64,000 bases of DNA from positions 558,001 to 622,000 of the forward strand of contig NZ_VOLO01000001.1 of NCBI RefSeq assembly GCF_007954365.1, written 5' to 3'. Source of the DNA: Frigoribacterium sp. ACAM 257 (GTDB taxonomy: Bacteria; Actinomycetota; Actinomycetes; Actinomycetales; Microbacteriaceae). The notes beneath the pieces are model-generated. The model did no database searches. It worked only from the letters and a program-made list of their open reading frames with translations, and was not told the DNA's origin. Numbering within the stretch: the stretch's first letter is position 1; every line of letters begins with the position of its first letter. Positions 1 through 64,000 of the stretch are shown here, one piece after another. A program made the position numbers and the translations under genes.

Positions 1-1
1 G

Positions 2-841
2 CTCGACGACGAGGTCCTCGTGGCCGAGTACGGGCCGGACGTCCTCGTGCCGGACGACGTCGCCCCGCACGAGGCCCGCCAGGCAGCCGAGGAAGTCGAG
101 GGAGGCGCGGCGCAGGGCACGCCCTTCGACCGCGCGGAGCAGACCGCCCGCCTCGAGGCCGCCAGCCGCAAGCTCGCGCAGCTCGGCCGCGTCAACCCGC
201 TCGCGCTCGAGGAGTTCGCGGCGCTCGAGCAGCGCCACGCGTTCCTCACCGAGCAGCTCGGCGACCTCACCCGCACGCGGCGCGACCTGCTCGCGATCAT
301 CGACGAGATCGACGAGAAGATGCAGACGGTCTTCGCGAGCGCCTTCGCGGACACGCAGGCCGCCTTCGACCAGGTCTTCCCGGTGCTGTTCCCCGGCGGC
401 AGCGGGTCGCTGCTGCTCACCGACCCCGACGACCTCCTGGCGACCGGCATCGAGGTCACGGTGCGGCCGGCCGGCAAGAAGATCGAGCGCCTGTCGCTGT
501 TGTCGGGCGGGGAGCGGTCGCTCGCCGCGGTCGCGCTGCTGATCGCCATCTTCAAGGCCCGCCCGAGCCCGTTCTACATCATGGACGAGGTGGAGGCGGC
601 CCTCGACGACGCGAACCTCGGCCGCCTCCTCGCGATCTTCGAGGACCTGCGCCAGACGAGCCAGCTCATCGTCATCACGCACCAGAAGCGCACGATGGAG
701 ATCGCCGACGCGCTCTACGGCGTCTCGATGCGCCAGGACGGCGTGAGCGCCGTCGTCGGCCAGCGCGTCGTCACCGACCGCCCGCCGCGGACCGTCGAGG
801 TGGGAGAGAGGGCCTCGGCCCCGACGGGCGCCGTGGGCTAG
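2..841 (+). CDS. smc: Chromosome segregation protein SMC, C-terminal part (5' end outside window)
   Basis: Partial gene: the frame is open from the first bases of the window and ends at TAG 839-841, so only about 280 C-terminal residues are seen. The visible part is the end of the second coiled coil followed by the C-terminal ATPase lobe, with the ABC signature LSGGER, a Walker B region [13 protein letters not shown] and the switch-like [15 protein letters not shown] forms the ATP-driven ring that, with ScpAB, compacts and segregates the chromosome. The neighbour order smc-(insert)-ftsY-ffh is standard in actinobacteria. Its stop codon shares the palindrome CTAG with the stop of the convergent phosphatase gene, so the two transcripts must overlap or be separated by other means. 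Confidence 0.95.
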
Positions 842-1404
842 ACGGTGCGGTCGTTGATCGAGACGACCTTCCAGGCCGACCCGTCCCACTCGACCGTGTT
901 GGCGGCGGCGTTCTCGATGTGCGGCACCTCGGCGCCCATGATCGCAGCGAGGGTGAAGCGGATGATCGTGCCGTGGCAGACGACGACGATGTGCGCGTCG
1001 GGGCCGTCGAGGGGCAGGCGGGTGTCGCGGATCATCTCGAGCGCGCCCAGGCCGCGCGCGGCGACCGACTCGCGCGGCTCGATGTCGGGGAACGACTCGT
1101 TCGGCTCGTCCGGGATGGGGGAGTCGGGCACCCAGCCCTCCCGTGACGCGTAGTCGCGCTCGATCAGCTCGTCGTAGGCGTCGCCGAGCTCGATGCCGAG
1201 CTCGGCCGCGATGATCTGCGCGGTCTCCCTGGCACGCATGAGCGGCGACGACACGATGGCCGACCACTCGGCGCCGGCGAGCACGCGGGCGGCCTCGAGG
1301 GCCTGGCCGCGGCCGGTGTCGTTCAGCGGGACGTCCGACGAGCCCTGCAGCTTGTCCTGGCTGTTCCAGTCGGTCTGTCCGTGTCGGATGAGCTCGAGTC
1401 GCAT
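838..1404 (-). CDS. Histidine phosphatase family protein (phosphoglycerate mutase-like)
   Basis: 188-residue cytoplasmic protein of the branch-1 histidine phosphatase family. The N-terminal RHGQTDWN (residues 7-14) carries the phosphorylated histidine. The later VVCHGTIIR segment (around 142-150) carries the second catalytic histidine, and the acidic [12 protein letters not shown] segment sits where this family places its proton donor. Members include cofactor-dependent phosphoglycerate mutases, alpha-ribazole phosphatases and broad phosphatases, and the substrate cannot be told from the sequence. ATG start with no strong ribosome-binding site. It is convergent with smc and lies downstream of terC on the same strand, with a strong terminator between. 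Confidence 0.85.
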
Positions 1405-1486
1405 GTGCCTGTGGTTCCGTCCTGGTGTCGCGGTCGCGGTCGTGGTGGTGCGGTGTCGCTGTCGTGCAGTGCCGCAGCCAAGCCGA

Positions 1487-1527
1487 GGAGGCGGTGCGCG
1501 CGTCCCGGGGACGCGCGCACCGCCTCC
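1487..1527 (-). terminator. Strong hairpin terminator after terC
   Basis: A perfect 19-bp inverted repeat (arms 1487-1505 and 1509-1527, 3-nt loop) starts 7 nt past the terC stop. It has no clear U-tract, as is common in high-GC actinobacteria. It separates terC from the downstream phosphatase gene. Confidence 0.75.
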
Positions 1528-1533
1528 TGCGCC

Positions 1534-2547
1534 CTAGCGCTCGTCGGCCTCGGCGGTCGTCGCCGGCAGCTTGTTCGGGATGCCGTCCCGCTTCGTCTTG
1601 CGGAGGCTGAGGACCGTCGCCACGGCGATGGTCAGCAGGATGAACCCGAGCGAGAACCAGATCGGGATCTCGGGGATCCACTCGATCGGCTGGCCGCCGT
1701 TGATGAACGGCACCTCGTTGACGTGCAGGGCGTGGAAGACGAGCTTCACGCCGATGAAGGCGAGGATGACGGCGAGGCCCTGGGCCAGGTAGACGAGGCG
1801 CTCGAGCAGGCCGGAGATCAGGAAGTACAGCTGGCGGAGGCCGAGCAGCGAGAACGCGTTCGCGGTGAAGACGATGTACGCCTCCTGCGTCAGGCCGAAG
1901 ATCGCGGGGATCGAGTCGAGCGCGAACAGGACGTCCGTGAGGCCGATCGCGAGCATCACCAGGAACAGCGGCGTGAACAGGCGCTTGCCGTTCACCTTGG
2001 TGGTCAGGCGGTCCTCGTCGTAGTCGTCCGAGGTGGGGACGATGCGGCGCAGCGTGCGGATCAGCTTGCTGTCGGCCTGGTCGCCCTCGTCGTGGCCGCC
2101 GCGCACCTGGCTGTACGCGAGCCAGAAGAGCAGGGCGCCGAAGAGGTAGAAGACCCAGGAGAAGTTGTCGATGATCGCGACGCCGGCGGCGATGAAGAGG
2201 CCGCGCGAGATCAGGGCGATCGCGATGCCGACGAGCAGCACCTTCTGCTGGTAGATCCGCGGCACGGCGAAGCTCGTCATGATGATGAGGAACACGAAGA
2301 GGTTGTCGACCGAGAGGGCCTTCTCGGTGATCCAGCCGGCGAAGTACTCACCGCCGTAGGTCCAGTTCGAGAAGACGCCGACGCCGACGCCGAACAGGAT
2401 CGCGATTCCGATGTACACGATCGACCAGAAGGCCGACTCCCGGATGGTGGGCTCGTGCGGGGTCCTGACGTGGCTGTAGAAGTCGAAGATCAACAGCCCG
2501 AGGATGCCGGCGATGGTGATCGCCCAGGTGAGGAAGTGGACGTCCAT
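1534..2547 (-). CDS. TerC/Alx family integral membrane protein, probable manganese exporter
   Basis: 337 residues, with about 8-9 hydrophobic segments spanning most of the length and a charged cytoplasmic loop at 149-188. Conserved family acidic motifs are present: EKALSVDN (75-82) in one membrane segment and GLTDVLFALDS (202-212) in a later one. TerC/Alx proteins of this size are linked to Mn2+ efflux or metalation of exported proteins. That role is strongly supported here by a yybP-ykoY (Mn2+) riboswitch immediately upstream. ATG start with a good GGAGG 6 nt before it. Expression is therefore expected to rise when intracellular Mn2+ is high. The metal specificity is inferred from the riboswitch and family, not seen directly in the protein. 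Confidence 0.88.
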   Translation of the reverse strand: MDVHFLTWAITIAGILGLLIFDFYSHVRTPHEPTIRESAFWSIVYIGIAILFGVGVGVFSNWTYGGEYFAGWITEKALSVDNLFVFLIIMTSFAVPRIYQQKVLLVGIAIALISRGLFIAAGVAIIDNFSWVFYLFGALLFWLAYSQVRGGHDEGDQADSKLIRTLRRIVPTSDDYDEDRLTTKVNGKRLFTPLFLVMLAIGLTDVLFALDSIPAIFGLTQEAYIVFTANAFSLLGLRQLYFLISGLLERLVYLAQGLAVILAFIGVKLVFHALHVNEVPFINGGQPIEWIPEIPIWFSLGFILLTIAVATVLSLRKTKRDGIPNKLPATTAEADER

Positions 2548-2575
2548 GGTGTACCTCCAGTACGCGACGGGTACT

Positions 2576-2694
2576 GAAGGTCTCTTCCGCCCAGACGGCC
2601 GTCCAGCTCAGCTGGACGGTCGAGGACCGGCGCACCGGGTCGAGATCGGTCTCTTCCGTATTGACGATGACGCCGCGAGGGAGTACTCCCCTTC
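2576..2694 (-). promoter_or_regulatory. yybP-ykoY manganese riboswitch upstream of terC
   Basis: On the minus strand the 5' arm GAAGGGGAGUA (2694-2684) and the 3' arm AGACCUUC (ending 2576) carry the hallmark conserved loops of the yybP-ykoY aptamer. GAAGG (2694-2690) pairs with CCUUC (2580-2576) to form P1. The conserved GCGUCAUCGUCAA segment lies between, followed by a long variable hairpin (CCGUCCAGC/GCUGGACGG). The terC ribosome-binding site lies about 15 nt after P1, and a small AGUAC...GUACU hairpin sits just after P1, so control could be translational. The family is known to sense Mn2+. The match was made by eye; a covariance-model score would confirm it. Confidence 0.88.
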
Positions 2695-2804
2695 AACCCG
2701 CTGAGCTTACATCGACTGCAACGGTCGCGTCGGTCTCGGGCCCGAGAACGAGTGCCCTTGGCTCACGTCAGCTCGCCGTCGCTCGCCTCAGTAGGCTGTG
2801 GCGC

Positions 2805-3674
2805 ATGGCTTCCCCCTGGTCCCTGTCCGGTGCCCTCCGCGGCATGTTCGCGAAGAAGACGATCGACGACACCACCTGGGACGAGCTCGAGGAGGCGCTG
2901 ATCGGCGCCGACTTCGGCCCCGACGTCACCGAGCAGGTCGTCGACGACCTGCGCGAGAAGGTGCAGCGCTACGCGACGACCGACCCGGCCGATCTCAAGC
3001 GCATGCTGCGTGAGACGCTGGAGGAGCGGCTGTCGGTGCTCGACTCGACGCTGAAGCTCAGCGCGCGGCCCGCGGTCGTGCTGATGGTCGGCGTCAACGG
3101 GGTCGGCAAGACCACCACGATCGGAAAGTTCGCCAAGTTCCTCCGCAACTTCGACCGCTCGGTCGTGGTCGGTGCGGCCGACACCTTCCGCGCAGCTGCC
3201 GTCGAGCAGGTCGCGACCTGGGCCGAGCGTGCGGGCGCCCAGATCGTCCGGCCGCAGCAGCCGGGACAGGACCCGGCCTCCGTGGCCTTCCAGACCGTCG
3301 AGTACGCGATGCGCGAGGGCATCGAGATCGTCCTGATCGACACCGCCGGCCGCCTGCAGACGAAGTCGGGCCTGATGGACGAGCTCGGCAAGATCAAGCG
3401 CGTCGTCGAGAAGCAGACCGAGATCGCCGAGGTGCTGCTCGTGCTCGACGCCACCACCGGCCAGAACGGCCTGGCGCAGGCTCAGGCGTTCATCGAGCAC
3501 GCCGGCGTCACGGGCCTCGTCCTGACCAAGCTCGACGGCTCGGCCCGCGGCGGGTTCGTGCTCGCCGTGCAGGAGCAGACCGGCATCCCGATCAAGCTCG
3601 TCGGGCAGGGCGAGGGCATCGCCGACCTGACCGGCTTCACCCCCCACGTCTTCGTCCAGAACCTCATCGGCTAG
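2805..3674 (+). CDS. ftsY: Signal recognition particle receptor FtsY
   Basis: 289 residues. SRP-family GTPase that docks SRP-ribosome complexes at the membrane. The N domain is residues 1-85. The G domain has G1 [10 protein letters not shown] (97-106), ADTFRAAA (125-132), G3 DTAGR (179-183), G4 TKLD and the closing loop GQGEGIADL. It lacks the long acidic A domain of E. coli FtsY, as in many Gram-positives. The frame stays open upstream to 2661, but the ATG at 2805 is chosen because TAGGCT (2792-2797) lies exactly 7 nt before it, fitting a leaderless transcript, and because the N domain starts there. It lies just before ffh, so both SRP GTPases are adjacent. Confidence 0.95.
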
Positions 3675-3718
3675 GACGCGCGACCCCGCTGCCCCGGGTC
3701 AGTTAAGATGGGGCCACC

Positions 3719-5284
3719 ATGGCCACATTCGGAACCCTCTCTGACCGCCTCGCGGACACGTTCAAGAACCTCCGCAACAAGGGCAAGCTCACGCCCGCCG
3801 ACGTCGACGGCACCGTCCGTGAGATCCGGCGCGCGCTGCTCGACGCCGACGTCGCGTTCGAGGTCGTCAAGGCGTTCACCACCAAGATCCGTGAGCGCGC
3901 CCTGGGCGACGAGGTCAACAAGGCGCTGAACCCCGCCCAGCAGGTCGTCCAGATCGTCAACGAAGAGCTGATCGAGATCCTCGGCGGCCAGCAGCGCCGC
4001 CTCGAGTTCGCGAAGAACCCGCCGACCGTCATCATGCTCGCCGGCCTGCAGGGCGCCGGCAAGACGACCCTCGCCGGCAAGCTCGCCAAGTGGCTCGCGA
4101 AGGACGGCCACACGCCCCTCCTCGTGGCCTGTGACCTCCAGCGCCCCAACGCCGTGCAGCAGCTCCAGGTCGTGGGCCAGCAGGCGGGCGCAGCCGTGTT
4201 CGCGCCCGAGCCGGGCAACGGCGTCGGCGACCCGGTCAAGGTCGCCAAGCAGGCGATCAAGTTCGCGCGGGACAAGGTCTACGACACGGTCATCGTCGAC
4301 ACCGCCGGTCGCCTCGGCGTCGACGCCGAGCTGATGAAGCAGGCCGCCAACATCCGCAAGGCGATCGATCCCGACGAGGTCCTCTTCGTCATCGACGCCA
4401 TGATCGGACAGGACGCGGTCGCGACGGCCAAGGCCTTCCAGGCGGGCGTCGACTTCACGGGCGTCGTGCTGTCGAAGCTCGACGGCGACGCCCGCGGCGG
4501 CGCGGCCCTCAGCGTCGCGTCGGTCACCGGCCGGCCGATCATGTTCGCCTCGACCGGCGAGACGCTCGACGCGTTCGAGCCGTTCCACCCCGACCGCATG
4601 GCGAGCCGCATCCTCGACCTCGGCGACATCCTCTCCCTGATCGAGCAGGCGCAGGGCGCCTTCGACGAAGAAGAGGCCCGGGCCGTCGCGGAGAAGATCG
4701 CGACCGACAACTTCACCCTCGACGACTTCCTGAAGCAGATGCAGCAGCTGCGCAAGATGGGGTCGATCAAGGGCATGCTCGGCATGCTCCCCGGCGCGAA
4801 GGGCATGCGCGAGCAGCTCGAGAACTTCGACGAGCGCGAGATCGTGCGCACCGAGGCGATCATCCAGTCGATGACCCCTCAGGAGAGAGCGCTGCCGAAG
4901 CTCCTCAACGGCTCGCGTCGGCTCCGCATCGCACGCGGCTCCGGCATGACCGTCACCGACGTGAACCAGCTCGTGCAGCGCTTCGAGCAGGCCTCCAAGA
5001 TGATGAAGACCGTGGCGAAGGGCGGCGTGCCGCAGGTGCCCGGCATGGGGCCGATCCCCGGCGCGTCCTACGGCGGCAAGAAGCAGCAGCCGAAGAAGAA
5101 GGGCTCGAAGGCCGGCAACCCCGCCAAGCGTGCCGCCCAGAACGCCGCCCTCGCCTCCGGCGGGTCGGCAGGCGGCTCGAGTGGTTCCGCGGGCGGCTCG
5201 GGCTTCGGCCTGGGCGGCGGCGGTGGCAAGGCGCCGACCGAGGAAGAGCTCGCCTCGCTGCAGAAGATGATCGGCCGCGGCTAG
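3719..5284 (+). CDS. ffh: Signal recognition particle protein Ffh (SRP54)
   Basis: 521 residues. N domain 1-90; G domain with G1 GLQGAGKTT (109-117), DLQRP, DTAGR, LSKLDGDARGG; then the methionine-rich M domain (about 300-445, with GMLGMLPGAKGM) that binds signal peptides and 4.5S RNA. The C-terminal tail is lysine-rich, then glycine/serine-rich (about 455-505), longer than in E. coli. ATG start; TAAGAT (3704-3709) lies 9 nt upstream, so the mRNA is probably leaderless or nearly so. No 4.5S RNA gene was recognised in the window. Convergent with the ybdK-like gene, with a palindromic terminator between. Confidence 0.97.
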   Translation: MATFGTLSDRLADTFKNLRNKGKLTPADVDGTVREIRRALLDADVAFEVVKAFTTKIRERALGDEVNKALNPAQQVVQIVNEELIEILGGQQRRLEFAKNPPTVIMLAGLQGAGKTTLAGKLAKWLAKDGHTPLLVACDLQRPNAVQQLQVVGQQAGAAVFAPEPGNGVGDPVKVAKQAIKFARDKVYDTVIVDTAGRLGVDAELMKQAANIRKAIDPDEVLFVIDAMIGQDAVATAKAFQAGVDFTGVVLSKLDGDARGGAALSVASVTGRPIMFASTGETLDAFEPFHPDRMASRILDLGDILSLIEQAQGAFDEEEARAVAEKIATDNFTLDDFLKQMQQLRKMGSIKGMLGMLPGAKGMREQLENFDEREIVRTEAIIQSMTPQERALPKLLNGSRRLRIARGSGMTVTDVNQLVQRFEQASKMMKTVAKGGVPQVPGMGPIPGASYGGKKQQPKKKGSKAGNPAKRAAQNAALASGGSAGGSSGSAGGSGFGLGGGGGKAPTEEELASLQKMIGRG

Positions 5285-5317
5285 CGCCGGTCAGGGGCGC
5301 AGGCCCCCGAGAGCGCA

Positions 5318-5347
5318 GGAGGCGCGGGTCGGCCGACCCGCGCCTCC
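5318..5347. terminator. Bidirectional terminator between ffh and the YbdK-like gene
   Basis: A perfect 15-bp palindrome (5318-5332 / 5333-5347) lies between two convergent stop codons. The innermost bases must open to make a loop. It can serve both strands. Confidence 0.7.
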
Positions 5348-5353
5348 TCCCGT

Positions 5354-6499
5354 TTACGAGGCGGGCGCGATCCCCTCGCGGAGCTCGCGTACGAGCGACG
5401 AGACGACCGGCCGCAGGTCGCCCCCGTGCTGTGCGGAGACGGTGAGCTGTCTTTGGTAGCTGGCGCCGCGCTCGACGATCGTGTCAACGCCGCGGAGCTG
5501 CTCGAGGCAGCCGAGACGCTCGGCGACGGGCTCGAGGTCGACCAGCAGGTCACGCAGGTCGTCGGTCACCAGTCGCTCGTTGCCGGCGGCGTCGAGGATG
5601 ACGATCGCGTCCATGCCGTAGCGGGCCGCCCGCCACTTGTTCTCGCGGACGAACCAGGGCTGCATCTGCGCGGGCTCGTGACCCTGGTCGAGCTTCGTCG
5701 ACATGTCGTCGACGAGGCACTGGACGAGCGCCGCCATCGCACCGACCTCCTCGAAGGTGGAGATGCCGTCGAAGACGCGGGTCTCGAGGGTGCCCCACTT
5801 CGGCGACGGGCGGAGGTCCCAGCGCAGCTCACTGTGGTCGTCGATGACGCCGGTGTGGGTCATGTCGGCGACCATCTCCTCGTAGTTCGCCCAGGCGCCG
5901 AACTGCGGGGGGAGGCCGGCGGTGGGCAGCTGCTGGAACATGAGCGCGCGGTTGGACGCGTAGCCCGTCTCCTCCCCGACCCAGAAGGGGCTCGACGCGG
6001 TGAGCGCCTGGAAGTGCGGCAGCCAGGTGAGCAGGCCGTTCAGGATCGGCAGCACCTTGTCGCGGGAGTCGATGCCGACGTGCACGTGGACGCCCCAGAT
6101 CATCATCTGTCGGCCCCACCAACGCGTCCGGTCGATCAGCGTGGCGTAGCGCTCCTTGTCGGGCGTGACGTCCTGGTCGGCGTACCGGCTGAACGGGTGG
6201 GTGCCCGCGCACATCAGGTCGGCGCCGAGCAGCTCGGCGCTGGCCTGGACGTGGTCGATGGTGGAGCGGAGATCGTCGACGGCGTCGGACACCCGGCGGT
6301 GGACGCCCGTCACGACCTCGACGGTGTTGGTGAGCAGCTCGCCCGTGAGGCGCTCGGGGCCGTCGTCGTTGAGGTGCGCCAGGTCGGCGAGCACGGCCGG
6401 CGCGTGGGGGGCGAGCTCGCCGCTGTCCTGGTCGACGAGGGCCAGCTCCCACTCGACGCCGAGGGTCGAGGGCTCGGAGCTGGTGAAGTCGATGCGCAT
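5354..6499 (-). CDS. ybdK: Carboxylate-amine ligase, YbdK-type glutamate-cysteine ligase (GCS2 family)
   Basis: 381 residues. Family signature near the N-terminus (GVEWELALVD, residues 14-23), a substrate-loop region GAHPFSRY-like (AGTHPFSRYAD), GVHVHVGID and WDLRPSPKWGTLETRVFD, all characteristic of the ATP-grasp-like GCS2/YbdK family. These enzymes ligate glutamate to amines or cysteine. E. coli YbdK has weak gamma-glutamylcysteine synthetase activity, while actinobacterial relatives are often of unknown substrate. The frame extends to 6544, but ATG 6499 is chosen because the conserved domain begins at once (MRIDFTSS) and a GAGAG-rich site lies upstream. Stands alone, convergent with ffh. 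Confidence 0.85.
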   Translation of the reverse strand: MRIDFTSSEPSTLGVEWELALVDQDSGELAPHAPAVLADLAHLNDDGPERLTGELLTNTVEVVTGVHRRVSDAVDDLRSTIDHVQASAELLGADLMCAGTHPFSRYADQDVTPDKERYATLIDRTRWWGRQMMIWGVHVHVGIDSRDKVLPILNGLLTWLPHFQALTASSPFWVGEETGYASNRALMFQQLPTAGLPPQFGAWANYEEMVADMTHTGVIDDHSELRWDLRPSPKWGTLETRVFDGISTFEEVGAMAALVQCLVDDMSTKLDQGHEPAQMQPWFVRENKWRAARYGMDAIVILDAAGNERLVTDDLRDLLVDLEPVAERLGCLEQLRGVDTIVERGASYQRQLTVSAQHGGDLRPVVSSLVRELREGIAPAS

Positions 6500-6751
6500 G
6501 CTGCCTGCTCTCTCGTCGGGGGCGCGGGGCCCCGGCTGCACCATCCTGGCAGCCGCCCGCCGTCGGGGTCCGCCGACACGATCTCGCTGGAGTGGCAGAT
6601 GGGCCTCCGGGTCTGCAACAATGGTGGGTCGAGTCTTCGGTCGTCCGACCCTCTAATCAGGTGGCCGCCAGACCTCATAGAGCTTTCGAGCCGAGTGTGC
6701 CCCCACGCTCACGGCTAGCAACTCGCCCACATCACATCACACAGGAGAATT

Positions 6752-7174
6752 GTGGCTGTCAAGATCCGTCTCAAGCGCATGGGCAAGATCCGTGCTCCGT
6801 ACTACCGCATCGTCGTCGCCGACTCGCGCACCAAGCGCGACGGTCGTGTCATCGAGGAGATCGGCAAGTACCACCCCACCGAGGAGCCCTCGTTCATCGA
6901 GGTCGACTCCGACCGTGCGCAGTACTGGCTCGGTGTGGGCGCCCAGCCGTCCGAGCAGGTCGCCGCCATCCTCAAGCTCACGGGCGACTGGGGCCGCTTC
7001 AAGGGCGACGCCGACGCTGTCAGCACCGTCAAGACCAAGGCTCCGAAAGAGGCCTTCGTCGCCGACGAGAAGAAGAAGCCCGTGCTCGTCCCGAAGTCGG
7101 ACAAGCCCGCCAAGGCCGAGCCCGCCGAGGCTCCGGCCGAGGCTTCTGACGCCGCCGAGACCACCGAGGCGTAG
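6752..7174 (+). CDS. rpsP: 30S ribosomal protein S16
   Basis: 140 residues. The first ~90 residues are the S16 fold ([20 protein letters not shown], then [14 protein letters not shown]). The remainder is a lysine-then-alanine/glutamate-rich extension (about residues 95-140), longer than the ~80-residue E. coli protein and typical of actinobacteria. GTG start with AGGAGA 6-7 nt upstream. First gene of a compact operon rpsP-khpA-rimM-trmD with intergenic gaps of 3-10 nt. S16 binds 16S rRNA early in 30S assembly. Confidence 0.97.
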
Positions 7175-7177
7175 TCA

Positions 7178-7414
7178 GTGCTCGCACCTGCACTCGAACA
7201 CCTCGTCCGGGGGATCGTCGATCACCCGGACGAGGTGCAGGTCGTCGAGTCGTCGTCGCCCCGCGGCGACGTGCTCGAGGTGCACGTCCACCCCGACGAC
7301 CTCGGGCGGGTCATCGGCCGTTCCGGCCGGACCGCCAAGGCTCTCCGCACGCTCGTGACGGCGATCGCCGACGGCAAGCGCGTCCGGGTCGACGTCGTCG
7401 ACAGCGACTCCTGA
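7178..7414 (+). CDS. khpA: KH-domain RNA-binding protein KhpA
   Basis: 78 residues, a single type-II KH domain. The RNA-contact loop is VIGRSGRTAKALRTLV (about residues 47-62), with the conserved ALEHLVRGIVDHPDEV start. In Gram-positives KhpA pairs with KhpB/Jag to bind RNA and influence cell elongation and division. GTG start 3 nt after the rpsP stop and 3 nt before rimM, so it is translationally linked to both. The position between rpsP and rimM is the usual one in Firmicutes and actinobacteria. Confidence 0.93.
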   Translation: MLAPALEHLVRGIVDHPDEVQVVESSSPRGDVLEVHVHPDDLGRVIGRSGRTAKALRTLVTAIADGKRVRVDVVDSDS

Positions 7415-7417
7415 GCC

Positions 7418-8074
7418 GTGGCAGCCACGGACAAGACCCAGCTCCGCGTGGGGCGCCTCACCAAGGCCCACGGCCTCAAGGGCGCGCTCAAGCTCGAGCT
7501 CTTCACCGACACTCCTGAGCAGCGCTTCACGCCGGGCGCCTCGTTCACGCTGCAGGTCCCCGAGACCAGCGAGTGGAGCGGCAAGACCCTCACCCTCGGC
7601 GAGCTCCGGTGGTACAACGGCCACCCCGTGGGCTTCTTCGAGGGCGTCGACGACCGCACGGCTGCCGAGTCCCTCGTGAAGGCCATCCTCTGGGTCGACC
7701 AAGACCTGGACGAGCTCCCCGACGAAGACGACGCCTGGTACCACCACCAGCTCGTCGGCCTCCGGGTCGAGCGCGACGGCGCCGTCGTCGGCACCGTGTC
7801 GCGTGTCGACCACCTGCCCGCACAGGATCTCCTGGCCGTCGAGACGGAGCAGGGCGAGGTCCTCGTTCCCTTCGTCAGTGCTCTCGTGCCCTCGGTCGAC
7901 ATCGAGGCGGGCGTGGTCACGGTGACTCCGCCTCCCGGGCTCTTCGAGGAGCTCGCGGACGACTCGTCCGATGCCGACGCGGACGACTCGCCAGTCGCGG
8001 ACGACTCGTCGGCGGTCGACGCCTCGGCCGACGCTGAGGCTGAGAACGCGTCCCGTCCCGTCGACGAGAGCTGA
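7418..8074 (+). CDS. rimM: 16S rRNA-processing protein RimM
   Basis: 218 residues. RimM N domain ([20 protein letters not shown], about 8-27) and PRC-barrel C domain (about 100-175: [41 protein letters not shown]). A repetitive Asp/Ala/Ser tail follows (about 183-218, with runs of DDS), probably disordered. RimM binds ribosomal protein S19 and assists 30S head maturation. GTG start after the khpA stop. Its partner trmD follows 10 nt later. Confidence 0.95.
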
Positions 8075-8084
8075 CGGCTCAGCG

Positions 8085-8777
8085 GTGCGCATCGACATCG
8101 TGTCGATCTTCCCGGAGTTCTTCTCCGTGCTCGACATCTCCCTGCTCGGCAAGGCCCGACAGCAGGGTCTCCTCGACGTGGCGGTGCACGATCTGCGCGA
8201 CTTCACGCACGACCGGCACCGCACCGTCGACGACACCCCCTACGGCGGGGGGGCGGGCATGGTCATGAAGCCCGAGCCCTGGGGCGAGGCGCTCGACCAC
8301 GTGCTGGGCGACGAGGCCGACCCCGAGGCGACCACGGTCATCGTGCCGTCGCCGGCCGGTACGCCCTTCACCCAGGCGCTGGCGCGCGAGCTCGCCGCCG
8401 TGCCGCACCTCGTCTTCACCTGTGGGCGCTACGAGGGCATCGACCAGCGCGTCGTCGAGCACGCGTCGTCGCGGGTGACCGTGCGCGAGATCAGCCTGGG
8501 CGACTACGTCCTGAACGGCGGCGAGGTCGCCGTCACGGCGATGATCGAGGCGGTCGGCCGTCTCGTCCCCGGCGTCGTCGGCAACCCGGAGAGCCTGACC
8601 GAGGAAAGCCACGAGGGCGGTCTGCTCGAGTACCCCAGCTACACGAAGCCCGCCTCGTGGCGCGGCCTCGACGTGCCGCCGGTGCTCATGGGCGGCAACC
8701 ACGGAGCGATCGCCTCGTGGCGCCACGAGCAGCAGCTCGAGCGCACGCGCCGGGTCCGGCCCGACCTGCTCGGCTGA
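8085..8777 (+). CDS. trmD: tRNA (guanine-37-N1)-methyltransferase TrmD
   Basis: 230 residues. SPOUT-class methyltransferase making m1G37 in tRNAs with G36-G37, which prevents frameshifting. Motifs: N-terminal [26 protein letters not shown] (about 58-71), the SAM-binding trefoil knot with [26 protein letters not shown], and [14 protein letters not shown] near the C-terminus. The frame is open farther upstream (overlapping rimM), but GTG 8085 gives the canonical N-terminus. Last gene of the rpsP operon; a GC-rich 7-bp hairpin (8778-8800) follows. Confidence 0.96.
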
Positions 8778-8851
8778 GCCCGGCGCTTCTGCGGCCGGGC
8801 CTCGTCCGACTTCGCAGCCAGTTCTCCGCCGGTCGCCCGTACCCTCGGGGC

Positions 8852-9421
8852 ATGGCGATCCGTCGAGTCCTGTACCGCCTCCTCTGGCCTGCCGTCTTCG
8901 TGCTGCCCCTCTGGGTGCTCTTCGGGCGGGCCTTCTTCGGCGTCCCGCTGGGGCTCCAGGTCCTCGGGCAGCTCGTGCTCGTGCCGCTGCTCTTCGTCGG
9001 CCAGGCGATCGCCGCGGGCGTCGTCACGGCCCGGCGCAGCGTCCGCGACCAACGAGCGGTCTCGTGGGTCGACGCAGGCCTGCTCGCTCTCACCTGGGCG
9101 GCCCAGCTGGCCCTCGGCTTCTTCCTCGTCGACGGGTCGGCCGCCTCCTCGGCGTCGTCGGCCTTCACCCGTGTGGTGCCCGGCGGCGACCTCGATCTCT
9201 CGAGCGCCCTCTTCGGGCTGTCGGCGGTCGTGACCGTCGCCGGCGGGCTCGGCCTGCTCGCGGCCGCCGTGTGGCAGTTCCTGGCGGAGGCGCGGCGTCG
9301 GGTGGCAGCGTCGTTGGCCGATCTCGACAGGGTCGCCACGGCTGCTCGGGTCGACGCCCGCGCCGGGGGAGTCGCCGCGGGGGACCCCGCCCGCGTCATC
9401 CGCATCTCGCCGCGGGAGTAG
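8852..9421 (+). CDS. Conserved membrane protein of unknown function between trmD and rplS
   Basis: 189 residues, no family recognised with certainty. Predicted membrane segments: about 11-30, 35-58 (with [17 protein letters not shown]), 74-93 and 113-140. The C-terminal ~45 residues are charged, with arginine/aspartate-rich helices, and probably cytoplasmic. ATG 8852 is chosen over the longer upstream frame because it lies 6 nt after TACCCT (8840-8845), a leaderless-type -10, and because the protein then begins with a basic [11 protein letters not shown] segment preceding the first membrane helix. Its position between trmD and rplS suggests only co-location, not function. Confidence 0.7.
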
Positions 9422-9608
9422 CGAGGCGGCACCGAGCCTCCGCGGTGGCGTGGGAGCGCGCGGCTGTGGCATGATTGACGCTTGTGCCTGGGCACGACTC
9501 TGCCTCAGGGGAGTCTGCCTCTCCAGAGCACGTCTTCTTCATCACCAGATGGTGGGCATCCACCACGAACGGCAGTCGACCTGTGGCGGCTGCAGAGAGC
9601 GAACGACT

Positions 9609-9956
9609 ATGCACATCCTCGACGCGGTTGACTCCGCCAACCTCCGCTCGGACGTCCCCGACTTCCGCGCCGGCGACACCGTCAAGGTGCACGTGAACAT
9701 CATCGAGGGCACGCGCTCGCGAGTCCAGGTCTTCCAGGGCGTCGTCATCGGCAAGCAGAACGAGGGCATCCGCGAGACCTTCACGGTCCGCAAGGTCAGC
9801 TTCCAGGTCGGCGTCGAGCGCACCTTCCCCGTCCACTCGCCGGTCATCGACCACATCGAGGTCGTCAGCCGCGGTGCCGTCCGTCGCGCCAAGCTGTACT
9901 ACCTCCGCGAGCTCCGCGGCAAGAAGGCCAAGATCAAGGAGAAGCGCGACAACTGA
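9609..9956 (+). CDS. rplS: 50S ribosomal protein L19
   Basis: 115 residues, the usual family length. L19 sits at the 30S-50S interface. Typical sequence: [77 protein letters not shown] 9609 is chosen from conservation although the frame is open to 9450. An AGAGAG element ~8 nt upstream is a weak ribosome-binding site. The 187-nt region upstream presumably holds its own promoter and leader (CATGAT at 9471-9476 is a possible -10). A perfect hairpin follows the stop. Confidence 0.96.
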
Positions 9957-9974
9957 CCCGTCGCACGATCTTCA

Positions 9975-10011
9975 CCGAGCTCCCCGCCCTGTACGATGGC
10001 GGGGAGCTCGG
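9975..10011 (+). terminator. Perfect 14-bp hairpin after rplS, with a -10-like hexamer in its loop
   Basis: Arms 9975-9988 and 9998-10011, 9-nt loop. The loop contains TACGAT (9992-9997), a good actinobacterial -10 that could drive lepB. The same sequence therefore looks like the rplS terminator and part of the lepB promoter. Confidence 0.65.
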
Positions 10012-10020
10012 GCGGTTAAA

Positions 10021-10773
10021 TTGACGAATGCATCCCTGCGGCGCCGTCTGCGCCGCCCCCGTCGTGACGACGACCGCAAGCGCGGCGTCGGCACGTTCCT
10101 GCGCGACGTGGTGGTCATCTTCCTCGCCGCGCTCCTCATCTCGTTCTTGATCAAGACGTTCCTGATCCGGTCGTTCTACATCCCCAGCGGGTCGATGGAG
10201 GACACGCTGCAGATCAACGACCGCATCATCGTCAACGAGCTCGTTCCCGACCTCGTCGACGTGAAGCGCGGCGACGTCGTCGTCTTCACCGACCCGGGCG
10301 GCTGGCTCGAGGGCACGGCCCCCGTCGCCCCGGCCTCGGGCGGCCCCGTCTCCGACGGCCTCGCCTGGTTCCTCACCCAGGTGGGCCTGGGCGCACAGGA
10401 CAGCAACGACCACCTCATCAAGCGGGTCATCGGCCTGCCCGGCGACACCGTCGAGTGCTGCAACGACTACGGGCAGATGTCGGTCAACGGAGTGCCGATC
10501 AAGGAGCCCTACGTGAAGTTCCCGCCCGGCGAGACCCGGGTGTCGGGCGACGACTTCTCCGTCACGGTGCCCGAGGGCTCCCTCTGGGTGATGGGCGACA
10601 ACCGGTACAACTCGAAAGACTCCCGGTACAACCGCGAGACGCCGAGCGAGGGCTTCGTGCCGATGTCCGACGTCGTGGGCCGTGCCTTCGTGATCAGCTG
10701 GCCGTCGACCCGGTGGACGTGGCTCGGCGACCATCCCGAGGTCTTCCGCGGCACCGAGCGCGACGGAGAGTGA
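10021..10773 (+). CDS. lepB: Signal peptidase I
   Basis: 250 residues. One N-terminal membrane anchor (about 27-47, VVVIFLAALLISFLIKTFLI) follows an arginine-rich cytoplasmic head. Catalytic serine in SGSMEDTL (about 57-64), catalytic lysine in the HLIKRVIGLPGD box, and the late GDNRYNSKDSR box. Cleaves Sec/Tat signal peptides on the outer face of the membrane. The start is the least certain part: TTG 10021 is chosen because no ATG or GTG precedes the anchor in frame near a ribosome-binding site, and GGGGAG lies 15 nt upstream. It overlaps rnhB by 1 nt (TGATG). The window also encodes a second, SipW-type peptidase at 40321. Confidence 0.92.
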   Translation: MTNASLRRRLRRPRRDDDRKRGVGTFLRDVVVIFLAALLISFLIKTFLIRSFYIPSGSMEDTLQINDRIIVNELVPDLVDVKRGDVVVFTDPGGWLEGTAPVAPASGGPVSDGLAWFLTQVGLGAQDSNDHLIKRVIGLPGDTVECCNDYGQMSVNGVPIKEPYVKFPPGETRVSGDDFSVTVPEGSLWVMGDNRYNSKDSRYNRETPSEGFVPMSDVVGRAFVISWPSTRWTWLGDHPEVFRGTERDGE

Positions 10774-11408
10774 TGGCGGTCGTCGAACCCACCCTCGACG
10801 TCGAGCGCGAGCTGCACGCCCGTGGCGCGACCTGGGTGATCGGCTGCGACGAGGTCGGGCGCGGGGCCATCGCGGGCCCGGTCGCCGTCGGCCTCAGCGC
10901 CGTCCATGCCGAGTGCGGCGAGATGCCGGTCGGCCTGCGCGACAGCAAACTGCTGAGCGAGAAGCGCCGCGAGGCGCTCTACCCCGTCGCTACTGGCTGG
11001 GTGCAGGCGCACGCGGTCGGGCTGGCCGAGGCGCACGAGGTCGACCGGATCGGCATCGTGGCCGCCCTCGGCCTCGCCGGTCGGCGTGCGCTGACCGCCC
11101 TGCACGAGGCGGGGGTGGGCATCATGAGCTCGGTCGTCGTCCTCGACGGCAACCACGACTACCTCTCCCCGGCGCTGACGACGGTGCCCCGCATCACGAC
11201 CAGGGTCAAGGCCGACCGCGACTGCGCGTCCGTCGCCGCCGCCTCCGTCATCGCCAAGGTGCACCGCGACCGCATGATGATCGAGGCCGACCTCGAGCAC
11301 CCCGGCTACGGCTGGGCGGGCAACAAGGGCTACGGCTCGGGAGCGCACTACGCGGCCCTCGGCGAGCTCGGCCCGTCGCCCCTGCACCGGCTGACCTGGT
11401 TGCACTGA
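10773..11408 (+). CDS. rnhB: Ribonuclease HII
   Basis: 211 residues. Cuts the RNA strand of RNA-DNA hybrids and single ribonucleotides in DNA. The active-site motif CDEVGRGAIAGPV (25-37) supplies the first two acidic residues, followed by DSKLLSEKRRE and VLDGNHDY, then VKADRDCASVAAASVIAKV supplying the last aspartate. ATG start overlaps the lepB stop by 1 nt, so the two are translationally coupled. lepB-rnhB-DUF2469-yraN is a conserved actinobacterial order. Confidence 0.95.
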   Translation: MAVVEPTLDVERELHARGATWVIGCDEVGRGAIAGPVAVGLSAVHAECGEMPVGLRDSKLLSEKRREALYPVATGWVQAHAVGLAEAHEVDRIGIVAALGLAGRRALTALHEAGVGIMSSVVVLDGNHDYLSPALTTVPRITTRVKADRDCASVAAASVIAKVHRDRMMIEADLEHPGYGWAGNKGYGSGAHYAALGELGPSPLHRLTWLH

Positions 11409-11456
11409 GCCGGCTCGGCGTGACGCCCGCTGCTGGCCGCGTAGGATGTCTTCTCG

Positions 11457-11780
11457 ATGGACGAGGACGAGTTCGAAGACTACGACCGTGAGGTCGAGCT
11501 CGCGTTGTACCGCGAGTACCGGGACGTGGTGTCGCAGTTCCGCTACGTCGTCGAGACGGAGCGGCGCTTCTACCTGGCCAACGAGGTCGAGCTCGTGCGC
11601 CGCGACACCGAGCACGACTTCTACTTCGAGCTGACGATGACCGACGTCTGGGTGTGGGACGTCTACCGTTCCGATCGTTTCGTGAAGTCGGTCCGCGTCC
11701 TCACCTTCAAGGACGTCAACGTCGAGGAGCTGACGGCTCGCGACCTCGAGCTGCCCAAGGAACTCGCTCTCGACGAGTAG
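11457..11780 (+). CDS. DUF2469 family protein
   Basis: 107 residues, highly acidic, no membrane segment or signal. Strongly conserved actinobacterial family of unknown function, recognised from MDEDEFEDYDREVELALYRE and FRYVVETERRFYLANEVEL, and from its fixed position between rnhB and yraN. TAGGAT (11442-11447) lies 9 nt before the ATG and there is no ribosome-binding site, so the transcript is probably leaderless. No catalytic motif can be proposed. Confidence 0.9.
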   Translation: MDEDEFEDYDREVELALYREYRDVVSQFRYVVETERRFYLANEVELVRRDTEHDFYFELTMTDVWVWDVYRSDRFVKSVRVLTFKDVNVEELTARDLELPKELALDE

Positions 11781-11885
11781 CTCGTCCCTCCCCAGCTGAT
11801 CGGGACGCGACGCTCGTCCCCAGTGGGAAGCTCCCGACCAGCGACCTCGGCTCCACCTGCTGCACAGTCCGTGCAGGAGGTCGAG

Positions 11886-12248
11886 ATGGCGAAGAAGGAC
11901 GAGACGGGTCGGCACGGCGAGGTGCTGGCGGCACGGTGGCTCGAGGAGCGCGGCCTGCGTGTGGTCGAGCTGAACTGGCGGTGCCGAGAGGGCGAGATCG
12001 ACGTCGTCGCCCTCGACGGCGACGAGGTCGTGGTCGTCGAGGTGAAGACACGGCGCGGGGTCGGCTGGGGCCACCCCCTCGAGGCGGTGACCCCGGCGAA
12101 GCTGGCCCGGCTGAGGCGCCTGGCCGGTGCATGGCTCGAGGCGCACCCCGGCACGGGCAGGCGGGTGCGCATCGACGTCGTCGGCGTCGTTCTCGGCCGC
12201 ACCCCGGCCGACGACGAGGTCTCGTGGGTGCGGGGGGCCGGGGCATGA
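11886..12248 (+). CDS. yraN: YraN family (UPF0102) endonuclease-fold protein
   Basis: 120 residues. PD-(D/E)XK-like fold of the YraN family: [20 protein letters not shown] at the N-terminus, then [28 protein letters not shown], in which E-I-D...V-E-V-K is the nuclease-type core. Function is not established biochemically in most species; a role in DNA processing is suggested by position. ATG 11886 has a strong AGGAGG 6 nt upstream. Its stop overlaps the yifB ATG (ATGA), so the two are coupled. Confidence 0.93.
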
Positions 12249-13774
12249 GCGTCGGCCGCACGAGGGCCGTGTCGCTGCTCGGGCTCGAGGGAGCGCTCGT
12301 CGAGGTCGAGGCGGACATCGGCCCCGGTCTGCCTGCTTTCGTCATCATCGGGCTGCCCGACGCGTCGCTCGGCGAGGCCCGCGACCGGGTGCGCTCGGCG
12401 GCCACCAACGCCGGGTGCGCCCTGCCTCCGCGCAAGCTGACCGTCAACCTGTCGCCGGCGTCGCTCCCGAAGCACGGCTCGTCGTTCGACCTGGCGATCG
12501 CCGTGGCGGCGCTCGCGGCCTCGGGTCTCGTGTCGGCGCGGTCGGTTGAGCAGGCGGTGCACCTCGGCGAGCTCGGGCTCGACGGTCGAGTCCGGCCCGT
12601 CGACGGGGTGCTCCCCGCCGTCCTCGCCGCCCGGCGGGCGGGGGTCGCGACCGTCGTCGTCCCGGCGGACGCGGTCGACGAGGCGTCGCTGGTGCCGGGC
12701 ATCGCCGTGGTCGGCGTCGCGAGCCTGCGCGAGGCGGCCATCCGGCACGGTGCCGATCTCGCGCCCGAGCCCGTCGAGACCATCCGCCGGGCGCGGTCCG
12801 CCGAGCAGGCGCGCGACGTCTCCGACCTCGGCGACGTCATCGGCAACTCGGACGCCGTGGAGGCGCTGGTCGTCGCAGCGGCGGGCGGCCACCACCTGCT
12901 CATGGTGGGGCCGCCCGGGGCAGGCAAGAGCATGCTCGCCGCGCGGCTGCCGGGGATCCTGCCCGACCTCGACGTCGACGAGGCACTCGAGGTCAGCTCG
13001 GTCCGCTCGTTGTCCGGCAGGCCGGTGGGCGGCGAGCTCGAGCGACGCCCGCCGTTCGAGGATCCCCACCACACGTCGAGCGCCGCGGCGATGGTCGGCG
13101 GCGGCAGCAGCGTGATCCGCCCCGGTGCCGTGACCCGCGCGAGTCGTGGCGTGCTCTTCCTCGACGAGGCGCCCGAGTTCTCGCAGTCGGTGCTCGACTG
13201 CCTCCGCCAGCCCCTCGAGTCGGGGCAGGTCGTCATCCACCGGGCCCGGGCCGTGGCACGGTTCCCGGCGAGGTTCCAGCTGGTGGCCGCGGCCAACCCG
13301 TGTCCGTGCGGCCAGCACGGCACGAGGGACGGCGACTGCGTCTGCACGCCGATCCAGCGCCGGCGGTACCACGCCAAGCTGTCGGGTCCGCTCGTCGACC
13401 GCATCGACATCCAGCTGCAGGTGGCGCGCATCAGCTCCGCCCAGTTCCGCCTGGCCGAGACCGCCGAGGTCGTCACCACCGCGGCGGCGCGCGCGCGAGT
13501 CGAGGAGGCGCGGCATCGGTCTGCGGCCCGGCTCGCGGGCACCCCGTGGCGGCTCAACGCCGAGGTGTCCGGCACCTGGCTGCGGTCCCCGGGCCGCCGC
13601 CTCCCGCTGTCCGCGACCCGACCGATCGACCGGGCACTCGAGTCGGGCGCCCTGACCATGCGGGGCTACGACCGCGTGCTCAAGGTGGCGTGGACGCTCG
13701 CCGACCTCGACGGGGCCGACGTGCCGGGCCACGGGCACGTGGCCAGAGCCCTCGGTCTGCGGCGGTCGCTGTGA
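12245..13774 (+). CDS. yifB: YifB/ComM family Mg-chelatase-like AAA+ ATPase
   Basis: 509 residues. N-terminal Lon-protease-like (S16) domain (about 1-160, with [20 protein letters not shown]), then an AAA+ module: Walker [11 protein letters not shown] (about 221-230), Walker [14 protein letters not shown], sensor-1 region [12 protein letters not shown] with a cysteine cluster (CPCG...CVCTPIQ) and a C-terminal lid domain. ComM of this family is a branch-migration helicase aiding integration of transformed DNA. Coupled to yraN (ATGA) and dprA (GTGA), so the three DNA-uptake-associated genes form one translational unit. Confidence 0.95.
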
Positions 13775-15021
13775 ACGCGCTCCTGTCGGCGAGCACGGCC
13801 GACCTCGTCGACCTCGCTGCCGGCGTGCGTGCCGCCGAGCCGTCGACGTGCGACCCCGTCGACGCGTTCGGCCTCGCCGCCTGGAGCGGAGTGGCGTCGG
13901 ACGGAGACGCCGCGGCAGGTGCCTGTCGCCGGGCGCTGGGCCCGGCCGTGTCGCTCCGGCTGGTGCTCGAGTCCTTGGCGTCACGCCGTTCCGAGCTCGA
14001 CCCCGGCGTCCTCGGGGCCCGCATGGTCGAGGCGGGCGTCGTCGAGGTCGATCGCCTCGAGCTGCACCGTGCGCTCAGCCGGTGGGCGCCGCGGGTCGAG
14101 GCGGGCATCGTCCGCGGCTGGTTCCGGTCCGCGGCGGCCCTGGGGGTCCGCGTCGTCGTGCCCGGGGACGCGTCATGGCCGTCCGCCCTCGACGACCTCG
14201 GCGACCACGCACCCGCGGCCCTGTGGCTGAGAGGAGGCGGACGGCTGCCCGGGTCGGGCAGCGGGGTGGCCCTCGTCGGCGCGCGGGCGGCGACGTCCTA
14301 CGGTGAGCAGGTCGCCGCCGACCTCTCGAGCGGGCTCTCCGACCGCGGCCTCGTCGTGGTCTCCGGCGGCGCCTACGGCGTGGACGGGATGGCGCACCGC
14401 GCCGCCGTCGCGTCGGACGCCGGGACGATCGCCGTCATGGCGGGCGGAGTCGACCGCTTCTACCCGACCGGGCACGACGACCTGCTCCGTGCCGTCCTCC
14501 GGGACGGCCTCATGGTCTCTGAGTCGCCGTGCGGCACCATGCCGCACCGCTTCCGGTTCCTCAGCCGCAACAGGTTGATCGCCGCCCTGAGCTCGGCCGT
14601 GGTCGTGGTCGAGGCCGGTCGCCGATCCGGCTCGCTCAACACGGCCGGCCACGCGACCGCCCTCGGGCGCCCCGTCGGAGCCGTTCCCGGGCCCGTCACG
14701 TCGCCCCTGTCCGCCGGCTCTCACGCGCTGCTCAGGTCGGGCCTCGCCGCCTGCGTCACCGGGGTGCCCGACGTCGTCGAGCTCCTGGGCGTGGAGGACG
14801 ACCTCGTCGCGCAGGCGTGGCAGGCCGAGCAGCCCGTCGACGTCGGGCGCGTGCAGGACGCCCTCAGCACCAGGGTCGAGCGGAGCACGGACGAAGTCGC
14901 CGCCGCCTCCGGCCTCTCGGTCACGACGGTGCGGACCCTCCTGGCGGAGATGGAGGCCGACGAGCTGGTCGAGAGACGGCCCGCCGGGTGGCGCCGACGT
15001 CCCGCCCCGCGACGTGGGTAG
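13771..15021 (+). CDS. dprA: DNA-processing protein DprA
   Basis: 416 residues. The central Rossmann-like DprA/Smf domain (about 150-350) shows VALVGARAATSYGEQVAADL, VVSGGAYGVDGMAHRAA, TIAVMAGGVDRFYP and FLSRNRLIAALSSAVVVVEAG, with GSLNTAGHATALGRPVGAVPG. A C-terminal winged-helix region (about 355-405) follows. DprA loads RecA onto incoming single-stranded DNA in transformation, but it is also kept in many bacteria not known to be competent. GTG start overlaps the yifB stop (GTGA). Confidence 0.94.
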   Translation: MNALLSASTADLVDLAAGVRAAEPSTCDPVDAFGLAAWSGVASDGDAAAGACRRALGPAVSLRLVLESLASRRSELDPGVLGARMVEAGVVEVDRLELHRALSRWAPRVEAGIVRGWFRSAAALGVRVVVPGDASWPSALDDLGDHAPAALWLRGGGRLPGSGSGVALVGARAATSYGEQVAADLSSGLSDRGLVVVSGGAYGVDGMAHRAAVASDAGTIAVMAGGVDRFYPTGHDDLLRAVLRDGLMVSESPCGTMPHRFRFLSRNRLIAALSSAVVVVEAGRRSGSLNTAGHATALGRPVGAVPGPVTSPLSAGSHALLRSGLAACVTGVPDVVELLGVEDDLVAQAWQAEQPVDVGRVQDALSTRVERSTDEVAAASGLSVTTVRTLLAEMEADELVERRPAGWRRRPAPRRG

Positions 15022-15101
15022 CCTGACCCCGTGCGAGCGACGAGCGGCGACCCCGGGGCGCGAGAGGCGACCACAGCAGGTCGTGCCGGGTCAGGCAGAC
15101 C

Positions 15102-16043
15102 GTGACGCGCCTCCTCGGCGACGTCGAGCGGTTCCTGGCCCACCTCCGCGACGGCCGCGGGCTGAGCGAGCACACCGTCCGTTCGTACGCGTCCGACCTC
15201 GACGCCCTCGACGCCCACGCCGCCGGGCGGGCGGGCAGGCCGGCGGTCACGGCCGACCTCGACCTCGAGCTGCTGCGCGACTGGCTCTGGCGCTCGACGG
15301 AGTCCGGCCTCGCGCGCACGACCCTCGCGCGGCGGGCATCGAGCGCACGCGCGTTCACCCGGTGGCTCGACGAGACGGACCGCACCCTCGCGGACGTGGG
15401 CGTGCGGCTCCGTGCCCCCAAGGCGGAGAGCCACCTGCCCCGCGTCCTCACGTCTCCGCAGGTCGACGGCGTGCTGCGGTCGCTCGCCGTCCGGGCCGAC
15501 ACCGACGACGCGGGGGCTCGGCGCGACCTGGCCGTCGTCGAGCTGCTCTACGCGTCGGGCCTCCGCGTGTCCGAGCTCGTGGGCACCGACCTCGGCGACC
15601 TCGACCTCGACCGCCGTACCGTGCTCGTGACGGGCAAGGGAGCCAAGCAACGGGTCGTCCCCTTCGGGGTCCCCGCCGCCGAGGCGATCGACCGCTGGCT
15701 CACGCTCGGGAGGCCGGCGGTCGCCGCGGTCGTGCCGACCGACGTCAGCCGTGCCGACGACGCGCGTCGGGCCGCTTTCCTCGGCGCCGGCGGTGCCCGG
15801 CTCGGCACGCGAGCAGTGCACCGGCTCGTCGCGGGGCTGCTCGCCGACCTGCCGGGCGGCGGCCCGGCTGGCCCGCACGCGCTGCGGCACACCGCCGCGA
15901 CCCACCTGCTCGACGGCGGCGCCGACCTCCGCGCCGTTCAGGAGCTCCTCGGGCACGCCAGCCTCGGCACCACCCAGATCTACACGCACGTGTCGACCGA
16001 GCGCCTCCGCGAGAGCTACCGCACGGCCCACCCCCGAGCCTGA
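15102..16043 (+). CDS. xerC: Tyrosine recombinase XerC
   Basis: 313 residues. N-terminal SAM-like DNA-binding domain (5-90), then the catalytic domain with all expected residues: R155 (ASGLRVSEL), K179 (GKGAKQR), H259 and R262 (HALRHTAATHLL), H285 (LGHASLGTTQ), nucleophile Y294 (IYTHVS). Resolves chromosome dimers at dif with XerD. GTG start 80 nt after dprA. Gene order dprA-xerC is typical of chromosomes, so this is the housekeeping enzyme and not a phage integrase; no att-like repeats were noticed. Confidence 0.93.
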   Translation: MTRLLGDVERFLAHLRDGRGLSEHTVRSYASDLDALDAHAAGRAGRPAVTADLDLELLRDWLWRSTESGLARTTLARRASSARAFTRWLDETDRTLADVGVRLRAPKAESHLPRVLTSPQVDGVLRSLAVRADTDDAGARRDLAVVELLYASGLRVSELVGTDLGDLDLDRRTVLVTGKGAKQRVVPFGVPAAEAIDRWLTLGRPAVAAVVPTDVSRADDARRAAFLGAGGARLGTRAVHRLVAGLLADLPGGGPAGPHALRHTAATHLLDGGADLRAVQELLGHASLGTTQIYTHVSTERLRESYRTAHPRA

Positions 16044-16056
16044 CCCGTCCGCCCGG

Positions 16057-16653
16057 TCACCCGGGGCGACGGGTCGGCAGCAGCACCGAGGGCCGCCCGA
16101 GCCCGAGCATCATCAGCGGCGAGACGTACTCGCCGTCGATCCTCGCCCCCAGGTGGACGCACTCGACGTCGGGGCAGTGGCCCGCCTGGACGGTCCCGAC
16201 CACCTGCCCGCGGTGCACCGGGTCGCCCGCGGACAGTTCGCTGATCACGGGCTCCAGGCTGCTGAGGACACCGTCCGCGTGTCGGAGCGACAGCACCGGG
16301 CGGTCGACGACGACGCCCGAGAAGTGCACGACGCCGTCGCTCGGCGCCGTCACGGACGAGCCTGTGGACGTGCCGACGTCGATGCCCCTGTGCCCGGGGG
16401 ACCAGGGGTGCTCGGGCGCCGTGAACGCCCGGACCACGGGGTGCGGCGGGGCCACCGGCCACGACCACGGCACGGCCGGTGCCGACGAGGTCGAGGTCGC
16501 TGCCGCACTCGCCGCTGCGCTCGCCGGGTCGTCGGCGCCGCAGGTGAGGACGAGCAGCACGACCGGCAGCTCGACCAGCAGCCGGCGGAGGCGGACGAGG
16601 CGGGGGAGGGGGCGGTGCTGCCGGGTGCGGCCGAGGCGACGGGCTGTGTCCAT
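16057..16653 (-). CDS. Secreted M23-family (LytM-like) peptidase
   Basis: About 198 residues from the chosen ATG. An arginine-rich head and one hydrophobic stretch (about 26-40, VELPVVLLVLTCGADDPASA) look like a signal peptide. The M23 domain begins near 70 with HRGIDVGTSTGSSVTAPSDG, where H and D are zinc ligands, and ends with a degenerate VHLGARIDGEYVSPL in place of the usual HLH...G. Because the last zinc motif reads HLG, it could be an inactive LytM domain that regulates amidases. An ATG at 16704 would add 17 residues ahead of the signal peptide. Convergent with xerC, divergent from the MFS porter. Confidence 0.8.
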   Translation of the reverse strand: MDTARRLGRTRQHRPLPRLVRLRRLLVELPVVLLVLTCGADDPASAAASAAATSTSSAPAVPWSWPVAPPHPVVRAFTAPEHPWSPGHRGIDVGTSTGSSVTAPSDGVVHFSGVVVDRPVLSLRHADGVLSSLEPVISELSAGDPVHRGQVVGTVQAGHCPDVECVHLGARIDGEYVSPLMMLGLGRPSVLLPTRRPG

Positions 16654-16785
16654 CGCGCGACTCTGCCGGGTGTGCACCGATGCCGTGCCGGGCGTACTGT
16701 TCACGCGTGCACGAACACCTGTGCACGACGGATGTGGGGGAGCGAGGACACGAGCCCGCTCTCCGAGCAGTGGAACGGAGACCCA

Positions 16786-18252
16786 GTGTCGAACGCGGCG
16801 CGATCAACAGAGACGACGAAGAGCCTGAACAGACGGGTGACGGCTCTCGCGGTCGCTGCGGCCGTCGGCGGCTTCCTCTTCGGCTTCGACTCGTCAGTCA
16901 TCAACGGAGCGGTCCAGAGCATCACCGACGAGTTCGGGCTCACGGAGTTCGCCTCCGGCTTCGCCGTGGCCTCGGCCCTCATCGGCTGCGCGATCGGCGC
17001 CTACGTCGCCGGTCGGCTCGCCGACAAGATGGGCCGCATCAAGGTGATGCTCATCGGGGCGGCGCTCTTCCTCATCAGCTCGATCGGCGCGGCGTTCGCG
17101 TTCGCCGTCTGGGACCTGGTCCTCTGGCGCGTCATCGGCGGCCTCGGCATCGGCATCGCCTCGGTGATCGCGCCCGCGTACATCTCCGAGGTCTCGCCCA
17201 AGGCGATCCGCGGTCGACTCGCCTCGTTCCAGCAGCTCGCCATCACCCTCGGCATCTTCGTCGCCCTGCTCTCCGACCAGCTCTTCGCGGTCACCGCGGG
17301 CGGCGCCTCCGAGCCGTCGCTCTTCGGGCTCGCCGCCTGGCGCTGGATGTTCCTGGTCGGCATCGTCCCCTCCGTCGTCTACGGCTTCCTCGCCTGGCGA
17401 CTGCCCGAATCGCCGCGCTACCTCGCGGGCGAGGGGCGGGAGGACGAGGCGAAGGACGTCCTCAAGAGCATCGTCCCGGCCGACACCGTCGACACGAGCC
17501 TGAAGGAGATCACGGACTCGATCGCCACCGAGGCCGCCCTCGACAAGAAGTCGAGCATCCGCGGCACGCGGTTCGGCCTGCAGCCCATCGTCTGGGTGGG
17601 CATCATCCTCGCCGTGCTGCAGCAGTTCGTCGGCATCAACGTGATCTTCTACTACTCGACGACGCTCTGGCAGGCCGTCGGCTTCCAGGAGAGCGACTCG
17701 TTCACGATCTCCACCATCACCGCCGTCGTGAACGTCGTCGTGACCTTCGTGGCCATCGGCCTGGTCGACAAGGTCGGCCGTCGCCCGCTGCTGCTGGCCG
17801 GCTCCATCGGCATGTTCGTCAGTCTCGCCGTCACGGCGATCTCGTTCAGCCAGTCGGTCGTCGACTCGAGCGGCGACCCGCAGCTGCCCGGTGCCTGGGG
17901 CCCGATCGCGCTCGTCGCGGCCAACCTCTTCGTCGTCTCGTTCGGCGCGACCTGGGGCCCGCTCATGTGGGTGCTGCTCGGCGAGATGTTCCCGAACAGC
18001 ATCCGTGCGACGGCGCTCGGCGTCGGCAGCATGGCCAACTGGATCGCCAACTTCATCGTCACGGTGTCGTTCCCCTCGCTCGCCGCCGTCAGCCTCACGC
18101 TGTCGTACGGGATCTTCGCGGCCTTCGCCCTCATCTCCTTCTTCTTCGTGCTCGCGAAGATCCCGGAGACCAAGGGCCGCAGCCTCGAGGAGATGGGCGT
18201 CTCCGCCGTCGAGTCCTCCGCGGGGAAGCCCGCGGGAGGCGCTCGCGCCTGA
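16786..18252 (+). CDS. Sugar porter family MFS transporter
   Basis: 488 residues, 12 predicted membrane helices. Sugar porter signatures: GFLFGFDSSVINGA in helix 1, AGRLADKMGRIKV after helix 2, PESPRYLAGEGREDEA at the end of the N-half, QQFVGINVIFYYS in helix 7, DKVGRRPLLLAG, and PETKGRSLEEM at the C-terminus. Proton-linked or facilitative import of a hexose/pentose or polyol; the substrate cannot be told. GTG 16786 has GGAG 6 nt upstream. No sugar-metabolism gene adjoins it. Confidence 0.92.
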   Translation: MSNAARSTETTKSLNRRVTALAVAAAVGGFLFGFDSSVINGAVQSITDEFGLTEFASGFAVASALIGCAIGAYVAGRLADKMGRIKVMLIGAALFLISSIGAAFAFAVWDLVLWRVIGGLGIGIASVIAPAYISEVSPKAIRGRLASFQQLAITLGIFVALLSDQLFAVTAGGASEPSLFGLAAWRWMFLVGIVPSVVYGFLAWRLPESPRYLAGEGREDEAKDVLKSIVPADTVDTSLKEITDSIATEAALDKKSSIRGTRFGLQPIVWVGIILAVLQQFVGINVIFYYSTTLWQAVGFQESDSFTISTITAVVNVVVTFVAIGLVDKVGRRPLLLAGSIGMFVSLAVTAISFSQSVVDSSGDPQLPGAWGPIALVAANLFVVSFGATWGPLMWVLLGEMFPNSIRATALGVGSMANWIANFIVTVSFPSLAAVSLTLSYGIFAAFALISFFFVLAKIPETKGRSLEEMGVSAVESSAGKPAGGARA

Positions 18253-18269
18253 TCTCTGGCATCATCGAC

Positions 18270-18301
18270 GAACGCCCTGCCCGGCCCCGGGCGGGGCGTT
18301 C
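18270..18301 (+). terminator. Hairpin terminator after the sugar porter gene
   Basis: Arms 18270-18284 and 18287-18301 pair over 15 bp with one G-U pair. Lies between the MFS stop and the BCCT start, so the two transporters are likely transcribed separately, although only 22 nt remain for BCCT initiation signals. Confidence 0.7.
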
Positions 18302-18322
18302 TCGCTGTGGAAGGACGTTCTC

Positions 18323-20044
18323 ATGAGCCACGCCGACGACTCGACCCAGGTCGAGCCTGCCGACGGACCCTCGACGGAGGGCGCGACCGCCGTCGCCTCC
18401 CGGGACGAGGAGGCGCCCTCCGGCGCCTCGAGGACGCGAGCGTTCGCCCCCTGGGTCTTCTGGCCCGCGGCCGCGATCATCCTCGCGTTCGTGGTGTTCG
18501 CCATGCTGTTCCCCCAAATCGCCGAGGGGCTCTTCGGCGCCGTCCAGACCGGCATCGTCGGCGCCTTCGGCTGGTACTACGTGCTCTTGGCCGCCGTCTT
18601 CGTCGTCTTCGCCCTCTGGATGGGCCTCAGCCGCTACGGCGACATCAAGCTCGGCAAGGACGACGACGAGCCCGAGTTCTCGCGCGGCTCCTGGCTGTCG
18701 ATGCTCTTCGCCGCAGGCATGGGCATCGGCCTCGTCTTCTACGGCGTCGCCGAGCCGCTCAGCCACTACGCGAGCCCCCGGCCGGGCGTCACCGGCACCG
18801 ACAACGAGCTCGCGGGCCAGGCGCTGAGCCAGACCTACCTCCACTGGGGCGTGCACGCCTGGTCCATCTACATCGTCGTGGGCCTCGGCATGGCCTACGC
18901 GATCCACCGGCGTGGTCGACCGGTGTCGATCCGCTGGGCCCTCGAGCCCCTCCTCGGCGACCGGGTCAAGGGCGGCTGGGGCAACCTGATCGACGTGGTC
19001 TCCGTCGTCGGGACCCTCTTCGGCGTCGCCACGTCGCTCGGCCTCGGCGTGCTGCAGATCTCGGCCGGCCTCGCCGCCGCCGGCATCGCCGAGCCGACCA
19101 TCGTCGTCCAGGTGATCCTCATCGCCGCCATCACGTGCGTCACGATCTTCTCGCTCGTCAGCGGGGTCACCAAGGGCATGAAGTGGCTCTCGAACATCAA
19201 CATCGTCCTCGCCGCGCTCCTGCTCGTCTTCGTGCTCGTCAGCGGGCCGACCCTCTTCCTCCTCCGCGACTTCGTGCAGTCGCTCGGCGCCTACCTCCAG
19301 AACGTCGTCGGGCTGACCTTCACCGTCAGCGCCTTCTCCGGCGCCGAGGGCGAGGCCTGGCAGGGCAGCTGGACCACCTTCTACTGGGGCTGGTGGATGT
19401 CCTGGGCGCCGTTCGTCGGCATCTTCATCGCCCGCATCTCCAAGGGCCGGACCGTCCGTGAGTTCGTCACCGGCGTGCTCGTCGTCCCGACGATCCTCAC
19501 GTTCCTCTGGTTCAGCGTCATGGGCGGCGCGGCCCTGTACCGCGAGGTGTTCGGCGGCGGAGGCCTGGTCTCGGCCGACGGCTCGGTCGACACCGAGGGC
19601 GCCCTGTTCGAGATGCTCCAGGGTCTGCCGGGCGGGTCGATCGCCGTGTTCGGCGCCATCCTGCTGATCGGCCTCTTCTTCATCACGTCGTCCGACTCGG
19701 GCTCGCTCGTGCTCGGGATGATCTCGACCGGCGGCGACACCGAGCCGAAGACCTGGGTCCGGATCTTCTGGGCCGTCGTCACCGCGCTCGTCGCGATCGC
19801 CCTGCTGCTCACCGGCGGCCTGGACGCCCTCAAGACCGCGGCCATCATCACGGCGCTCCCCTTCAGCGTCGTCATGATCGGCATCTGCATGGCGACCTTC
19901 CGGGCCTTCGACGACGAGCACCGCAAGTTCCTCAGGGCGCAGCGTCGGCAGTTCCGCGACAGCATCGGCGACCACTTCGGACTCGAGGAGGCGGCGCACC
20001 CGCGCCGTCGACCGCTCGGCTTCCTGACGCGCCGCCCGCGCTGA
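18323..20044 (+). CDS. BCCT family transporter (betaine/choline/carnitine type)
   Basis: 573 residues. Acidic/serine-rich N-terminal tail (1-42), then 12 predicted membrane helices. Family motifs: [62 protein letters not shown] (the tryptophan box that holds trimethylammonium substrates) and [14 protein letters not shown]. Na+- or H+-coupled uptake of compatible solutes. The glycine-rich segment GMGIGL is of the type linked to Na+-coupled betaine carriers such as BetP; this is inference. The C-terminal tail is arginine/histidine-rich, as in osmosensing members. ATG 18323 with AAGGACG upstream. Confidence 0.93.
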
Positions 20045-20083
20045 GCTGCGGGGGCCTCGCCCCCTCTCAGGAACACGACCCGC

Positions 20084-20113
20084 AGGGGCGTCCCGGATCG
20101 TCTGGGCGCCCCT
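20084..20113 (+). terminator. Hairpin terminator after the BCCT gene
   Basis: Arms 20084-20093 and 20104-20113 pair over 10 bp with one G-U pair. A smaller G5/C5 hairpin precedes it (around 20050-20064). It ends 10 nt before the rpsB -10. Confidence 0.6.
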
Positions 20114-20122
20114 CGTCGGTGC

Positions 20123-20381
20123 TACCATGAGCGTGCAGCCTGCCCAGCAGGCTGACTTCGCGTGCCCGTGCGTCTCGACGCACCTCGCCCTCGCAGCTCA
20201 GTTGCCCCGCAGCTCAGGTGCCCGCGGCGTGACACCGGCCTCCGCATCCACTCGGTCCGACCGTGCTCCGGCACGGGCGGCGGATGCGTGCCCGGGCACC
20301 AGGCAGCGGCGGCCGTCCGGCCGTCCAGACAACCGACAACAGGCTCGCGTCCGCGCGGGCCGCAGAACTAGGAGAACGACC
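20123..20381 (+). promoter_or_regulatory. Promoter and ~245-nt leader of rpsB-tsf
   Basis: TACCAT (20123-20128) is a good -10, so transcription should begin near 20135. The first transcribed bases form a hairpin (20137-20153, 7 bp, 3-nt loop). The following ~230 nt hold no recognisable gene before the rpsB ribosome-binding site AGGAGA. A leader of this length before S2 suggests autoregulation by S2, which is known for E. coli rpsB; the structural match to that element was not checked. Confidence 0.5.
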
Positions 20382-21353
20382 ATGGCCGTCGTCACCATCC
20401 GCCAGCTGCTCGACAGCGGCGTCCACTTCGGACACCAGACCCGCCGCTGGAACCCGAAGGTGAAGCGATTCATCCTCGCCGAGCGCTCCGGCATCCACAT
20501 CATCGACCTCCAGCAGTCGCTCGGCTACATCGACTCCGCCTACGACTTCGTCAAGGAGACCGTCGCCCACGGCGGCACCGTCCTCTTCGTCGGCACCAAG
20601 AAGCAGGCGCAGGGCTCCATCGCCGAGCAGGCGAACCGCGTCGGCCAGCCCTTCGTGAACCAGCGCTGGCTCGGTGGCCTCCTGACCAACTTCCAGACGG
20701 TCTCGAAGCGCCTCGCCCGCATGAAGGAGCTCGAGGACATCGACTTCGACGACACGACGCAGGGCTTCACCAAGAAAGAGCTCCTGATCAAGAAGCGCGA
20801 GCTCGACAAGCTGCACAAGACACTCGGCGGGATCCGCAACCTCACGAAGACGCCGTCGGCCCTCTGGGTCGTCGACACCAAGAAGGAGCACCTCGCGATC
20901 GACGAGGCCAAGAAGCTGGGCATCCCGGTCATCGGCATCCTCGACACGAACTGCGACCCCGACGAGATCACCTTCCCGATCCCCGGCAACGACGACGCCA
21001 TCCGTTCCGTCGGCCTGCTGACCCGCATCGTCGCCGACGCCGCCGCCGAGGGCCTGGTGCAGCGTCACCAGAAGCCGGAAGACGCCGACGCCCCCGTCGA
21101 GCCCCTCGCCGAGTGGGAGGCCGAGCTGCTCGCCCAGGGCGAGGCCAAGGCCGCCGAGTCGGCTCCCGCCGCTGAGGCTGCTCCCGCCGCCGAGGCCGTT
21201 CCCGTCGAGGTTGTGCCTGTCGAGGAGAATGACGCCGACGCTCAGGTCGCCGAGAAGCCCCTGGGCGAGCCGGTCGTCGAGCCCGTCGCCGAGCCCCGCG
21301 ACGAGACCGCTGCGGAGCCGGCCGACGCCGACGCCGCCGCGGACGCCAAGTAG
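20382..21353 (+). CDS. rpsB: 30S ribosomal protein S2
   Basis: 323 residues. Residues 1-250 are canonical S2 ([76 protein letters not shown]). The last ~70 residues are an acidic Ala/Glu/Pro/Val repeat tail, probably disordered and typical of high-GC actinobacteria. ATG 20382 with AGGAGA 6 nt upstream. Followed 45 nt later by tsf, as in nearly all bacteria. Confidence 0.97.
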
Positions 21354-21398
21354 AACCCCCCACCTCCCCCTTCCGACTCCACGAAAGGAAGTCAGACC

Positions 21399-22226
21399 AT
21401 GGCGAATTTCTCCGCCGCTGACGTGAAGACCCTCCGTGACCGCCTCGGCGCGGGCATGATGGACAGCAAGAACGCGCTGGTCGAGGCCGATGGCGACATC
21501 GAGAAGGCCGTCGAGATCCTGCGCGTCAAGGGACTGAAGGGCGTCGCCAAGCGCGAGGGCCGTCAGACGACCGCGGGCCTCGTCGCCGCCAAGGCGTCGG
21601 GCGGCTACGCCACCCTGATCGAGCTCGCCAGCGAGACCGACTTCGTCGCGAAGAACGAGAAGTTCATCGCGCTGGCCGACTCCGTGCTCGAGGCCGTCGC
21701 GGCCTCCGGCGCGAAGGACGCCGCCGAGGGCAACGCCGCCGCCATCGGCGGCCAGACCGTCGAGGCCTTCGTCAACGACGAGGCCGCGCTCATGGGCGAG
21801 AAGGTCGAGCTCCGCACGGTCGCCCGTGTCGAGGGCACCGAGTTCGCGATCTACCTGCACAAGACCTCGAAGGACCTGCCCCCGCAGGTCGGCGTGGTCG
21901 TGGGCTACACCGGCTCCGACGCCGAGACCGCTCGCTCGATCGCCCAGCACGTGGCCTTCGCCGCGCCGACGTACCTGTCGCGCGACGAGGTCCCCGCCGA
22001 GGACGTCGCCAAGGAGCGCGCCATCGTCGAGGAGACCGCGAAGAACGAGGGCAAGCCCGAGGCCGCCCTGCCGAAGATCATCGAGGGTCGCCTCACCGGC
22101 TTCTTCAAGGAGATCGCCCTGCTCGACCAGGCCTACGCGAAGGACAGCAAGCTGTCGGTCGCCAAGGTCGTCGAGCAGGCCGGCATCGAGATCCAGGGCT
22201 TCGCCCGGATCAAGGTCGGCGCCTAG
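21399..22226 (+). CDS. tsf: Elongation factor Ts
   Basis: 275 residues, usual length. Guanine nucleotide exchange factor for EF-Tu. Motifs: [33 protein letters not shown] (UBA-like N-terminal domain), [24 protein letters not shown] (the EF-Tu-contact TDFV motif at about 76-82), and [18 protein letters not shown] with GAAAGGAAG 8 nt upstream. A strong terminator hairpin follows the stop. Confidence 0.97.
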
Positions 22227-22237
22227 CCAGCCACGGG

Positions 22238-22271
22238 ACGGGGTCCGGGACGCACGCGTCCCGGACCCCGT
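22238..22271 (+). terminator. Perfect 15-bp hairpin terminator after tsf
   Basis: Arms 22238-22252 and 22257-22271, 4-nt loop CACG. Separates rpsB-tsf from pyrH. Confidence 0.8.
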
Positions 22272-22395
22272 TCGTGTGCCCGCCGCCGTCCCGGCCCCAC
22301 GAGGCCGAGGAGGCGCGGGTCGCGCACCAGAGGACCGGGCACCTGCGCCGCGACTCGCTACCCTGGCTACGGCCACGACACGAGGGAGACCCCAC

Positions 22396-23115
22396 ATGAC
22401 GACAGAGACCACCACACGACGACGCGTCCTCCTCAAGCTCTCGGGCGAGGCGTTCGGGGGAGGGCAGCTCGGCGTGAACCCCGACGTCGTCGGGGCGATC
22501 GCCCGCGAGATAGCCGAGGCCGCCAAGGAGGTCGAGGTCGCCATCGTCGTCGGCGGCGGCAACTTCTTCCGTGGCGCCGAGCTGAGCCAGCGCGGCATGG
22601 ACCGGGCGCGGGCCGACTACATGGGCATGCTGGGCACCGTCATGAACGCCCTCGCCCTGCAGGACTTCCTCGAGCAGGCCGGCGCCGCCACGCGCGTGCA
22701 GAGCGCCATCGAGATGACCCAGGTCGCCGAGCCGTACATCCCGCGCCGCGCGGAGCGCCACCTCGAGAAGGGCCGCGTCGTCATCTTCGGCGCGGGTGCG
22801 GGGCTGCCCTACTTCTCGACCGACACCGTCTCGGCGCAGCGCGCGCTCGAGATCGGGGCCGCCGAGGTGCTGGTCGCGAAGAACGGCGTCGACGGCGTCT
22901 ACTCGGCGGACCCCCGCCACGACCCGTCGGCCGTCAAGCTCGACCGCCTCACCTACCAGGAGGCGCTGGTCCAGGGCCTCAAGGTGGTCGACTCGACCGC
23001 GTTCAGCCTCTGCATGGACAACGGCATGCCGATGCACGTCTTCGGCATGGAGGGTGACGGCAACATCGCCAGGGCCATCCGGGGCGAGCGCATCGGGACC
23101 CTCGTCAGCAACTGA
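22396..23115 (+). CDS. pyrH: Uridylate kinase (UMP kinase)
   Basis: 239 residues. Amino-acid-kinase fold: [15 protein letters not shown] (K-L-S-G-E at 13-17), [82 protein letters not shown]. Phosphorylates UMP in pyrimidine synthesis. The frame is open upstream, but ATG 22396 has GGGAG 7 nt before it and is at the conserved N-terminus. TACCCT (22360-22365) is the likely -10. pyrH-frr-cdsA follows the usual bacterial order. Confidence 0.96.
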
Positions 23116-23148
23116 CGACTAAGCTCGACGACGAACCAAGGGAGCATC

Positions 23149-23706
23149 GTGACGATCACTGACGTACTGACCGAGACACGCGAGAAGATGGACCGAGCGC
23201 TCGACTCGGCCAAGACGGATTTCGGGCAGGTGCGGACCGGGCGGATCAACCCCGGGCTGTTCCAGAAGATCCCGGTGGACTACTACGGGACCCCGACGCC
23301 GCTCGCGCAGCTGGCCTCGCTGCAGGTCCCCGAGGCGCGCACCATGATCGTGACGCCCTACGACAAGTCCGCCCTGAAAGAGATCGAGAGGGCCATCGCG
23401 ACCTTCCCGAACCTCGGCGCCAGCCCGACCAACGACGGGACGATCGTCCGCGTCACCATCCCCGAGCTGACGCAGGACCGCCGCAAGGAGTTCGTCAAGA
23501 TCGTCCGCGGCAAGGGCGAGGACGCCAAGGTCCAGATCCGCAACATCCGTCGCAAGTCGAAGGAGTCCCTCGACGGGCTCAAGACCGAGGTCGGCGACGA
23601 CGAGGTGGCACGGGGCGAGAAGGAGCTCGAGGCGGTCACGAAGGGATACATCGACCAGATCGACGACGCCCTGAAGAAGAAGGAAGCCGAGCTGCTCGAG
23701 GTCTAG
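23149..23706 (+). CDS. frr: Ribosome recycling factor
   Basis: 185 residues, the normal length. Three-helix bundle plus beta domain: [72 protein letters not shown]. Splits post-termination ribosomes with EF-G. GTG 23149 with AAGGGAG 5 nt upstream. TAAGCT (23119-23124) in the pyrH-frr gap is a possible extra promoter. The stop codon directly abuts the cdsA ATG. Confidence 0.96.
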
Positions 23707-24705
23707 ATGAGCGACGCTCCCGACGGCGCACGTCCCGACGAGTCGGTGCCGACACCCAAGACCACCCTCGGCAGCCGTCGCGCCGACTTCGACGCCAGGG
23801 CCCAGGCTGCGCGGCACGACCTGGAGAACCAGATCCGCAACCGCCGGGCCCAGCTCGGCGCCCGCAACGTCGAGCTAACAGCTCGTACGGGGCGCAACCT
23901 CCCGGCCGCGATCGCGGTCGGCGTCGGGCTCGGCGCGGCCGTCCTGCTGAGCCTCGTCTTCGAGCCGGCGTTCTTCATGATCGTCGCCGGGGCCCTCATC
24001 GGGTCGCTCTGCTTCGAGCTGACGAGCGCGCTCCGCTTCGCGGGCCGAGACGTGCCTCGGCTCCCCAGCGTGCTCGTGGGCCTGGCGATGGTGCCCCTCT
24101 CCTTCGTCTACGGCGCGCAGGGCCAGTGGCTCGGGCTCGTCGGGGGCGTGCTCCTGGTGTCGCTCTGGCGCGTGGCAGAGCTGGCGCGCCCCTCGCACCG
24201 CAAGCCCGCCTCCGTCGTCTGGCGCGACATCGGTGCCGGCGCGTTCGTGCAGATCTACTGCTCGTTCCTCGGCAGCTTCATGCTCGTCCTCGCGGCAGAG
24301 CCCAACGGCGCGAACTGGACGCTCGCGACGCTCATCATCGTCATCGCCGTCGACACGGGCGCGTACGCGACCGGGCTCAACTTCGGCAAGCACCCGATGG
24401 CGCCGCGCATCAGCCCCAAGAAGACCTGGGAGGGCTTCGCCGGGTCGGTCGCCGCGAGCCTGATCGCGGCCGTGCTCACCTCGTGGCTGATGCTGGACGA
24501 GCCCTGGTGGTTCGGCTTCGTGCTCGGCGGGGTCATCATCCTCACGGCGACGATCGGCGACCTGTCGGAGTCGCTGATCAAGCGCGACCTCGGCATCAAG
24601 GACATCAGCACCTGGCTGCCCGGCCACGGAGGGTTCCTCGACCGCCTCGACAGCACGTTGCCGTCGGCCGCCGCGGCGTACGCGCTCTACCTGCTGGTCA
24701 CTTGA
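23707..24705 (+). CDS. cdsA: Phosphatidate cytidylyltransferase (CDP-diglyceride synthase)
   Basis: 332 residues. A hydrophilic N-terminal ~55 residues (charged, coiled-coil-like) is followed by about 8 membrane helices. The family signature lies at the C-terminus: SLIKRDLGIKDIS, then LPGHGGFLDRLDS (about 306-318). Earlier APRISPKKTWEGF is also diagnostic. Makes CDP-diacylglycerol for phospholipid synthesis. ATG immediately follows the frr TAG, so it is co-transcribed and probably coupled. Confidence 0.94.
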   Translation: MSDAPDGARPDESVPTPKTTLGSRRADFDARAQAARHDLENQIRNRRAQLGARNVELTARTGRNLPAAIAVGVGLGAAVLLSLVFEPAFFMIVAGALIGSLCFELTSALRFAGRDVPRLPSVLVGLAMVPLSFVYGAQGQWLGLVGGVLLVSLWRVAELARPSHRKPASVVWRDIGAGAFVQIYCSFLGSFMLVLAAEPNGANWTLATLIIVIAVDTGAYATGLNFGKHPMAPRISPKKTWEGFAGSVAASLIAAVLTSWLMLDEPWWFGFVLGGVIILTATIGDLSESLIKRDLGIKDISTWLPGHGGFLDRLDSTLPSAAAAYALYLLVT

Positions 24706-24760
24706 CCCGGCCAGGGGCCCTGCTGCGGGCCTCCGGGGCCGATGCGGCATGATGGACGGC

Positions 24761-25312
24761 GTGAGCTCAACTTTCCCCACGGTGCCCAAGGGCCAGCGCG
24801 GCTACGACGTGTCCGAGGTCGAAGCGTTCCTCGCCGAGGCGCGCGCCGCCTACACCGGTGGTGCCGAGACGCCGTCGCCGGTCGACTCGGCCCGCATCCG
24901 CCGTGCCGCGTTCGCGATGCGCAAGGGCGGCTACTCGCCGGCGCACGTCGACCAGGCGCTCGAGCGCCTGGAGGACGCGTTCGCGAGTCGTGAGCGCGAC
25001 CGGGCCGTGACGGCCGCCGGCGACGAGGGCTGGTACGGCGAGGCGCGCAGCGCGGCCGAGGAGATCGTGGCCAGGCTCGACCGTCCGGTGGGCCATCGGT
25101 TCGACCGTGTCAGCGTGCTGACCGTCGGCTACCACCCCAAGGACGTCGATCGCCTGGCCCGGCGCCTGCAGGGCTACTTCACCGACGGCAAGGCCCTCAG
25201 CATCGACGACGTGCGGGCATCCGTCTTCAGGGCTCGACGCGGGGGATACCGCGAGGCCCAGGTCGACGTGCTCCTCGACGCCGTGGTCGACGTCATGCTC
25301 GCTGTGCGCTGA
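24761..25312 (+). CDS. DivIVA-domain repeat protein
   Basis: 183 residues from GTG 24761. Three short DivIVA-type helical motifs are visible: TVPKGQRGYDVSEVEAFLAEA (near residue 6), RAAFAMRKGGYSPAHVDQALERLE (about 45-68) and RASVFRARRGGYREAQVDVLLDAV (about 152-175), with GYHPKDVDRLARRLQGYF between. This belongs to the actinobacterial DivIVA-repeat family, presumed membrane-curvature or cell-pole associated; function unknown. An ATG at 24749 would add 4 residues. GTG is preferred because CATGAT lies 7 nt before it, the leaderless pattern seen elsewhere here. Confidence 0.82.
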   Translation: MSSTFPTVPKGQRGYDVSEVEAFLAEARAAYTGGAETPSPVDSARIRRAAFAMRKGGYSPAHVDQALERLEDAFASRERDRAVTAAGDEGWYGEARSAAEEIVARLDRPVGHRFDRVSVLTVGYHPKDVDRLARRLQGYFTDGKALSIDDVRASVFRARRGGYREAQVDVLLDAVVDVMLAVR

Positions 25313-25426
25313 CCCGAGCGGCGGGGCGGTCCCCGACACGAGCCGCCGCGCGAGTCAGGGGGACGTGCCGACGCGCCCCGGGGGCCCTGGCCGAACCGGG
25401 ACGGATCCGTTACCCTGGACGAACTC

Positions 25427-26209
25427 ATGGGCAGGCACTCAGCGAACGCGACCACGGGCCACACTCTCTCCGAGCAGCGGCTGGTCGTCAGTCGACCTCG
25501 GGCCATCGAGAAGCGACGCGTCCCCGCCTCCCTGCTGACGCCTCCTCCGGTCCGATCGGCACCTCAGCCTCGCCCCTCGGCAGGGCGACGGTACGTCCTG
25601 CCGCTCATGGGCTTCGCCGCCACCTTCGCGTTCCTCTCGGCCTCCCTCGTCAACCCGCTCTCGGGTGCCGAGGCCGCCACCACGAGCGTGGGCGGCGCGG
25701 CAGCGCTCGTCGCGCCGGGCCAGTCGTTCGTGGTGGGCGCCGGCGTCGTCCTCGCCGCCGACCGCGACCAGTACGGAGTGACGCTGCCGCCGCCTCCTCC
25801 GCCGCCCGCGCCCGTCGTCGAGGAGACCCCGGTCGACGAGGCGCCTGCCGGCAGCGCCAAGAAGTCGTCCTCGGGCGGCGCCGCTCCCGTCGCGGGCGTC
25901 CCCGACCCCGGCACGGCCAAGGCCATCGCCGCCGAGATGGTCGCCGCCCGTGGCTGGGGCACCGGCGAGTACGACTGCCTCGTCTCGCTGTGGAACAGGG
26001 AGTCGGGCTGGAACATCAACGCGCACAACGCGTCCAGCGGCGCGCACGGCATCCCTCAGGCCCTGCCCGGCAGCAAGATGGCGTCGGCCGGTGCCGACTG
26101 GCAGACCAACCCCGCCACCCAGATCACGTGGGGGCTCGGCTACATCCAGGGTCGCTACTCGACCCCCTGCGGCGCATGGGGCCACTCGCAGTCCGTCGGC
26201 TGGTACTGA
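25427..26209 (+). CDS. Secreted lytic-transglycosylase-like protein
   Basis: 260 residues. Basic N-terminus, then a membrane-spanning or signal segment (about 60-77, YVLPLMGFAATFAFLSASL), a proline run (about 121-130) and a C-terminal domain (about 165-260). That domain contains CLVSLWNRESGWNINAHN, where E is the expected catalytic glutamate, and SSGAHGIPQALPGSKM, similar to the SLT/aggregation-promoting-factor domain of actinobacterial wall enzymes. Two cysteines (CLVSL and STPCGAWG) could bridge. Probably cuts or binds peptidoglycan outside the cell. TACCCT (25411-25416) lies 10 nt before the ATG. Confidence 0.83.
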   Translation: MGRHSANATTGHTLSEQRLVVSRPRAIEKRRVPASLLTPPPVRSAPQPRPSAGRRYVLPLMGFAATFAFLSASLVNPLSGAEAATTSVGGAAALVAPGQSFVVGAGVVLAADRDQYGVTLPPPPPPPAPVVEETPVDEAPAGSAKKSSSGGAAPVAGVPDPGTAKAIAAEMVAARGWGTGEYDCLVSLWNRESGWNINAHNASSGAHGIPQALPGSKMASAGADWQTNPATQITWGLGYIQGRYSTPCGAWGHSQSVGWY

Positions 26210-26245
26210 CCCTCCACCCGTGAGGGTCCGGCTACGCTGGAGCGC

Positions 26246-26563
26246 ATGCCCCGCAGCAACCGCCCGCGTCGCCCGCGCGACCGTGCGGAGCAGAACCGCA
26301 CCGAAGACGCCCGTGACGAGCGCGACCTGGCTCGTTCCCTCTTCGGAGGCCCTCGGACGGAGACGCGGCGAGGGCGCGAGTTCGTCGTCCAGTCGGTGTC
26401 GGCGTCCTCGGCCGTCAAGCAGTACACCTGCCCCGGCTGTTCCCTGACCGTCTCGCCGGGTACGTCCCACCTCGTCGTCTGGCGGGCCGACGGGCTGTTC
26501 GGCGAGCAGGACGACCTCGCCTCGCGCCGTCACTGGCACACCCACTGCTGGAGGATCTCGTGA
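26246..26563 (+). CDS. Small zinc-ribbon-like conserved protein
   Basis: 105 residues. The first ~50 are strongly charged and probably disordered. The second half has CPGC (61-64) and HWHTHCWRI at the end, a Cys/His set consistent with one zinc site. Conserved actinobacterial proteins of this kind are often labelled ATP/GTP-binding, but no nucleotide motif is visible here. ATG start 7 nt after TACGCT (26233-26238), so probably leaderless. The stop overlaps the GTG of the hydrolase gene (GTGA), implying coupled expression. Confidence 0.72.
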   Translation: MPRSNRPRRPRDRAEQNRTEDARDERDLARSLFGGPRTETRRGREFVVQSVSASSAVKQYTCPGCSLTVSPGTSHLVVWRADGLFGEQDDLASRRHWHTHCWRIS

Positions 26564-27318
26564 CCCTGCCCCCCGCCGTTCCCGTCGACGTCCGCGGCGG
26601 CGTCGAGCTCCCCGGCCGCCGTTCCGCCGTCGAGCTCCGCACCGCGGACGGGCTCACCCTGGTGGGCGAGCTCGCCCTGCCGCTCGACCGGGACCCGGTC
26701 GCCACCCTGGTCACGCTGCACCCTCTGCCGACGGCCGGCGGGTTCATGGACTCGCACGTCATCCGGAAGGCGGCGGCCAGGTTGCCGGCCCTGGCCGACG
26801 TCGCCGTCCTGCGTTTCAACTTCCGCGGCGTCTCGTCCCCCCGGGGGCGCTCGGAGGGGACCTTCGGAGAGGGCGAGGCCGAGGCCGCCGACCTGCGGGC
26901 GGCCGTGTCGCTGGTGCAGGGAGCCGGGCTGCCCACGCCGTGGCTGCTCGGGTGGTCGTTCGGCACCGAGGTGGCGCTCAAGCACGGCCGCGGCGTCGAC
27001 GTCGCCGGCCTCCTCCTGCTCTCGCCGCCCCTCCACCGCACGACAGATGCCGAGCTCGCCGCCTGGAACGACTCCGACGTGCCGATCGTGGCCGTCGTGC
27101 CGGAGCACGACGACTACCTGCAGCCGGAGGAGGCGCGCACCCGGTTCGCCGCCGTGCCCCGCGCCGAGGTCGTCGCGGTCGAGGGCGGCAAGCACCTGTG
27201 GGTGGGCGAGAGGCAGACGGCGAGGGTGCTCGAGGAGATCGTGCGCCGGGTCGCACCCGCGGCGCTCCCGCTGCCGACCACGTGGCCTCCGACGGCGGCC
27301 CCGCCTGCCTCTTCCTAG
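26560..27318 (+). CDS. Alpha/beta hydrolase family protein
   Basis: 252 residues. Alpha/beta-hydrolase fold: HPLPTAGGFMDSHVIRKAA, RFNFRGVSSPRGRSEGTFGEGEAE, nucleophile elbow GWSFGTEVAL (about 128-137), acidic residue in VVPEHDDYLQPEEA, and the late catalytic histidine in GGKHLWVGER. It resembles the YfhR/dienelactone-like group of esterases; substrate unknown. GTG start overlaps the preceding stop. Convergent with the AI-2E family gene; their stop codons share CTAG. Confidence 0.82.
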   Translation: MTLPPAVPVDVRGGVELPGRRSAVELRTADGLTLVGELALPLDRDPVATLVTLHPLPTAGGFMDSHVIRKAAARLPALADVAVLRFNFRGVSSPRGRSEGTFGEGEAEAADLRAAVSLVQGAGLPTPWLLGWSFGTEVALKHGRGVDVAGLLLLSPPLHRTTDAELAAWNDSDVPIVAVVPEHDDYLQPEEARTRFAAVPRAEVVAVEGGKHLWVGERQTARVLEEIVRRVAPAALPLPTTWPPTAAPPASS

Positions 27319-28373
27319 CGCGCGTCCTGTCGGGGCACGACGACCTGGCGGATGATCAGGAGGATCGACGCGGCGACGGGGATGGCGATGAGGGCCCCGA
27401 GCACGCCGAGGAGCGTGCCCCCGGTGAGCGCGGCGATGACGACGACGACTCCCGGCACCTTGACCGCCCGGCGCATGATGCGGGGGCTGAGGACGTAGGC
27501 CTCGACCTGCATGTAGACGAGGTACCAGATCGCCGCTGTGACCCAGGTCGCGGGGGAGTCGGGCAGCAGCACGATCTGGGCGAGCACGATGATCGCCGAG
27601 CCGCTGATCGTGCCGACGAGCGGGATGATCGAGCCGAGGAACGCGATGAAGGCGAACACGGCCGGCTGCTGCGCGCCGATGGAGCTGAGGAACACGAAGC
27701 TGAGGACGCCGTTGATGGCGGCGAGCGTGAACTGGCCGATCACGTAGCGGCCGACCGACTGGCTGATCTGCTCGGCGATGTCGGCGAACCGCACGCGCTT
27801 GGAGGCAGGGACGAGCTGGTAGACGCCGGCCTTGAAGGTGTTGATCGACGATGTGAAGTAGAGCACGAGGATGACCACGACGACCGTGGCGAAGACGCCG
27901 TTGCCGATGGCCACGCCGACCGCGAGCACGCCGCCTCCGATGGTGACCACGTTGTCGGGGTTCGTGAGGAAGTCGAGGACCGAGTCCAGCGCCTGCTGCA
28001 CGTCGAAGAAGTTCTGCGGCACGAGGGCCTGGAGGTTGTCGACGAACTCCTGCGTGGTGACGCTCTGCAGGTAGGTGACGAGGTTCGTGATGAGGGCGGT
28101 GGCCTGGCTGACGATGACGGGCACGATCGCGAAGACCACGCCGACGAAGGCGCCGATCGCGACGGTGAAGACGATCACGATCGCGAGCCAGCGCGGCACC
28201 GAGCGGTTCTCGAGCCAGGACACGACGGGATCGAGGCCCAGGGCGATGAAGATCGCGGCCCCCACGTAGGTGAGGATCGTCGAGAGCTCGCTGAGGGCAC
28301 CTCCGATGACGAGGGCGGCGATCACGCCGAGGCCCGCCAGCAGCCCGAGGCGGAAGGGATCGTGGATCTTCAC
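27315..28373 (-). CDS. AI-2E family transporter (YdiK/PerM-like)
   Basis: 352 residues, about 8 membrane helices with the family's long extracytoplasmic loop (about 90-145) between helices 3 and 4. Typical segments: YVGAAIFIALGLDPVVSWLE, RWLAIVIVFTVAIGAFVG, SFVFLSSIGAQQPAVFAFIAFLGSIIPLVGTISG. The family includes autoinducer-2 exporters and Na+/H+ antiporters, so the name does not prove AI-2 transport. GTG start with AGGAG about 10 nt upstream. Confidence 0.88.
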   Translation of the reverse strand: MKIHDPFRLGLLAGLGVIAALVIGGALSELSTILTYVGAAIFIALGLDPVVSWLENRSVPRWLAIVIVFTVAIGAFVGVVFAIVPVIVSQATALITNLVTYLQSVTTQEFVDNLQALVPQNFFDVQQALDSVLDFLTNPDNVVTIGGGVLAVGVAIGNGVFATVVVVILVLYFTSSINTFKAGVYQLVPASKRVRFADIAEQISQSVGRYVIGQFTLAAINGVLSFVFLSSIGAQQPAVFAFIAFLGSIIPLVGTISGSAIIVLAQIVLLPDSPATWVTAAIWYLVYMQVEAYVLSPRIMRRAVKVPGVVVVIAALTGGTLLGVLGALIAIPVAASILLIIRQVVVPRQDAR

Positions 28374-28428
28374 GCGGACGGCTCCTGTCGACGACCGGTG
28401 CGCCGTTCAGCTCGACGCCACCGACTGC

Positions 28429-30180
28429 CTACTCTGACGCACCCTGTGCCTGCGGGGCCAACACGGCGCGCAGGTTCCCGAGGTACCCGGCGACGGCGTC
28501 GCGTTCCTCGCGGATCTCGGCGAGCCGACGCTCGGCGTCGTCGGTGAGCTCTGCCGACCGGCGCTCCGCCTCGTCGATCGAGCTCGTGGCGCGCTGCTCC
28601 GCGTTCGCGAGCACGTCTCGGGCCGTCTCGTCTGCCTCGGAACGGACCGTGCGGGCGTGTTCGTGCGACGTGCGCTCCAGCTCGTCCGCCTCTCGGCGTG
28701 TCTCGACGGCGCGCTGCCGCGCCTCCTCGAGCTGCGCCGCGGCGTCGTCGAGGTAGCCCTGCGTCTCCGCGACCGCGGCGTGGTGACGCTGCACGAGCTC
28801 GCGCTCGGCCTCGTCGCGACGGGTGCGCAGCTCGACCTCCGCGTCGGTGCGACGCACCTCGAGCTCCCGGGCGAGCTCGGCGACGGCGGCCTCCCGGTCG
28901 GCGACGAGCCGGGCGTGCTGGGTGGCGGCCTCGGCTCCGAGGCGCACGCGCTGCGCCTCCTCGTCGTCGACGAGCCTGGCCTGGCTCTCGGCCACCTCGG
29001 CGTCGAGGTCTGCCCGGGCGTTGACCGTCTCGGCCTCGACGACGGCACGTGCCTCCCCGGCCTCCCGCTCGAGCCGGTCCTGCTGCTGCTGCACCTCGCG
29101 CTCGAGGCGTTCGTGCGTCGCGGCGATCTCGGCGGCGAGAGCGTCGCGAGCCGTCGACAGCTCGTGGTCGAGGTCGGCCCTCGCGGACTCGACCTCCCTC
29201 CGGGCCGCGACCCGCGCCTCCTCGACCTCGCGCTCGAGCGCGGCGCGCGTCTGCACGACGTCGGCGTCGAGCTCCGCCCTGGTGACGGCGACGTGCTCGG
29301 CGAGCTCGGCGCGGCCGGTGTCGACGTCGTCGTCGAGCTCGGCGCGCGCGGCCTCGACCTCGCGAGCGAGGTCGTCCCGTCGTGTCGACACCTCGAGCTC
29401 GAGGTCGGCGCGTGTGGTCTCGTCGAGGCGCGCCAGCTCGGCGCGCACCGTCTCGGACTCGCGGGCGAGGTCGGCGCGCACCCGCTCGTCCTCGGCGACG
29501 AACTCGGCTCGTGCCCGCTCGGTGTCCCGGGCCAGCGCCGCGGCGCCGTCGCGGGCGTCCGCGACCTCGCGCTCGACCTCTGCGCGCAGCTCGGCGACCT
29601 CGCGCTCGGCAGTCGCGTGCAGGGCGGCGACCTCGTGCCGCGCCGTGCTGACGTTCTCCGCCGACTCGGTGGCCGCCGCGCCGCGCATCGCCGAGGAGTC
29701 CCGCTGGGCCTCCTGCAGCAGGGCACGTGCCTCGCCTCGCGCCCTGGCGACCATGCGGTCGGCCTCGCCGGTGCTCTCGGCCACCTGCGCGGTCGCGCGG
29801 CCGCGGGCGTCCTCGAGGAGCGCGTCCGCGCGCTCCCGCGCGTCGGAGAGGACCCGGCGCGCCTCGGTCGTCGACGACGTGCGGAGCTCCTCGGAGTCGA
29901 TGTCGGCCTTGCTGACGAGGGCCGTCGCCTGCTCCTCGGCGAGTCGGAGGGTCTGCTCGAGCTTGCTGCCGAGCCCGGCGTAGGTCGGCGTGCCGGCCTC
30001 CTCGAGCTCCGTCTGCAGGTCGTCGAGCCGGGTCTGGAGGTGCTTGACGGAGGCTGCCATCTCGGCACGGTCGGCGTTGGCCTTGATCAGCTCTCGCCGG
30101 AGGTCGCCGAGGGCCGCGTCGACGTCGTCCTTGCGGTAGCCGCGCAGCTCGGTCCCGAATTCCGTGTCGTCAGCAGCCAC
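28429..30180 (-). CDS. Large DivIVA/Scy-like coiled-coil protein
   Basis: 583 residues. A short DivIVA-type head (residues 4-30: FGTELRGYRKDDVDAALGDL) is followed by an almost uninterrupted Ala/Glu/Arg coiled coil to the end (about 30-575), with regular runs such as AELRAEVEREVADARDG and EVEAARAELDDDVDTGRAEL. Composition and architecture resemble Scy and FilP of Streptomyces, which scaffold polar growth. Here it would be a cytoskeletal or pole scaffold, which is inference. GTG 30180 is chosen over the open frame to 30309 because GGGAG lies 6 nt upstream and it begins exactly at the DivIVA-like head. No signal peptide. Confidence 0.8.
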   Translation of the reverse strand: MAADDTEFGTELRGYRKDDVDAALGDLRRELIKANADRAEMAASVKHLQTRLDDLQTELEEAGTPTYAGLGSKLEQTLRLAEEQATALVSKADIDSEELRTSSTTEARRVLSDARERADALLEDARGRATAQVAESTGEADRMVARARGEARALLQEAQRDSSAMRGAAATESAENVSTARHEVAALHATAEREVAELRAEVEREVADARDGAAALARDTERARAEFVAEDERVRADLARESETVRAELARLDETTRADLELEVSTRRDDLAREVEAARAELDDDVDTGRAELAEHVAVTRAELDADVVQTRAALEREVEEARVAARREVESARADLDHELSTARDALAAEIAATHERLEREVQQQQDRLEREAGEARAVVEAETVNARADLDAEVAESQARLVDDEEAQRVRLGAEAATQHARLVADREAAVAELARELEVRRTDAEVELRTRRDEAERELVQRHHAAVAETQGYLDDAAAQLEEARQRAVETRREADELERTSHEHARTVRSEADETARDVLANAEQRATSSIDEAERRSAELTDDAERRLAEIREERDAVAGYLGNLRAVLAPQAQGASE

Positions 30181-30448
30181 TGTTGTCTCCCTCGCGTCCG
30201 TCACGGGCACTGGTCCCGTGCCCGGCGCGTCGATTTTAGCGGTCGGAGCACCCCGTGAGGGCGCCGGCGGAGCTCGCAGCCGTCCCCGAGGAACGCCGGG
30301 GTGCGGCACTCAGGCTGGTCGGATACGCTGAGCCGTCTTAAATACCCGCCGCCGTGCCCGGCCTCCCGGCCAGGCCCGCGCGAGCTCCGTCGGCGTCTGC
30401 CGCGGCGTTCCCACCCGACCGGGATGGCGGCACGGAGGGAGAAGCAAC

Positions 30449-32257
30449 GTGCGTTTCATCATCGCTGTCGTCGTCGTCGTGCTCGCGGCGCTGATGGTGG
30501 GCCTCGGGTTCGCGCAGCGCACGGTGTTCGCGCCTCCGTCGAGCGTGTCCTCGTCCGTCTCGACCAGTGCGTCGGAGGCGACCGTGACGGTCGTCCCCGC
30601 CGCGGCCCTGCACGGTCGCGACGGGCGGCAGGCGGTCTCGATCGACGGAGCCGACACGGTGTTCGCGGCCACGGGCCGCACCTCCGACGTCCTCGGCTGG
30701 GTCGGCGACGCCGACTACAACCTCGTCGAGTGGGACGCGGACGCGAGCGAACTCACGGCTCGCACCGTCTCCGGGGACGAGACGACCGTGCCCGACCCCG
30801 CCGACTCCGACCTCTGGTACGACCAGTACACCGGCAGCCCCCTCACGTTCTCGCTCGACGCGCCCGACGACGTCTCGCTGGTCGTCGTGTCGGACGGCAC
30901 GGCCCCTGCCCCCGCGGACCTCGCCGTGACGTGGCCCCTCTCGACCGCCACCCCGACGGCCGGGCCGCTCATCGTGGGCGGCCTCGTGACGCTCCTGGTC
31001 GGCGTGCTCCTGTACATCTGGGCGATCGTGCACCACCGTCGCACGCGGGGCCCTCGTCGCACCTCGAGCGACGGCTCGCGGCCGAAGATGAGGCGGCCCT
31101 CCCGGCGGCGTGCGCTCAGGGCGGGCACGCCCGAGTCGATCGACGCCTCAGGGTCGTCCGGAACGCGCCGGGGCCGCACCCGACGGTCGGTCGCCGTCGT
31201 CCCGGTCCTCCTCGTCGGGTCGCTCGCCCTCGCCGGCTGCTCGTCCGACTACTGGCCTGCGCCCGCCGAGGGCGCCGGCGCGAGTTCGTCCGCGACGGCG
31301 ACGCCCACGGCCACCGCCACTGCCGGCGCCGACTCCGAGGACGAGGCTCCGAGCGTGCAGCCGCCGGTGGTCACCGTCGCCCAGGCCGAGCGCATCGTCC
31401 AGCGCATCTCGGCGGTGGCGTCGCAGGCGGACGGCGCGCTCGACGCCGCGCTGGCCGAGACCCGCTTCACCGGCCCCGCTCTGCAGCAGCGCCAGGCGGC
31501 CTACGTCATCCGGGCCAAGGACGCCGCAGCTGCGGGCCCCCTGGCCGTCCCGGCCGGCGACGTCACTCTGACGCTCCCGCAGCAGTCCGACACGTGGCCC
31601 CGTACCCTCTTCACGGTCGTCCAGGACGCCGACGCCACCAAGGCGCCGGTGGCGCTGACCCTGCTGCAGGAGTCGGCTCGAGACCCCTACAAGGTCGAGT
31701 ACGTGCAGTCGCTGGAGGCGCAGGCCACCCTGCCGACGGTCGCACCCGCGACGATCGGGGCCGCGAGGCTCGCACCCGACGTGAAGCTCCTGACGCTGCG
31801 GCCCGACCAGCTAGCCGAGGCCTACGGCGACATCCTGCGGAACGGCGACGAGAGCCAGTGGGCCGCGCAGTTCCAGGGCGAGGGCGACACCCTGCGGGAC
31901 AAGATCGGCAAGGCCTACAAGGACGCGAAGCGGACGGCCCTGCCGACCACCGCCTCCATCGACTTCTCGTCCACCCCGGTCGAGGACGACGCCGTGGCCT
32001 TCGCGACCAACGACGCCGGTGCACTGGTCTCGGTCGCGCTGAACGAGGTCGAGACGGTCAAGCCGACCGCCGAGGGCGCGAGCGTCGAGCCGCAGGGCGT
32101 CGTCAAGTCGCTGCTCGGCCTCGACACGTCCAAGAAGGGCATCGAGGCGACCTACGGTGTCCAGTTGTTGTTCCAGGTGCCTCCCGTGGGCAGCGACGAC
32201 AAGATCGTCCTGCTCGGCTTCAGCCAGGCACTCATCCAAGCGAAGGAGCTGCCGTGA
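30449..32257 (+). CDS. Conserved membrane/lipoprotein-like protein with an internal lipobox
   Basis: 602 residues, no family function recognised. N-terminal membrane segment 2-22 (RFIIAVVVVVLAALMVGLGF), an extracytoplasmic domain (about 25-165), a second membrane segment (170-195, LIVGGLVTLLVGVLLYIWAIV), then a very basic cytoplasmic linker (197-248). Next comes a third hydrophobic stretch ending in SLALAGCSSDYWPAP, a near-perfect lipobox near residue 265, and a long extracytoplasmic C domain. GTG with GGGAGAAG upstream. An ATG at 31088 could start a separate lipoprotein-like product. Coupled to the thioredoxin gene downstream (GTGA overlap), so the two probably work together at the membrane. 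Confidence 0.72.
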   Translation: MRFIIAVVVVVLAALMVGLGFAQRTVFAPPSSVSSSVSTSASEATVTVVPAAALHGRDGRQAVSIDGADTVFAATGRTSDVLGWVGDADYNLVEWDADASELTARTVSGDETTVPDPADSDLWYDQYTGSPLTFSLDAPDDVSLVVVSDGTAPAPADLAVTWPLSTATPTAGPLIVGGLVTLLVGVLLYIWAIVHHRRTRGPRRTSSDGSRPKMRRPSRRRALRAGTPESIDASGSSGTRRGRTRRSVAVVPVLLVGSLALAGCSSDYWPAPAEGAGASSSATATPTATATAGADSEDEAPSVQPPVVTVAQAERIVQRISAVASQADGALDAALAETRFTGPALQQRQAAYVIRAKDAAAAGPLAVPAGDVTLTLPQQSDTWPRTLFTVVQDADATKAPVALTLLQESARDPYKVEYVQSLEAQATLPTVAPATIGAARLAPDVKLLTLRPDQLAEAYGDILRNGDESQWAAQFQGEGDTLRDKIGKAYKDAKRTALPTTASIDFSSTPVEDDAVAFATNDAGALVSVALNEVETVKPTAEGASVEPQGVVKSLLGLDTSKKGIEATYGVQLLFQVPPVGSDDKIVLLGFSQALIQAKELP

Positions 32258-33270
32258 CCGGCCTTCCCCCCGTCCCCGCCGGCCTCCGAGGGGCCGTCGA
32301 CCTGTCGTCCCTCGTCAACCGGCCAGCGTCCGCCGCGGCCGGGGCACCGGCCCAGCCTGCTGCTCCCGGCCAGCCGACGGGTGCCCCGGGTGCCCCGGGT
32401 GCCCCGGGTGCCCCGGGCGCCTCCTCGGTGGCGGTGCCGGCGCTCGTCGTCGACGCGACCGACGCGACCTTCTCCCAGGTGCTCGAGCTGAGCAACACGG
32501 TCCCCGTGATCGTGGACCTCTGGGCCGAGTGGTGCGGGCCGTGCAAGCAGCTCTCCCCGGTCCTCGACAAGCTCGTGGCCGAGTACGCCGGGCGGCTGCT
32601 GCTCGTCAAGGTCGACGTCGACGCGAACCCCCAGCTGACCGAGGCGTTCCAGGCGCAGTCCATCCCCGCGGTGGCGGCCGTCATCGGCGGTCGGCCCGTG
32701 CAGCTGTTCGTCGGCGCGCTGCCCGAGGCGCAGGTGCGCGATGTCTTCGAGCAGGTGCTCGAGCTGGCCGCCCAGAACGGCGTCACCGGGACGGCCGTCG
32801 TCGACGGCGCCGCGGCCGCGGCGGACGGCGAGGCCGCCGAGCCCGAGCCTGAGCCTCTTCCGCCGCACCACCAGGACGCCTACGACGCGATCGACCGGGG
32901 CGACTACGACGCGGCGATCACGGCGTACCGCACGGCCATCGCGCAGGACCCGCGCGACCAGCTGGCCGTCGCGGGCCTCGCCCAGGTGTCGCTGATCGCC
33001 CGCCTCCAGGGCGTGACTATCGCCGACGTCCGCGGGGCGGCCGCGGCTGCGCCGACCGACGTCGACGCCCAGTTGGCCGTGGCCGACCTCGACGTCAGCG
33101 GCGGCCACGTCGACGACGCCTTCGACCGCGTGCTCACGGTGTTCCCGTCCCTCAACGCGACGGGCAAGGACGCAGCGCGCACGCGCCTCCTCGACTACTT
33201 CGAGATCGTCGGCCTCGACGACCCCCGGGTCGCCGCGGCGCGCCGTCGGCTGACGATGCTGCTCTACTGA
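32254..33270 (+). CDS. Thioredoxin-domain/TPR protein (YbbN/CnoX-like)
   Basis: 338 residues. Disordered N-terminal ~65 residues include four GAP repeats (around 43-54). The thioredoxin domain (about 70-175) has the active site WAEWCGPCKQLSP (W-C-G-P-C) and QSIPAVAAVIGG with the cis-proline. A C-terminal alpha-helical TPR-like domain (about 205-338) begins with HHQDAYDAIDRGDYDAAI. The architecture matches CnoX/YbbN holdase-redox chaperones; unlike E. coli CnoX the CGPC pair is intact. No signal peptide, so cytoplasmic. GTG start overlaps the previous stop. Confidence 0.9.
   Translation: MTGLPPVPAGLRGAVDLSSLVNRPASAAAGAPAQPAAPGQPTGAPGAPGAPGAPGASSVAVPALVVDATDATFSQVLELSNTVPVIVDLWAEWCGPCKQLSPVLDKLVAEYAGRLLLVKVDVDANPQLTEAFQAQSIPAVAAVIGGRPVQLFVGALPEAQVRDVFEQVLELAAQNGVTGTAVVDGAAAAADGEAAEPEPEPLPPHHQDAYDAIDRGDYDAAITAYRTAIAQDPRDQLAVAGLAQVSLIARLQGVTIADVRGAAAAAPTDVDAQLAVADLDVSGGHVDDAFDRVLTVFPSLNATGKDAARTRLLDYFEIVGLDDPRVAAARRRLTMLLY
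32380..32415 (+). repeat. Four tandem 9-bp repeats (GGTGCCCCG) coding Gly-Ala-Pro
   Basis: Four perfect copies lie within the disordered N-terminal region of the thioredoxin/TPR gene. Copy number can change without breaking the frame. Confidence 0.9.
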
Positions 33271-33281
33271 TCTGCGCCCCG

Positions 33282-33326
33282 CACGAGAAGGGCCCCGACG
33301 ACCAGGTCGTCGGGGCCTTTCTCGTG
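33282..33326. terminator. Bidirectional 22-bp hairpin terminator
   Basis: Arms 33282-33303 and 33305-33326 pair over 22 bp with one G-U pair. Lies between the convergent thioredoxin/TPR and glgB genes and contains a CTTTCTC run on the plus strand. Among the strongest terminators in the window. Confidence 0.88.
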
Positions 33327-33350
33327 GTGCCGCACGACGGTGCGGCCGGA

Positions 33351-35849
33351 TCAGCGGCGGAGCTTCAGCCAGACGACGCCGAGCGGGGGCAGCTGCACGT
33401 CGGCGGAGGCGGGACGCCCGGCCCACGGGCTGTCCACGGCCGTGACCGCGCCGAAGTTCCCGACGCCCGACCCGCCGTAGATCGTCGCGTCGGTGTTGAG
33501 CACCTCGTCCCACGTGCCGGCCTCGGGCAGGCCGAAGCGCATGCGCTGCGGCTGGCCCGAGAAGTTCGCCAGCACGGCGAGCGAGTCGCCCGAGCCCGAC
33601 TTCCGCAGGAAGGCGACGACGCTCTGCTCGCCGGCGCCGCCGTCGATCCACTCGAAGCCGTCGGTGTCGAAGTCGTGTGCCCAGAGCGCGCTCTCCGACT
33701 TGTACACCTGGTTGAGGCGAGCCACGAGGTCGAAGACCTGCTGGTGCTGCGGCCGGTCGAGCACCGACCAGTCGAGCCCCAGCTCCTGGCTCCACTCGGT
33801 GGGCTGGCCGAACTCCGAGCCCATGAAGAGCAGCTGCTTGCCGGGGTGCCCCCACATGTAGGCGAGGTAGGCCCGCAGATTAGCGCGCTTCTGCCAGTCG
33901 TCGCCGGGCATCTTCTCGAAGAGCGAGCCCTTGCCGTAGACGACCTCGTCGTGGCTGATCGGCAGCATGAAGTTCTCGCTCCACGCGTAGTGGAACGAGA
34001 AGGTGATCTCGCCGTGGTGGTACGAGCGGTACAGCGGGTCCTTCTCGACGTAGTCGAGGGTGTCGTGCATCCAGCCCATGTTCCACTTGAGGCCGAAGCC
34101 GAGGCCGCCCTCGCTGGTGGGTCGCGAGACGCCCGGCCAGCTGGTCGACTCCTCGGCGATCATGACGATGCCGGGGTGGCGACGGTAGGCCGTGGCGTTG
34201 GTCTCCTGCAGGAAGGAGATCGCCTCGGTGGCCTCGCGGCCGCCGTGCTCGTTCGGCAGCCACTCGCCGTCGTTCCGGCTGTAGTCGAGGTAGAGCATCG
34301 AGGCCACGGCGTCGACGCGGAGGCCGTCGACGTGGAACTCCTCGAACCAGTACAGCGCGTTCGCGACCAGGAAGTTCCGCACCTGGGAGTCGCCGAAGTT
34401 GAAGACGTAGGTGCCCCAGTCGGGCTGTTCGCCACGACGCGGGTCGGAGTGCTCGTAGACGCTGCGGCCGTCGAAGCGCCCGAGCGCCCACTCGTCCTTC
34501 GGGAAGTGCCCGGGCACCCAGTCGACGATGACGCCGATGCCGGCCTGGTGCAGCCGGTCGATGAGGTAGCGCAGGTCGTCGGGGGAGCCCCAGGTGCTCT
34601 GCGGCGCGTAGTAGCCGGTGACCTGATAGCCCCACGAGCCGCCGAAGGGGTGCTGCGCGAGCGGCATGAACTCGACGTGCGTGAAGCCGAGCGCGGTGAC
34701 GTAGTCGACGAGCGGGTCGGCCAGCTCGCGGAACCCGAGGCCGGGCTTCCACGAGCCGACGTGCAGCTCGTACACGCTCATCGGGCCGGCGTGCTGGTCG
34801 GTCGCCGCGCGGCGCTCGAGCCAGGCATCGTCGCCCCAGTCGTGGCCGGCCTCGGTGATGACGGAGGCGGTGGCCGGGGGGACCTCGGCGCGGCGCGCCA
34901 TCGGGTCGGCCCGCTCGACCCACTCGCCGTCGGGCGTGAGGATCTGGTACTTGTACGAGCCCTGGTCCACCCCTGGCACGAAGAGCTCCCACACGCCGTT
35001 GCCGTCGAGCCGGCGCATCGCGTGCCGGTCGCCCCACCAGCCGTTCAGGTCGCCGACCACGCGGACGGCCTGCGCGTGCGGCGCCCAGACCGCGAAGGAG
35101 GTGCCCCGGACGCCCTCGTGCTCGCGCACGTGGCTGCCCAGCACGGTCCAGAGCTGCTCGTGGCGGCCCTCTCCGAAGAGGTAGAGGTCGAGGTCGCCCA
35201 CCGTGGGGGAGAACCGGTACGGGTCGTCGGCGACCCAGGGGGCGCCTCCTTCGTAGTCGGCCGTGACCTGGTAGCCGCCGAGCGGCGCCGCGGCGACGCC
35301 CTGCCAGAGGCCGTGCGCGTGGTGCTCGAGCACGACGGCCTCGCCGGAGGCGCCCGTCACCCTGACGGAGCCGGCCAGCGGCCGGACGACGCGCACGACG
35401 GTGACGCCGTCCACCGTGTGCTCGCCGAGCAGGGCGTGCGGGTGGGCATGGCGGCCCTCGGCGGCCGCCTGGACCTCGGCATCGTCGAGATGCGGGAGCC
35501 GGGGAGTCTCGGGCTCGGCCGCGGCGGGCTCGCTGCGCACGTCCGGGGGCGTCGGGTCCTCGTGCCGCACGTCGGCCGTGACGGCCTCGTGGGTCGCGAC
35601 GGGCGCGTCGGCGGCATCCGGGACCTCGTCGGACTCGGCCGGGTCGGTCGTGTCGTCGGGCTCGTCGGCCGTCGTGGGCTCGTCGGTCGCCGACGGCTCG
35701 TCGGCGGGGAGCGGGGGCTCGGCCGTGACGGGCGGGTCGTCGACGTCGGGCACCGAGGTGACCGGCTCGGCGGCGGCGGCGGGCTCGGGCTGGACGGGCT
35801 CGCGGGGCTCGTCGTCTCGCGACGAGCCGTGGCGGGAGAAGATGCTCAT
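33351..35849 (-). CDS. glgB: 1,4-alpha-glucan branching enzyme GlgB
   Basis: 832 residues, about 100 longer than E. coli GlgB because of an acidic, Pro/Ala/Thr/Asp-rich disordered N-terminal region (about 8-110). Then come the N-terminal beta-domains (DAEVQAAAEGRHAHPHALLG; CBM48 with GTSFAVWAPHAQAVRVVGDLNGW) and a GH13 barrel: VDWVPGHFPKDEWAL, nucleophile Asp in DGLRVDAVASMLYLDYSR, acid/base Glu in VMIAEESTSWPG, and LPISHDEVVYGKGSL. Creates alpha-1,6 branches. ATG 35849 with GGAAGG upstream; the frame is open farther up but overlaps glgE. Follows glgE by 14 nt, so it is operonic. Confidence 0.95.
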   Translation of the reverse strand: MSIFSRHGSSRDDEPREPVQPEPAAAAEPVTSVPDVDDPPVTAEPPLPADEPSATDEPTTADEPDDTTDPAESDEVPDAADAPVATHEAVTADVRHEDPTPPDVRSEPAAAEPETPRLPHLDDAEVQAAAEGRHAHPHALLGEHTVDGVTVVRVVRPLAGSVRVTGASGEAVVLEHHAHGLWQGVAAAPLGGYQVTADYEGGAPWVADDPYRFSPTVGDLDLYLFGEGRHEQLWTVLGSHVREHEGVRGTSFAVWAPHAQAVRVVGDLNGWWGDRHAMRRLDGNGVWELFVPGVDQGSYKYQILTPDGEWVERADPMARRAEVPPATASVITEAGHDWGDDAWLERRAATDQHAGPMSVYELHVGSWKPGLGFRELADPLVDYVTALGFTHVEFMPLAQHPFGGSWGYQVTGYYAPQSTWGSPDDLRYLIDRLHQAGIGVIVDWVPGHFPKDEWALGRFDGRSVYEHSDPRRGEQPDWGTYVFNFGDSQVRNFLVANALYWFEEFHVDGLRVDAVASMLYLDYSRNDGEWLPNEHGGREATEAISFLQETNATAYRRHPGIVMIAEESTSWPGVSRPTSEGGLGFGLKWNMGWMHDTLDYVEKDPLYRSYHHGEITFSFHYAWSENFMLPISHDEVVYGKGSLFEKMPGDDWQKRANLRAYLAYMWGHPGKQLLFMGSEFGQPTEWSQELGLDWSVLDRPQHQQVFDLVARLNQVYKSESALWAHDFDTDGFEWIDGGAGEQSVVAFLRKSGSGDSLAVLANFSGQPQRMRFGLPEAGTWDEVLNTDATIYGGSGVGNFGAVTAVDSPWAGRPASADVQLPPLGVVWLKLRR

Positions 35850-35863
35850 GGTGGGTCGCCTTC

Positions 35864-37864
35864 CTACGGCGCTCGGGTGAGGTCGACGGAGAGCACGTGC
35901 ACGGGCTCCACGAAGGCGTCGAGGCGGACGTAGTTGTCGTCGCCCCAGGTCCACGACTGGCCGGTGATGAGATCGCGGACCGTGTAGGTGCCGCCGGGCG
36001 CGAGCCCGAACTTCGTCACGTCGAGGTGCACGGTGGTCTCACGGGCCGAGTGCGGGTCGACGTTCGCGACGACGATGATCGCGTCGGCCCGGCCGCTGCG
36101 CGTGTGCGCCCGCGACAGGTACTTCGAGTAGACGAGCACGGCGTCGTCGTCGCTCGAGTGCAGGTCGAGGTTGCGGAGCTGGCGGAGCGCCGGGTGCGAG
36201 CTGCGGATCCGGTTGAGCTGGGTCAGGTACGGGGCGAGGGTCGCGCCCTCCGCCTCCGCGCCGGCCCAGTCGCGAGGCTTGTACTCGTACTTCTCGTTGT
36301 CGATGTTCTCCTCCGAGCCCGGGCGGGCGACGTCCTCGAAGAGCTCGTAGCCCGAGTAGACGCCCCAGGTCGGCGACGCCGTCGCGGCGATCGCGGCCCG
36401 CACCTTGTAGGCCGGGCGCCCGCCGTACTGCAGGTAGGGCGTGAGGATGTCGTGGGTGTTGACGAAGAGGTTCGGGCGCAGCCAGGCGCTCGTCTCCTTC
36501 GACAGCTCGTCGAGGTACTCCTCGAGCTCCCACTTCTCGTTGCGCCAGGTGAAGTACGTGTACGACTGGTGGAACCCGACCCGGGCGAGCGCCTGCATCA
36601 TGGCCGGCTTGGTGAACGCCTCCGAGAGGAACACCACCTCGGGGTTCGTCTGCCGCACCTCGTGCAGCAGCCACTCCCAGAAGCGCACCGGCTTCGTGTG
36701 CGGGTTGTCGACGCGGAAGATCGTGACCCCGAGCTCGATCCAGTGCCGCACGATGCGCAGCACCTCGCGGCTGACGCCCTCGTAGTCGTTGTCGAAGTTC
36801 AGGGGGTAGATGTCCTGGTACTTCTTCGGCGGGTTCTCGGCGTAGGCGATCGTGCCGTCGGGCAGCGTCGTGAACCACTCGGGGTGCTCAGTGACCCACG
36901 GGTGGTCGGGCGAGCACTGCAGCGCCAGGTCGAGCGCGAGCTCGAGACCGGTGTTCTTGGCGGTGTCGACGAACCAGCGGAAGTCGGCGAGCGTGCCGAG
37001 GTCGGGGTGCACCGCGTCGTGGCCGCCGTCGGCCGAGCCGATCGCGTACGGCGACCCCGGGTCGTTCGGGCCGGCGGTCAGGGTGTTGTTCGGCCCCTTG
37101 CGGAACGTCGTGCCGATGGGGTGCACCGGGGGGATGTACAGCACGTCGAAGCCCATCCGCGAGATGGCGGGGAGGCGGCGGGCCGCGGTGCGGAACGTGC
37201 CGCTCTTCCAGGTGCCGTCGGCCAGCTTCTTCGCGCCCTCGCTGCGGGGGAAGAACTCGTACCAGCTGCCGACCGCGGCGCGGCTTCGCTCGACGCGCAG
37301 CTCCTCGGGGGCGCTGCGGGTGACCAGGCTGGCCATCGGCTTCGCCGTGAAGACGGCGGCGAGGCGGGCGTCGGTCGCGACGCGGAGGCGCGAGCCGGGC
37401 GAGAGGGCCTCGTTCGCGAGCGCCTTGGCCGCGTCCCGCACGAGCGTCGTGTCGGGGTAGCCGGGGGCGGCGGCGGCCAGGAGGCGGCTTCCGATGGCGA
37501 AGGTGACCTCGACGTCCAGCTCGGCCGGGACCTTGATCTCGGCCGTGTGCAGCCAGGTCGCCCAGTCGTCGGTGTACGCCTCGACCTGCCACGTCCAGTC
37601 GCCCTCCGTCTCGAGCTGCACCTCCGTCGTCCAGCGGTCGGTGCCGGGCAGGCCCGCGACGAGCGGGTGCCGGGACTCGGACCCGGAGGGGTCGGTCAGG
37701 ACCAGGTCGGCTCCGACGACGTCGTGCCCCTCGCGGAAGACCGTCGCGCCGAAGGGCACGACCTCTCCGGAGAAGGCCTTCGTCGGGAAGTCCCGGTCGG
37801 GGGTGGTCGGGGAGAGCGCCGTGACGGGGATCCGCCCGACTCTGGGTTCGTATGCTGTCGCCAC
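35864..37864 (-). CDS. glgE: Maltose-1-phosphate maltosyltransferase GlgE
   Basis: 666 residues. GH13_3 enzyme that extends alpha-1,4-glucan with maltosyl units from maltose-1-phosphate. The N-terminal domain (1-200) is followed by the catalytic barrel with DVLYIPPVHPIGTTFRKGPN, DLALQCSPDHPWV, nucleophile Asp in IFRVDNPHTKPVRFWEW, acid/base Glu in VVFLSEAFTKP, and NTHDILTPYLQYGG. GTG start 7 nt after TAGCGT on the minus strand, so probably leaderless. Operon with glgB. The usual partners treS and pep2 (or glgM) are not in the window, so the maltose-1-phosphate source must be encoded elsewhere. Confidence 0.95.
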   Translation of the reverse strand: MATAYEPRVGRIPVTALSPTTPDRDFPTKAFSGEVVPFGATVFREGHDVVGADLVLTDPSGSESRHPLVAGLPGTDRWTTEVQLETEGDWTWQVEAYTDDWATWLHTAEIKVPAELDVEVTFAIGSRLLAAAAPGYPDTTLVRDAAKALANEALSPGSRLRVATDARLAAVFTAKPMASLVTRSAPEELRVERSRAAVGSWYEFFPRSEGAKKLADGTWKSGTFRTAARRLPAISRMGFDVLYIPPVHPIGTTFRKGPNNTLTAGPNDPGSPYAIGSADGGHDAVHPDLGTLADFRWFVDTAKNTGLELALDLALQCSPDHPWVTEHPEWFTTLPDGTIAYAENPPKKYQDIYPLNFDNDYEGVSREVLRIVRHWIELGVTIFRVDNPHTKPVRFWEWLLHEVRQTNPEVVFLSEAFTKPAMMQALARVGFHQSYTYFTWRNEKWELEEYLDELSKETSAWLRPNLFVNTHDILTPYLQYGGRPAYKVRAAIAATASPTWGVYSGYELFEDVARPGSEENIDNEKYEYKPRDWAGAEAEGATLAPYLTQLNRIRSSHPALRQLRNLDLHSSDDDAVLVYSKYLSRAHTRSGRADAIIVVANVDPHSARETTVHLDVTKFGLAPGGTYTVRDLITGQSWTWGDDNYVRLDAFVEPVHVLSVDLTRAP

Positions 37865-37977
37865 GGTGGCGACGCTACCCGGTCTCGAGGCCCGGCGTCC
37901 CGCCTCCTCGGGGGACGGCGCGAGATGGCCGGGCGGAGTCGCCGGGTGGCCGGCGGGTGAGATCGGTTGCCCCCCGG

Positions 37978-38190
37978 ACTGGGTGCATGTGAGCGCATGG
38001 AAAACCCTGTCGGCATTTCGGGGGACCCGGTAGCGTCGATCCCGTCAGCAGGCCAGCCGCCGCGGGACCCGAACCCCGCGAGCCCGGCGCCCGCGGACGG
38101 CGTCGTCGGACCCGAACCCCACGACGCGGCACTGCCCCGACACTCGTCACCCCGGACCGGACGCGCAAGGCTCGGCCCCAGGGCGACGTT
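37978..38190 (+). promoter_or_regulatory. Promoter plus ~180-nt leader of the SipW/TasA-like operon (element copy A)
   Basis: The 356-nt gap before 38221 holds a promoter with -35 CTGTCG (38007-38012), an 18-nt spacer and -10 TAGCGT (38031-38036), preceded by an ATG-N6-CAT half-palindrome (37987-37998). A GC-rich leader follows with a 13-nt direct repeat GGACCCGAACCCC at 38065-38077 and 38108-38120. The element from 37978 to about 38190 is homologous by eye to 40943-41140 (copy B). The leader is long enough for a structured regulatory RNA. The ~110 nt before 37978 next to the glgE start show nothing else I recognise. Confidence 0.6.
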
Positions 38191-38220
38191 CGACGCGCCT
38201 GGGCGCGGACAGGACAGATC

Positions 38221-38784
38221 ATGAACACCTTCGTCAAGAGCGCCGTCGCCGGCGCGGCCGGCGTCGCCCTCCTCCTCGGGGGCGCGGGCACCTTCGCCGT
38301 CTGGAACAGCAGCGCGAGCGCCTCGGCGGGCGTGCTGCAGACGGGCCAGCTCGCCCTCTCGACCGTGGCCGGGTCCGGCCAGTGGAAGGACCTGAAGACC
38401 GGGTCGGTGCTGAGCGCCGCCGAGCTCCCGTCGTACCGGATGATCCCCGGCACGCAGCTCGAGTACACGGTGCCCGTCACGGTGACGGCCACGGGGACCG
38501 GGCTGAAGGCCGTCTTCTCGTACGACCTCGGCGCCACGTCGAGCACGCTCACGAGCGTCGTCCCCGCCCTGACCGTGCAGAAGAGCCGCACCGACGCGGG
38601 CCTGCCGGCCGGCTTCACGGCCGTCAGCGGCAAGGCGAACTCCTTCTCCGTCACGCCGTCGGCCACGAGCACCGACGCCGTCGCGCGCCTCGGGATCACC
38701 GTGCCGACCGACGCCGACAACAGCACCCAGAACAAGACCCTCGACCTCAGCAAGGTCGTCTTCACGCTGACGCAGGTCGAGTAG
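38221..38784 (+). CDS. SipW-dependent alternate-signal exported protein (TasA/camelysin-like), first gene
   Basis: 187 residues. The N-terminus is a SipW-type signal: hydrophobic 8-23, then GTFAVWNSSASAS (23-35), followed by VLQTGQLALS resembling the start of mature TasA. The rest is a Ser/Thr/Val-rich beta-type domain (about 40-187) without cysteines. TasA-like proteins are cut by a SipW signal peptidase and assemble into extracellular fibres. Here the matching peptidase is three genes downstream in the same operon. ATG start with GGACAGGAC upstream. Fibre formation is inference; it may instead be a soluble surface protein. Confidence 0.82.
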   Translation: MNTFVKSAVAGAAGVALLLGGAGTFAVWNSSASASAGVLQTGQLALSTVAGSGQWKDLKTGSVLSAAELPSYRMIPGTQLEYTVPVTVTATGTGLKAVFSYDLGATSSTLTSVVPALTVQKSRTDAGLPAGFTAVSGKANSFSVTPSATSTDAVARLGITVPTDADNSTQNKTLDLSKVVFTLTQVE

Positions 38785-38798
38785 CGGGAGGCCCGTCC

Positions 38799-39404
38799 GT
38801 GCATCACAGCCCACGTCGCACCGCACGTCACGCCGCTCCGCGGCGCGGCGTGCTGCGGCGCGTGTGGACGGGCACGGCCGTGCTGGGCGGGGCCGTCGCG
38901 CTCGGGCTCGCCGCGACCGGCGGGTCGTACGCGCTCTGGAGCTCGTCCGCTCCCGGTCGGACGACCGGGATCGTGACCACCGGCACGGCCGCGCTCGCCG
39001 TGACGCAGCCGACCGGCCTGACCTCGACGGGCCTCCTTCCCGGCACGTCGGCCGTGGGCTCCTTCTCCCTCACGAATCGCGGGGTCGTTCCGTTGGCGGC
39101 GACGGTCACGACGACGGGGGCGCGGGGCATGTACGACGGCCCCGTATCCGGTGCGTCCCTGGACGAGCTCCAGCTGCGGGTGGCGGCCCGGCCAGCCGGC
39201 GGGACGTGCGCCTCGGCGCTCTCCGGGGCCGCCGCCGCCCGGCTGGTGGGGTTCCGCGCCCCGGACCTGCTGCCACGGCTCGAGCCAGGCGCCTCGGCGA
39301 CGATCTGCGTCGAGGTGCTGCTCGACGCCGACGCCCCGCAGTCCGTTCAGGGAGCCGTCGACAGCTGGTCGGTCCGCGTCGTCGGAACGCAGGTGGTGTC
39401 GTGA
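38799..39404 (+). CDS. SipW-dependent alternate-signal exported protein, second gene
   Basis: 201 residues from GTG 38799 (GGGAGG 8 nt upstream). Basic head (HHSPRRTARHAAPRRG), hydrophobic 24-41, then GSYALWSSSAPG (42-53), the SipW-type signal. The mature part begins with TTGTAALAVTQPTG and contains LLPGTSAVGSFSLTNRGVVPL, which matches the TasA/camelysin pattern of LxPG followed by NxG. Two cysteines (GGTCASAL, ATICVEVLLD) may form a disulfide. Its stop overlaps the next GTG (GTGTCGTGA), coupling translation. Confidence 0.8.
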   Translation: MHHSPRRTARHAAPRRGVLRRVWTGTAVLGGAVALGLAATGGSYALWSSSAPGRTTGIVTTGTAALAVTQPTGLTSTGLLPGTSAVGSFSLTNRGVVPLAATVTTTGARGMYDGPVSGASLDELQLRVAARPAGGTCASALSGAAAARLVGFRAPDLLPRLEPGASATICVEVLLDADAPQSVQGAVDSWSVRVVGTQVVS

Positions 39405-40324
39405 GCGGGCGCGTCGCGCGGCGACGTGCGCTCGGGCGCGGCGCCGTGCTCGTCGCCCTCGTCGTGGCCCTCGTGGGCACCGGGACGGGCACGGGCTGGG
39501 CTCTCTGGACCGCCACCGTCGACGCCGCCTCGCAGACGACGTTCGCCAAGGTCGACCTCGAGCTCGAGTCGTCGAGCCCCCGCGCCGTCGACTACACGGC
39601 CGTGGGCCAGTCCGTGACGACCGCGGTCACGATCTACAGCGGCGGCACGGTGCCGGCGGACTACCGGCTGTCGGTCGTGGTGGGGACGACGGGCGCCGTC
39701 TCGGCCGACCTGCCCGCTCGCGTCGACGTGCAGGCCTGGCCGGCGACCACCGCCTCCTGCACCTCGGCCGTCCCGCCGGACGCGATCGGCGGCACGTGGG
39801 CGTCGGCGCCGGTCGCGACGGGGACCGTGGCCGCCTCGAGCAGGGTGACCTGGTGCTATCGCTCGACCGTCTCCTCCTCGGCCCCCGACAAGGCCACGGT
39901 CAACCCGAGGTTCGAGGTCGTCGGCGGCTCGCACGGCTGGACCGACCGGGCCAGCATCCAGGACTTCTACCAGAACACCCGGTTCGCGAGCCCGGCGCCG
40001 ACGGCCCGTGCGCTCAGCTGTGGGACCACGGACACCGGCGACGGGACCTCGTTCGCGACGGTCTCGTGGGACGCCCCGCTCGACTCCGACCAGTGGGGCC
40101 TGTTCGTCGCCGGGCAGCGGGTGGGGAACACCGTGTCGGGCCAGGCACCGACGAAGGAGCACGTCGTGACGCGCGACCACGTGCCCGCCTCGCTCGTGCC
40201 CGACGGCCGTGTGACGGTCGACGTGCGGTCGGTCGCGGGCGCCGAGCCGGGACCGGTCGCCTGGACGGGGGCGGTCGTCGTCGGGCCCAACGCCCAGGGG
40301 CAGCGACAGGTGTCGTGCCCGTGA
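39401..40324 (+). CDS. SipW-dependent alternate-signal exported protein, third and largest gene
   Basis: 307 residues. Arginine-rich head, hydrophobic 14-28, then TGWALWTATVD (31-41) as alternate signal. The mature part has a TasA-like start (TFAKVDLELESSS, VGQSVTTAVTIYSGGTVPADY). An additional C-terminal domain (about 195-307) resembles a fibronectin-III/Ig-like fold in its pattern (ATVSWDAPLDSDQWGLFVAG, VTVDVRSVAGAEPG). It may be the adhesive or capping component, which is inference. Several cysteines. GTG start and stop both overlap the neighbouring genes. Confidence 0.78.
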   Translation: MSGRVARRRALGRGAVLVALVVALVGTGTGTGWALWTATVDAASQTTFAKVDLELESSSPRAVDYTAVGQSVTTAVTIYSGGTVPADYRLSVVVGTTGAVSADLPARVDVQAWPATTASCTSAVPPDAIGGTWASAPVATGTVAASSRVTWCYRSTVSSSAPDKATVNPRFEVVGGSHGWTDRASIQDFYQNTRFASPAPTARALSCGTTDTGDGTSFATVSWDAPLDSDQWGLFVAGQRVGNTVSGQAPTKEHVVTRDHVPASLVPDGRVTVDVRSVAGAEPGPVAWTGAVVVGPNAQGQRQVSCP

Positions 40325-40935
40325 GCGCGGATGCCGGGACAGCGGCCGGGGCTGGCGCCCCCGACGGTGGACGTGGCCTGCTCGGGGCGCTGCTCCTCGG
40401 CCTCAGCGTCGGCGTGCTGGGCCTCGTCGTCGGGCTCGCCGCTCTGCTCGTCGTCGTCCCGAAGGCCACGGGGTCGACGCCGCTCACCGTGCTGACGAGC
40501 TCGATGGAGCCGACCTTCCCGCCCGGCACGCTGCTCGTCGTGCGGCCCGTCGACACCGATCTGGTCGAGCCGGGCGACGTGCTGACGTACCAGGTCGAGT
40601 CCGGCGAGGCGGCGGTCGTCACCCACCGGGTGGTCGAGGTCGTGTCGTCGTCCGACGGCACGCGCTCGTTCGTGATGCGCGGCGACGCCAACGGCAGCGT
40701 CGACGCCGACCCGGTCATGCCCGTGCAGGTGAGGGGCGCCGTCTGGTACAGCCTGCCGCTCGTCGGCTGGGTCGCCCAGGCCGTGGGCGGCGAGGGTCGT
40801 GGCTGGGTCGCCACCGCCGTCGGCGTCGCCCTCTGCCTCTACTCGGTCGCGGCGCTCACCGTGGGGGTCCGGCGCAGGAGGCGCGCCAGGGCAGGCAGGA
40901 CGGGCCGCGGCCGGAGGACCGCCGGCGCGCGCTGA
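40321..40935 (+). CDS. SipW/ER-type signal peptidase I
   Basis: 204 residues. Membrane helix at about 19-45, catalytic Ser61 in LTSSMEPTFPPGT, the motif EPGDVLTYQ, His102 in VVTHRVVEV (histidine in place of the Lys of ordinary LepB, diagnostic of the archaeal/ER/SipW class), and Asp in VMRGDANGSVD. A second helix lies at 162-183 followed by a basic tail. Dedicated processing of the three upstream alternate-signal proteins is expected, as SipW does for TasA in Bacillus. GTG start overlaps the preceding stop (GTGA). No terminator directly follows. Confidence 0.9.
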   Translation: MSADAGTAAGAGAPDGGRGLLGALLLGLSVGVLGLVVGLAALLVVVPKATGSTPLTVLTSSMEPTFPPGTLLVVRPVDTDLVEPGDVLTYQVESGEAAVVTHRVVEVVSSSDGTRSFVMRGDANGSVDADPVMPVQVRGAVWYSLPLVGWVAQAVGGEGRGWVATAVGVALCLYSVAALTVGVRRRRRARAGRTGRGRRTAGAR

Positions 40936-40942
40936 CCCCTCA

Positions 40943-41140
40943 ACTGGGTGGATGCAGTTGCATCGAGATGCCTTGTCCGCCATCAGGGGGACCGGTAAAG
41001 TCGGACACGTCGACGCGGCCTGCCCGCCCGGGGTGCGATCCGCCCCGAGAGCCCGGCGCCCTCGACACGCTCGTCAGCACGACGGGCACCGTCCTGCCGT
41101 CACCCCGGTCGATCGCCGTGGGTGCCGCCCCAGGACGCTG
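40943..41140 (+). promoter_or_regulatory. Orphan second copy (B) of the SipW-operon promoter-leader element
   Basis: Aligned by eye with 37978-38190. Shared blocks include ACTGGGTG, ATG...GCAT, TGTC, GGGGGACC, GGTA..GTCG, GAGCCCGGCGCCC, ACGACG.GGCAC, CGTCACCCCGG and GCCCCAGG. The promoter has -35 TTGTCC (40973-40978), a 17-nt spacer and -10 TAAAGT (40996-41001), better than copy A. Upstream is a perfect palindrome GATGCA-GT-TGCATC (40951-40964). No plus-strand gene follows; the next gene (41325) is on the other strand. Confidence 0.6.
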
Positions 41141-41288
41141 CTGCAGCGCGCCCGGACCCGGCCCGAACCGGTCCGGTCGCCGGCAGCGGTCCGTCGTGCC
41201 CCGAGCGGACGGCACGCCTCCGTGCGCCCGTACCGCGCAGCACGGAGCCCCGCTCGGACCGCGCCGTGGCGCGGTCCGAGCGGGGCTC
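41008..41288 (+). ncRNA. Candidate orphan non-coding RNA from element copy B
   Basis: A transcript from the TAAAGT promoter would start near 41008 and end at the 19-21-bp hairpin 41245-41288, giving about 280 nt. It contains an 8-bp hairpin (CTCCGTGC/GCACGGAG, 41218-41247) just before the terminator. No ORF with a ribosome-binding site is apparent on the plus strand. Existence of the RNA is inferred from promoter, homology to a leader and terminator; no expression evidence is available. Confidence 0.4.
41245..41288. terminator. Strong bidirectional hairpin between the SipW operon region and the binding-protein gene
   Basis: Arms 41245-41263 and 41270-41288 are a perfect 19-bp repeat, extendable by 2 bp into the loop. 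On the minus strand it lies 37 nt after the binding-protein stop. Confidence 0.85.
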
Positions 41289-41324
41289 GTGGTCGCCCCC
41301 GTGAGGGGCGGCCGGTGCAGCTGG

Positions 41325-42998
41325 CTACTCGGTGAAGCCGACGATCGTCCAGTCGAGGTCCGACGCGCCGGCACGGGCGCCGTAGTTCGCGAGCGTCGGG
41401 CTCTGGGCCGAGATGAGCGGCTGCTGGATGATCGGCATCGAGTGCCCGATCTCCCAGATCGCCTCGTCGGCCTGGTTGTACAGGTCGGCCGCGGCGTCGG
41501 GGTCGCCCTCGGCCACCGCCTCGTCGAGCAGCGAGCTGATCTCGTCGCTCGAGACGCGGCCGTAGTTCTGGCCCTGCTCGTCCTGGTTGTAGATGCTGAC
41601 GCCCGACGCCTGGTAGCCGGTGCCGGCCCAGACGAAGATCGTCATGTCGTAGTTGCCGGGCGTGACGTTGTCCTCGAAGAAGGCGTCCGTGCCGACCGCG
41701 TTGATGTCGAGCTTGATGCCGACCGCGGTCAGCTGGCTCTGGATCACCTCGGCGAGCTGCTGCGACACAGGTGCCGACGAGGGGATGGTGATCGAGATGG
41801 CCAGCTGCTCGCCGTCCTTCGCACGGACGTCGCCGTCCATCTCCCAGCCCGCGTCGTCGAGGATCGCGCCAGCTTCCTCGACGTCGTAGTTCCCGGTCTC
41901 GCCCGCGTTGTCCTGGTACGCACCGTCGGTGCTGAGGTACAGGTGGTTGTTCAGCGTCGACACCTCGTAGGGCAGCGTGCCCGTGATGACCTTGCCGAGT
42001 GCGTCGCGGTCGACCGCGTGCTGGATCGCCTGGCGGACCGCCTCGTCGGCCAGCAGGCCCTTCGTGCTGAAGTCGACGTGGGTGTAGCGAGCCGAGGGGG
42101 CGGCACGGAGCTCGCTGCCGTCGGCGTCCTTGACCCGGTCGTACCGGTCCGAGGTGTTCGCGTAGACCTGGTCGATCTCGCCGTTCAGGTACGCGTCGAT
42201 GTCGGCGTCGCCGTCCAGGGCACGGAAGATCACCGTGTCGAGCTTGGGGGCGTCGCCCCACCAGTTCTCGTCGGGCACCATCGTGACGGTCTGGGCCGTC
42301 TGGTCGATCGCGTCGATCTTGTAGGGGCCGGCCGAGATCGGCACGGCGTCCACGTAGGCGGTGTTGAACGCGGTCGGGTCGTTGTAGATCTTCGCCGGGT
42401 AGAGCGGCGCGAACATCGACTTCCAGTCGGAGAAGGGCTCCGAGTACGTCACGACGACCTGCTTGTCGCTCGTGCCGGGCTCGACGCTCTCCATGCGGTC
42501 GGGGCCGAGGGTGCTGCCGACGAGGTACTCGGCGTTCGTGCCCTTGAGGGCCGTCCACCACGCCTGGAAGTCGGCGACCGTGATCGGGGTGCCGTCGTTC
42601 CACTGCGCGTCCGGGTTGATGTCGTAGGTGACGACGAGGGGGTCGTCGCTCGTGGCCTCCGCGCTCGTGACCAGGTCCTCGTCGATCTGCGGCACGCCCT
42701 CCTCGTCGATGCGGAAGGGCTGCGGCAGGATCGCGCTCTCGATCAGCGCGGCGTCGAGGAGCGCGCCGTCGAGCTGGCCGTAGTTCCACTGCGAGGGCAG
42801 CTGCGACAGCGGCAAGGTCAAGGTGCCTCCCTGCTCGACGTCGCCGGCCGCGGTCGCGTTGATGTCGCCGGTGGGGGACAGCTCGCCGTTCTTGGGGGCG
42901 GCGTCGCCGTCCTGCCCGCCTCCGCCGCTGCACGCCGTGACGACGAGAGCGAGTGCGGCGAGGCCCGCGACGACGCCGGCCTTCTTCGTGTTCTTCAT
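41325..42998 (-). CDS. Oligopeptide ABC transporter substrate-binding lipoprotein (SBP family 5)
   Basis: 557 residues. Lipoprotein signal: MKNTKKAGVVAGLAALALVV, then TAC with the lipidated Cys near 22 and a Gly-rich linker. The mature domain is a family-5 solute-binding protein (DppA/OppA type): VVTYDINPDAQWNDGTPITV, SAGPYKIDAI, AVRQAIQHAVDRDALGKVI, and ISITIPSSAPVSQQLAEVIQ. The frame is open to 43217, but ATG 42998 starts the signal peptide. A promoter TTCGCA-17 nt-TAGCGT (43139-43111, minus strand) fits. Divergent from its permease genes, so the 217-nt gap is a shared control region. Confidence 0.93.
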   Translation of the reverse strand: MKNTKKAGVVAGLAALALVVTACSGGGGQDGDAAPKNGELSPTGDINATAAGDVEQGGTLTLPLSQLPSQWNYGQLDGALLDAALIESAILPQPFRIDEEGVPQIDEDLVTSAEATSDDPLVVTYDINPDAQWNDGTPITVADFQAWWTALKGTNAEYLVGSTLGPDRMESVEPGTSDKQVVVTYSEPFSDWKSMFAPLYPAKIYNDPTAFNTAYVDAVPISAGPYKIDAIDQTAQTVTMVPDENWWGDAPKLDTVIFRALDGDADIDAYLNGEIDQVYANTSDRYDRVKDADGSELRAAPSARYTHVDFSTKGLLADEAVRQAIQHAVDRDALGKVITGTLPYEVSTLNNHLYLSTDGAYQDNAGETGNYDVEEAGAILDDAGWEMDGDVRAKDGEQLAISITIPSSAPVSQQLAEVIQSQLTAVGIKLDINAVGTDAFFEDNVTPGNYDMTIFVWAGTGYQASGVSIYNQDEQGQNYGRVSSDEISSLLDEAVAEGDPDAAADLYNQADEAIWEIGHSMPIIQQPLISAQSPTLANYGARAGASDLDWTIVGFTE

Positions 42999-43215
42999 GG
43001 CACTCCGAACTAGATGGTGTGAAAAACGCCGGTCACCCCAGTTGTCCGAGGTGCTGTCCCGCTCGGTGATCTCGAGCCGGGTCCCCCCTCGTCCGGGACC
43101 GACGAGTGCCACGCTACGGATCCGTGCACTCGATGCGAACTTTTCCGCCACTTCGTTACACGCCTGAAACGTCGTGGCACCGGTGGCCTCCGGGGTACGT
43201 CTATGTTGTTCTTCC

Positions 43216-44202
43216 ATGGCCCGCTATCTCGCGCGGCGGCTGGTGTACTACGTCGCTCTCGTCTTCCTCGCCACGTCGCTGACGTACTTCCTGGCGTCGG
43301 CGACGTTCACTCCCCGGTCCGCCTACGCCGAGCGCAACCCGCGGCCCACCGAGCAGGTGATCGACGCGAAGCTCGACTCGATCGGCGTCAACGACAAGGT
43401 GCCCGTGGTCGAGCGGTACGCCTCCTGGCTCGGCGGCGCCGTCACCGGCGACCTCGGCAGGACCATCCAGGACAAGCCGGTGGACACCGAGTTCTGGCCG
43501 CGTCTCGGGGTCAGCCTCCGCCTCCTGCTCGCGGGCTCCGTGATCGGCATCGTCCTCGCCATCGCCGTGGGCACCTGGAACGCGATCCGTCAGTACAAGC
43601 TGTCCGACCGGGTCTCCGCGATCCTCTCCTTCGTCCTCATCTCGACCCCGGTGTTCCTCTCCGCCGTGCTGCTGAAGATCGGCGCGACGCAGCTCAACAG
43701 CGTGCTCGGCTTCCAGCTGATCAGCTTCACGGGCGAGGCCACGCCGGGGCTCGGGGGCGGCTTCGCGACCGTCCTCGGCGACCGTGCGGTGCACCTCCTG
43801 CTGCCCACCATCTCGATCGCCGCGGGGCTGATCGCGATCTACAGCCGGTACCAGCGGTCGACGATGCTCGACGTGCTGCAGGCGGACTTCATCCGGACCG
43901 CCAGGGCGAAGGGCCTCCGGAGGCGCCCCGCCATCGTCAAGCACGGCCTGCGGACCGCATTGATCCCCATGACGACGCTCTTCGCCTTCGCGTTCCTCGG
44001 CGTGCTGACCGGCGCCACCTTCACCGAGAAGATCTTCGGCTGGAACGGCCTCGGCGCCTGGTTCATCGACGCCGTGCAGGGCAACGACGTGAACGTCGTC
44101 GTCGCGTACACGCTCTACAGCGCCGTCGTCGTGCTCTTCGCCGGCTTCGTCAGCGACGTGCTGAACGCCGTCCTCGACCCGCGCGTGCGCAGCCAGAAGT
44201 AA
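43216..44202 (+). CDS. Oligopeptide ABC transporter permease, DppB-like
   Basis: 328 residues, 6 membrane helices. N-terminal ARYLARRLVYYVALVFLATS, the long periplasmic segment typical of DppB/OppB (about 30-95), and the EAA loop ADFIRTARAKGLRRRPAIVKHGLRTALIP (about 215-243) that contacts the ATPase. ATG 43216 lies 8 nt after TATGTT (43202-43207), suggesting a leaderless transcript. First gene of permease-permease-ATPase, each 5-12 nt apart or overlapping. Confidence 0.92.
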   Translation: MARYLARRLVYYVALVFLATSLTYFLASATFTPRSAYAERNPRPTEQVIDAKLDSIGVNDKVPVVERYASWLGGAVTGDLGRTIQDKPVDTEFWPRLGVSLRLLLAGSVIGIVLAIAVGTWNAIRQYKLSDRVSAILSFVLISTPVFLSAVLLKIGATQLNSVLGFQLISFTGEATPGLGGGFATVLGDRAVHLLLPTISIAAGLIAIYSRYQRSTMLDVLQADFIRTARAKGLRRRPAIVKHGLRTALIPMTTLFAFAFLGVLTGATFTEKIFGWNGLGAWFIDAVQGNDVNVVVAYTLYSAVVVLFAGFVSDVLNAVLDPRVRSQK

Positions 44203-44213
44203 GGGGAGCCACC

Positions 44214-45292
44214 ATGACCAGGTTCAGTCCCGAGCTGCTCGACGGCGGCGCCGACGACGTGCTGCCCGCCACCCGAGAGGAGGCGGCGACCGGCTCTCCG
44301 AACCGCTTCGTGCTGACGATGCGGCGTCTCTTCTCGAATCGCGGCGCCACCGTCGGCCTCGTCGCCGTGCTGCTGCTGTTCGCCTTCGCGTTCCTCGGGC
44401 CGCTGGTGTCGCCGTGGGCCTACGACTACATCGACTACACGGCTCTCTCGTCGCCCCCGACCGCCGCGCACTGGTTCGGCACGAACAACATCGGGCAGGA
44501 CGTCTTCGCGCAGACTGCCCGCGGCATGCAGAAGTCGCTGCTCATCGGCCTGCTCGTCGCCCTGTTCTCGACCGCCATCGCCGGGTTCCTCGGCGCGATG
44601 GCCGGCTACTTCGGCGGCTGGGTCGACCGGGTCGTCATGATCTTCGTCGACCTGCTGCTCGTCCTGCCGTCCTTCCTGATCATCGCGATCCTGTCGCCGC
44701 GTCTCAAGCAGTTCGGCTGGTTGATCCTCGTCGCGCTGCTCGCCCTGTTCGGCTGGATGATCACGGCGCGCGTGGTGCGCTCGCTCACCCTCAGCATCAA
44801 GGAGCGGGAGTTCATCCGCGCTGCTCGCTACATGGGCATCGGCCACTTCACGATCATCACGCGGCACATCCTGCCGAACGTCGCGTCGTTCCTCGTCATC
44901 GACGCGACCATCGCGATCGGGGCCGCCGTGCTCACCGAGTCCGGGCTGTCGTACTTCGGCTTCGGCGTGCAGCCGCCCGACGTCTCGCTCGGCACCCTCA
45001 TCGCCCAGAACCAGAACGTCGCGACCACGAAGCCCTGGCTCTTCTTCTTCGCCGCAGGCGCGCTGATCGTCTTCGCCCTCGCCAGCAACCTGCTCGGCGA
45101 CGGACTGCGCGACGCGCTCGACCCCACCTCGACGGCGGGCCGCACCGGTCGCCGTCGTCGCCTGCGCGCGGGCGGCCGAGGACGAGGAGGCGCCGCCCCC
45201 GTCGGCCGTGCCGCCGCGCTGTCCGAGGACGCGGCCGCCGCGCCCGGCGCGACCGTCCCCACCGCCCGGACCCGACCCACGGGGGAGACCCG

Positions 45293-45296
<4 letters not shown>
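44214..45296 (+). CDS. Oligopeptide ABC transporter permease, DppC-like
   Basis: 360 residues. Cytoplasmic N-terminus 1-45, then 6 membrane helices. WFGTNNIGQDVFAQTARGMQKSLLIGL and the EAA loop REFIRAARYMGIGHFTIITRHILPN are DppC/OppC hallmarks, as is LTESGLSYFGFGVQPPDVSLGTLI. An unusual C-terminal tail (about 305-360), rich in Arg/Gly then Ala/Thr/Pro, extends past the normal end. ATG with AGGGGAG upstream. Overlaps the ATPase gene by 4 nt. Confidence 0.92.
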
Positions 45297-47413
<2,117 letters not shown>

Positions 47414-47422
47414 GAGGAGGCT

Positions 47423-47456
<34 letters not shown>

Positions 47457-47466
47457 TGGGGTCGGT

Positions 47467-47784
47467 TCAGCCTGCGGGCAGGCGGACGACGAGCACGACG
47501 ACGACGACGATCGCGAGGTTGAGCGCGACGGTCAGCCGGAACGACGACTGGAACGACCGCTTCCGCGTCTTGTGTCGCAGCCGTCGCTGCGCCACGATCG
47601 CGCCGGGCCAGCCTCCGGCGAGGCCGAGCGTCAGCAGCGTGCGCTCGGGCACCCGACGGGCCCCACGCCGCGCAGCCCGCTTGTCGAGCGCGTACGCGAG
47701 CACCGTCACGCCGTTGAGCGCGACCAGCGCCGCGACGACCGCCACGACGGCCCAGACGGTCGTCGAGGTCGTCGGGTCAGTCAC
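47467..47784 (-). CDS. DUF1294 family membrane protein
   Basis: 105 residues. Two or three membrane segments (about 8-31, 52-66 and 82-101), with the family block YALDKRAARRGARRVPERTL and LAGGWPGAIVAQRRLRHKTRKRSFQSSF. Function unknown. The GTG start (47784) overlaps the end of ybaK by 8 nt, so it is the third gene of glgX-ybaK-DUF1294. Some relatives have a cold-shock domain fused in front; this one does not. Confidence 0.85.
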   Translation of the reverse strand: MTDPTTSTTVWAVVAVVAALVALNGVTVLAYALDKRAARRGARRVPERTLLTLGLAGGWPGAIVAQRRLRHKTRKRSFQSSFRLTVALNLAIVVVVVLVVRLPAG

Positions 47785-48292
47785 GGGCGATCGGCAGCAG
47801 CCGCGCCCCGGTGGCGCGCACCAGGTCGTCGGGAGCGATCTCGAGGTCGAGCCCGCGCCTCCCTGCGCTGACGAAGACGGTGGCGAAGGAGGCGGCGCTC
47901 GCGTCGACGACGGTTGCCAGCGTCGTGCGCTGGCCCACCGGGCTGATGCCGCCGACGACGTAGCCCGTGCGTCGCTCGGCCACGGCGGGGTCGGTGAGGC
48001 GGGCCTTCTTCGCGCCGACCGCGGCGGCGAGGGCCTTCAGGTCGAGCCGCCGCGCGACGGGCACGACGGCGACGACGAGCACGTCGTCGGCCGAGGCCAC
48101 GAGCGTCTTGAAGACGCGGTCCTCGGACAGGCCCAGCTCGGCCGCCGCCTCCTCGCCGAAGTTCGTCGCGGTGTCGTGGTGCTCGTAGGCGTGCGCCGTG
48201 AACGGGATGCCCGCCGCGGTCAGCGCGACGGTCGCCGGGGTGCCCGCGCCCTTGCCCCCGCCCGCGGCCGACGGAGTGCGACCGCCGCTCAC
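47777..48292 (-). CDS. ybaK: YbaK/EbsC-type Cys-tRNA(Pro)/Cys-tRNA(Cys) deacylase
   Basis: 171 residues. After a ~20-residue Gly/Ser-rich start comes the YbaK editing domain: FTAHAYEHHDTATNFGEEAAAELG, RVFKTLVASADD (with the conserved lysine of the FKTL motif near 62), VAVVPVARRLDLKALAAAVGAKKARL, and TGYVVGGISPVGQR (the GGxSP loop, about 127-131). Hydrolyses mischarged Cys-tRNA(Pro). GTG 48292 overlaps the glgX stop (GTGA), although the two have no evident functional link. The reading frame is open far upstream opposite glgX, but that part is a shadow. Confidence 0.9.
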   Translation of the reverse strand: MSGGRTPSAAGGGKGAGTPATVALTAAGIPFTAHAYEHHDTATNFGEEAAAELGLSEDRVFKTLVASADDVLVVAVVPVARRLDLKALAAAVGAKKARLTDPAVAERRTGYVVGGISPVGQRTTLATVVDASAASFATVFVSAGRRGLDLEIAPDDLVRATGARLLPIARD

Positions 48293-50295
48293 GACACGGC
48301 CCGGAAGATCACGACCGTGGGGGCAGACACGAGCACGTCGTCGCCCGGCTCGAGGGGGCGCAGCTCGGCGGAGTCGTCGCTCGACCAGAGCGGCTCCCAG
48401 CCCGCGACGCCCTCGGCCCTCGCGAGCGTGACGGCGGCCGTCGACTCCGCCCCGTGCACCAGCACGAGCACCGTGTTCGGCGTCTCGTGCTCGGGCGTCG
48501 AGCGCGCCACGTACTGCAGGGTGCGGACGCCCGGGTCCTCCCACTCGTCGGGGCGCATCTCGGCGCCGGACGCGTCGGCCCAGGTGATGTCGTTGGCGCT
48601 GAGCGTGCAGGCGCCGTCGAGGCCGAAGCGCGTCGGGCGGAGCGCGGGGTTCTCCCGGCGGATCCGGGCGAGCGTCGAGACGTCGTCGAGGACGCCCTGC
48701 TGCCACGGCTGCGTCGCCCAGTCGACCCACGTCAGCTCGCTGTCGGTGCAGTAGCCGTTGTTGTTGCCGCGCTGCGTGCGGCCGCGCTCGTCGCCCGCGG
48801 TGAGCATCGGCACGCCCGACGACACGAAGAGCGTGCCGAGCAGGTTCCGCATCGAGCGTCGTCGCGCGTCGCTGATCCACGGGTTGTCGCTCTGCCCCTC
48901 GACGCCGTGGTTGAACGAGCGGTTGTCGTCGGTGCCGTCGCGGTTCTGCTCGCCGTTGCTCAGGTTGTGCTTGGCGTCGTGCGAGACGAGGTCGAGCAGG
49001 GTGAAGCCGTCGTGGGCCGTGACGAAGTTGAGCCCGGCGAGCGGCCCGCGGTCGTGGCTGAAGACGTTGCTCGAGCCGCTGAGCTTCGAGGCGAAGCTGC
49101 CGACGCCGGTCGGCGGAGTGCCCTGCGCGCGGGCGGTGGCCACGTCGGTCAGCCAGAAGTCGCGCGCCCGGTTGCGGAAGCGGTCGTTCCACTCGATCCA
49201 GCCGTCGGGGAACCCGCCGGTCTGCCAGCCGCCCGCGCCGACGTCCCACGGCTCGGCGACCATCTTGACGCCCGCGAGCGCCGGGTCGGAGACGATGTCG
49301 TGCAGCAGCGGGTGCTCGGGGTCGAAGACGTGGCCCGCGTCGCGGCCGAGGGTCGCGGCCAGGTCGAAGCGGAAGCCGTCGATCTGCATCTCGGTCGCCC
49401 AGTAGCGCAGCGAGTCCATCACGAGCCGGTGGGCGGCAGGGTGGCTGGTGTCGAGCGAGTTGCCGCAGCCGGTCACGTCGACGGGCCGGCCCTCGGCGTC
49501 GTGCCGGTAGTAGGCGCCGGCGTCGAGGCCGCGCAGGCTCGTGACGGGCCCGCCGTCCTCGCCCTCCTCGGCGGTGTGGTTGTAGACCACGTCGAGCCAG
49601 ACCTCGATGCCCGCCTCGTGCAGCAGGCGCACCATGCCCTTGAACTCGCGGACGACGGCGGAGGCGCCCGCCAGCTGGGCGTCGCGGCTCGCGTACGCCG
49701 CGTGGGGCGCGAAGAACGACAGCGTGTTGTAGCCCCAGTAGTTCTCGATGCCCTGCGCGACGAGGCGCTGCTCGTCGACGTGCTGGTGCACCGGCAGCAG
49801 CTGGACCGCGGTGACCCCGAGGCCCTTGAGGTAGGCGATGGTCGTGTCGGCGGCCAGCCCCGCGTAGGTGCCGCGCAGCTCGTCGGGCACGAACGGCGCG
49901 AGCCTCGTCAGGCCCCTGACGTGCGCCTCGTAGACCACGACACGGTCGAGCGGGGTGCGTGGCTTGTCGACGCCGCCCCAGTCGAACGACTCGTCGACCA
50001 CGGTCGCGCGGTGCTCGCCACGGCCCGTCCGGCCGAGGCCGCGCGCGTACGGGTCGAGCAGGGTCGGCCGCTCGGCGCCGTCGACGCGCAGCCAGTAGCG
50101 GCGGCCGGGCGTCAGGGCGCCGTCGGTCGCGCTCCACACGTCGTGCTCGTCGCGGGTCAGGGGGACGACCCTGTCGTGGGGGGCGTCGTCGATCACGACC
50201 TCGAGGCGCTCGGCCGACGACGAGAAGACGCGGAGCGTCGGCCCGTCCGGCCCCTGGCGCACTCCGAGGTCGGCGAGGGGGTCGATGTCGGGCAC
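48289..50295 (-). CDS. glgX: Glycogen debranching enzyme GlgX
   Basis: 668 residues. CBM48-like N-terminal domain (about 10-105), then a GH13_11 barrel: VVVYEAHVRGLTRL, WLDVVYNHTAEEGEDGG, nucleophile Asp in QIDGFRFDLAATLGR, acid/base Glu in VKMVAEPWDVG, VTAHDGFTLLDLVSHDAKHN and MLTAGDERGRTQRGNNNGYC. Removes alpha-1,6 branches from glycogen. GTG start 7 nt after TACTGT on the minus strand, so probably leaderless. Its -10 overlaps that of the divergent cysteine desulfurase gene. Complements glgE/glgB 12 kb away. Confidence 0.94.
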   Translation of the reverse strand: MPDIDPLADLGVRQGPDGPTLRVFSSSAERLEVVIDDAPHDRVVPLTRDEHDVWSATDGALTPGRRYWLRVDGAERPTLLDPYARGLGRTGRGEHRATVVDESFDWGGVDKPRTPLDRVVVYEAHVRGLTRLAPFVPDELRGTYAGLAADTTIAYLKGLGVTAVQLLPVHQHVDEQRLVAQGIENYWGYNTLSFFAPHAAYASRDAQLAGASAVVREFKGMVRLLHEAGIEVWLDVVYNHTAEEGEDGGPVTSLRGLDAGAYYRHDAEGRPVDVTGCGNSLDTSHPAAHRLVMDSLRYWATEMQIDGFRFDLAATLGRDAGHVFDPEHPLLHDIVSDPALAGVKMVAEPWDVGAGGWQTGGFPDGWIEWNDRFRNRARDFWLTDVATARAQGTPPTGVGSFASKLSGSSNVFSHDRGPLAGLNFVTAHDGFTLLDLVSHDAKHNLSNGEQNRDGTDDNRSFNHGVEGQSDNPWISDARRRSMRNLLGTLFVSSGVPMLTAGDERGRTQRGNNNGYCTDSELTWVDWATQPWQQGVLDDVSTLARIRRENPALRPTRFGLDGACTLSANDITWADASGAEMRPDEWEDPGVRTLQYVARSTPEHETPNTVLVLVHGAESTAAVTLARAEGVAGWEPLWSSDDSAELRPLEPGDDVLVSAPTVVIFRAVS

Positions 50296-50300
50296 GGGAC

Positions 50301-50309
50301 CTACAGTAG
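50301..50309. promoter_or_regulatory. Palindromic overlapping -10 elements for glgX and the cysteine desulfurase gene
   Basis: CTACAGTAG/CTACTGTAG gives TACAGT on the plus strand (50302-50307) and TACTGT on the minus strand (50308-50303). RNA polymerase should not be able to fire both ways at once. The minus-strand start falls on the glgX GTG. Confidence 0.55.
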
Positions 50310-50360
50310 ATGAGGGCCGAGACGGGCCCGCGAACCGACCGACCGGCAGGAGGCGCCCCC

Positions 50361-51527
50361 ATGGTCGTCTACCTCGACCACGCCGCGACGACGCCGATGC
50401 ACCCGGCGGCCATCGCCGCGTACGCCGCGGCCCTCGGCGCGGTCGGCAACCCCTCCTCGATCCACTCCGCAGGCCAGGGCGCGAAGCGCGTGCTCGAGGA
50501 GGCGCGCGAACGCGTCGCCGCGTCCCTCGGCTGTGAGCCGATCGAGGTCGTCTTCACCTCCGGCGGCACCGAGTCCGTGAACCTCGGGGTCAAGGGCCTC
50601 TGGTGGGCGAGGCAGGCCGACCGGCCGCGCCCGCGCCTCCTCGTGCCCGCCGGCGAGCACCACGCCACCGTCGACGCGGTCGAGTGGCTCGAACGGCACG
50701 ACGGCGCCGTCGTCACGTGGCTGCCCCTCGACGAGCACGGCCGGCTGCGGGTCGACGCGCTCGCCGCGGCCCTCGACGAGCACGACGACGTCGCCCTCGT
50801 CAGCCTGCTCTGGGCCAACAACGAGGTGGGGACGCTGCAGCCCGTCGACGAGGTCGTCGCGCTCGCCGCCGCCCACGGGGTGCCGGTGCACTGCGACGCG
50901 GTGGCCGCGTACGGGCAGGTGCCGATCGACTTCCGCGTGTCGGGCCTCGCCGCGCTCAGCGTCAGCGCCCACAAGATCGGCGGTCCGATCGGCATCGGCG
51001 CCCTCGTGCTCGCCCGCACGGCGACCGTCGAGCCCCTGATCCACGGCGGCGGCCAGCAGCGCCAGGTGCGCTCGGGCACGCAGGACGGCCCGGCCGCGGT
51101 GGCCTTCGCCGTCGCTGCTGAGCAGCCGCACCACGCGTATGAGCCGCTGCGCGACCGGCTGATCGGGGGCGTGCTCGCCTCGGTCCCGACCGCGGTGCTC
51201 CGGGGCGACCCGGTCGACCGCCTCCCCGGCAACGCCCACTTCACGTTCCCCGGCTGCGAGGGCGACTCGCTGCTGTTCCTCCTCGACGCTGCCGGCGTCG
51301 CCGTCTCGACCGGGTCCGCCTGCCAGGCGGGCATCCCGGAGGCGTCGCACGTCCTGCTCGCGATGGGCCTCACCGACGAGGAGGCGCGGGGCGCGCTCCG
51401 CATGACGGTCGGCCACACGAGCACCGAGGCCGACGTCGACGCGCTCCTGGCCGCGCTGCCGGGCGCGGTCGCCCGCGCGACCCGCGCCGGCTACGCCGCG
51501 CACGCCCCCGCCTCCTTCGCTCGCTAG
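50361..51527 (+). CDS. Cysteine desulfurase (NifS/IscS family)
   Basis: 388 residues. PLP enzyme: YLDHAATTPMHPAAI at the N-terminus, NPSSIHSAGQGAK, TSGGTESVNLGVKG, WANNEVGTLQPVDEV, HCDAVAAYGQVPID and the PLP lysine in SVSAHKIGGPIGIGAL (about Lys 205). The catalytic cysteine loop is VSTGSACQAGIPEASHVLLAMG. Supplies sulfur for Fe-S clusters and tRNA thiolation. ATG 50361 with AGGAGG 9 nt upstream. In many actinobacteria the tRNA thiolase gene mnmA follows directly. Here a 355-nt repeat-containing gap and a DUF559 gene follow instead. Confidence 0.94.
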   Translation: MVVYLDHAATTPMHPAAIAAYAAALGAVGNPSSIHSAGQGAKRVLEEARERVAASLGCEPIEVVFTSGGTESVNLGVKGLWWARQADRPRPRLLVPAGEHHATVDAVEWLERHDGAVVTWLPLDEHGRLRVDALAAALDEHDDVALVSLLWANNEVGTLQPVDEVVALAAAHGVPVHCDAVAAYGQVPIDFRVSGLAALSVSAHKIGGPIGIGALVLARTATVEPLIHGGGQQRQVRSGTQDGPAAVAFAVAAEQPHHAYEPLRDRLIGGVLASVPTAVLRGDPVDRLPGNAHFTFPGCEGDSLLFLLDAAGVAVSTGSACQAGIPEASHVLLAMGLTDEEARGALRMTVGHTSTEADVDALLAALPGAVARATRAGYAAHAPASFAR

Positions 51528-51612
51528 CCGCCTGCGCCCCGCGACTCCGCGCCCGTGCGTCCCTTTCGCCCCCGCCTCCGCCCGCGCGCTCGCGCTCGCG
51601 GGCGAGATCGGC

Positions 51613-51765
51613 TCATGTGTCGCGACGCGTACCCTCGAGCACCCGCAGACCGCACGACGTGGCACCTGACTGCTCCTCGCCTAGTCAGGGTCTCCGTGAG
51701 GTGCGGTCATGTGTCGTGACGAGCGGTCGCGGTGGTCCCGAAGGGGCCTGATGCGACACATGACC
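51613..51765. repeat. Three copies of a CATGTGTCG-type motif forming an inverted repeat
   Basis: The 355-nt gap after the desulfurase gene contains TCATGTGTCGCGAC (51613-51626), GGTCATGTGTCG (51705-51716) and the inverted copy CGACACATGACC (51754-51765). The last two make a 12-bp perfect inverted repeat with a 37-nt spacer. It resembles a REP/palindromic-unit cluster. The gap also carries a low-complexity C-rich stretch (51528-51600) and no gene. Confidence 0.6.
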
Positions 51766-51882
51766 ACTGCTCACGCTGAGCGCGAGGCGCGGCGTGTCCA
51801 CAAGAAGGAGGTGGTGGTCGTTCTCCACAGGCAGACCGAGTCGCCGTGCGGGCAGAGGGCGACGACCAGCATGATCGGCGGC

Positions 51883-52806
51883 ATGCGTCCGCGACCCCTT
51901 CCCCTCGAGCTCCTCGACTCGCCCTTCGCGCGGCGACGCGCCCTCGAGCTCGGCGTCGCCCCTGGTCGGCTGCGCGCCAGCGACCGGTACGTGCCGCACC
52001 GAGGCGTCCGGTCGCCGGCCCGCGCCTCCACCCTGGTCTGGTGCGCGGCGGATGCCCTGCCCCTGCTCCTCGAGGGCGAGTGGTTCAGTCACGTCACGGC
52101 CCTCAGCCTCTGGGGGCTGCCGCTCTCCGCACGGTGGGAGGCCGCCGACCTGCACGTGGCGGGCACGAGACGGCGTCAGCTCCGCCGCCCCGGCCTCGTC
52201 GGGCACCGGCTGGTCCGTCAGTCGTCACGCCGGACCGTGTCCGGTCTCCCGGTGTCGTCGCCCCTCCAGGCGTGGGTCGAGTCGGCCTCCCTGCTCGCGC
52301 TCGACGAACTCGTCCAGGTCGGGGACGCGCTGGCAGGTCGATGGTCACCACACGCTGCCGCGCGCCGACTGCCGATGTCCGCCCTCGCCGAGACGGTCTC
52401 GCTCGCCCGCGCCCGGCGCCGACCGGGAGCTGTGCGGCTCGGCCAGGCGATGTCCCTCGTCCGGGAGCGGGTGGACTCGCCGCGCGAGACCCTCCTGCGG
52501 CTGCAGATCGTGAGGGCAGGCCGCCCGGAGCCCGAGGTCAACGTCCGACGGCTCGGCAGCGACGGCTCCTGGCTCGGCCGGCCCGATCTCAGCTATCCCG
52601 ACGAGAAGGTCGTCGTCGACTTCGAGGGCGACGGGCACCGCACCGACCGCCGCCAGTGGGAGACCGACGTCGATCGTCGAGAGCGGTTCGTCGACGACGG
52701 CTGGGCCTACCTGAGGGTGACGAACCAGCACCTCGGACCGCCCCGCTGGCAGCAGTTCCTGACGCGTCTCGATCGCGAGCTGGGCAGACACGGGGCCTCG
52801 CAGTGA
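51883..52806 (+). CDS. DUF559/Vsr-like endonuclease-domain protein
   Basis: 307 residues from ATG 51883, chosen because CATGAT (51870-51875) lies 7 nt upstream and the longer frame reads into the repeat region. The N-terminal half resembles the winged-helix AbiEi-like heads common in these actinobacterial proteins ([25 protein letters not shown]). The C-terminal ~90 residues have the very-short-patch-repair/restriction fold pattern [22 protein letters not shown]...[16 protein letters not shown], with D and E in nuclease positions. Biological role unknown; such genes are often multi-copy and strain-specific. The stop overlaps a GTG of the next frame. Confidence 0.78.
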
Positions 52807-52871
52807 GCGTCCGTCCGGGAGACGACGTCAGCCACGCGGACGAGGAGGAGGCGGGGCGGCAGACTGGGGGG

Positions 52872-53510
52872 ATGCAGATGTACTCGGCGTCGAACGCCGT
52901 CCGTGCCCGTCAGGTCGCCGGCGACGTCGTCGCCGTCGTGCTCGTCGTGGTCTTCGTCGCGCTCGGGCTGGCCGTCGCCGCCTTCGTCGGCGGCCTCGCC
53001 GAGCTGGGGCGGCAGATCGAGGAGGCGGGCACCGGCTTCCAGGGGACGATGGACGACGCCTCGCGCGTCCTGGGTGGCATCCCGCTGCTGGGCGGCGCCG
53101 CGTCGGCACCGTTCGACGGTGCGTCCGGAGCCGGCCAGGCGCTCGTCGACGCGGGCCGCCAGCAGCAGGACGACGTGGGGCGCGCCGCGCTCGTGGCCGG
53201 GCTGCTCGTCGGCGGGCTGCCGAGCATCGTGGTTCTCTGGGCCTGGCTGCGCGGGCGCGTCGCGTTCGTGCGCCGCGCCTCCTCGGTGCGGGGGCTGCTC
53301 GCCCTGCCCGGGGGAGAGGACCTGCTCGCCCTGCGTGCCCTCACCGGACGCGACGCCCGCGCGGCGCTCGCCGTCGCGCCCGACCCCGTGGCCTCGTGGC
53401 GGGCCGGCGACCCCGAGGTCGTCCGCCGTCTCGCCGACGTCGCCCTCCGCGAGGCGGGCGTCCTCCGGCCGCGCCCCGGCACGCAGGCCCCGTCCGCCCC
53501 GGCCCGGTAA
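52872..53510 (+). CDS. Membrane protein of unknown function
   Basis: 212 residues from ATG 52872 (another ATG at 52878 is better spaced from the G6 ribosome-binding site; GTG 52803 would couple it to the previous gene). Two membrane segments are clear: about 17-42 ([24 protein letters not shown]) and 108-126 ([21 protein letters not shown]), with an extracytoplasmic amphipathic stretch between. The C-terminal cytoplasmic part ([25 protein letters not shown]) is helical. No family recognised. Precedes prfB by 11 nt but prfB has its own -10. Confidence 0.65.
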
Positions 53511-53521
53511 GCTCGACCACC

Positions 53522-54628
53522 ATGATCGCACTGGACTTCTCTGAGCAGATTGCCGCCCTCCGGGCCACGTTCGAGGACATCCGGGCCGTGATCGGTCAGG
53601 ACCGCCTCGTGGCCGAGATCGCGCAGCTGAGCGAGCAGGCGTCCGCGCCCGACCTCTGGGACGACACGGAGAACGCGCAGAAGGTCACGAGCGCCCTCAG
53701 CCACCGCCAGGCCGAGCTCGAGAAGCTCGAGACCACCGAGCAGCGCCTCGACGACCTCGGCGTGCTCGTCGAGATGGCCAACGACGGCGACGACCAAGAG
53801 AGCGCGGACGAGGCGCAGGCCGAGCTCAAGGCCCTGCAGAAGATGATGGACACGCTCGAGGTGCAGACGCTCCTCGACGGCGAGTACGACCCTCGCCCTG
53901 CGGTCATCACGATCCGTGCGGGGGCCGGCGGCGTCGACGCGGCCGACTTCGCCGAGATGCTGCTCCGCATGTACCTGCGCTACGCCGAGAAGCACGGCAT
54001 GGCCGCCACGGTGATGGACACGAGCTACGCGGAAGAGGCGGGCATCAAGAGCGCCACCTTCGAGATCGACGCGCCCTACGCGTTCGGCACCCTGAGCGTC
54101 GAGGCCGGCACGCACCGTCTCGTGCGGATGAGCCCCTTCGGCGCCGCCGGCAAGCGCCAGACGAGCTTCGCCGCGGTCGAGGTCATCCCGCTCATGGAGG
54201 AGACGGAGGCGGTCGAGATCCCCGAGAACGACATCCGCGTCGACGTCTTCCGGTCGTCCGGCCCCGGCGGCCAGAGCGTCAACACGACCGACTCCGCGGT
54301 GCGCCTCACCCACATCCCGACCGGCACGGTCGTCTCGATGCAGAACGAGAAGAGCCAGATCCAGAACCGGGCCGCGGCCATGCGCGTGCTGCAGTCGCGC
54401 CTCCTCCTGTTGCAGAAGGAGGCGGAGAACGCCAAGAAGAAAGAGCTCGCCGGCAACATCACGGCCAGCTGGGGCGACCAGATCCGCAGCTACGTGCTCG
54501 CGCCGTACCAGATGGTGAAAGATCTGCGCAGCGAGCACGAGGTCAACAACCCCTCGAACGTGTTCGACGGCGACCTCGACGGCTTCATCTCGGCGGGCAT
54601 CCGCTGGCGCAAGCGCGACGACGACTGA
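53522..54628 (+). CDS. prfB: Peptide chain release factor 2
   Basis: 368 residues. Class I release factor: coiled N-domain 1-110, [23 protein letters not shown], anticodon-like tripeptide SPF in [19 protein letters not shown] (RF2 type, reads UGA/UAA), and GGQ in [20 protein letters not shown], with glutamine as the methylation site. The frame is continuous, so the programmed +1 frameshift of many prfB genes is absent. TAAGCT (53508-53513) lies 8 nt before the ATG, indicating a leaderless or near-leaderless mRNA; this -10 sits in the end of the previous gene. Confidence 0.96.
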
Positions 54629-54725
54629 GGCGTGGCCGGGGCCGCTGTCAGCGGATCCATAGGCCCGTTCGCGGGGCGAGTCGCGACCGGGATCGGCCCG
54701 GCCCGCGCTTAGGGTGATCCCCGTC

Positions 54726-55469
54726 ATGATCCGTTTTGATGAAGTCACCAAGGTGTATTCCGGCAACCCCAGGCCGGCACTGAACTCGGTCACCCTCGAG
54801 ATCCTCAAGGGCGAGTTCGTGTTCCTCGTCGGCGCCTCCGGCTCCGGCAAGTCCAGCTTCCTGCGCCTCGTGCTCAAGGAGGAGAAGCCCTCCCAGGGCC
54901 AGATCCACGTGCTCGGGCAGAAGCTCGGCGTGCTCTCGAGCCGAAAGGTCCCGTACTTCCGCCGCAACCTCGGCGTCGTGTTCCAGGACTTCCGGCTGCT
55001 GCCGCAGAAGAGCGTGTTCGACAACGTCGCCTTCAGCCTGCAGGTCATCGGCAAGAGCAAGGGCTTCATCCAGGAGGCGGTCCCCGACGTCCTGAAGATG
55101 GTCGGCCTGGTGGGCAAGCAGCAGCGCCTGCCGCACGAGCTGTCCGGTGGTGAGCAGCAGCGCGTGGCCATCGCCCGTGCGATCGTCAACAAGCCGTCGA
55201 TCCTGCTGGCCGACGAGCCCACGGGAAACCTCGACCCCTCTACCAGTGCCGGCATCATGACGCTGCTCGAGCGGATCAACGCCGGCGGCACCACGGTCAT
55301 CATGGCCACGCACGACGCGGGCATCGTCGACCAGATGCAGCGTCGGGTCATCGAGCTGAGCGCGGGCAACATCCTCCGCGACGAGCGCCACGGCGGCTAC
55401 CAGACGCAGGCGGTGCCCATCCAGGCCATCGGGGTAGAGGACCTCAGCCTGAGGGGAGCGGACGAATGA
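54726..55469 (+). CDS. ftsE: Cell division ATP-binding protein FtsE
   Basis: 247 residues. ABC ATPase: [20 protein letters not shown], Walker [11 protein letters not shown] (about 36-45), Q-loop [15 protein letters not shown], signature [19 protein letters not shown], Walker [15 protein letters not shown]-loop MATHDAGIV. With FtsX it controls peptidoglycan hydrolases at division. The C-terminus extends ~20 residues beyond E. coli FtsE. ATG 54726 is preferred to 54714 by conservation; TAGGGT lies 10 nt upstream. ATGA overlap with ftsX. Confidence 0.96.
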
Positions 55470-56380
55470 GACTCGGACTCGTCCTCGGCGAGGTCGGCAG
55501 CGGCCTCCGGCGCAACGTCTCGATGGTCGTCGCGGTCGTGCTCGTCACGTTCATCTCGCTGACCTTCGTCGGCACCGCGGCACTGCTCCAGCTGCAGATC
55601 AACCAGATGAAGGGGTACTGGTACGACAAGGCCCAGGTGGCCGTCTACCTCTGCACCGAGACCGACACGACCGGCAACTGCACGGGCGCGAAGGCCACCC
55701 AGGACCAGATCGACGGCGTCGAGGCCCAGCTGAGCAGTCAGGTGCTCGCCCCGTTCGTCGACCGGTCGTACTTCGAGACGCAGGACGAGGCGTACGACCG
55801 CTTCACGACCCAGTTCGCGGACAGCCCCGCGACCGAGTTCGTGCAGCCCTCGTACCTCAACGAGACGTTCTGGGTGAACCTGAAGGACCCGACCCAGTCG
55901 GACGTCCTCACCGAGAGCCTCTCGAGCCTCGCCGGCGTGCAGAGCGTCGTCGACCAGCGTGGCTACCTCGACCCGATCTTCTCCGTGCTGAACGCGGCGA
56001 GCTACACGGCCATCGGCATCGCGGTGCTCATGCTGATCGCGGCGGTGCTGCTGATCGCCACGACCATCCGGCTCAGCGCCTTCAGCCGACGGCGTGAGCT
56101 CGGCATCATGCGGCTGGTGGGCGCGTCGAACAGGTTCATCCAGACGCCGTTCATCCTCGAGGGCGTGATCGCCGCGTTGGTGGGCTCGGTCCTGGCGGGC
56201 GGCGCCCTGATCGCCATCGTCAACTTCTTCGTCAAGGGCTACCTCGTCACGACCTTCGCGTCGACGCCGTTCATCGGGCTGCGCGAGACCGCGATCGTCG
56301 TTCCGGTCGTGGTCGTGATCGGCATCGCCCTGGCGGCGCTGTCGGCGAACGTGGCGATCCGCCGGTACCTCAAGGTCTAG
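55466..56380 (+). CDS. ftsX: Cell division permease-like protein FtsX
   Basis: 304 residues. Membrane helix at about 20-43, a large extracytoplasmic loop (50-170) with a cysteine pair ([15 protein letters not shown]), then three helices near 185-210, 233-258 and 272-297. The cytoplasmic motif [20 protein letters not shown] is typical of FtsX/MacB folds. The outer loop would bind a NlpC/P60 endopeptidase such as RipC in actinobacteria; no such gene is adjacent. ATG overlaps the ftsE stop. Confidence 0.95.
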
Positions 56381-56438
56381 TAGACTGACAGGCTGCCTGA
56401 CAGCGGGCAGACCACCACACGAGCGACCGGAGGCCAGC

Positions 56439-56915
56439 GTGGCGAAAGAACGCGGCGAGAAGGTCGTGGCCACCAACCGTCGGGCGCGCCACGACTACCT
56501 GATCGAGGACACCTACGAGGCGGGCATCGTGCTGAGCGGCACCGAGGTCAAGTCCCTTCGGCAGGGGCGGGCGTCCCTCGTCGACGGCTACGCGTTCGTC
56601 GACGCCGGCGAGGCCTGGCTCGACGCGGTGCACATCCCCGAGTACACCGAGGGCACCTGGAACAACCACGCACCCCGGCGCAAGCGCAAGCTGCTGCTGC
56701 ACAAGCAGCAGATCGTCAAGATCGGCCAGAAGACGAAGGAGGGCGGATTCACGGTGATCCCCCTCAAGATCTACTTCAGCGACGGCCGGGCGAAGGTCGA
56801 GATCGCGGTGGCCAAGGGAAAGCGCGAGTACGACAAGCGTCAGACCCTGCGTGAGCGTACGGCGACCCGCGAGGCGCAGTCGGCGATGTCGGCCCGGAAG
56901 CACCTGGGCGAGTAG
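56439..56915 (+). CDS. smpB: SsrA-binding protein SmpB
   Basis: 158 residues. Beta-barrel with [32 protein letters not shown] and [14 protein letters not shown], and the basic C-terminal tail [20 protein letters not shown] that enters the ribosomal mRNA channel. Works with tmRNA in trans-translation; the ssrA gene lies about 100 nt downstream. TAGACT (56380-56385), directly at the ftsX stop, is a likely -10, giving a leader of about 50 nt. GTG with GGAGG 6 nt upstream. Confidence 0.96.
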
Positions 56916-56958
56916 CTCCGCCGCGGCAGGGCGAGTAGATTCTTCCCTGCGGGGCAAC

Positions 56959-56964
56959 TACAAT
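56959..56964 (+). promoter_or_regulatory. -10 element of the tmRNA gene
   Basis: TACAAT is the best consensus-like -10 in the smpB-ssrA gap and places the primary 5' end about 50 nt before the mature tmRNA, which would be trimmed by RNase P. Confidence 0.6.
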
Positions 56965-57021
56965 CGTCCACAGCGACAACGGTTCTTCATAGATCAACAG
57001 AGTGTGACAACGGCCCCTCAT

Positions 57022-57399
57022 GGGGATGATCGGTTTCGACATCGCCTGTGTGCGAACGAGAAGCGGGCCGAGGATCCAGGGTTATCTCGTAAACGATCTC
57101 TGGAAAACAATAAGTGCCAATAACAAGCGCACTGACTTCGCTCTCGCTGCGTAAGCAGTAGAGCCACATGGAGTCCGTCAGTCTGGTGACCGCCTTCTAA
57201 CCAGAGCCTGACGTCATCTAGAGGGCTTGCTGCGTGACTACGCCTGAGGGCCACGCGGGACTCGAACTCGGGCTGGGCCCGTCGACCTAGAAGCCAGTAG
57301 CAAAGGTCGGGGCCGAGTAGAACGTCTCATCTGGCTACGCCCGTAGAATGCGTGCAATCTCAGCGATGGACGGGGGTTCAATTCCCCCCATCTCCACCA
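57022..57399 (+). ncRNA. ssrA: Transfer-messenger RNA (tmRNA)
   Basis: 378 nt. The 5' end GGGGATGATCGGTTTCGAC and the 3' end (GGGGGTTCAATTCCCCCC T-arm, then CATCTCCACCA) form the tRNA-like domain: GGGGATG pairs with CATCTCC, discriminator A, CCA encoded. The tag reading frame starts at the resume codon GCC 57116 and reads ANNKRTDFALAA, ending TAA 57152-57154. The C-terminal FALAA fits the proteolysis degron of actinobacterial tags. The remaining pseudoknot region has several stems. Followed by a strong terminator. Confidence 0.96.
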
Positions 57400-57432
57400 C
57401 TGGCCGTCGTCACACTCTGCCTGATCGTCGCG

Positions 57433-57475
57433 ACGACGAAGCCCCCTTCCCGCATCGGGAGGGGGGCTTCGTCGT
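57433..57475 (+). terminator. 20-bp hairpin terminator after tmRNA
   Basis: Arms 57433-57452 and 57456-57475, one G-U pair, 3-nt loop, followed by TCC. The 160 nt after it up to 57636 hold only the LCP promoter. Confidence 0.88.
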
Positions 57476-57589
57476 TCCGGGGGCGCACGGCCCGGTGCAC
57501 TTCGCGGGGCATCCCAGAGGAGGCGCGGTGGCCGACACGAGGACTCACGGAGCGGCAAGGCGGGGCGAGTCGCGCCCCCTCGTCGTTGT

Positions 57590-57595
57590 TATAGT
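57590..57595 (+). promoter_or_regulatory. -10 element upstream of the LCP gene
   Basis: TATAGT, the most AT-rich hexamer of the gap, lies about 42 nt before the start codon. Confidence 0.5.
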
Positions 57596-57636
57596 GACGG
57601 GGCCCTGGGCGAGAGACGCGCCGGGACAGTAAGGCG

Positions 57637-58695
57637 ATGGGCCCCATGACCGACATCTTCACCCGGACGACGGACGACGGCGACGGTCAGTCGTCCGCCG
57701 AGGGCCCCCGCAAGGGCCGTCGTCTCTCCCGGGGCACGAAGGTGCTGATCGTCCTGGCCTCGATCGTCGTCGGGATCCTGCTCGTCGCGATCGTGGGCGT
57801 CGGCGTGTGGGCGTCTCGTCTCGCGGCCACCTTCGACGACAACGCGACGACCATCGAGCAGGCGTTCCCCGACGAGTCCACGCGGCCGGTCGCCGACGAG
57901 ACCGGCGCGATGAACATCCTCCTGATGGGCTCCGACTCCCGTGCCGACCCGACCACCGTCGACGACTCCGCGGCATCCGACCAGCGCACCGACTCGATGA
58001 TGCTCGTCCACGTCGACGCGGACCGGAAGGCGGTCTGGGTCATGTCCATCATGCGCGACCTCTACGTGCCGATCCCGGGCCACGGCGAGGCGAAGATCAA
58101 CGCCGCGTTCGCCTACGGCGGGTCGGCCCTCACCGTCCAGACGGTCGAGCAGCTGCTCGGCGTGCGCATCGACCACGTGGCCATCATCGACTTCGAGGGC
58201 TTCAAGGGCATGACCACGGCGCTCGGCGGTGTCGACGTGTCGTCGCCCCAGGCGTTCACCGCTCGCGGACACTCGTACGTCGAGGGCGTCAACCGCCTGG
58301 AGGGCGACGCCGCCCTGGCCTTCGTGCGCGAGCGGTACGCGTTCCCCGACGGCGACTTCACGAGGGTCGAGAACCAGCAGGCCTTCGTCAAGGGGCTGGC
58401 GAACACCGTCCTCGGTCGCTCGACCCTCACCGACCCGGGCAAGGTGTCGGACTTCGTCACCGCGATGTCGCCGTACCTCTCGGTCGACGCCGGCTTCGAC
58501 GTCGGCACGATCGGCAGCCTCGCCTTCAGCCTGCGCAACCTCGACTCGTCGACGATGCACTTCTTCACGATCCCCACGGCCGGGACGGGCATGGTGGGGG
58601 ACCAGTCGGTCGTCAACGTCGACCAGGCGGGGCTCGAGACCGTCAAGGCCGCGCTCGCGGACGACGGCCTCGCGGCCGTGGTCGCCGCCGACTAG
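57637..58695 (+). CDS. LytR-CpsA-Psr (LCP) family protein
   Basis: 352 residues. Cytoplasmic 1-33, membrane helix 35-58, extracytoplasmic LCP domain (about 90-270). Motifs: ILLMGSDSRADP, TDSMMLVHVDADRKAVWVMSIMRDLYVPIPGHG, INAAFAYGG, and NRLEGDAALAFVRERYAFPDGDFTRVENQQAFV, holding the arginines and acidic residues that bind the polyprenyl pyrophosphate. LCP enzymes attach glycopolymers such as teichoic acids or arabinogalactan to peptidoglycan. No C-terminal LytR_C domain is evident. An ATG at 57646 is an alternative start. Confidence 0.92.
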   Translation: MGPMTDIFTRTTDDGDGQSSAEGPRKGRRLSRGTKVLIVLASIVVGILLVAIVGVGVWASRLAATFDDNATTIEQAFPDESTRPVADETGAMNILLMGSDSRADPTTVDDSAASDQRTDSMMLVHVDADRKAVWVMSIMRDLYVPIPGHGEAKINAAFAYGGSALTVQTVEQLLGVRIDHVAIIDFEGFKGMTTALGGVDVSSPQAFTARGHSYVEGVNRLEGDAALAFVRERYAFPDGDFTRVENQQAFVKGLANTVLGRSTLTDPGKVSDFVTAMSPYLSVDAGFDVGTIGSLAFSLRNLDSSTMHFFTIPTAGTGMVGDQSVVNVDQAGLETVKAALADDGLAAVVAAD

Positions 58696-58836
58696 CCCGC
58701 CCGTGGCCGGGTCGTCATCGCGACCGGCCCCCCGCCGACGGGCACCCGCGTGGTCGCCGTGCAGTCCGCGCGGTCCGTGCCGTCCGTGCCCTCCATGGGA
58801 GCCGTGCAGCGACTGCAGGTGTAGGACGGAACCTCC

Positions 58837-60333
58837 ATGACGAACGCGCCCGACACCTCCTCCGTGCCCACCTCCTCCTCGTCGGGGTACGACGAACGCC
58901 AGAAGTGGCAGGCGTTCTGGGTCTGCGTGGGGGTCGCCGCCCTGACGATCCTCGACCTGTCGAAGGTAAACGTGGGGCTGCCGAGCATCGAGGCGTCGCT
59001 CGGCGCCGGCCCGACGGCCCTGCAGCTGATCGTCGCGGGGTACGCGCTCGCGTTCGGCCTCTCGCTCGTGCCGTCGGGGCGGCTCGGCGACCTCAAGTCA
59101 CGTCGCCTGATGTTCGTCATCGGGCTCAGCTCGTTCACCGTCGCCAGCGTGCTGTGTGCGCTCGCCCCCACGGTCGAGCTGCTCGTCGCCGCTCGCATCC
59201 TGCAGGGGGTCGCCGCAGGCATCCAGATGCCCCAGGTGCTCGGCCTGATCCAGCAGCTGTTCCAGGGACGCGAGCGCGGTCGTGCCTTCGGGCTGTTCGG
59301 GGCCGTCATCGGCGTCGCCACCGCCTTCGGCCCGACGATCGGGGGCCTGCTGATCGCGGTGGGCGGGGCCCAGGACGGCTGGCGCCTCCTCTTCTGGATG
59401 AACGTGCCGCTCGGCATCGTGGCCATCGTGTTCGCGCTCAGGCTGCTGCCCCGCACTTCCACCGCTCCGAGCGGGCACAACGAGCTCGACCTCGTGGGCA
59501 TCGTGCTGTTGGGGCTCACGATCCTCACCCTGATGCTGCCGTTCGTGTTGACCACGGGCCAGGGCGACGACCCGCTGCGCTGGCTGTTCCTGGTGGGCTT
59601 CGTCGGCTTCGGCGCCCTCTTCGTCTGGTGGGAACAGCGGTACAAGGCCCGCGGCAAGTCGCCGGTCGTCCACTTCTCGCTGTTCTCGTTGGCGTCGTAC
59701 CGCAACGGCACGCTGATCGCCACCGTGTACTTCTGCGCGCTGCCGGCGACGTTCCTGCTCACGACTCTGTTCCTGCAGCAGGGACTCGGACTTGAGCCGG
59801 TCTACGCGGGCATGGTGACGATCCCGTTCGCGCTGACCAGCGCGGTCGCGGCCTTCTACGGCGGCCGGATCGTCGAGAAGTACGGCCGCAGCCTCGTCGT
59901 GCTCGGCCTCGTCCTGGTCGGCGTCGGCTTCGTCGTGCTGCTGCTCGCCGCGACCCTCACCCCGCCCGAGTACACGCCGTGGGCGATGGCGGCCGGGATG
60001 CTCGTCGCCGGCACCGGCGGTGGCTTCGTCATCTCGCCGAACCAGACCCTGACCCTGGCGGAGGTGCCGGTCGAGATGGGCGGAGTGGCCGGCTCGATGG
60101 GCCAGGTCGGCCAGCGTGCCGGCACGGCCATCGGCACGGCCGCGGCGGTCTCGACCTTCTACTCGGTCATCGCCGGACGCAGCGAGGGCTCGACCCTCGA
60201 CATCTACCATGAGGCGTACCGCAGCGGTTTCCTCGTGACCATCGCCCTGGTGGCGGGAGCGCTCGTGCTGGCGCTGCTGGACCTGCGGGCGCGGAAGCAG
60301 GGGCGCGTGGGCGAGACGACCGACGCCTCCTAG
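58837..60333 (+). CDS. DHA2-family MFS efflux transporter
   Basis: 498 residues with about 14 membrane helices. DHA2 signatures: ILDLSKVNVGLPSIEASLG in helix 1, GRLGDLKSRRLMFVIGL, ARILQGVAAGIQMPQVLGLIQQLF (motif C-like) and RGRAFGLFGAVIGVATAFGPTIGGLL. Proton-driven drug or metabolite exporter of the EmrB/QacA type; substrate unknown. TAGGAC lies 9 nt before the ATG, so the mRNA may be leaderless. No TetR/MarR regulator adjoins it. Confidence 0.9.
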   Translation: MTNAPDTSSVPTSSSSGYDERQKWQAFWVCVGVAALTILDLSKVNVGLPSIEASLGAGPTALQLIVAGYALAFGLSLVPSGRLGDLKSRRLMFVIGLSSFTVASVLCALAPTVELLVAARILQGVAAGIQMPQVLGLIQQLFQGRERGRAFGLFGAVIGVATAFGPTIGGLLIAVGGAQDGWRLLFWMNVPLGIVAIVFALRLLPRTSTAPSGHNELDLVGIVLLGLTILTLMLPFVLTTGQGDDPLRWLFLVGFVGFGALFVWWEQRYKARGKSPVVHFSLFSLASYRNGTLIATVYFCALPATFLLTTLFLQQGLGLEPVYAGMVTIPFALTSAVAAFYGGRIVEKYGRSLVVLGLVLVGVGFVVLLLAATLTPPEYTPWAMAAGMLVAGTGGGFVISPNQTLTLAEVPVEMGGVAGSMGQVGQRAGTAIGTAAAVSTFYSVIAGRSEGSTLDIYHEAYRSGFLVTIALVAGALVLALLDLRARKQGRVGETTDAS

Positions 60334-60352
60334 GGGAGACGCGACGCGACGC

Positions 60353-60398
60353 GAAAACGACGAAACGACGTGATGTCCTGCGTCGCTTCGTCGTTTTC
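60353..60398. terminator. Bidirectional terminator with A/T-rich arm ends
   Basis: Arms 60353-60370 (begins GAAAAC) and 60381-60398 (ends GTTTTC) pair over 18 positions with one mismatch. It has U-tracts on both strands and sits between the convergent DHA2 gene and the 51-residue ORF. Confidence 0.88.
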
Positions 60399-60422
60399 CC
60401 GTGGCCCTGCGGGCACCTCTGG

Positions 60423-60578
60423 TCAGGCGGCGGGCGACTGCGCCGCGGCGCCCGCGGCGTCGAGCCAGGCGGTGATGTCGACGGCGCGCGTGCGCGGCAG
60501 GTCGACGGCGGCCGGATCGACGCGGGCGATCGTGCTCGCGTTGGCGGCGACGACGGAGGCGGCGGTGACGACGGACAT
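60423..60578 (-). CDS. Candidate small protein, 51 residues
   Basis: ATG 60578 with a very good GAGGAG 7 nt upstream; stop TGA at 60425-60423, followed 25 nt later by the bidirectional terminator. The product is Ala/Val-rich (MSVVTAASVVAANASTIARV at the start, then PRTRAVDITAWLDAAG), without a clear signal peptide or cysteine. No family recognised. Support is the ribosome-binding site, high third-position GC and the terminator. It lies in a 442-nt interval (60334-60775) that otherwise shows nothing coding; the 197 nt before it carry no obvious -10. Confidence 0.5.
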   Translation of the reverse strand: MSVVTAASVVAANASTIARVDPAAVDLPRTRAVDITAWLDAAGAAAQSPAA

Positions 60579-60775
60579 GGTGGGCTCCTCTGCGAGACGG
60601 GCTGGTTGGCGGGGCCGCCGCGGCCCGTCGACGTGACGACGGACCGCGGGGCTCCTGGCACGCTCACCCGTCGTGTGACGGGACCCCTCCGGGGTGCGGC
60701 GACTGCCTGCGGCCAGTCAAGCCGAGAGGGTGTCTCGTCAGCGTCAACCGAAGGGACCGTCCTCGGCGCCCACGC

Positions 60776-61681
60776 CTACGCCGAGGGGATGACCTCGGGT
60801 GCCGTGTCGAGCGACCGGGCGACGACCCCGAGGACGTCGTCGTGCAGCAGGCCGTTCGTCGCGAGGGCGCTGCCGTGCCAGGGGCCCGGCTCGCCGTCGG
60901 CGCTCGTGAACCGGCCGCCCGCCTCCTCGACGATCGGGATGAGCGCCGCCATGTCGTACGGTTCGAGGCCGAGCTCGCCCGCGACGTCGAGGGCGCCCTC
61001 GGCGACGAGGACGTACGACCAGAACTCGCCGTAGGCGCGGGTCCGCCAGACCTGGTCGGTCAGCGTGAGCAGCTGCTCGAGGCGGCCTGCCTCGCGCCAG
61101 TACTCGAGGCCGTTGTAGCTCAGCGACGCGTCGGCCAGGTCGCGCACGCCCGAGACGCTCAGGGGAGCGGTGCCGTGCTCGGACGCGAACGCTCCGCCGC
61201 CCGCGCTCGCCCACCAGCGACGGCCGAGGGCCGGGGCGCTGACGACGCCGAGCACGGGCACGCCGTCGACGACGAGCGAGATGAGCGTCGCCCAGACGGG
61301 GACGCCCCGCAGGAAGTTCGCCGTGCCGTCGATCGGATCGACGATCCACTGGCGGCGGGGGACTCGGCCCGTGCCCTCGTCGGAGGCGGCATCGTCCCCG
61401 GCAGTGTCGTCCCCGTACTCCTCGCCGTAGAAGGAGTCGTCGGGGCGTTCCGACTCGACGCCGGCCCGGATCGCTCGCTCGACGGCCTGGTCGGCGTCGG
61501 TGACGTGCGTGCGGTCGGGCTTGAGCGACACGTGCAGGTCGGCGGAGCGGTAGCGCTCGGTGCTGATCGCGTCGGCGGCGTCGGCCAGAGCCAGTGCGAG
61601 CCGCAGATCGGCCGCCCAGCGGGCGCCGCCGTCGGCGTCGGCCGTGGCATCGGACGAGGAGGCGGGGGTCGGGTCGGTCAC
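60776..61681 (-). CDS. hisN: Histidinol-phosphatase, inositol-monophosphatase fold (HisN)
   Basis: 301 residues. IMPase fold: FYGEEYGDD (first metal-binding glutamates, with an acidic Asp/Thr-rich insert after it), WIVDPIDGTANFLRGVPVWAT (metal-binding D-x-D-G-T), and the C-terminal EPYDMAALIPIVEEAGG with the last aspartate. In actinobacteria this gene next to rsgA and aroA is HisN, which performs the histidinol-phosphate step; activity on inositol phosphate cannot be excluded. GTG 61681 lies 6 nt after TACGCT (minus strand) and is chosen on that basis over the longer open frame. Confidence 0.88.
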   Translation of the reverse strand: MTDPTPASSSDATADADGGARWAADLRLALALADAADAISTERYRSADLHVSLKPDRTHVTDADQAVERAIRAGVESERPDDSFYGEEYGDDTAGDDAASDEGTGRVPRRQWIVDPIDGTANFLRGVPVWATLISLVVDGVPVLGVVSAPALGRRWWASAGGGAFASEHGTAPLSVSGVRDLADASLSYNGLEYWREAGRLEQLLTLTDQVWRTRAYGEFWSYVLVAEGALDVAGELGLEPYDMAALIPIVEEAGGRFTSADGEPGPWHGSALATNGLLHDDVLGVVARSLDTAPEVIPSA

Positions 61682-61687
61682 GCTGCC

Positions 61688-61717
61688 AGCGTACCGAGCG
61701 TACCGAGCGTACCGAGC
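61688..61717 (-). promoter_or_regulatory. Triplicated 9-bp repeat giving three -10 boxes before hisN
   Basis: Three tandem GTACCGAGC units on the plus strand (61691-61717) create TACGCT on the minus strand at 61693-61688, 61702-61697 and 61711-61706. The first is 6 nt from the hisN GTG. The other two would give 9- and 18-nt longer transcripts. Confidence 0.6.
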
Positions 61718-61865
61718 GTGCCCGGCCGGCACCGCGCCTCGCACATGCCGACCGGACGGCGACACGGGTCGCTGTAGAACAGGGAAATCCCGTTGTTGCA
61801 GGGTCCCAGGTCGGCATCTGCGGACGCCACCCATCGGTGACGCCGGCGGCGGGCGGCCGGGCCGG

Positions 61866-63008
61866 CTAGCGCGTCGGCGCCGGCGGCTGCTCGTCCGAGC
61901 GGGCGTCCTCGTCGCGGGCGGCCTGCTCGCGGCCGCTGACCCCGCCCTTCGAGGCGAGCAGCGTCTGCAGCGAGGCGAGCCGCTCCCGCCCGACGTCGCC
62001 GAGCTCACCCGCCTCGACACGGTCGACGATCTCCCAGTCGTGCGCCTCGGCCAGCGGGATCCCGTCGCGCGAGGGCTTCTCGGAGGGGTGGGCGTGCCGC
62101 GCGAACGACCGCAGGATGTTCTCGGGGTCGACGTGCCCGAGCCCGAACGAGCGGACGCCGGGGGTGTCGACGATCCAGCCGCCGCTCGGCACCTTGAACG
62201 AGACGGTCGACGACGACGTGTGGCGCCCGCGTCCCGTCACCGCGTTGACGACGCCGACCTCGCGCTGCGACCCCGTCAGGGCGTTGACGAGCGTCGACTT
62301 GCCGACGCCCGAGTGGCCCACGGTCACGGTCACGTGTCCGTCGAGCAGCTCGCGCAGCTCGTCGAGCACCGGCGACGGCGAGCCGTCGGGCAGGGGATCG
62401 AACGACGTGGAGGTGGTGGTCACGATCCGCAGGTCGAGGCACGAGAAGTGCGCCGCGAACGGCGCGGGGTCGGCCAGGTCGGTCTTGGTGATGCAGAGGA
62501 TCGGCTCGACGCCCGCGTCGAAGGCGGCGACCATGTAGCGGTCGACGAGGCGGGGGCGCGGCTCCGGGTCGGCCGCGGCCACCACGATGAGCATCTGGTC
62601 GGCGTTGGCGACGATGACGCGCTCGACGGCGTCGCTGTCGTCGGCGCTGCGTCGCAGCAGCGTCGTCCGCTCCTGCACCTTGACGATGCGCGCCAGCGAG
62701 CCCTCGGCGCCGCTCGTGTCGCCGACGACCCCGACCCGGTCACCGGTGACGACGCTCTTCTTGCCGAGCTCGCGGGCCCTGGCGGTCGTGATCTCGCGCT
62801 CGTCGGGGGTGCCGGCGTCCATCAGCACGCCGTAGCGGCCGCGGTCGACGGTCCAGACCACCCCCTGCTCGGCGTCCGCGTACGCGGGCCGCTGCTTGGT
62901 GCGCGGCCGGTTGGCCTTCGGGTTCGGGCGCTGTCGCACCGAGCTCTCGTCGTACTGGCCCCAGGCCTCGTCCTCTGCGGCGTCGTCGCCGTCGCTCCAC
63001 CAGCTCAC
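61866..63008 (-). CDS. rsgA: Ribosome small subunit-dependent GTPase RsgA (YjeQ)
   Basis: 380 residues. OB-fold N-terminal region (about 45-115: GVVWTVDRGRYGVLMDAG, TGDRVGVVGDTSG), then a circularly permuted GTPase with motif order G4 (CITKTDLAD), G1 (VGHSGVGKSTLVNAL) and G3 (IVDTPGVRSFGL), plus GRGRHTSS. It checks 30S subunits late in assembly. The C-terminal region that holds a Cys-His zinc finger in E. coli contains no cysteine here (RHAHPSEKPSRDG). GTG 63008, 7 nt after the aroA stop, so operonic with aroA. Confidence 0.92.
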   Translation of the reverse strand: MSWWSDGDDAAEDEAWGQYDESSVRQRPNPKANRPRTKQRPAYADAEQGVVWTVDRGRYGVLMDAGTPDEREITTARARELGKKSVVTGDRVGVVGDTSGAEGSLARIVKVQERTTLLRRSADDSDAVERVIVANADQMLIVVAAADPEPRPRLVDRYMVAAFDAGVEPILCITKTDLADPAPFAAHFSCLDLRIVTTTSTSFDPLPDGSPSPVLDELRELLDGHVTVTVGHSGVGKSTLVNALTGSQREVGVVNAVTGRGRHTSSSTVSFKVPSGGWIVDTPGVRSFGLGHVDPENILRSFARHAHPSEKPSRDGIPLAEAHDWEIVDRVEAGELGDVGRERLASLQTLLASKGGVSGREQAARDEDARSDEQPPAPTR

Positions 63009-63015
63009 CGGGGGC

Positions 63016-64000
63016 CTACAGGAACCCGAGCAGGTCGATGTCGGCGGGGCGCTCGACGACGCGGCGGCCGAGCAGGTCGTCCCACAGCTCGACGAACTGG
63101 GGCAGCGTCTTCGAGACGACGCGGACGTCGTCGAGCTCGACGCCGTCGACCGCGAGGCCGATGATCGCCGCGGCGTGGGCCATCCGGTGGTCGCCGTAGG
63201 TGCGCCACTGGCCGGCGTGCAGGGGCGACGGCTCGACGTGCAGGCCGTCGTCGAGCTCGGTGACGAGGCCGCCGAGGGCCGAGATCTCGCTGGCGAGGGC
63301 CGCGAGGCGGTCGGTCTCGTGCCCGCGCAGGTGACCGATGCCGGTGATGGTGCTCGGGCCCGACGCGAGGGCCGCCAGCGCGACGAGAGCCGGGGCGAGC
63401 TCGCCCCCGCGGGAGAGGTCGACGTCGACGCCGGGCAGCGACCCGCCGCCGACGAGGCCGTCGCCGCCGTCGACCGTCAGCACGCCGTCGACCAGCGTGA
63501 CGGTCGCTCCCCAGAGCGGCAGCAGCTCGATCAGGTCGGCTCCGACCTGAGTCGTCTCGGCCGGCCAGTGCGCGATCGAGACGGTGCCGCCCGCCACGAG
63601 GGCCGCGACGAGGAAGGGCGCGGCGTTCGACAGGTCGGGCTCGATCGTGAGGTCGCGTCCGGCGATCGCCGTGGGCGGGACCTCCCAGACGCCGGGCTCG
63701 GGCGTCGCGACGGTCACGCCGCGCTGCGCGAGCGCGTCGATCGTCATCTCGATGTGCGGCGTGCTCGGCAGCACGTCGGCGGTGTGGCGGAGCGTCAGTC
63801 CGCGCGAGAACCGCGGCGCGGACAGCAGCAGGCCGGACACGAACTGGCTGGAGGCGGACGCGTCGATCTCGACGTCGCCTCCCTCGACCTCGCCCGTGCC
63901 GTAGAGGCTGAACGGGAGCGAGCCCCGTCCGTCGTCCGAGACGTCGACGCCGAGGGCCCGAAGCGAGTCGAGGGTGGCGCGCATCGGGCGACGTCGAGCG
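63016..64000 (-). CDS. aroA: 3-phosphoshikimate 1-carboxyvinyltransferase (EPSP synthase), C-terminal part
   Basis: Partial: the frame runs off the right edge of the window, leaving about 328 of the expected ~430 residues. The first visible residues ARRRPMRATLDSLRALGV are the GD..xRPM substrate-binding region. Others are ASASSQFVSGLLLSAPRF, PDLSNAAPFLVAALVAG, LRGHETDRLAALASEISALG and TYGDHRMAHAAAIIGLAV. Makes EPSP in the shikimate pathway, the target of glyphosate. aroA-rsgA-hisN is the usual actinobacterial order. Confidence 0.95.
   Translation of the reverse strand, partial: ARRRPMRATLDSLRALGVDVSDDGRGSLPFSLYGTGEVEGGDVEIDASASSQFVSGLLLSAPRFSRGLTLRHTADVLPSTPHIEMTIDALAQRGVTVATPEPGVWEVPPTAIAGRDLTIEPDLSNAAPFLVAALVAGGTVSIAHWPAETTQVGADLIELLPLWGATVTLVDGVLTVDGGDGLVGGGSLPGVDVDLSRGGELAPALVALAALASGPSTITGIGHLRGHETDRLAALASEISALGGLVTELDDGLHVEPSPLHAGQWRTYGDHRMAHAAAIIGLAVDGVELDDVRVVSKTLPQFVELWDDLLGRRVVERPADIDLLGFL

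Follow-up and report, generated by a model that had tools for sequence, protein, structure and literature searches.

A structured RNA domain shared by the leader of a SipW-type operon and a probable small RNA at the glgE locus of Frigoribacterium

Results

The SipW-type operon and its flanking regions

The window, by which we mean the whole stretch of 64,000 nucleotides analysed from Frigoribacterium sp. ACAM 257, contains an operon of the SipW type with two similar regions on its sides, copy A upstream of the first gene and copy B directly preceded by sipW (Table 1). The signal peptidase scored 68.2 bits with the Bacillus SipW model NF046067, which is below the cutoff of 190. The next gene past copy B (41325-43217) is located on the minus strand and is convergent, and no gene on the same strand follows copy B.

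Table 1. Features of the SipW-type operon and of copies A and B in the window
Feature	Position	Strand	Remarks
Copy A operator-like inverted repeat, ATGTGAGCGCAT	37987..37998	+	ATGC-N4-GCAT with one change; centre 38 bp 5' of the -10-like box
Copy A promoter, predicted from sequence	38007..38036	+	CTGTCG (-35-like), spacer 18, TAGCGT (-10-like, 38031-38036)
GGGGGACC inside the copy A promoter spacer	38020-38027	+	
Copy A 5'-terminal RNA domain	38044..38098	+	Within the SipW-type operon leader
Operon gene 1, alternate-type (SipW-dependent) signal peptide protein	38221..38784	+	TIGR04089, 110.5 bits, cutoff 60
Operon gene 2	38799..39404	+	GTG start; sub-threshold camelysin resemblance (Peptidase_M73, 20.0 bits, cutoff 22.5)
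Operon gene 3	39401..40324	+	GTG start; no family match above cutoff
SipW-like signal peptidase gene	40321..40935	+	TIGR02228 above cutoff
Copy B perfect inverted repeat, GATGCA-GT-TGCATC	40951..40964	+	
Copy B promoter, predicted from sequence	40973..41001	+	TTGTCC, spacer 17, TAAAGT (-10-like, 40996-41001)
GGGGGACC inside the copy B promoter spacer	40986-40993	+	
Copy B 5'-terminal RNA domain	41009..41066	+	
Copy B proposed small RNA, ~172 nt	41008..41179	+	Predicted ends; no open frame common to relatives
3' hairpin closing the copy B small RNA, CCGGACC..GGTCCGG	41152..41176	+	Terminator-like, no T run

Similarity of copies A and B

Local alignment of 37978-38190 with 40943-41140 gave a score of 61, compared with a mean of 21.3 (sd 3.1, maximum 35) for 1000 dinucleotide shuffles of the copy B region and with a highest value of 39 among 2086 stretches of equal length taken from both strands of the window outside A and B, confirming that the two regions can be aligned as an earlier note on this DNA had claimed. 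The portion 3' of the -10-like box alone scored 41 (1000 shuffles: mean 22.9, sd 3.7, maximum 39), so the similarity extends past the promoter. A strict core pattern, GGGGGACCN{0,1}GGTANNGTCG, has just two matches in the genome, one in copy A and the other in copy B. Judging from these comparisons A and B represent the same module in duplicate, which combines an operator-like repeat and a predicted promoter with a structured RNA domain (~58 nt).

When analysing the promoter region in the copies from related genomes, the form TTGTC[C/G]-N17-TANNGT was identified in nine of nine B copies, while the A copies deviate further from it. The sequence GGGGGACC, previously taken for the -35 box, is situated in the spacer of this promoter instead. 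The distance between the -10-like box and P1, the outer helix of the RNA domain, is 7 nt in 20 of the 22 copies and 6 nt in the other two, placing the start of the domain where the transcript is predicted to begin.

The perfect inverted repeat described earlier in copy B is present, and the constant part of the operator in relatives is ATGC-N4-GCAT; 18 of the 22 copies carry it with no more than one mismatch and four lack it. A search with the upstream operator pattern, allowing one mismatch, gave 21 matches in 13 of the 16 genomes of the genus; all nine exact matches are at the glgE/SipW locus and the six matches elsewhere each carry a mismatch. The operator-like site hence seems to be confined to this locus. 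A separate match of 39 bases to copy A was seen on another contig (E 3.2e-4).

Distribution of the module

A covariance model of the domain identified 22 copies in 16 of 16 Frigoribacterium genomes (E <= 4.1e-5, the next match having 0.009). The arrangement seen in the window, with one copy on each side of the operon as the earlier note had it, is present in six of the 16 (A, operon and B); seven harbour A with the operon only, and three (G001, G010 and G012) have only B, the SipW operon being absent from the site. Specificity of the module for the SipW surface system, as first proposed, is therefore not supported, and its constant neighbour is glgE, which it adjoins in all 16 genomes, the operon being found at the site in 13. 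Copies with compensatory changes, the support asked of related genomes at the outset, were found within the genus. One of the strains lacking the operon, G012, is nested among operon-carrying genomes; its glgE-side flank resembles the A flank of the window while its operator, RNA and downstream sequence resemble B, and the switch, as read from alignments, precedes the operator and is not inside the RNA part of the repeat.

Searches of other genera did not find the domain. With the R1 model and stricter filters ten of 398 family genomes matched, all of this genus, in a draw that may omit six other genomes of the genus, and with the R2 model two of 40 family genomes matched, again of the same genus. 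Without filters the R2 model gave at best 17.5 bits in 28 glgE loci of other genera, being those obtained from 47 glgE matches outside the genus. The core pattern was present in 90 stretches of genome contigs, of which 80 were scored (L172-L181, non-Frigoribacterium, were left out), and in no viral contig. Among the 80, 13 loci, all labelled Frigoribacterium, contained 15 matches scoring 54.8 bits or more; the best stretch from elsewhere, L127, is situated inside long open frames and reached 39.7 bits, a score inflated by the preselection of such loci with the core pattern. Three weaker model matches (L089, L090 and L091) also lie inside long open frames and were read as chance. The exact core pattern skips copies with altered core letters, and more distant forms could escape it.

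Conservation and structure of the RNA domain

In copy B the domain consists of P1, GGC-GCC, a CU bulge, GCC-GGC, C and CC bulges, GC-GC and a P3 hairpin with a bulged A, in that order. In five pairs of genomes the core is 92-100% identical, compared with 60-71% at fourfold sites of glgE, and the RNA is thus conserved above near-neutral sites. The middle part of the RNA is only 31-42% identical in five pairs of B copies. Among the leader blocks pointed out earlier, GAGCCCGGCGCCC belongs to the conserved domain, while CGTCACCCCGG and GCCCCAGG fall in this variable middle part.

Compensating changes were found across species in both flanking helices, P1 and P3. The halves of P1 gave -5.48 kcal/mol when matched and -3.53 kcal/mol when swapped (12 distinct; 2 of 20000 permutations did as well), and those of P3 -9.02 and -5.94 kcal/mol (13 distinct; 0 of 20000 did as well). 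Paired cells amounted to 88.9% in the real alignment, 82.7% in shuffled ones and 32.5-45.0% in slid registers, and double-change cells to 19 against 5.7 in shuffles, with seven pairs showing double changes (a number reached by 19 of 500 shuffles), all of this coming from trimmed or model-fitted alignments that are biased toward structure. Further pair types did not rise above shuffles (15 compared with 13.2; 88 of 500 shuffles as high). RNAalifold on the unadjusted MAFFT alignment of 17 copies proposed eight pairs and no covariation, which we attribute to differences in the length of P1 and P3 between rows. The domain is missing from the minimum-energy fold in two of 13 A leaders (the window itself, G000, and G013) and in one of nine B RNAs (G007), and copy A of the window has the lowest score of the 22 copies, 44.1 bits.

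The copies throughout the genus and the compensation in two helices support the proposal that the RNA matters and not only promoter binding. Searching Rfam 15 gave no family at gathering score for the domain, the sole match in the window being a tmRNA elsewhere, and the sub-threshold lists contained only eukaryotic miRNA and lncRNA matches and no riboswitch. With 22 copies in all 16 genus genomes and compensation in two helices, the A/B domain represents, with high probability, a regulatory RNA family accompanied by a shared operator, as had been suggested, and the family is probably new.

Copy B as a small RNA

Copy B had been described as a promoter-leader element, a reading that does not agree with the lack of a same-strand gene behind it. 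The region has its own predicted promoter, a terminator-like hairpin and no conserved frame, none being found common to the nine B RNAs, and is most likely a free-standing small RNA gene and not a second leader. The proposed RNA is 172-198 nt long across genomes. It adjoins sipW in six genomes and is solo in three, with the 3' hairpin present in each; the hairpin fits the pattern exactly in eight genomes and as a compensated variant in G010, and exchanged pairs were seen in G001 and G010. The terminator scan did not call this hairpin, which has no T run. Pairing between B and A did not go beyond shuffles, as 2, 10, 14, 2, 8 and 5 of 20 shuffles were at least as good in the six genomes compared.

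Discussion

Proposed function of the twin module

The best explanation overall, to which we give an even chance, is a twin module whose B copy is a small RNA acting in trans via the site of a shared factor. In A the module forms the leader of the SipW-type surface-protein operon, and in B it probably opens an RNA of its own that seems to be non-coding, both transcripts probably being made under related control. The conserved bulged helix may then be the recognition site of a putative factor, a protein or other ligand, for which B would compete with the operon leader as a decoy or mimic. B does share the element with a nearby mRNA leader, binding by the element being presumed, and we put this decoy step forward tentatively, at well under even odds. 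Since three genomes hold B with no operon at the site, the operon cannot be the only target of B, and B may alternatively serve other targets of the factor in such genomes.

The domain could also be a mere end cap, a 5' hairpin shielding the transcript from 5'-dependent decay that has been put to use on two transcripts and has no partner molecule. In 22 of 22 copies the domain starts 6-7 nt past the -10-like box, i.e. at the predicted 5' end, and P1 is maintained by compensation, both in line with such a role. A cap would, however, require stability and not sequence, yet the letters of the paired core and of its bulges hardly vary (identity 0.92-1.00), and the fold energy is ordinary for the composition (z -2.05 to +0.36 for six domains, -1.27 for window B and -0.22 for window A), leaving the cap a possible but rather doubtful explanation.

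Aptamers usually show an invariant bulged core flanked by covarying helices, and the domain fits this description. A riboswitch-like, small-molecule aptamer acting in cis on the leader, with B as a solo second aptamer, is nevertheless unlikely, as inspection by eye of the folds predicted for 13 A leaders showed no common expression platform, B governs no same-strand gene and Rfam offered neither a family at gathering score nor a riboswitch below it.

That B is a functionless relic, either a leader whose operon copy has been lost or the scar of an operon deletion, is suggested by G012 with its position among carriers, A-like glgE flank and B-like remainder; we consider it improbable because B retains its promoter form in all nine cases, its core hardly varies and its 3' hairpin shows exchanged pairs, at distances where fourfold sites are 60-71% identical. 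Finally, a similarity residing in the DNA, as a duplicated promoter/operator or as direct repeats for gain and loss of an operon cassette, would agree with the operator-like site and promoter within the repeat and with the absence of the operon from three of 16 genomes, one nested among carriers, but is very improbable given the compensating changes in P1 and P3, not expected at the DNA level, the lack of anything recombinase-like among the four genes between the copies, and the flank switch of G012 falling before the operator and not within the RNA part of the repeat.

Returning to the trans-acting small RNA, its fullest form would be a genus-specific RNA mimicking the leader of a SipW/TasA-like fibre operon, where both RNAs arise from twin promoters and present the same bulged 5' helix to a putative RNA-binding factor, the operon being tuned or insulated by the free copy; the RNA would have been at the glgE locus first, and the operon would have adopted its promoter and tip as a control element already in place. 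This complete scenario is speculative and we rate its chances as low. If true, it would offer an RNA-level step at which control of SipW-type surface proteins could be tested in an actinobacterium; a literature search covering titles and abstract starts, with subscription papers and preprints outside its scope, found no such control. The natural variants within one genus, carrying both copies, only the leader or only the small RNA, make the role of each copy readable by strain comparison.

Comparison with known systems

As in the SipW/TasA system of Bacillus, the surface-protein genes are found together with a dedicated SipW-type signal peptidase; the Bacillus scheme is not known to include a leader RNA or a twin small RNA. 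The 6C RNA is a C-rich actinobacterial small RNA whose loops need at least six C. The Frigoribacterium RNA is likewise C-rich, small and actinobacterial, but its longest C run in 22 transcripts is five and there was no Rfam match at threshold, and it was not assigned to 6C.

The ANTAR-target RNAs, as described in PMC8164766, are structured elements in actinobacterial leaders with two hexaloop hairpins carrying A1 and G4. The present domain resembles them in being a structured RNA in an actinobacterial leader, while tandem hexaloop hairpins (stems of at least four pairs) occur in none of the 22 transcripts, and the identity was rejected. In Enterococcus and Listeria the non-coding RNA EutX/Rli55, as described in PMC5821096, contains the binding site of the operon regulator and sequesters that protein, EutV, which binds a dual hairpin, and includes a cobalamin riboswitch. 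The Frigoribacterium RNAs differ in that ANTAR-type tandem hexaloops (0 of 22) and a match to a riboswitch family are lacking, and in that A and B have both the promoter and the 5'-terminal domain in common.

Organisation of the locus

The four-gene operon enclosed by glgE and a solute-binding protein gene carries copy A of the reported element as its 5' leader, while copy B starts directly behind sipW in the orientation of the operon, and no same-strand gene was found behind it in the window. The claimed likeness of the two copies proved real, with a local alignment score of 61 against at most 35 in 1000 dinucleotide shuffles and at most 39 for other stretches of the window (n = 2086); when only the part past the -10-like box is aligned, A and B score 41 and the best shuffle 39. 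Genome-wide, the strict promoter core was found in A and B only.

Features of the SipW-type locus and other elements in the window
Feature	Position	Strand	Remarks
glgE	start 37864	minus	divergent from operon; GlgE domains
RNA domain, copy A	38044-38098		
Adjacent inverted repeats in A leader	38061-38080 and 38101-38126		both enclose ACCCGAAC
Operon gene 1			TIGR04089 alternate-signal-peptide protein
Operon gene 2			sub-threshold camelysin resemblance
Operon gene 3			no family match above cutoff
Operon gene 4 (sipW)			SipW-like signal peptidase; TIGR02228 above cutoff, Bacillus SipW model below cutoff
RNA domain, copy B	41009-41066		
Inverted repeat	41247-41290		long, near-perfect, GC-rich; between B and solute-binding protein gene; perhaps a terminator
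Solute-binding protein gene	41325-43217	minus	convergent with operon and B
tmRNA gene	57022-57399		only Rfam match of the window at gathering level

Distribution in Frigoribacterium

A signal-peptidase match to sipW was found in all 16 genomes of the genus searched (weak in three), and at 20 such loci the leaders and the space after sipW were examined. The matches L011, L016 and L017 (G004, G005 and G006) cross one TGA, perhaps only because each match reaches beyond the start codon on its upstream side. The homology search of relatives proposed in the earlier note, performed with a covariance model of the RNA domain, revealed 22 copies spread over all 16 genomes (E ≤4.1e-5, the next match having E 0.009). 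The reported placement on both sides of the operon stands for six genomes (the window's own G000 and G002, G003, G007, G014 and G015) and fails in seven that possess the operon and A but no B (G004, on two contigs, G005, G006, G008, G009, G011 and G013) and in three (G001, G010 and G012) whose single, B-type copy is flanked by glgE and a small convergent gene, the SipW operon being missing from that site. Downstream of B the solute-binding protein gene is located in G000, G003 and G015 and other sequence in the remaining B genomes, so B is not tied to downstream content. Since the glgE-side module of operator-like repeat, promoter and RNA domain is present in 16/16 genomes and the operon in 13/16, the module is the constant part and the operon the variable one, and the proposed specificity for the SipW system is not supported.

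On a glgE tree, weakly supported at its base, the three states require three changes, and the B-only genome G012 is nested among operon carriers. On the glgE side the flank of G012 matches that of copy A in the window, and from the operator through the RNA to the downstream region it matches the window's B, as would be expected if A and the operon had been deleted or had never arrived.

Promoter and operator-like site

All nine B promoters follow TTGTC[C/G]-N17-TANNGT, while the A promoters contain CTGTCG with a spacer of 18 in ten of 13 cases and other variants with a spacer of 17 in three; GGGGGACC is located within the promoter spacer. In 18 of the 22 copies (12/13 A, 6/9 B) an inverted repeat, ATGC-N4-GCAT (≤1 mismatch), precedes the -10-like box by 37–38 bp and might serve for binding an activator or a repressor. 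Exact matches to the upstream pattern turned up at no second locus in the genus and the 12 matches to a promoter pattern with ≤3 mismatches are all at this locus, so that no regulon is apparent from which the regulator could be named.

Structure and conservation of the RNA

Counted from the final base of the -10-like box, the domain starts after 7 nt in 20 copies and after 6 nt in the remaining two, which places it at the predicted 5' end of the transcript. It consists of a single long irregular hairpin with, going inwards, the outer helix P1, GGC/GCC, a two-base bulge (mostly CU), GCC/GGC, C and CC bulges, GC/GC and the A-bulged inner hairpin P3. Compensating changes, named earlier as support, were seen in P1 and P3, where pairing is kept despite sequence change: swapping halves between copies weakened P1 from -5.48 to -3.53 kcal/mol (2/20000 permutations as good) and P3 from -9.02 to -5.94 kcal/mol (0/20000). 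Of the cells in the model alignment, which has 15 distinct rows, 88.9% are paired, against 82.7% shuffled and 32.5–45.0% in slid registers, and 19 show double changes against 5.7 shuffled; further pair types are no more numerous than in shuffles. Counter to this evidence, RNAalifold gave no covariation on the first alignment of domain copies, and the fold energy is ordinary for composition. The new P3 sequences of G010 and G001, both outside the alignment behind the model, pair too.

The window's A scores lowest of all copies (44.1 bits), its domain is absent from the predicted minimum-energy fold and its -10-like box is TAGCGT, so in this genome the functional copy may be B. Most A copies have ACCCGAA recurring within their P3 loop, and in most B copies CCCGAA makes up the loop of the 3' hairpin.

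When comparing five B pairs, the core (two 12-nt blocks) showed identities of 0.92–1.00 against 0.60–0.71 for glgE fourfold sites, the RNA middle 0.31–0.42 and the 3' hairpin 0.74–1.00. Eight genomes, every one with B, match the 3' hairpin pattern exactly, and the ninth B genome, G010, has a variant with pairs exchanged. No open frame is common to the nine B RNAs (172–198 nt), and judging from sequence B looks like a separate small RNA.

Possible function and relation to known systems

The comparisons establish a conserved RNA structure, 5'-terminal by prediction, common to the operon leader and an apparent separate small RNA. A common partner of the two would read the bulged core. That the domain is a 5' end cap shielding the transcript, with no partner molecule, seems unlikely, and a riboswitch-like aptamer for a small molecule is less probable still. 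An antisense link of B to A was looked for and not found.

The element has no Rfam match at gathering score, only sub-threshold ones, the searches made located the domain in no other genus, and no account of it appeared in the open-access papers searched. The domain is taken as a new RNA family of a general kind already known. G009, G004 and G014 have a second operon of the SipW type, more distant than the first (upstream regions L047, L048 and L049). Its leader is different, though also well conserved, and contains the inverted repeats CCGGTGG..CCACCGG and TGCCGC..GCGGCA, identified by eye, which makes it a candidate second leader RNA.

The unusual part is the twin arrangement of leader and small RNA. 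Membership of the A and B RNAs in the EutX/Rli55 system was ruled out, ANTAR tandem hexaloops being found in 0/22 transcripts. EutX/Rli55, a non-coding RNA sequestering the protein EutV (PMC5821096), appears to be the nearest worked-out case to the pair described here.
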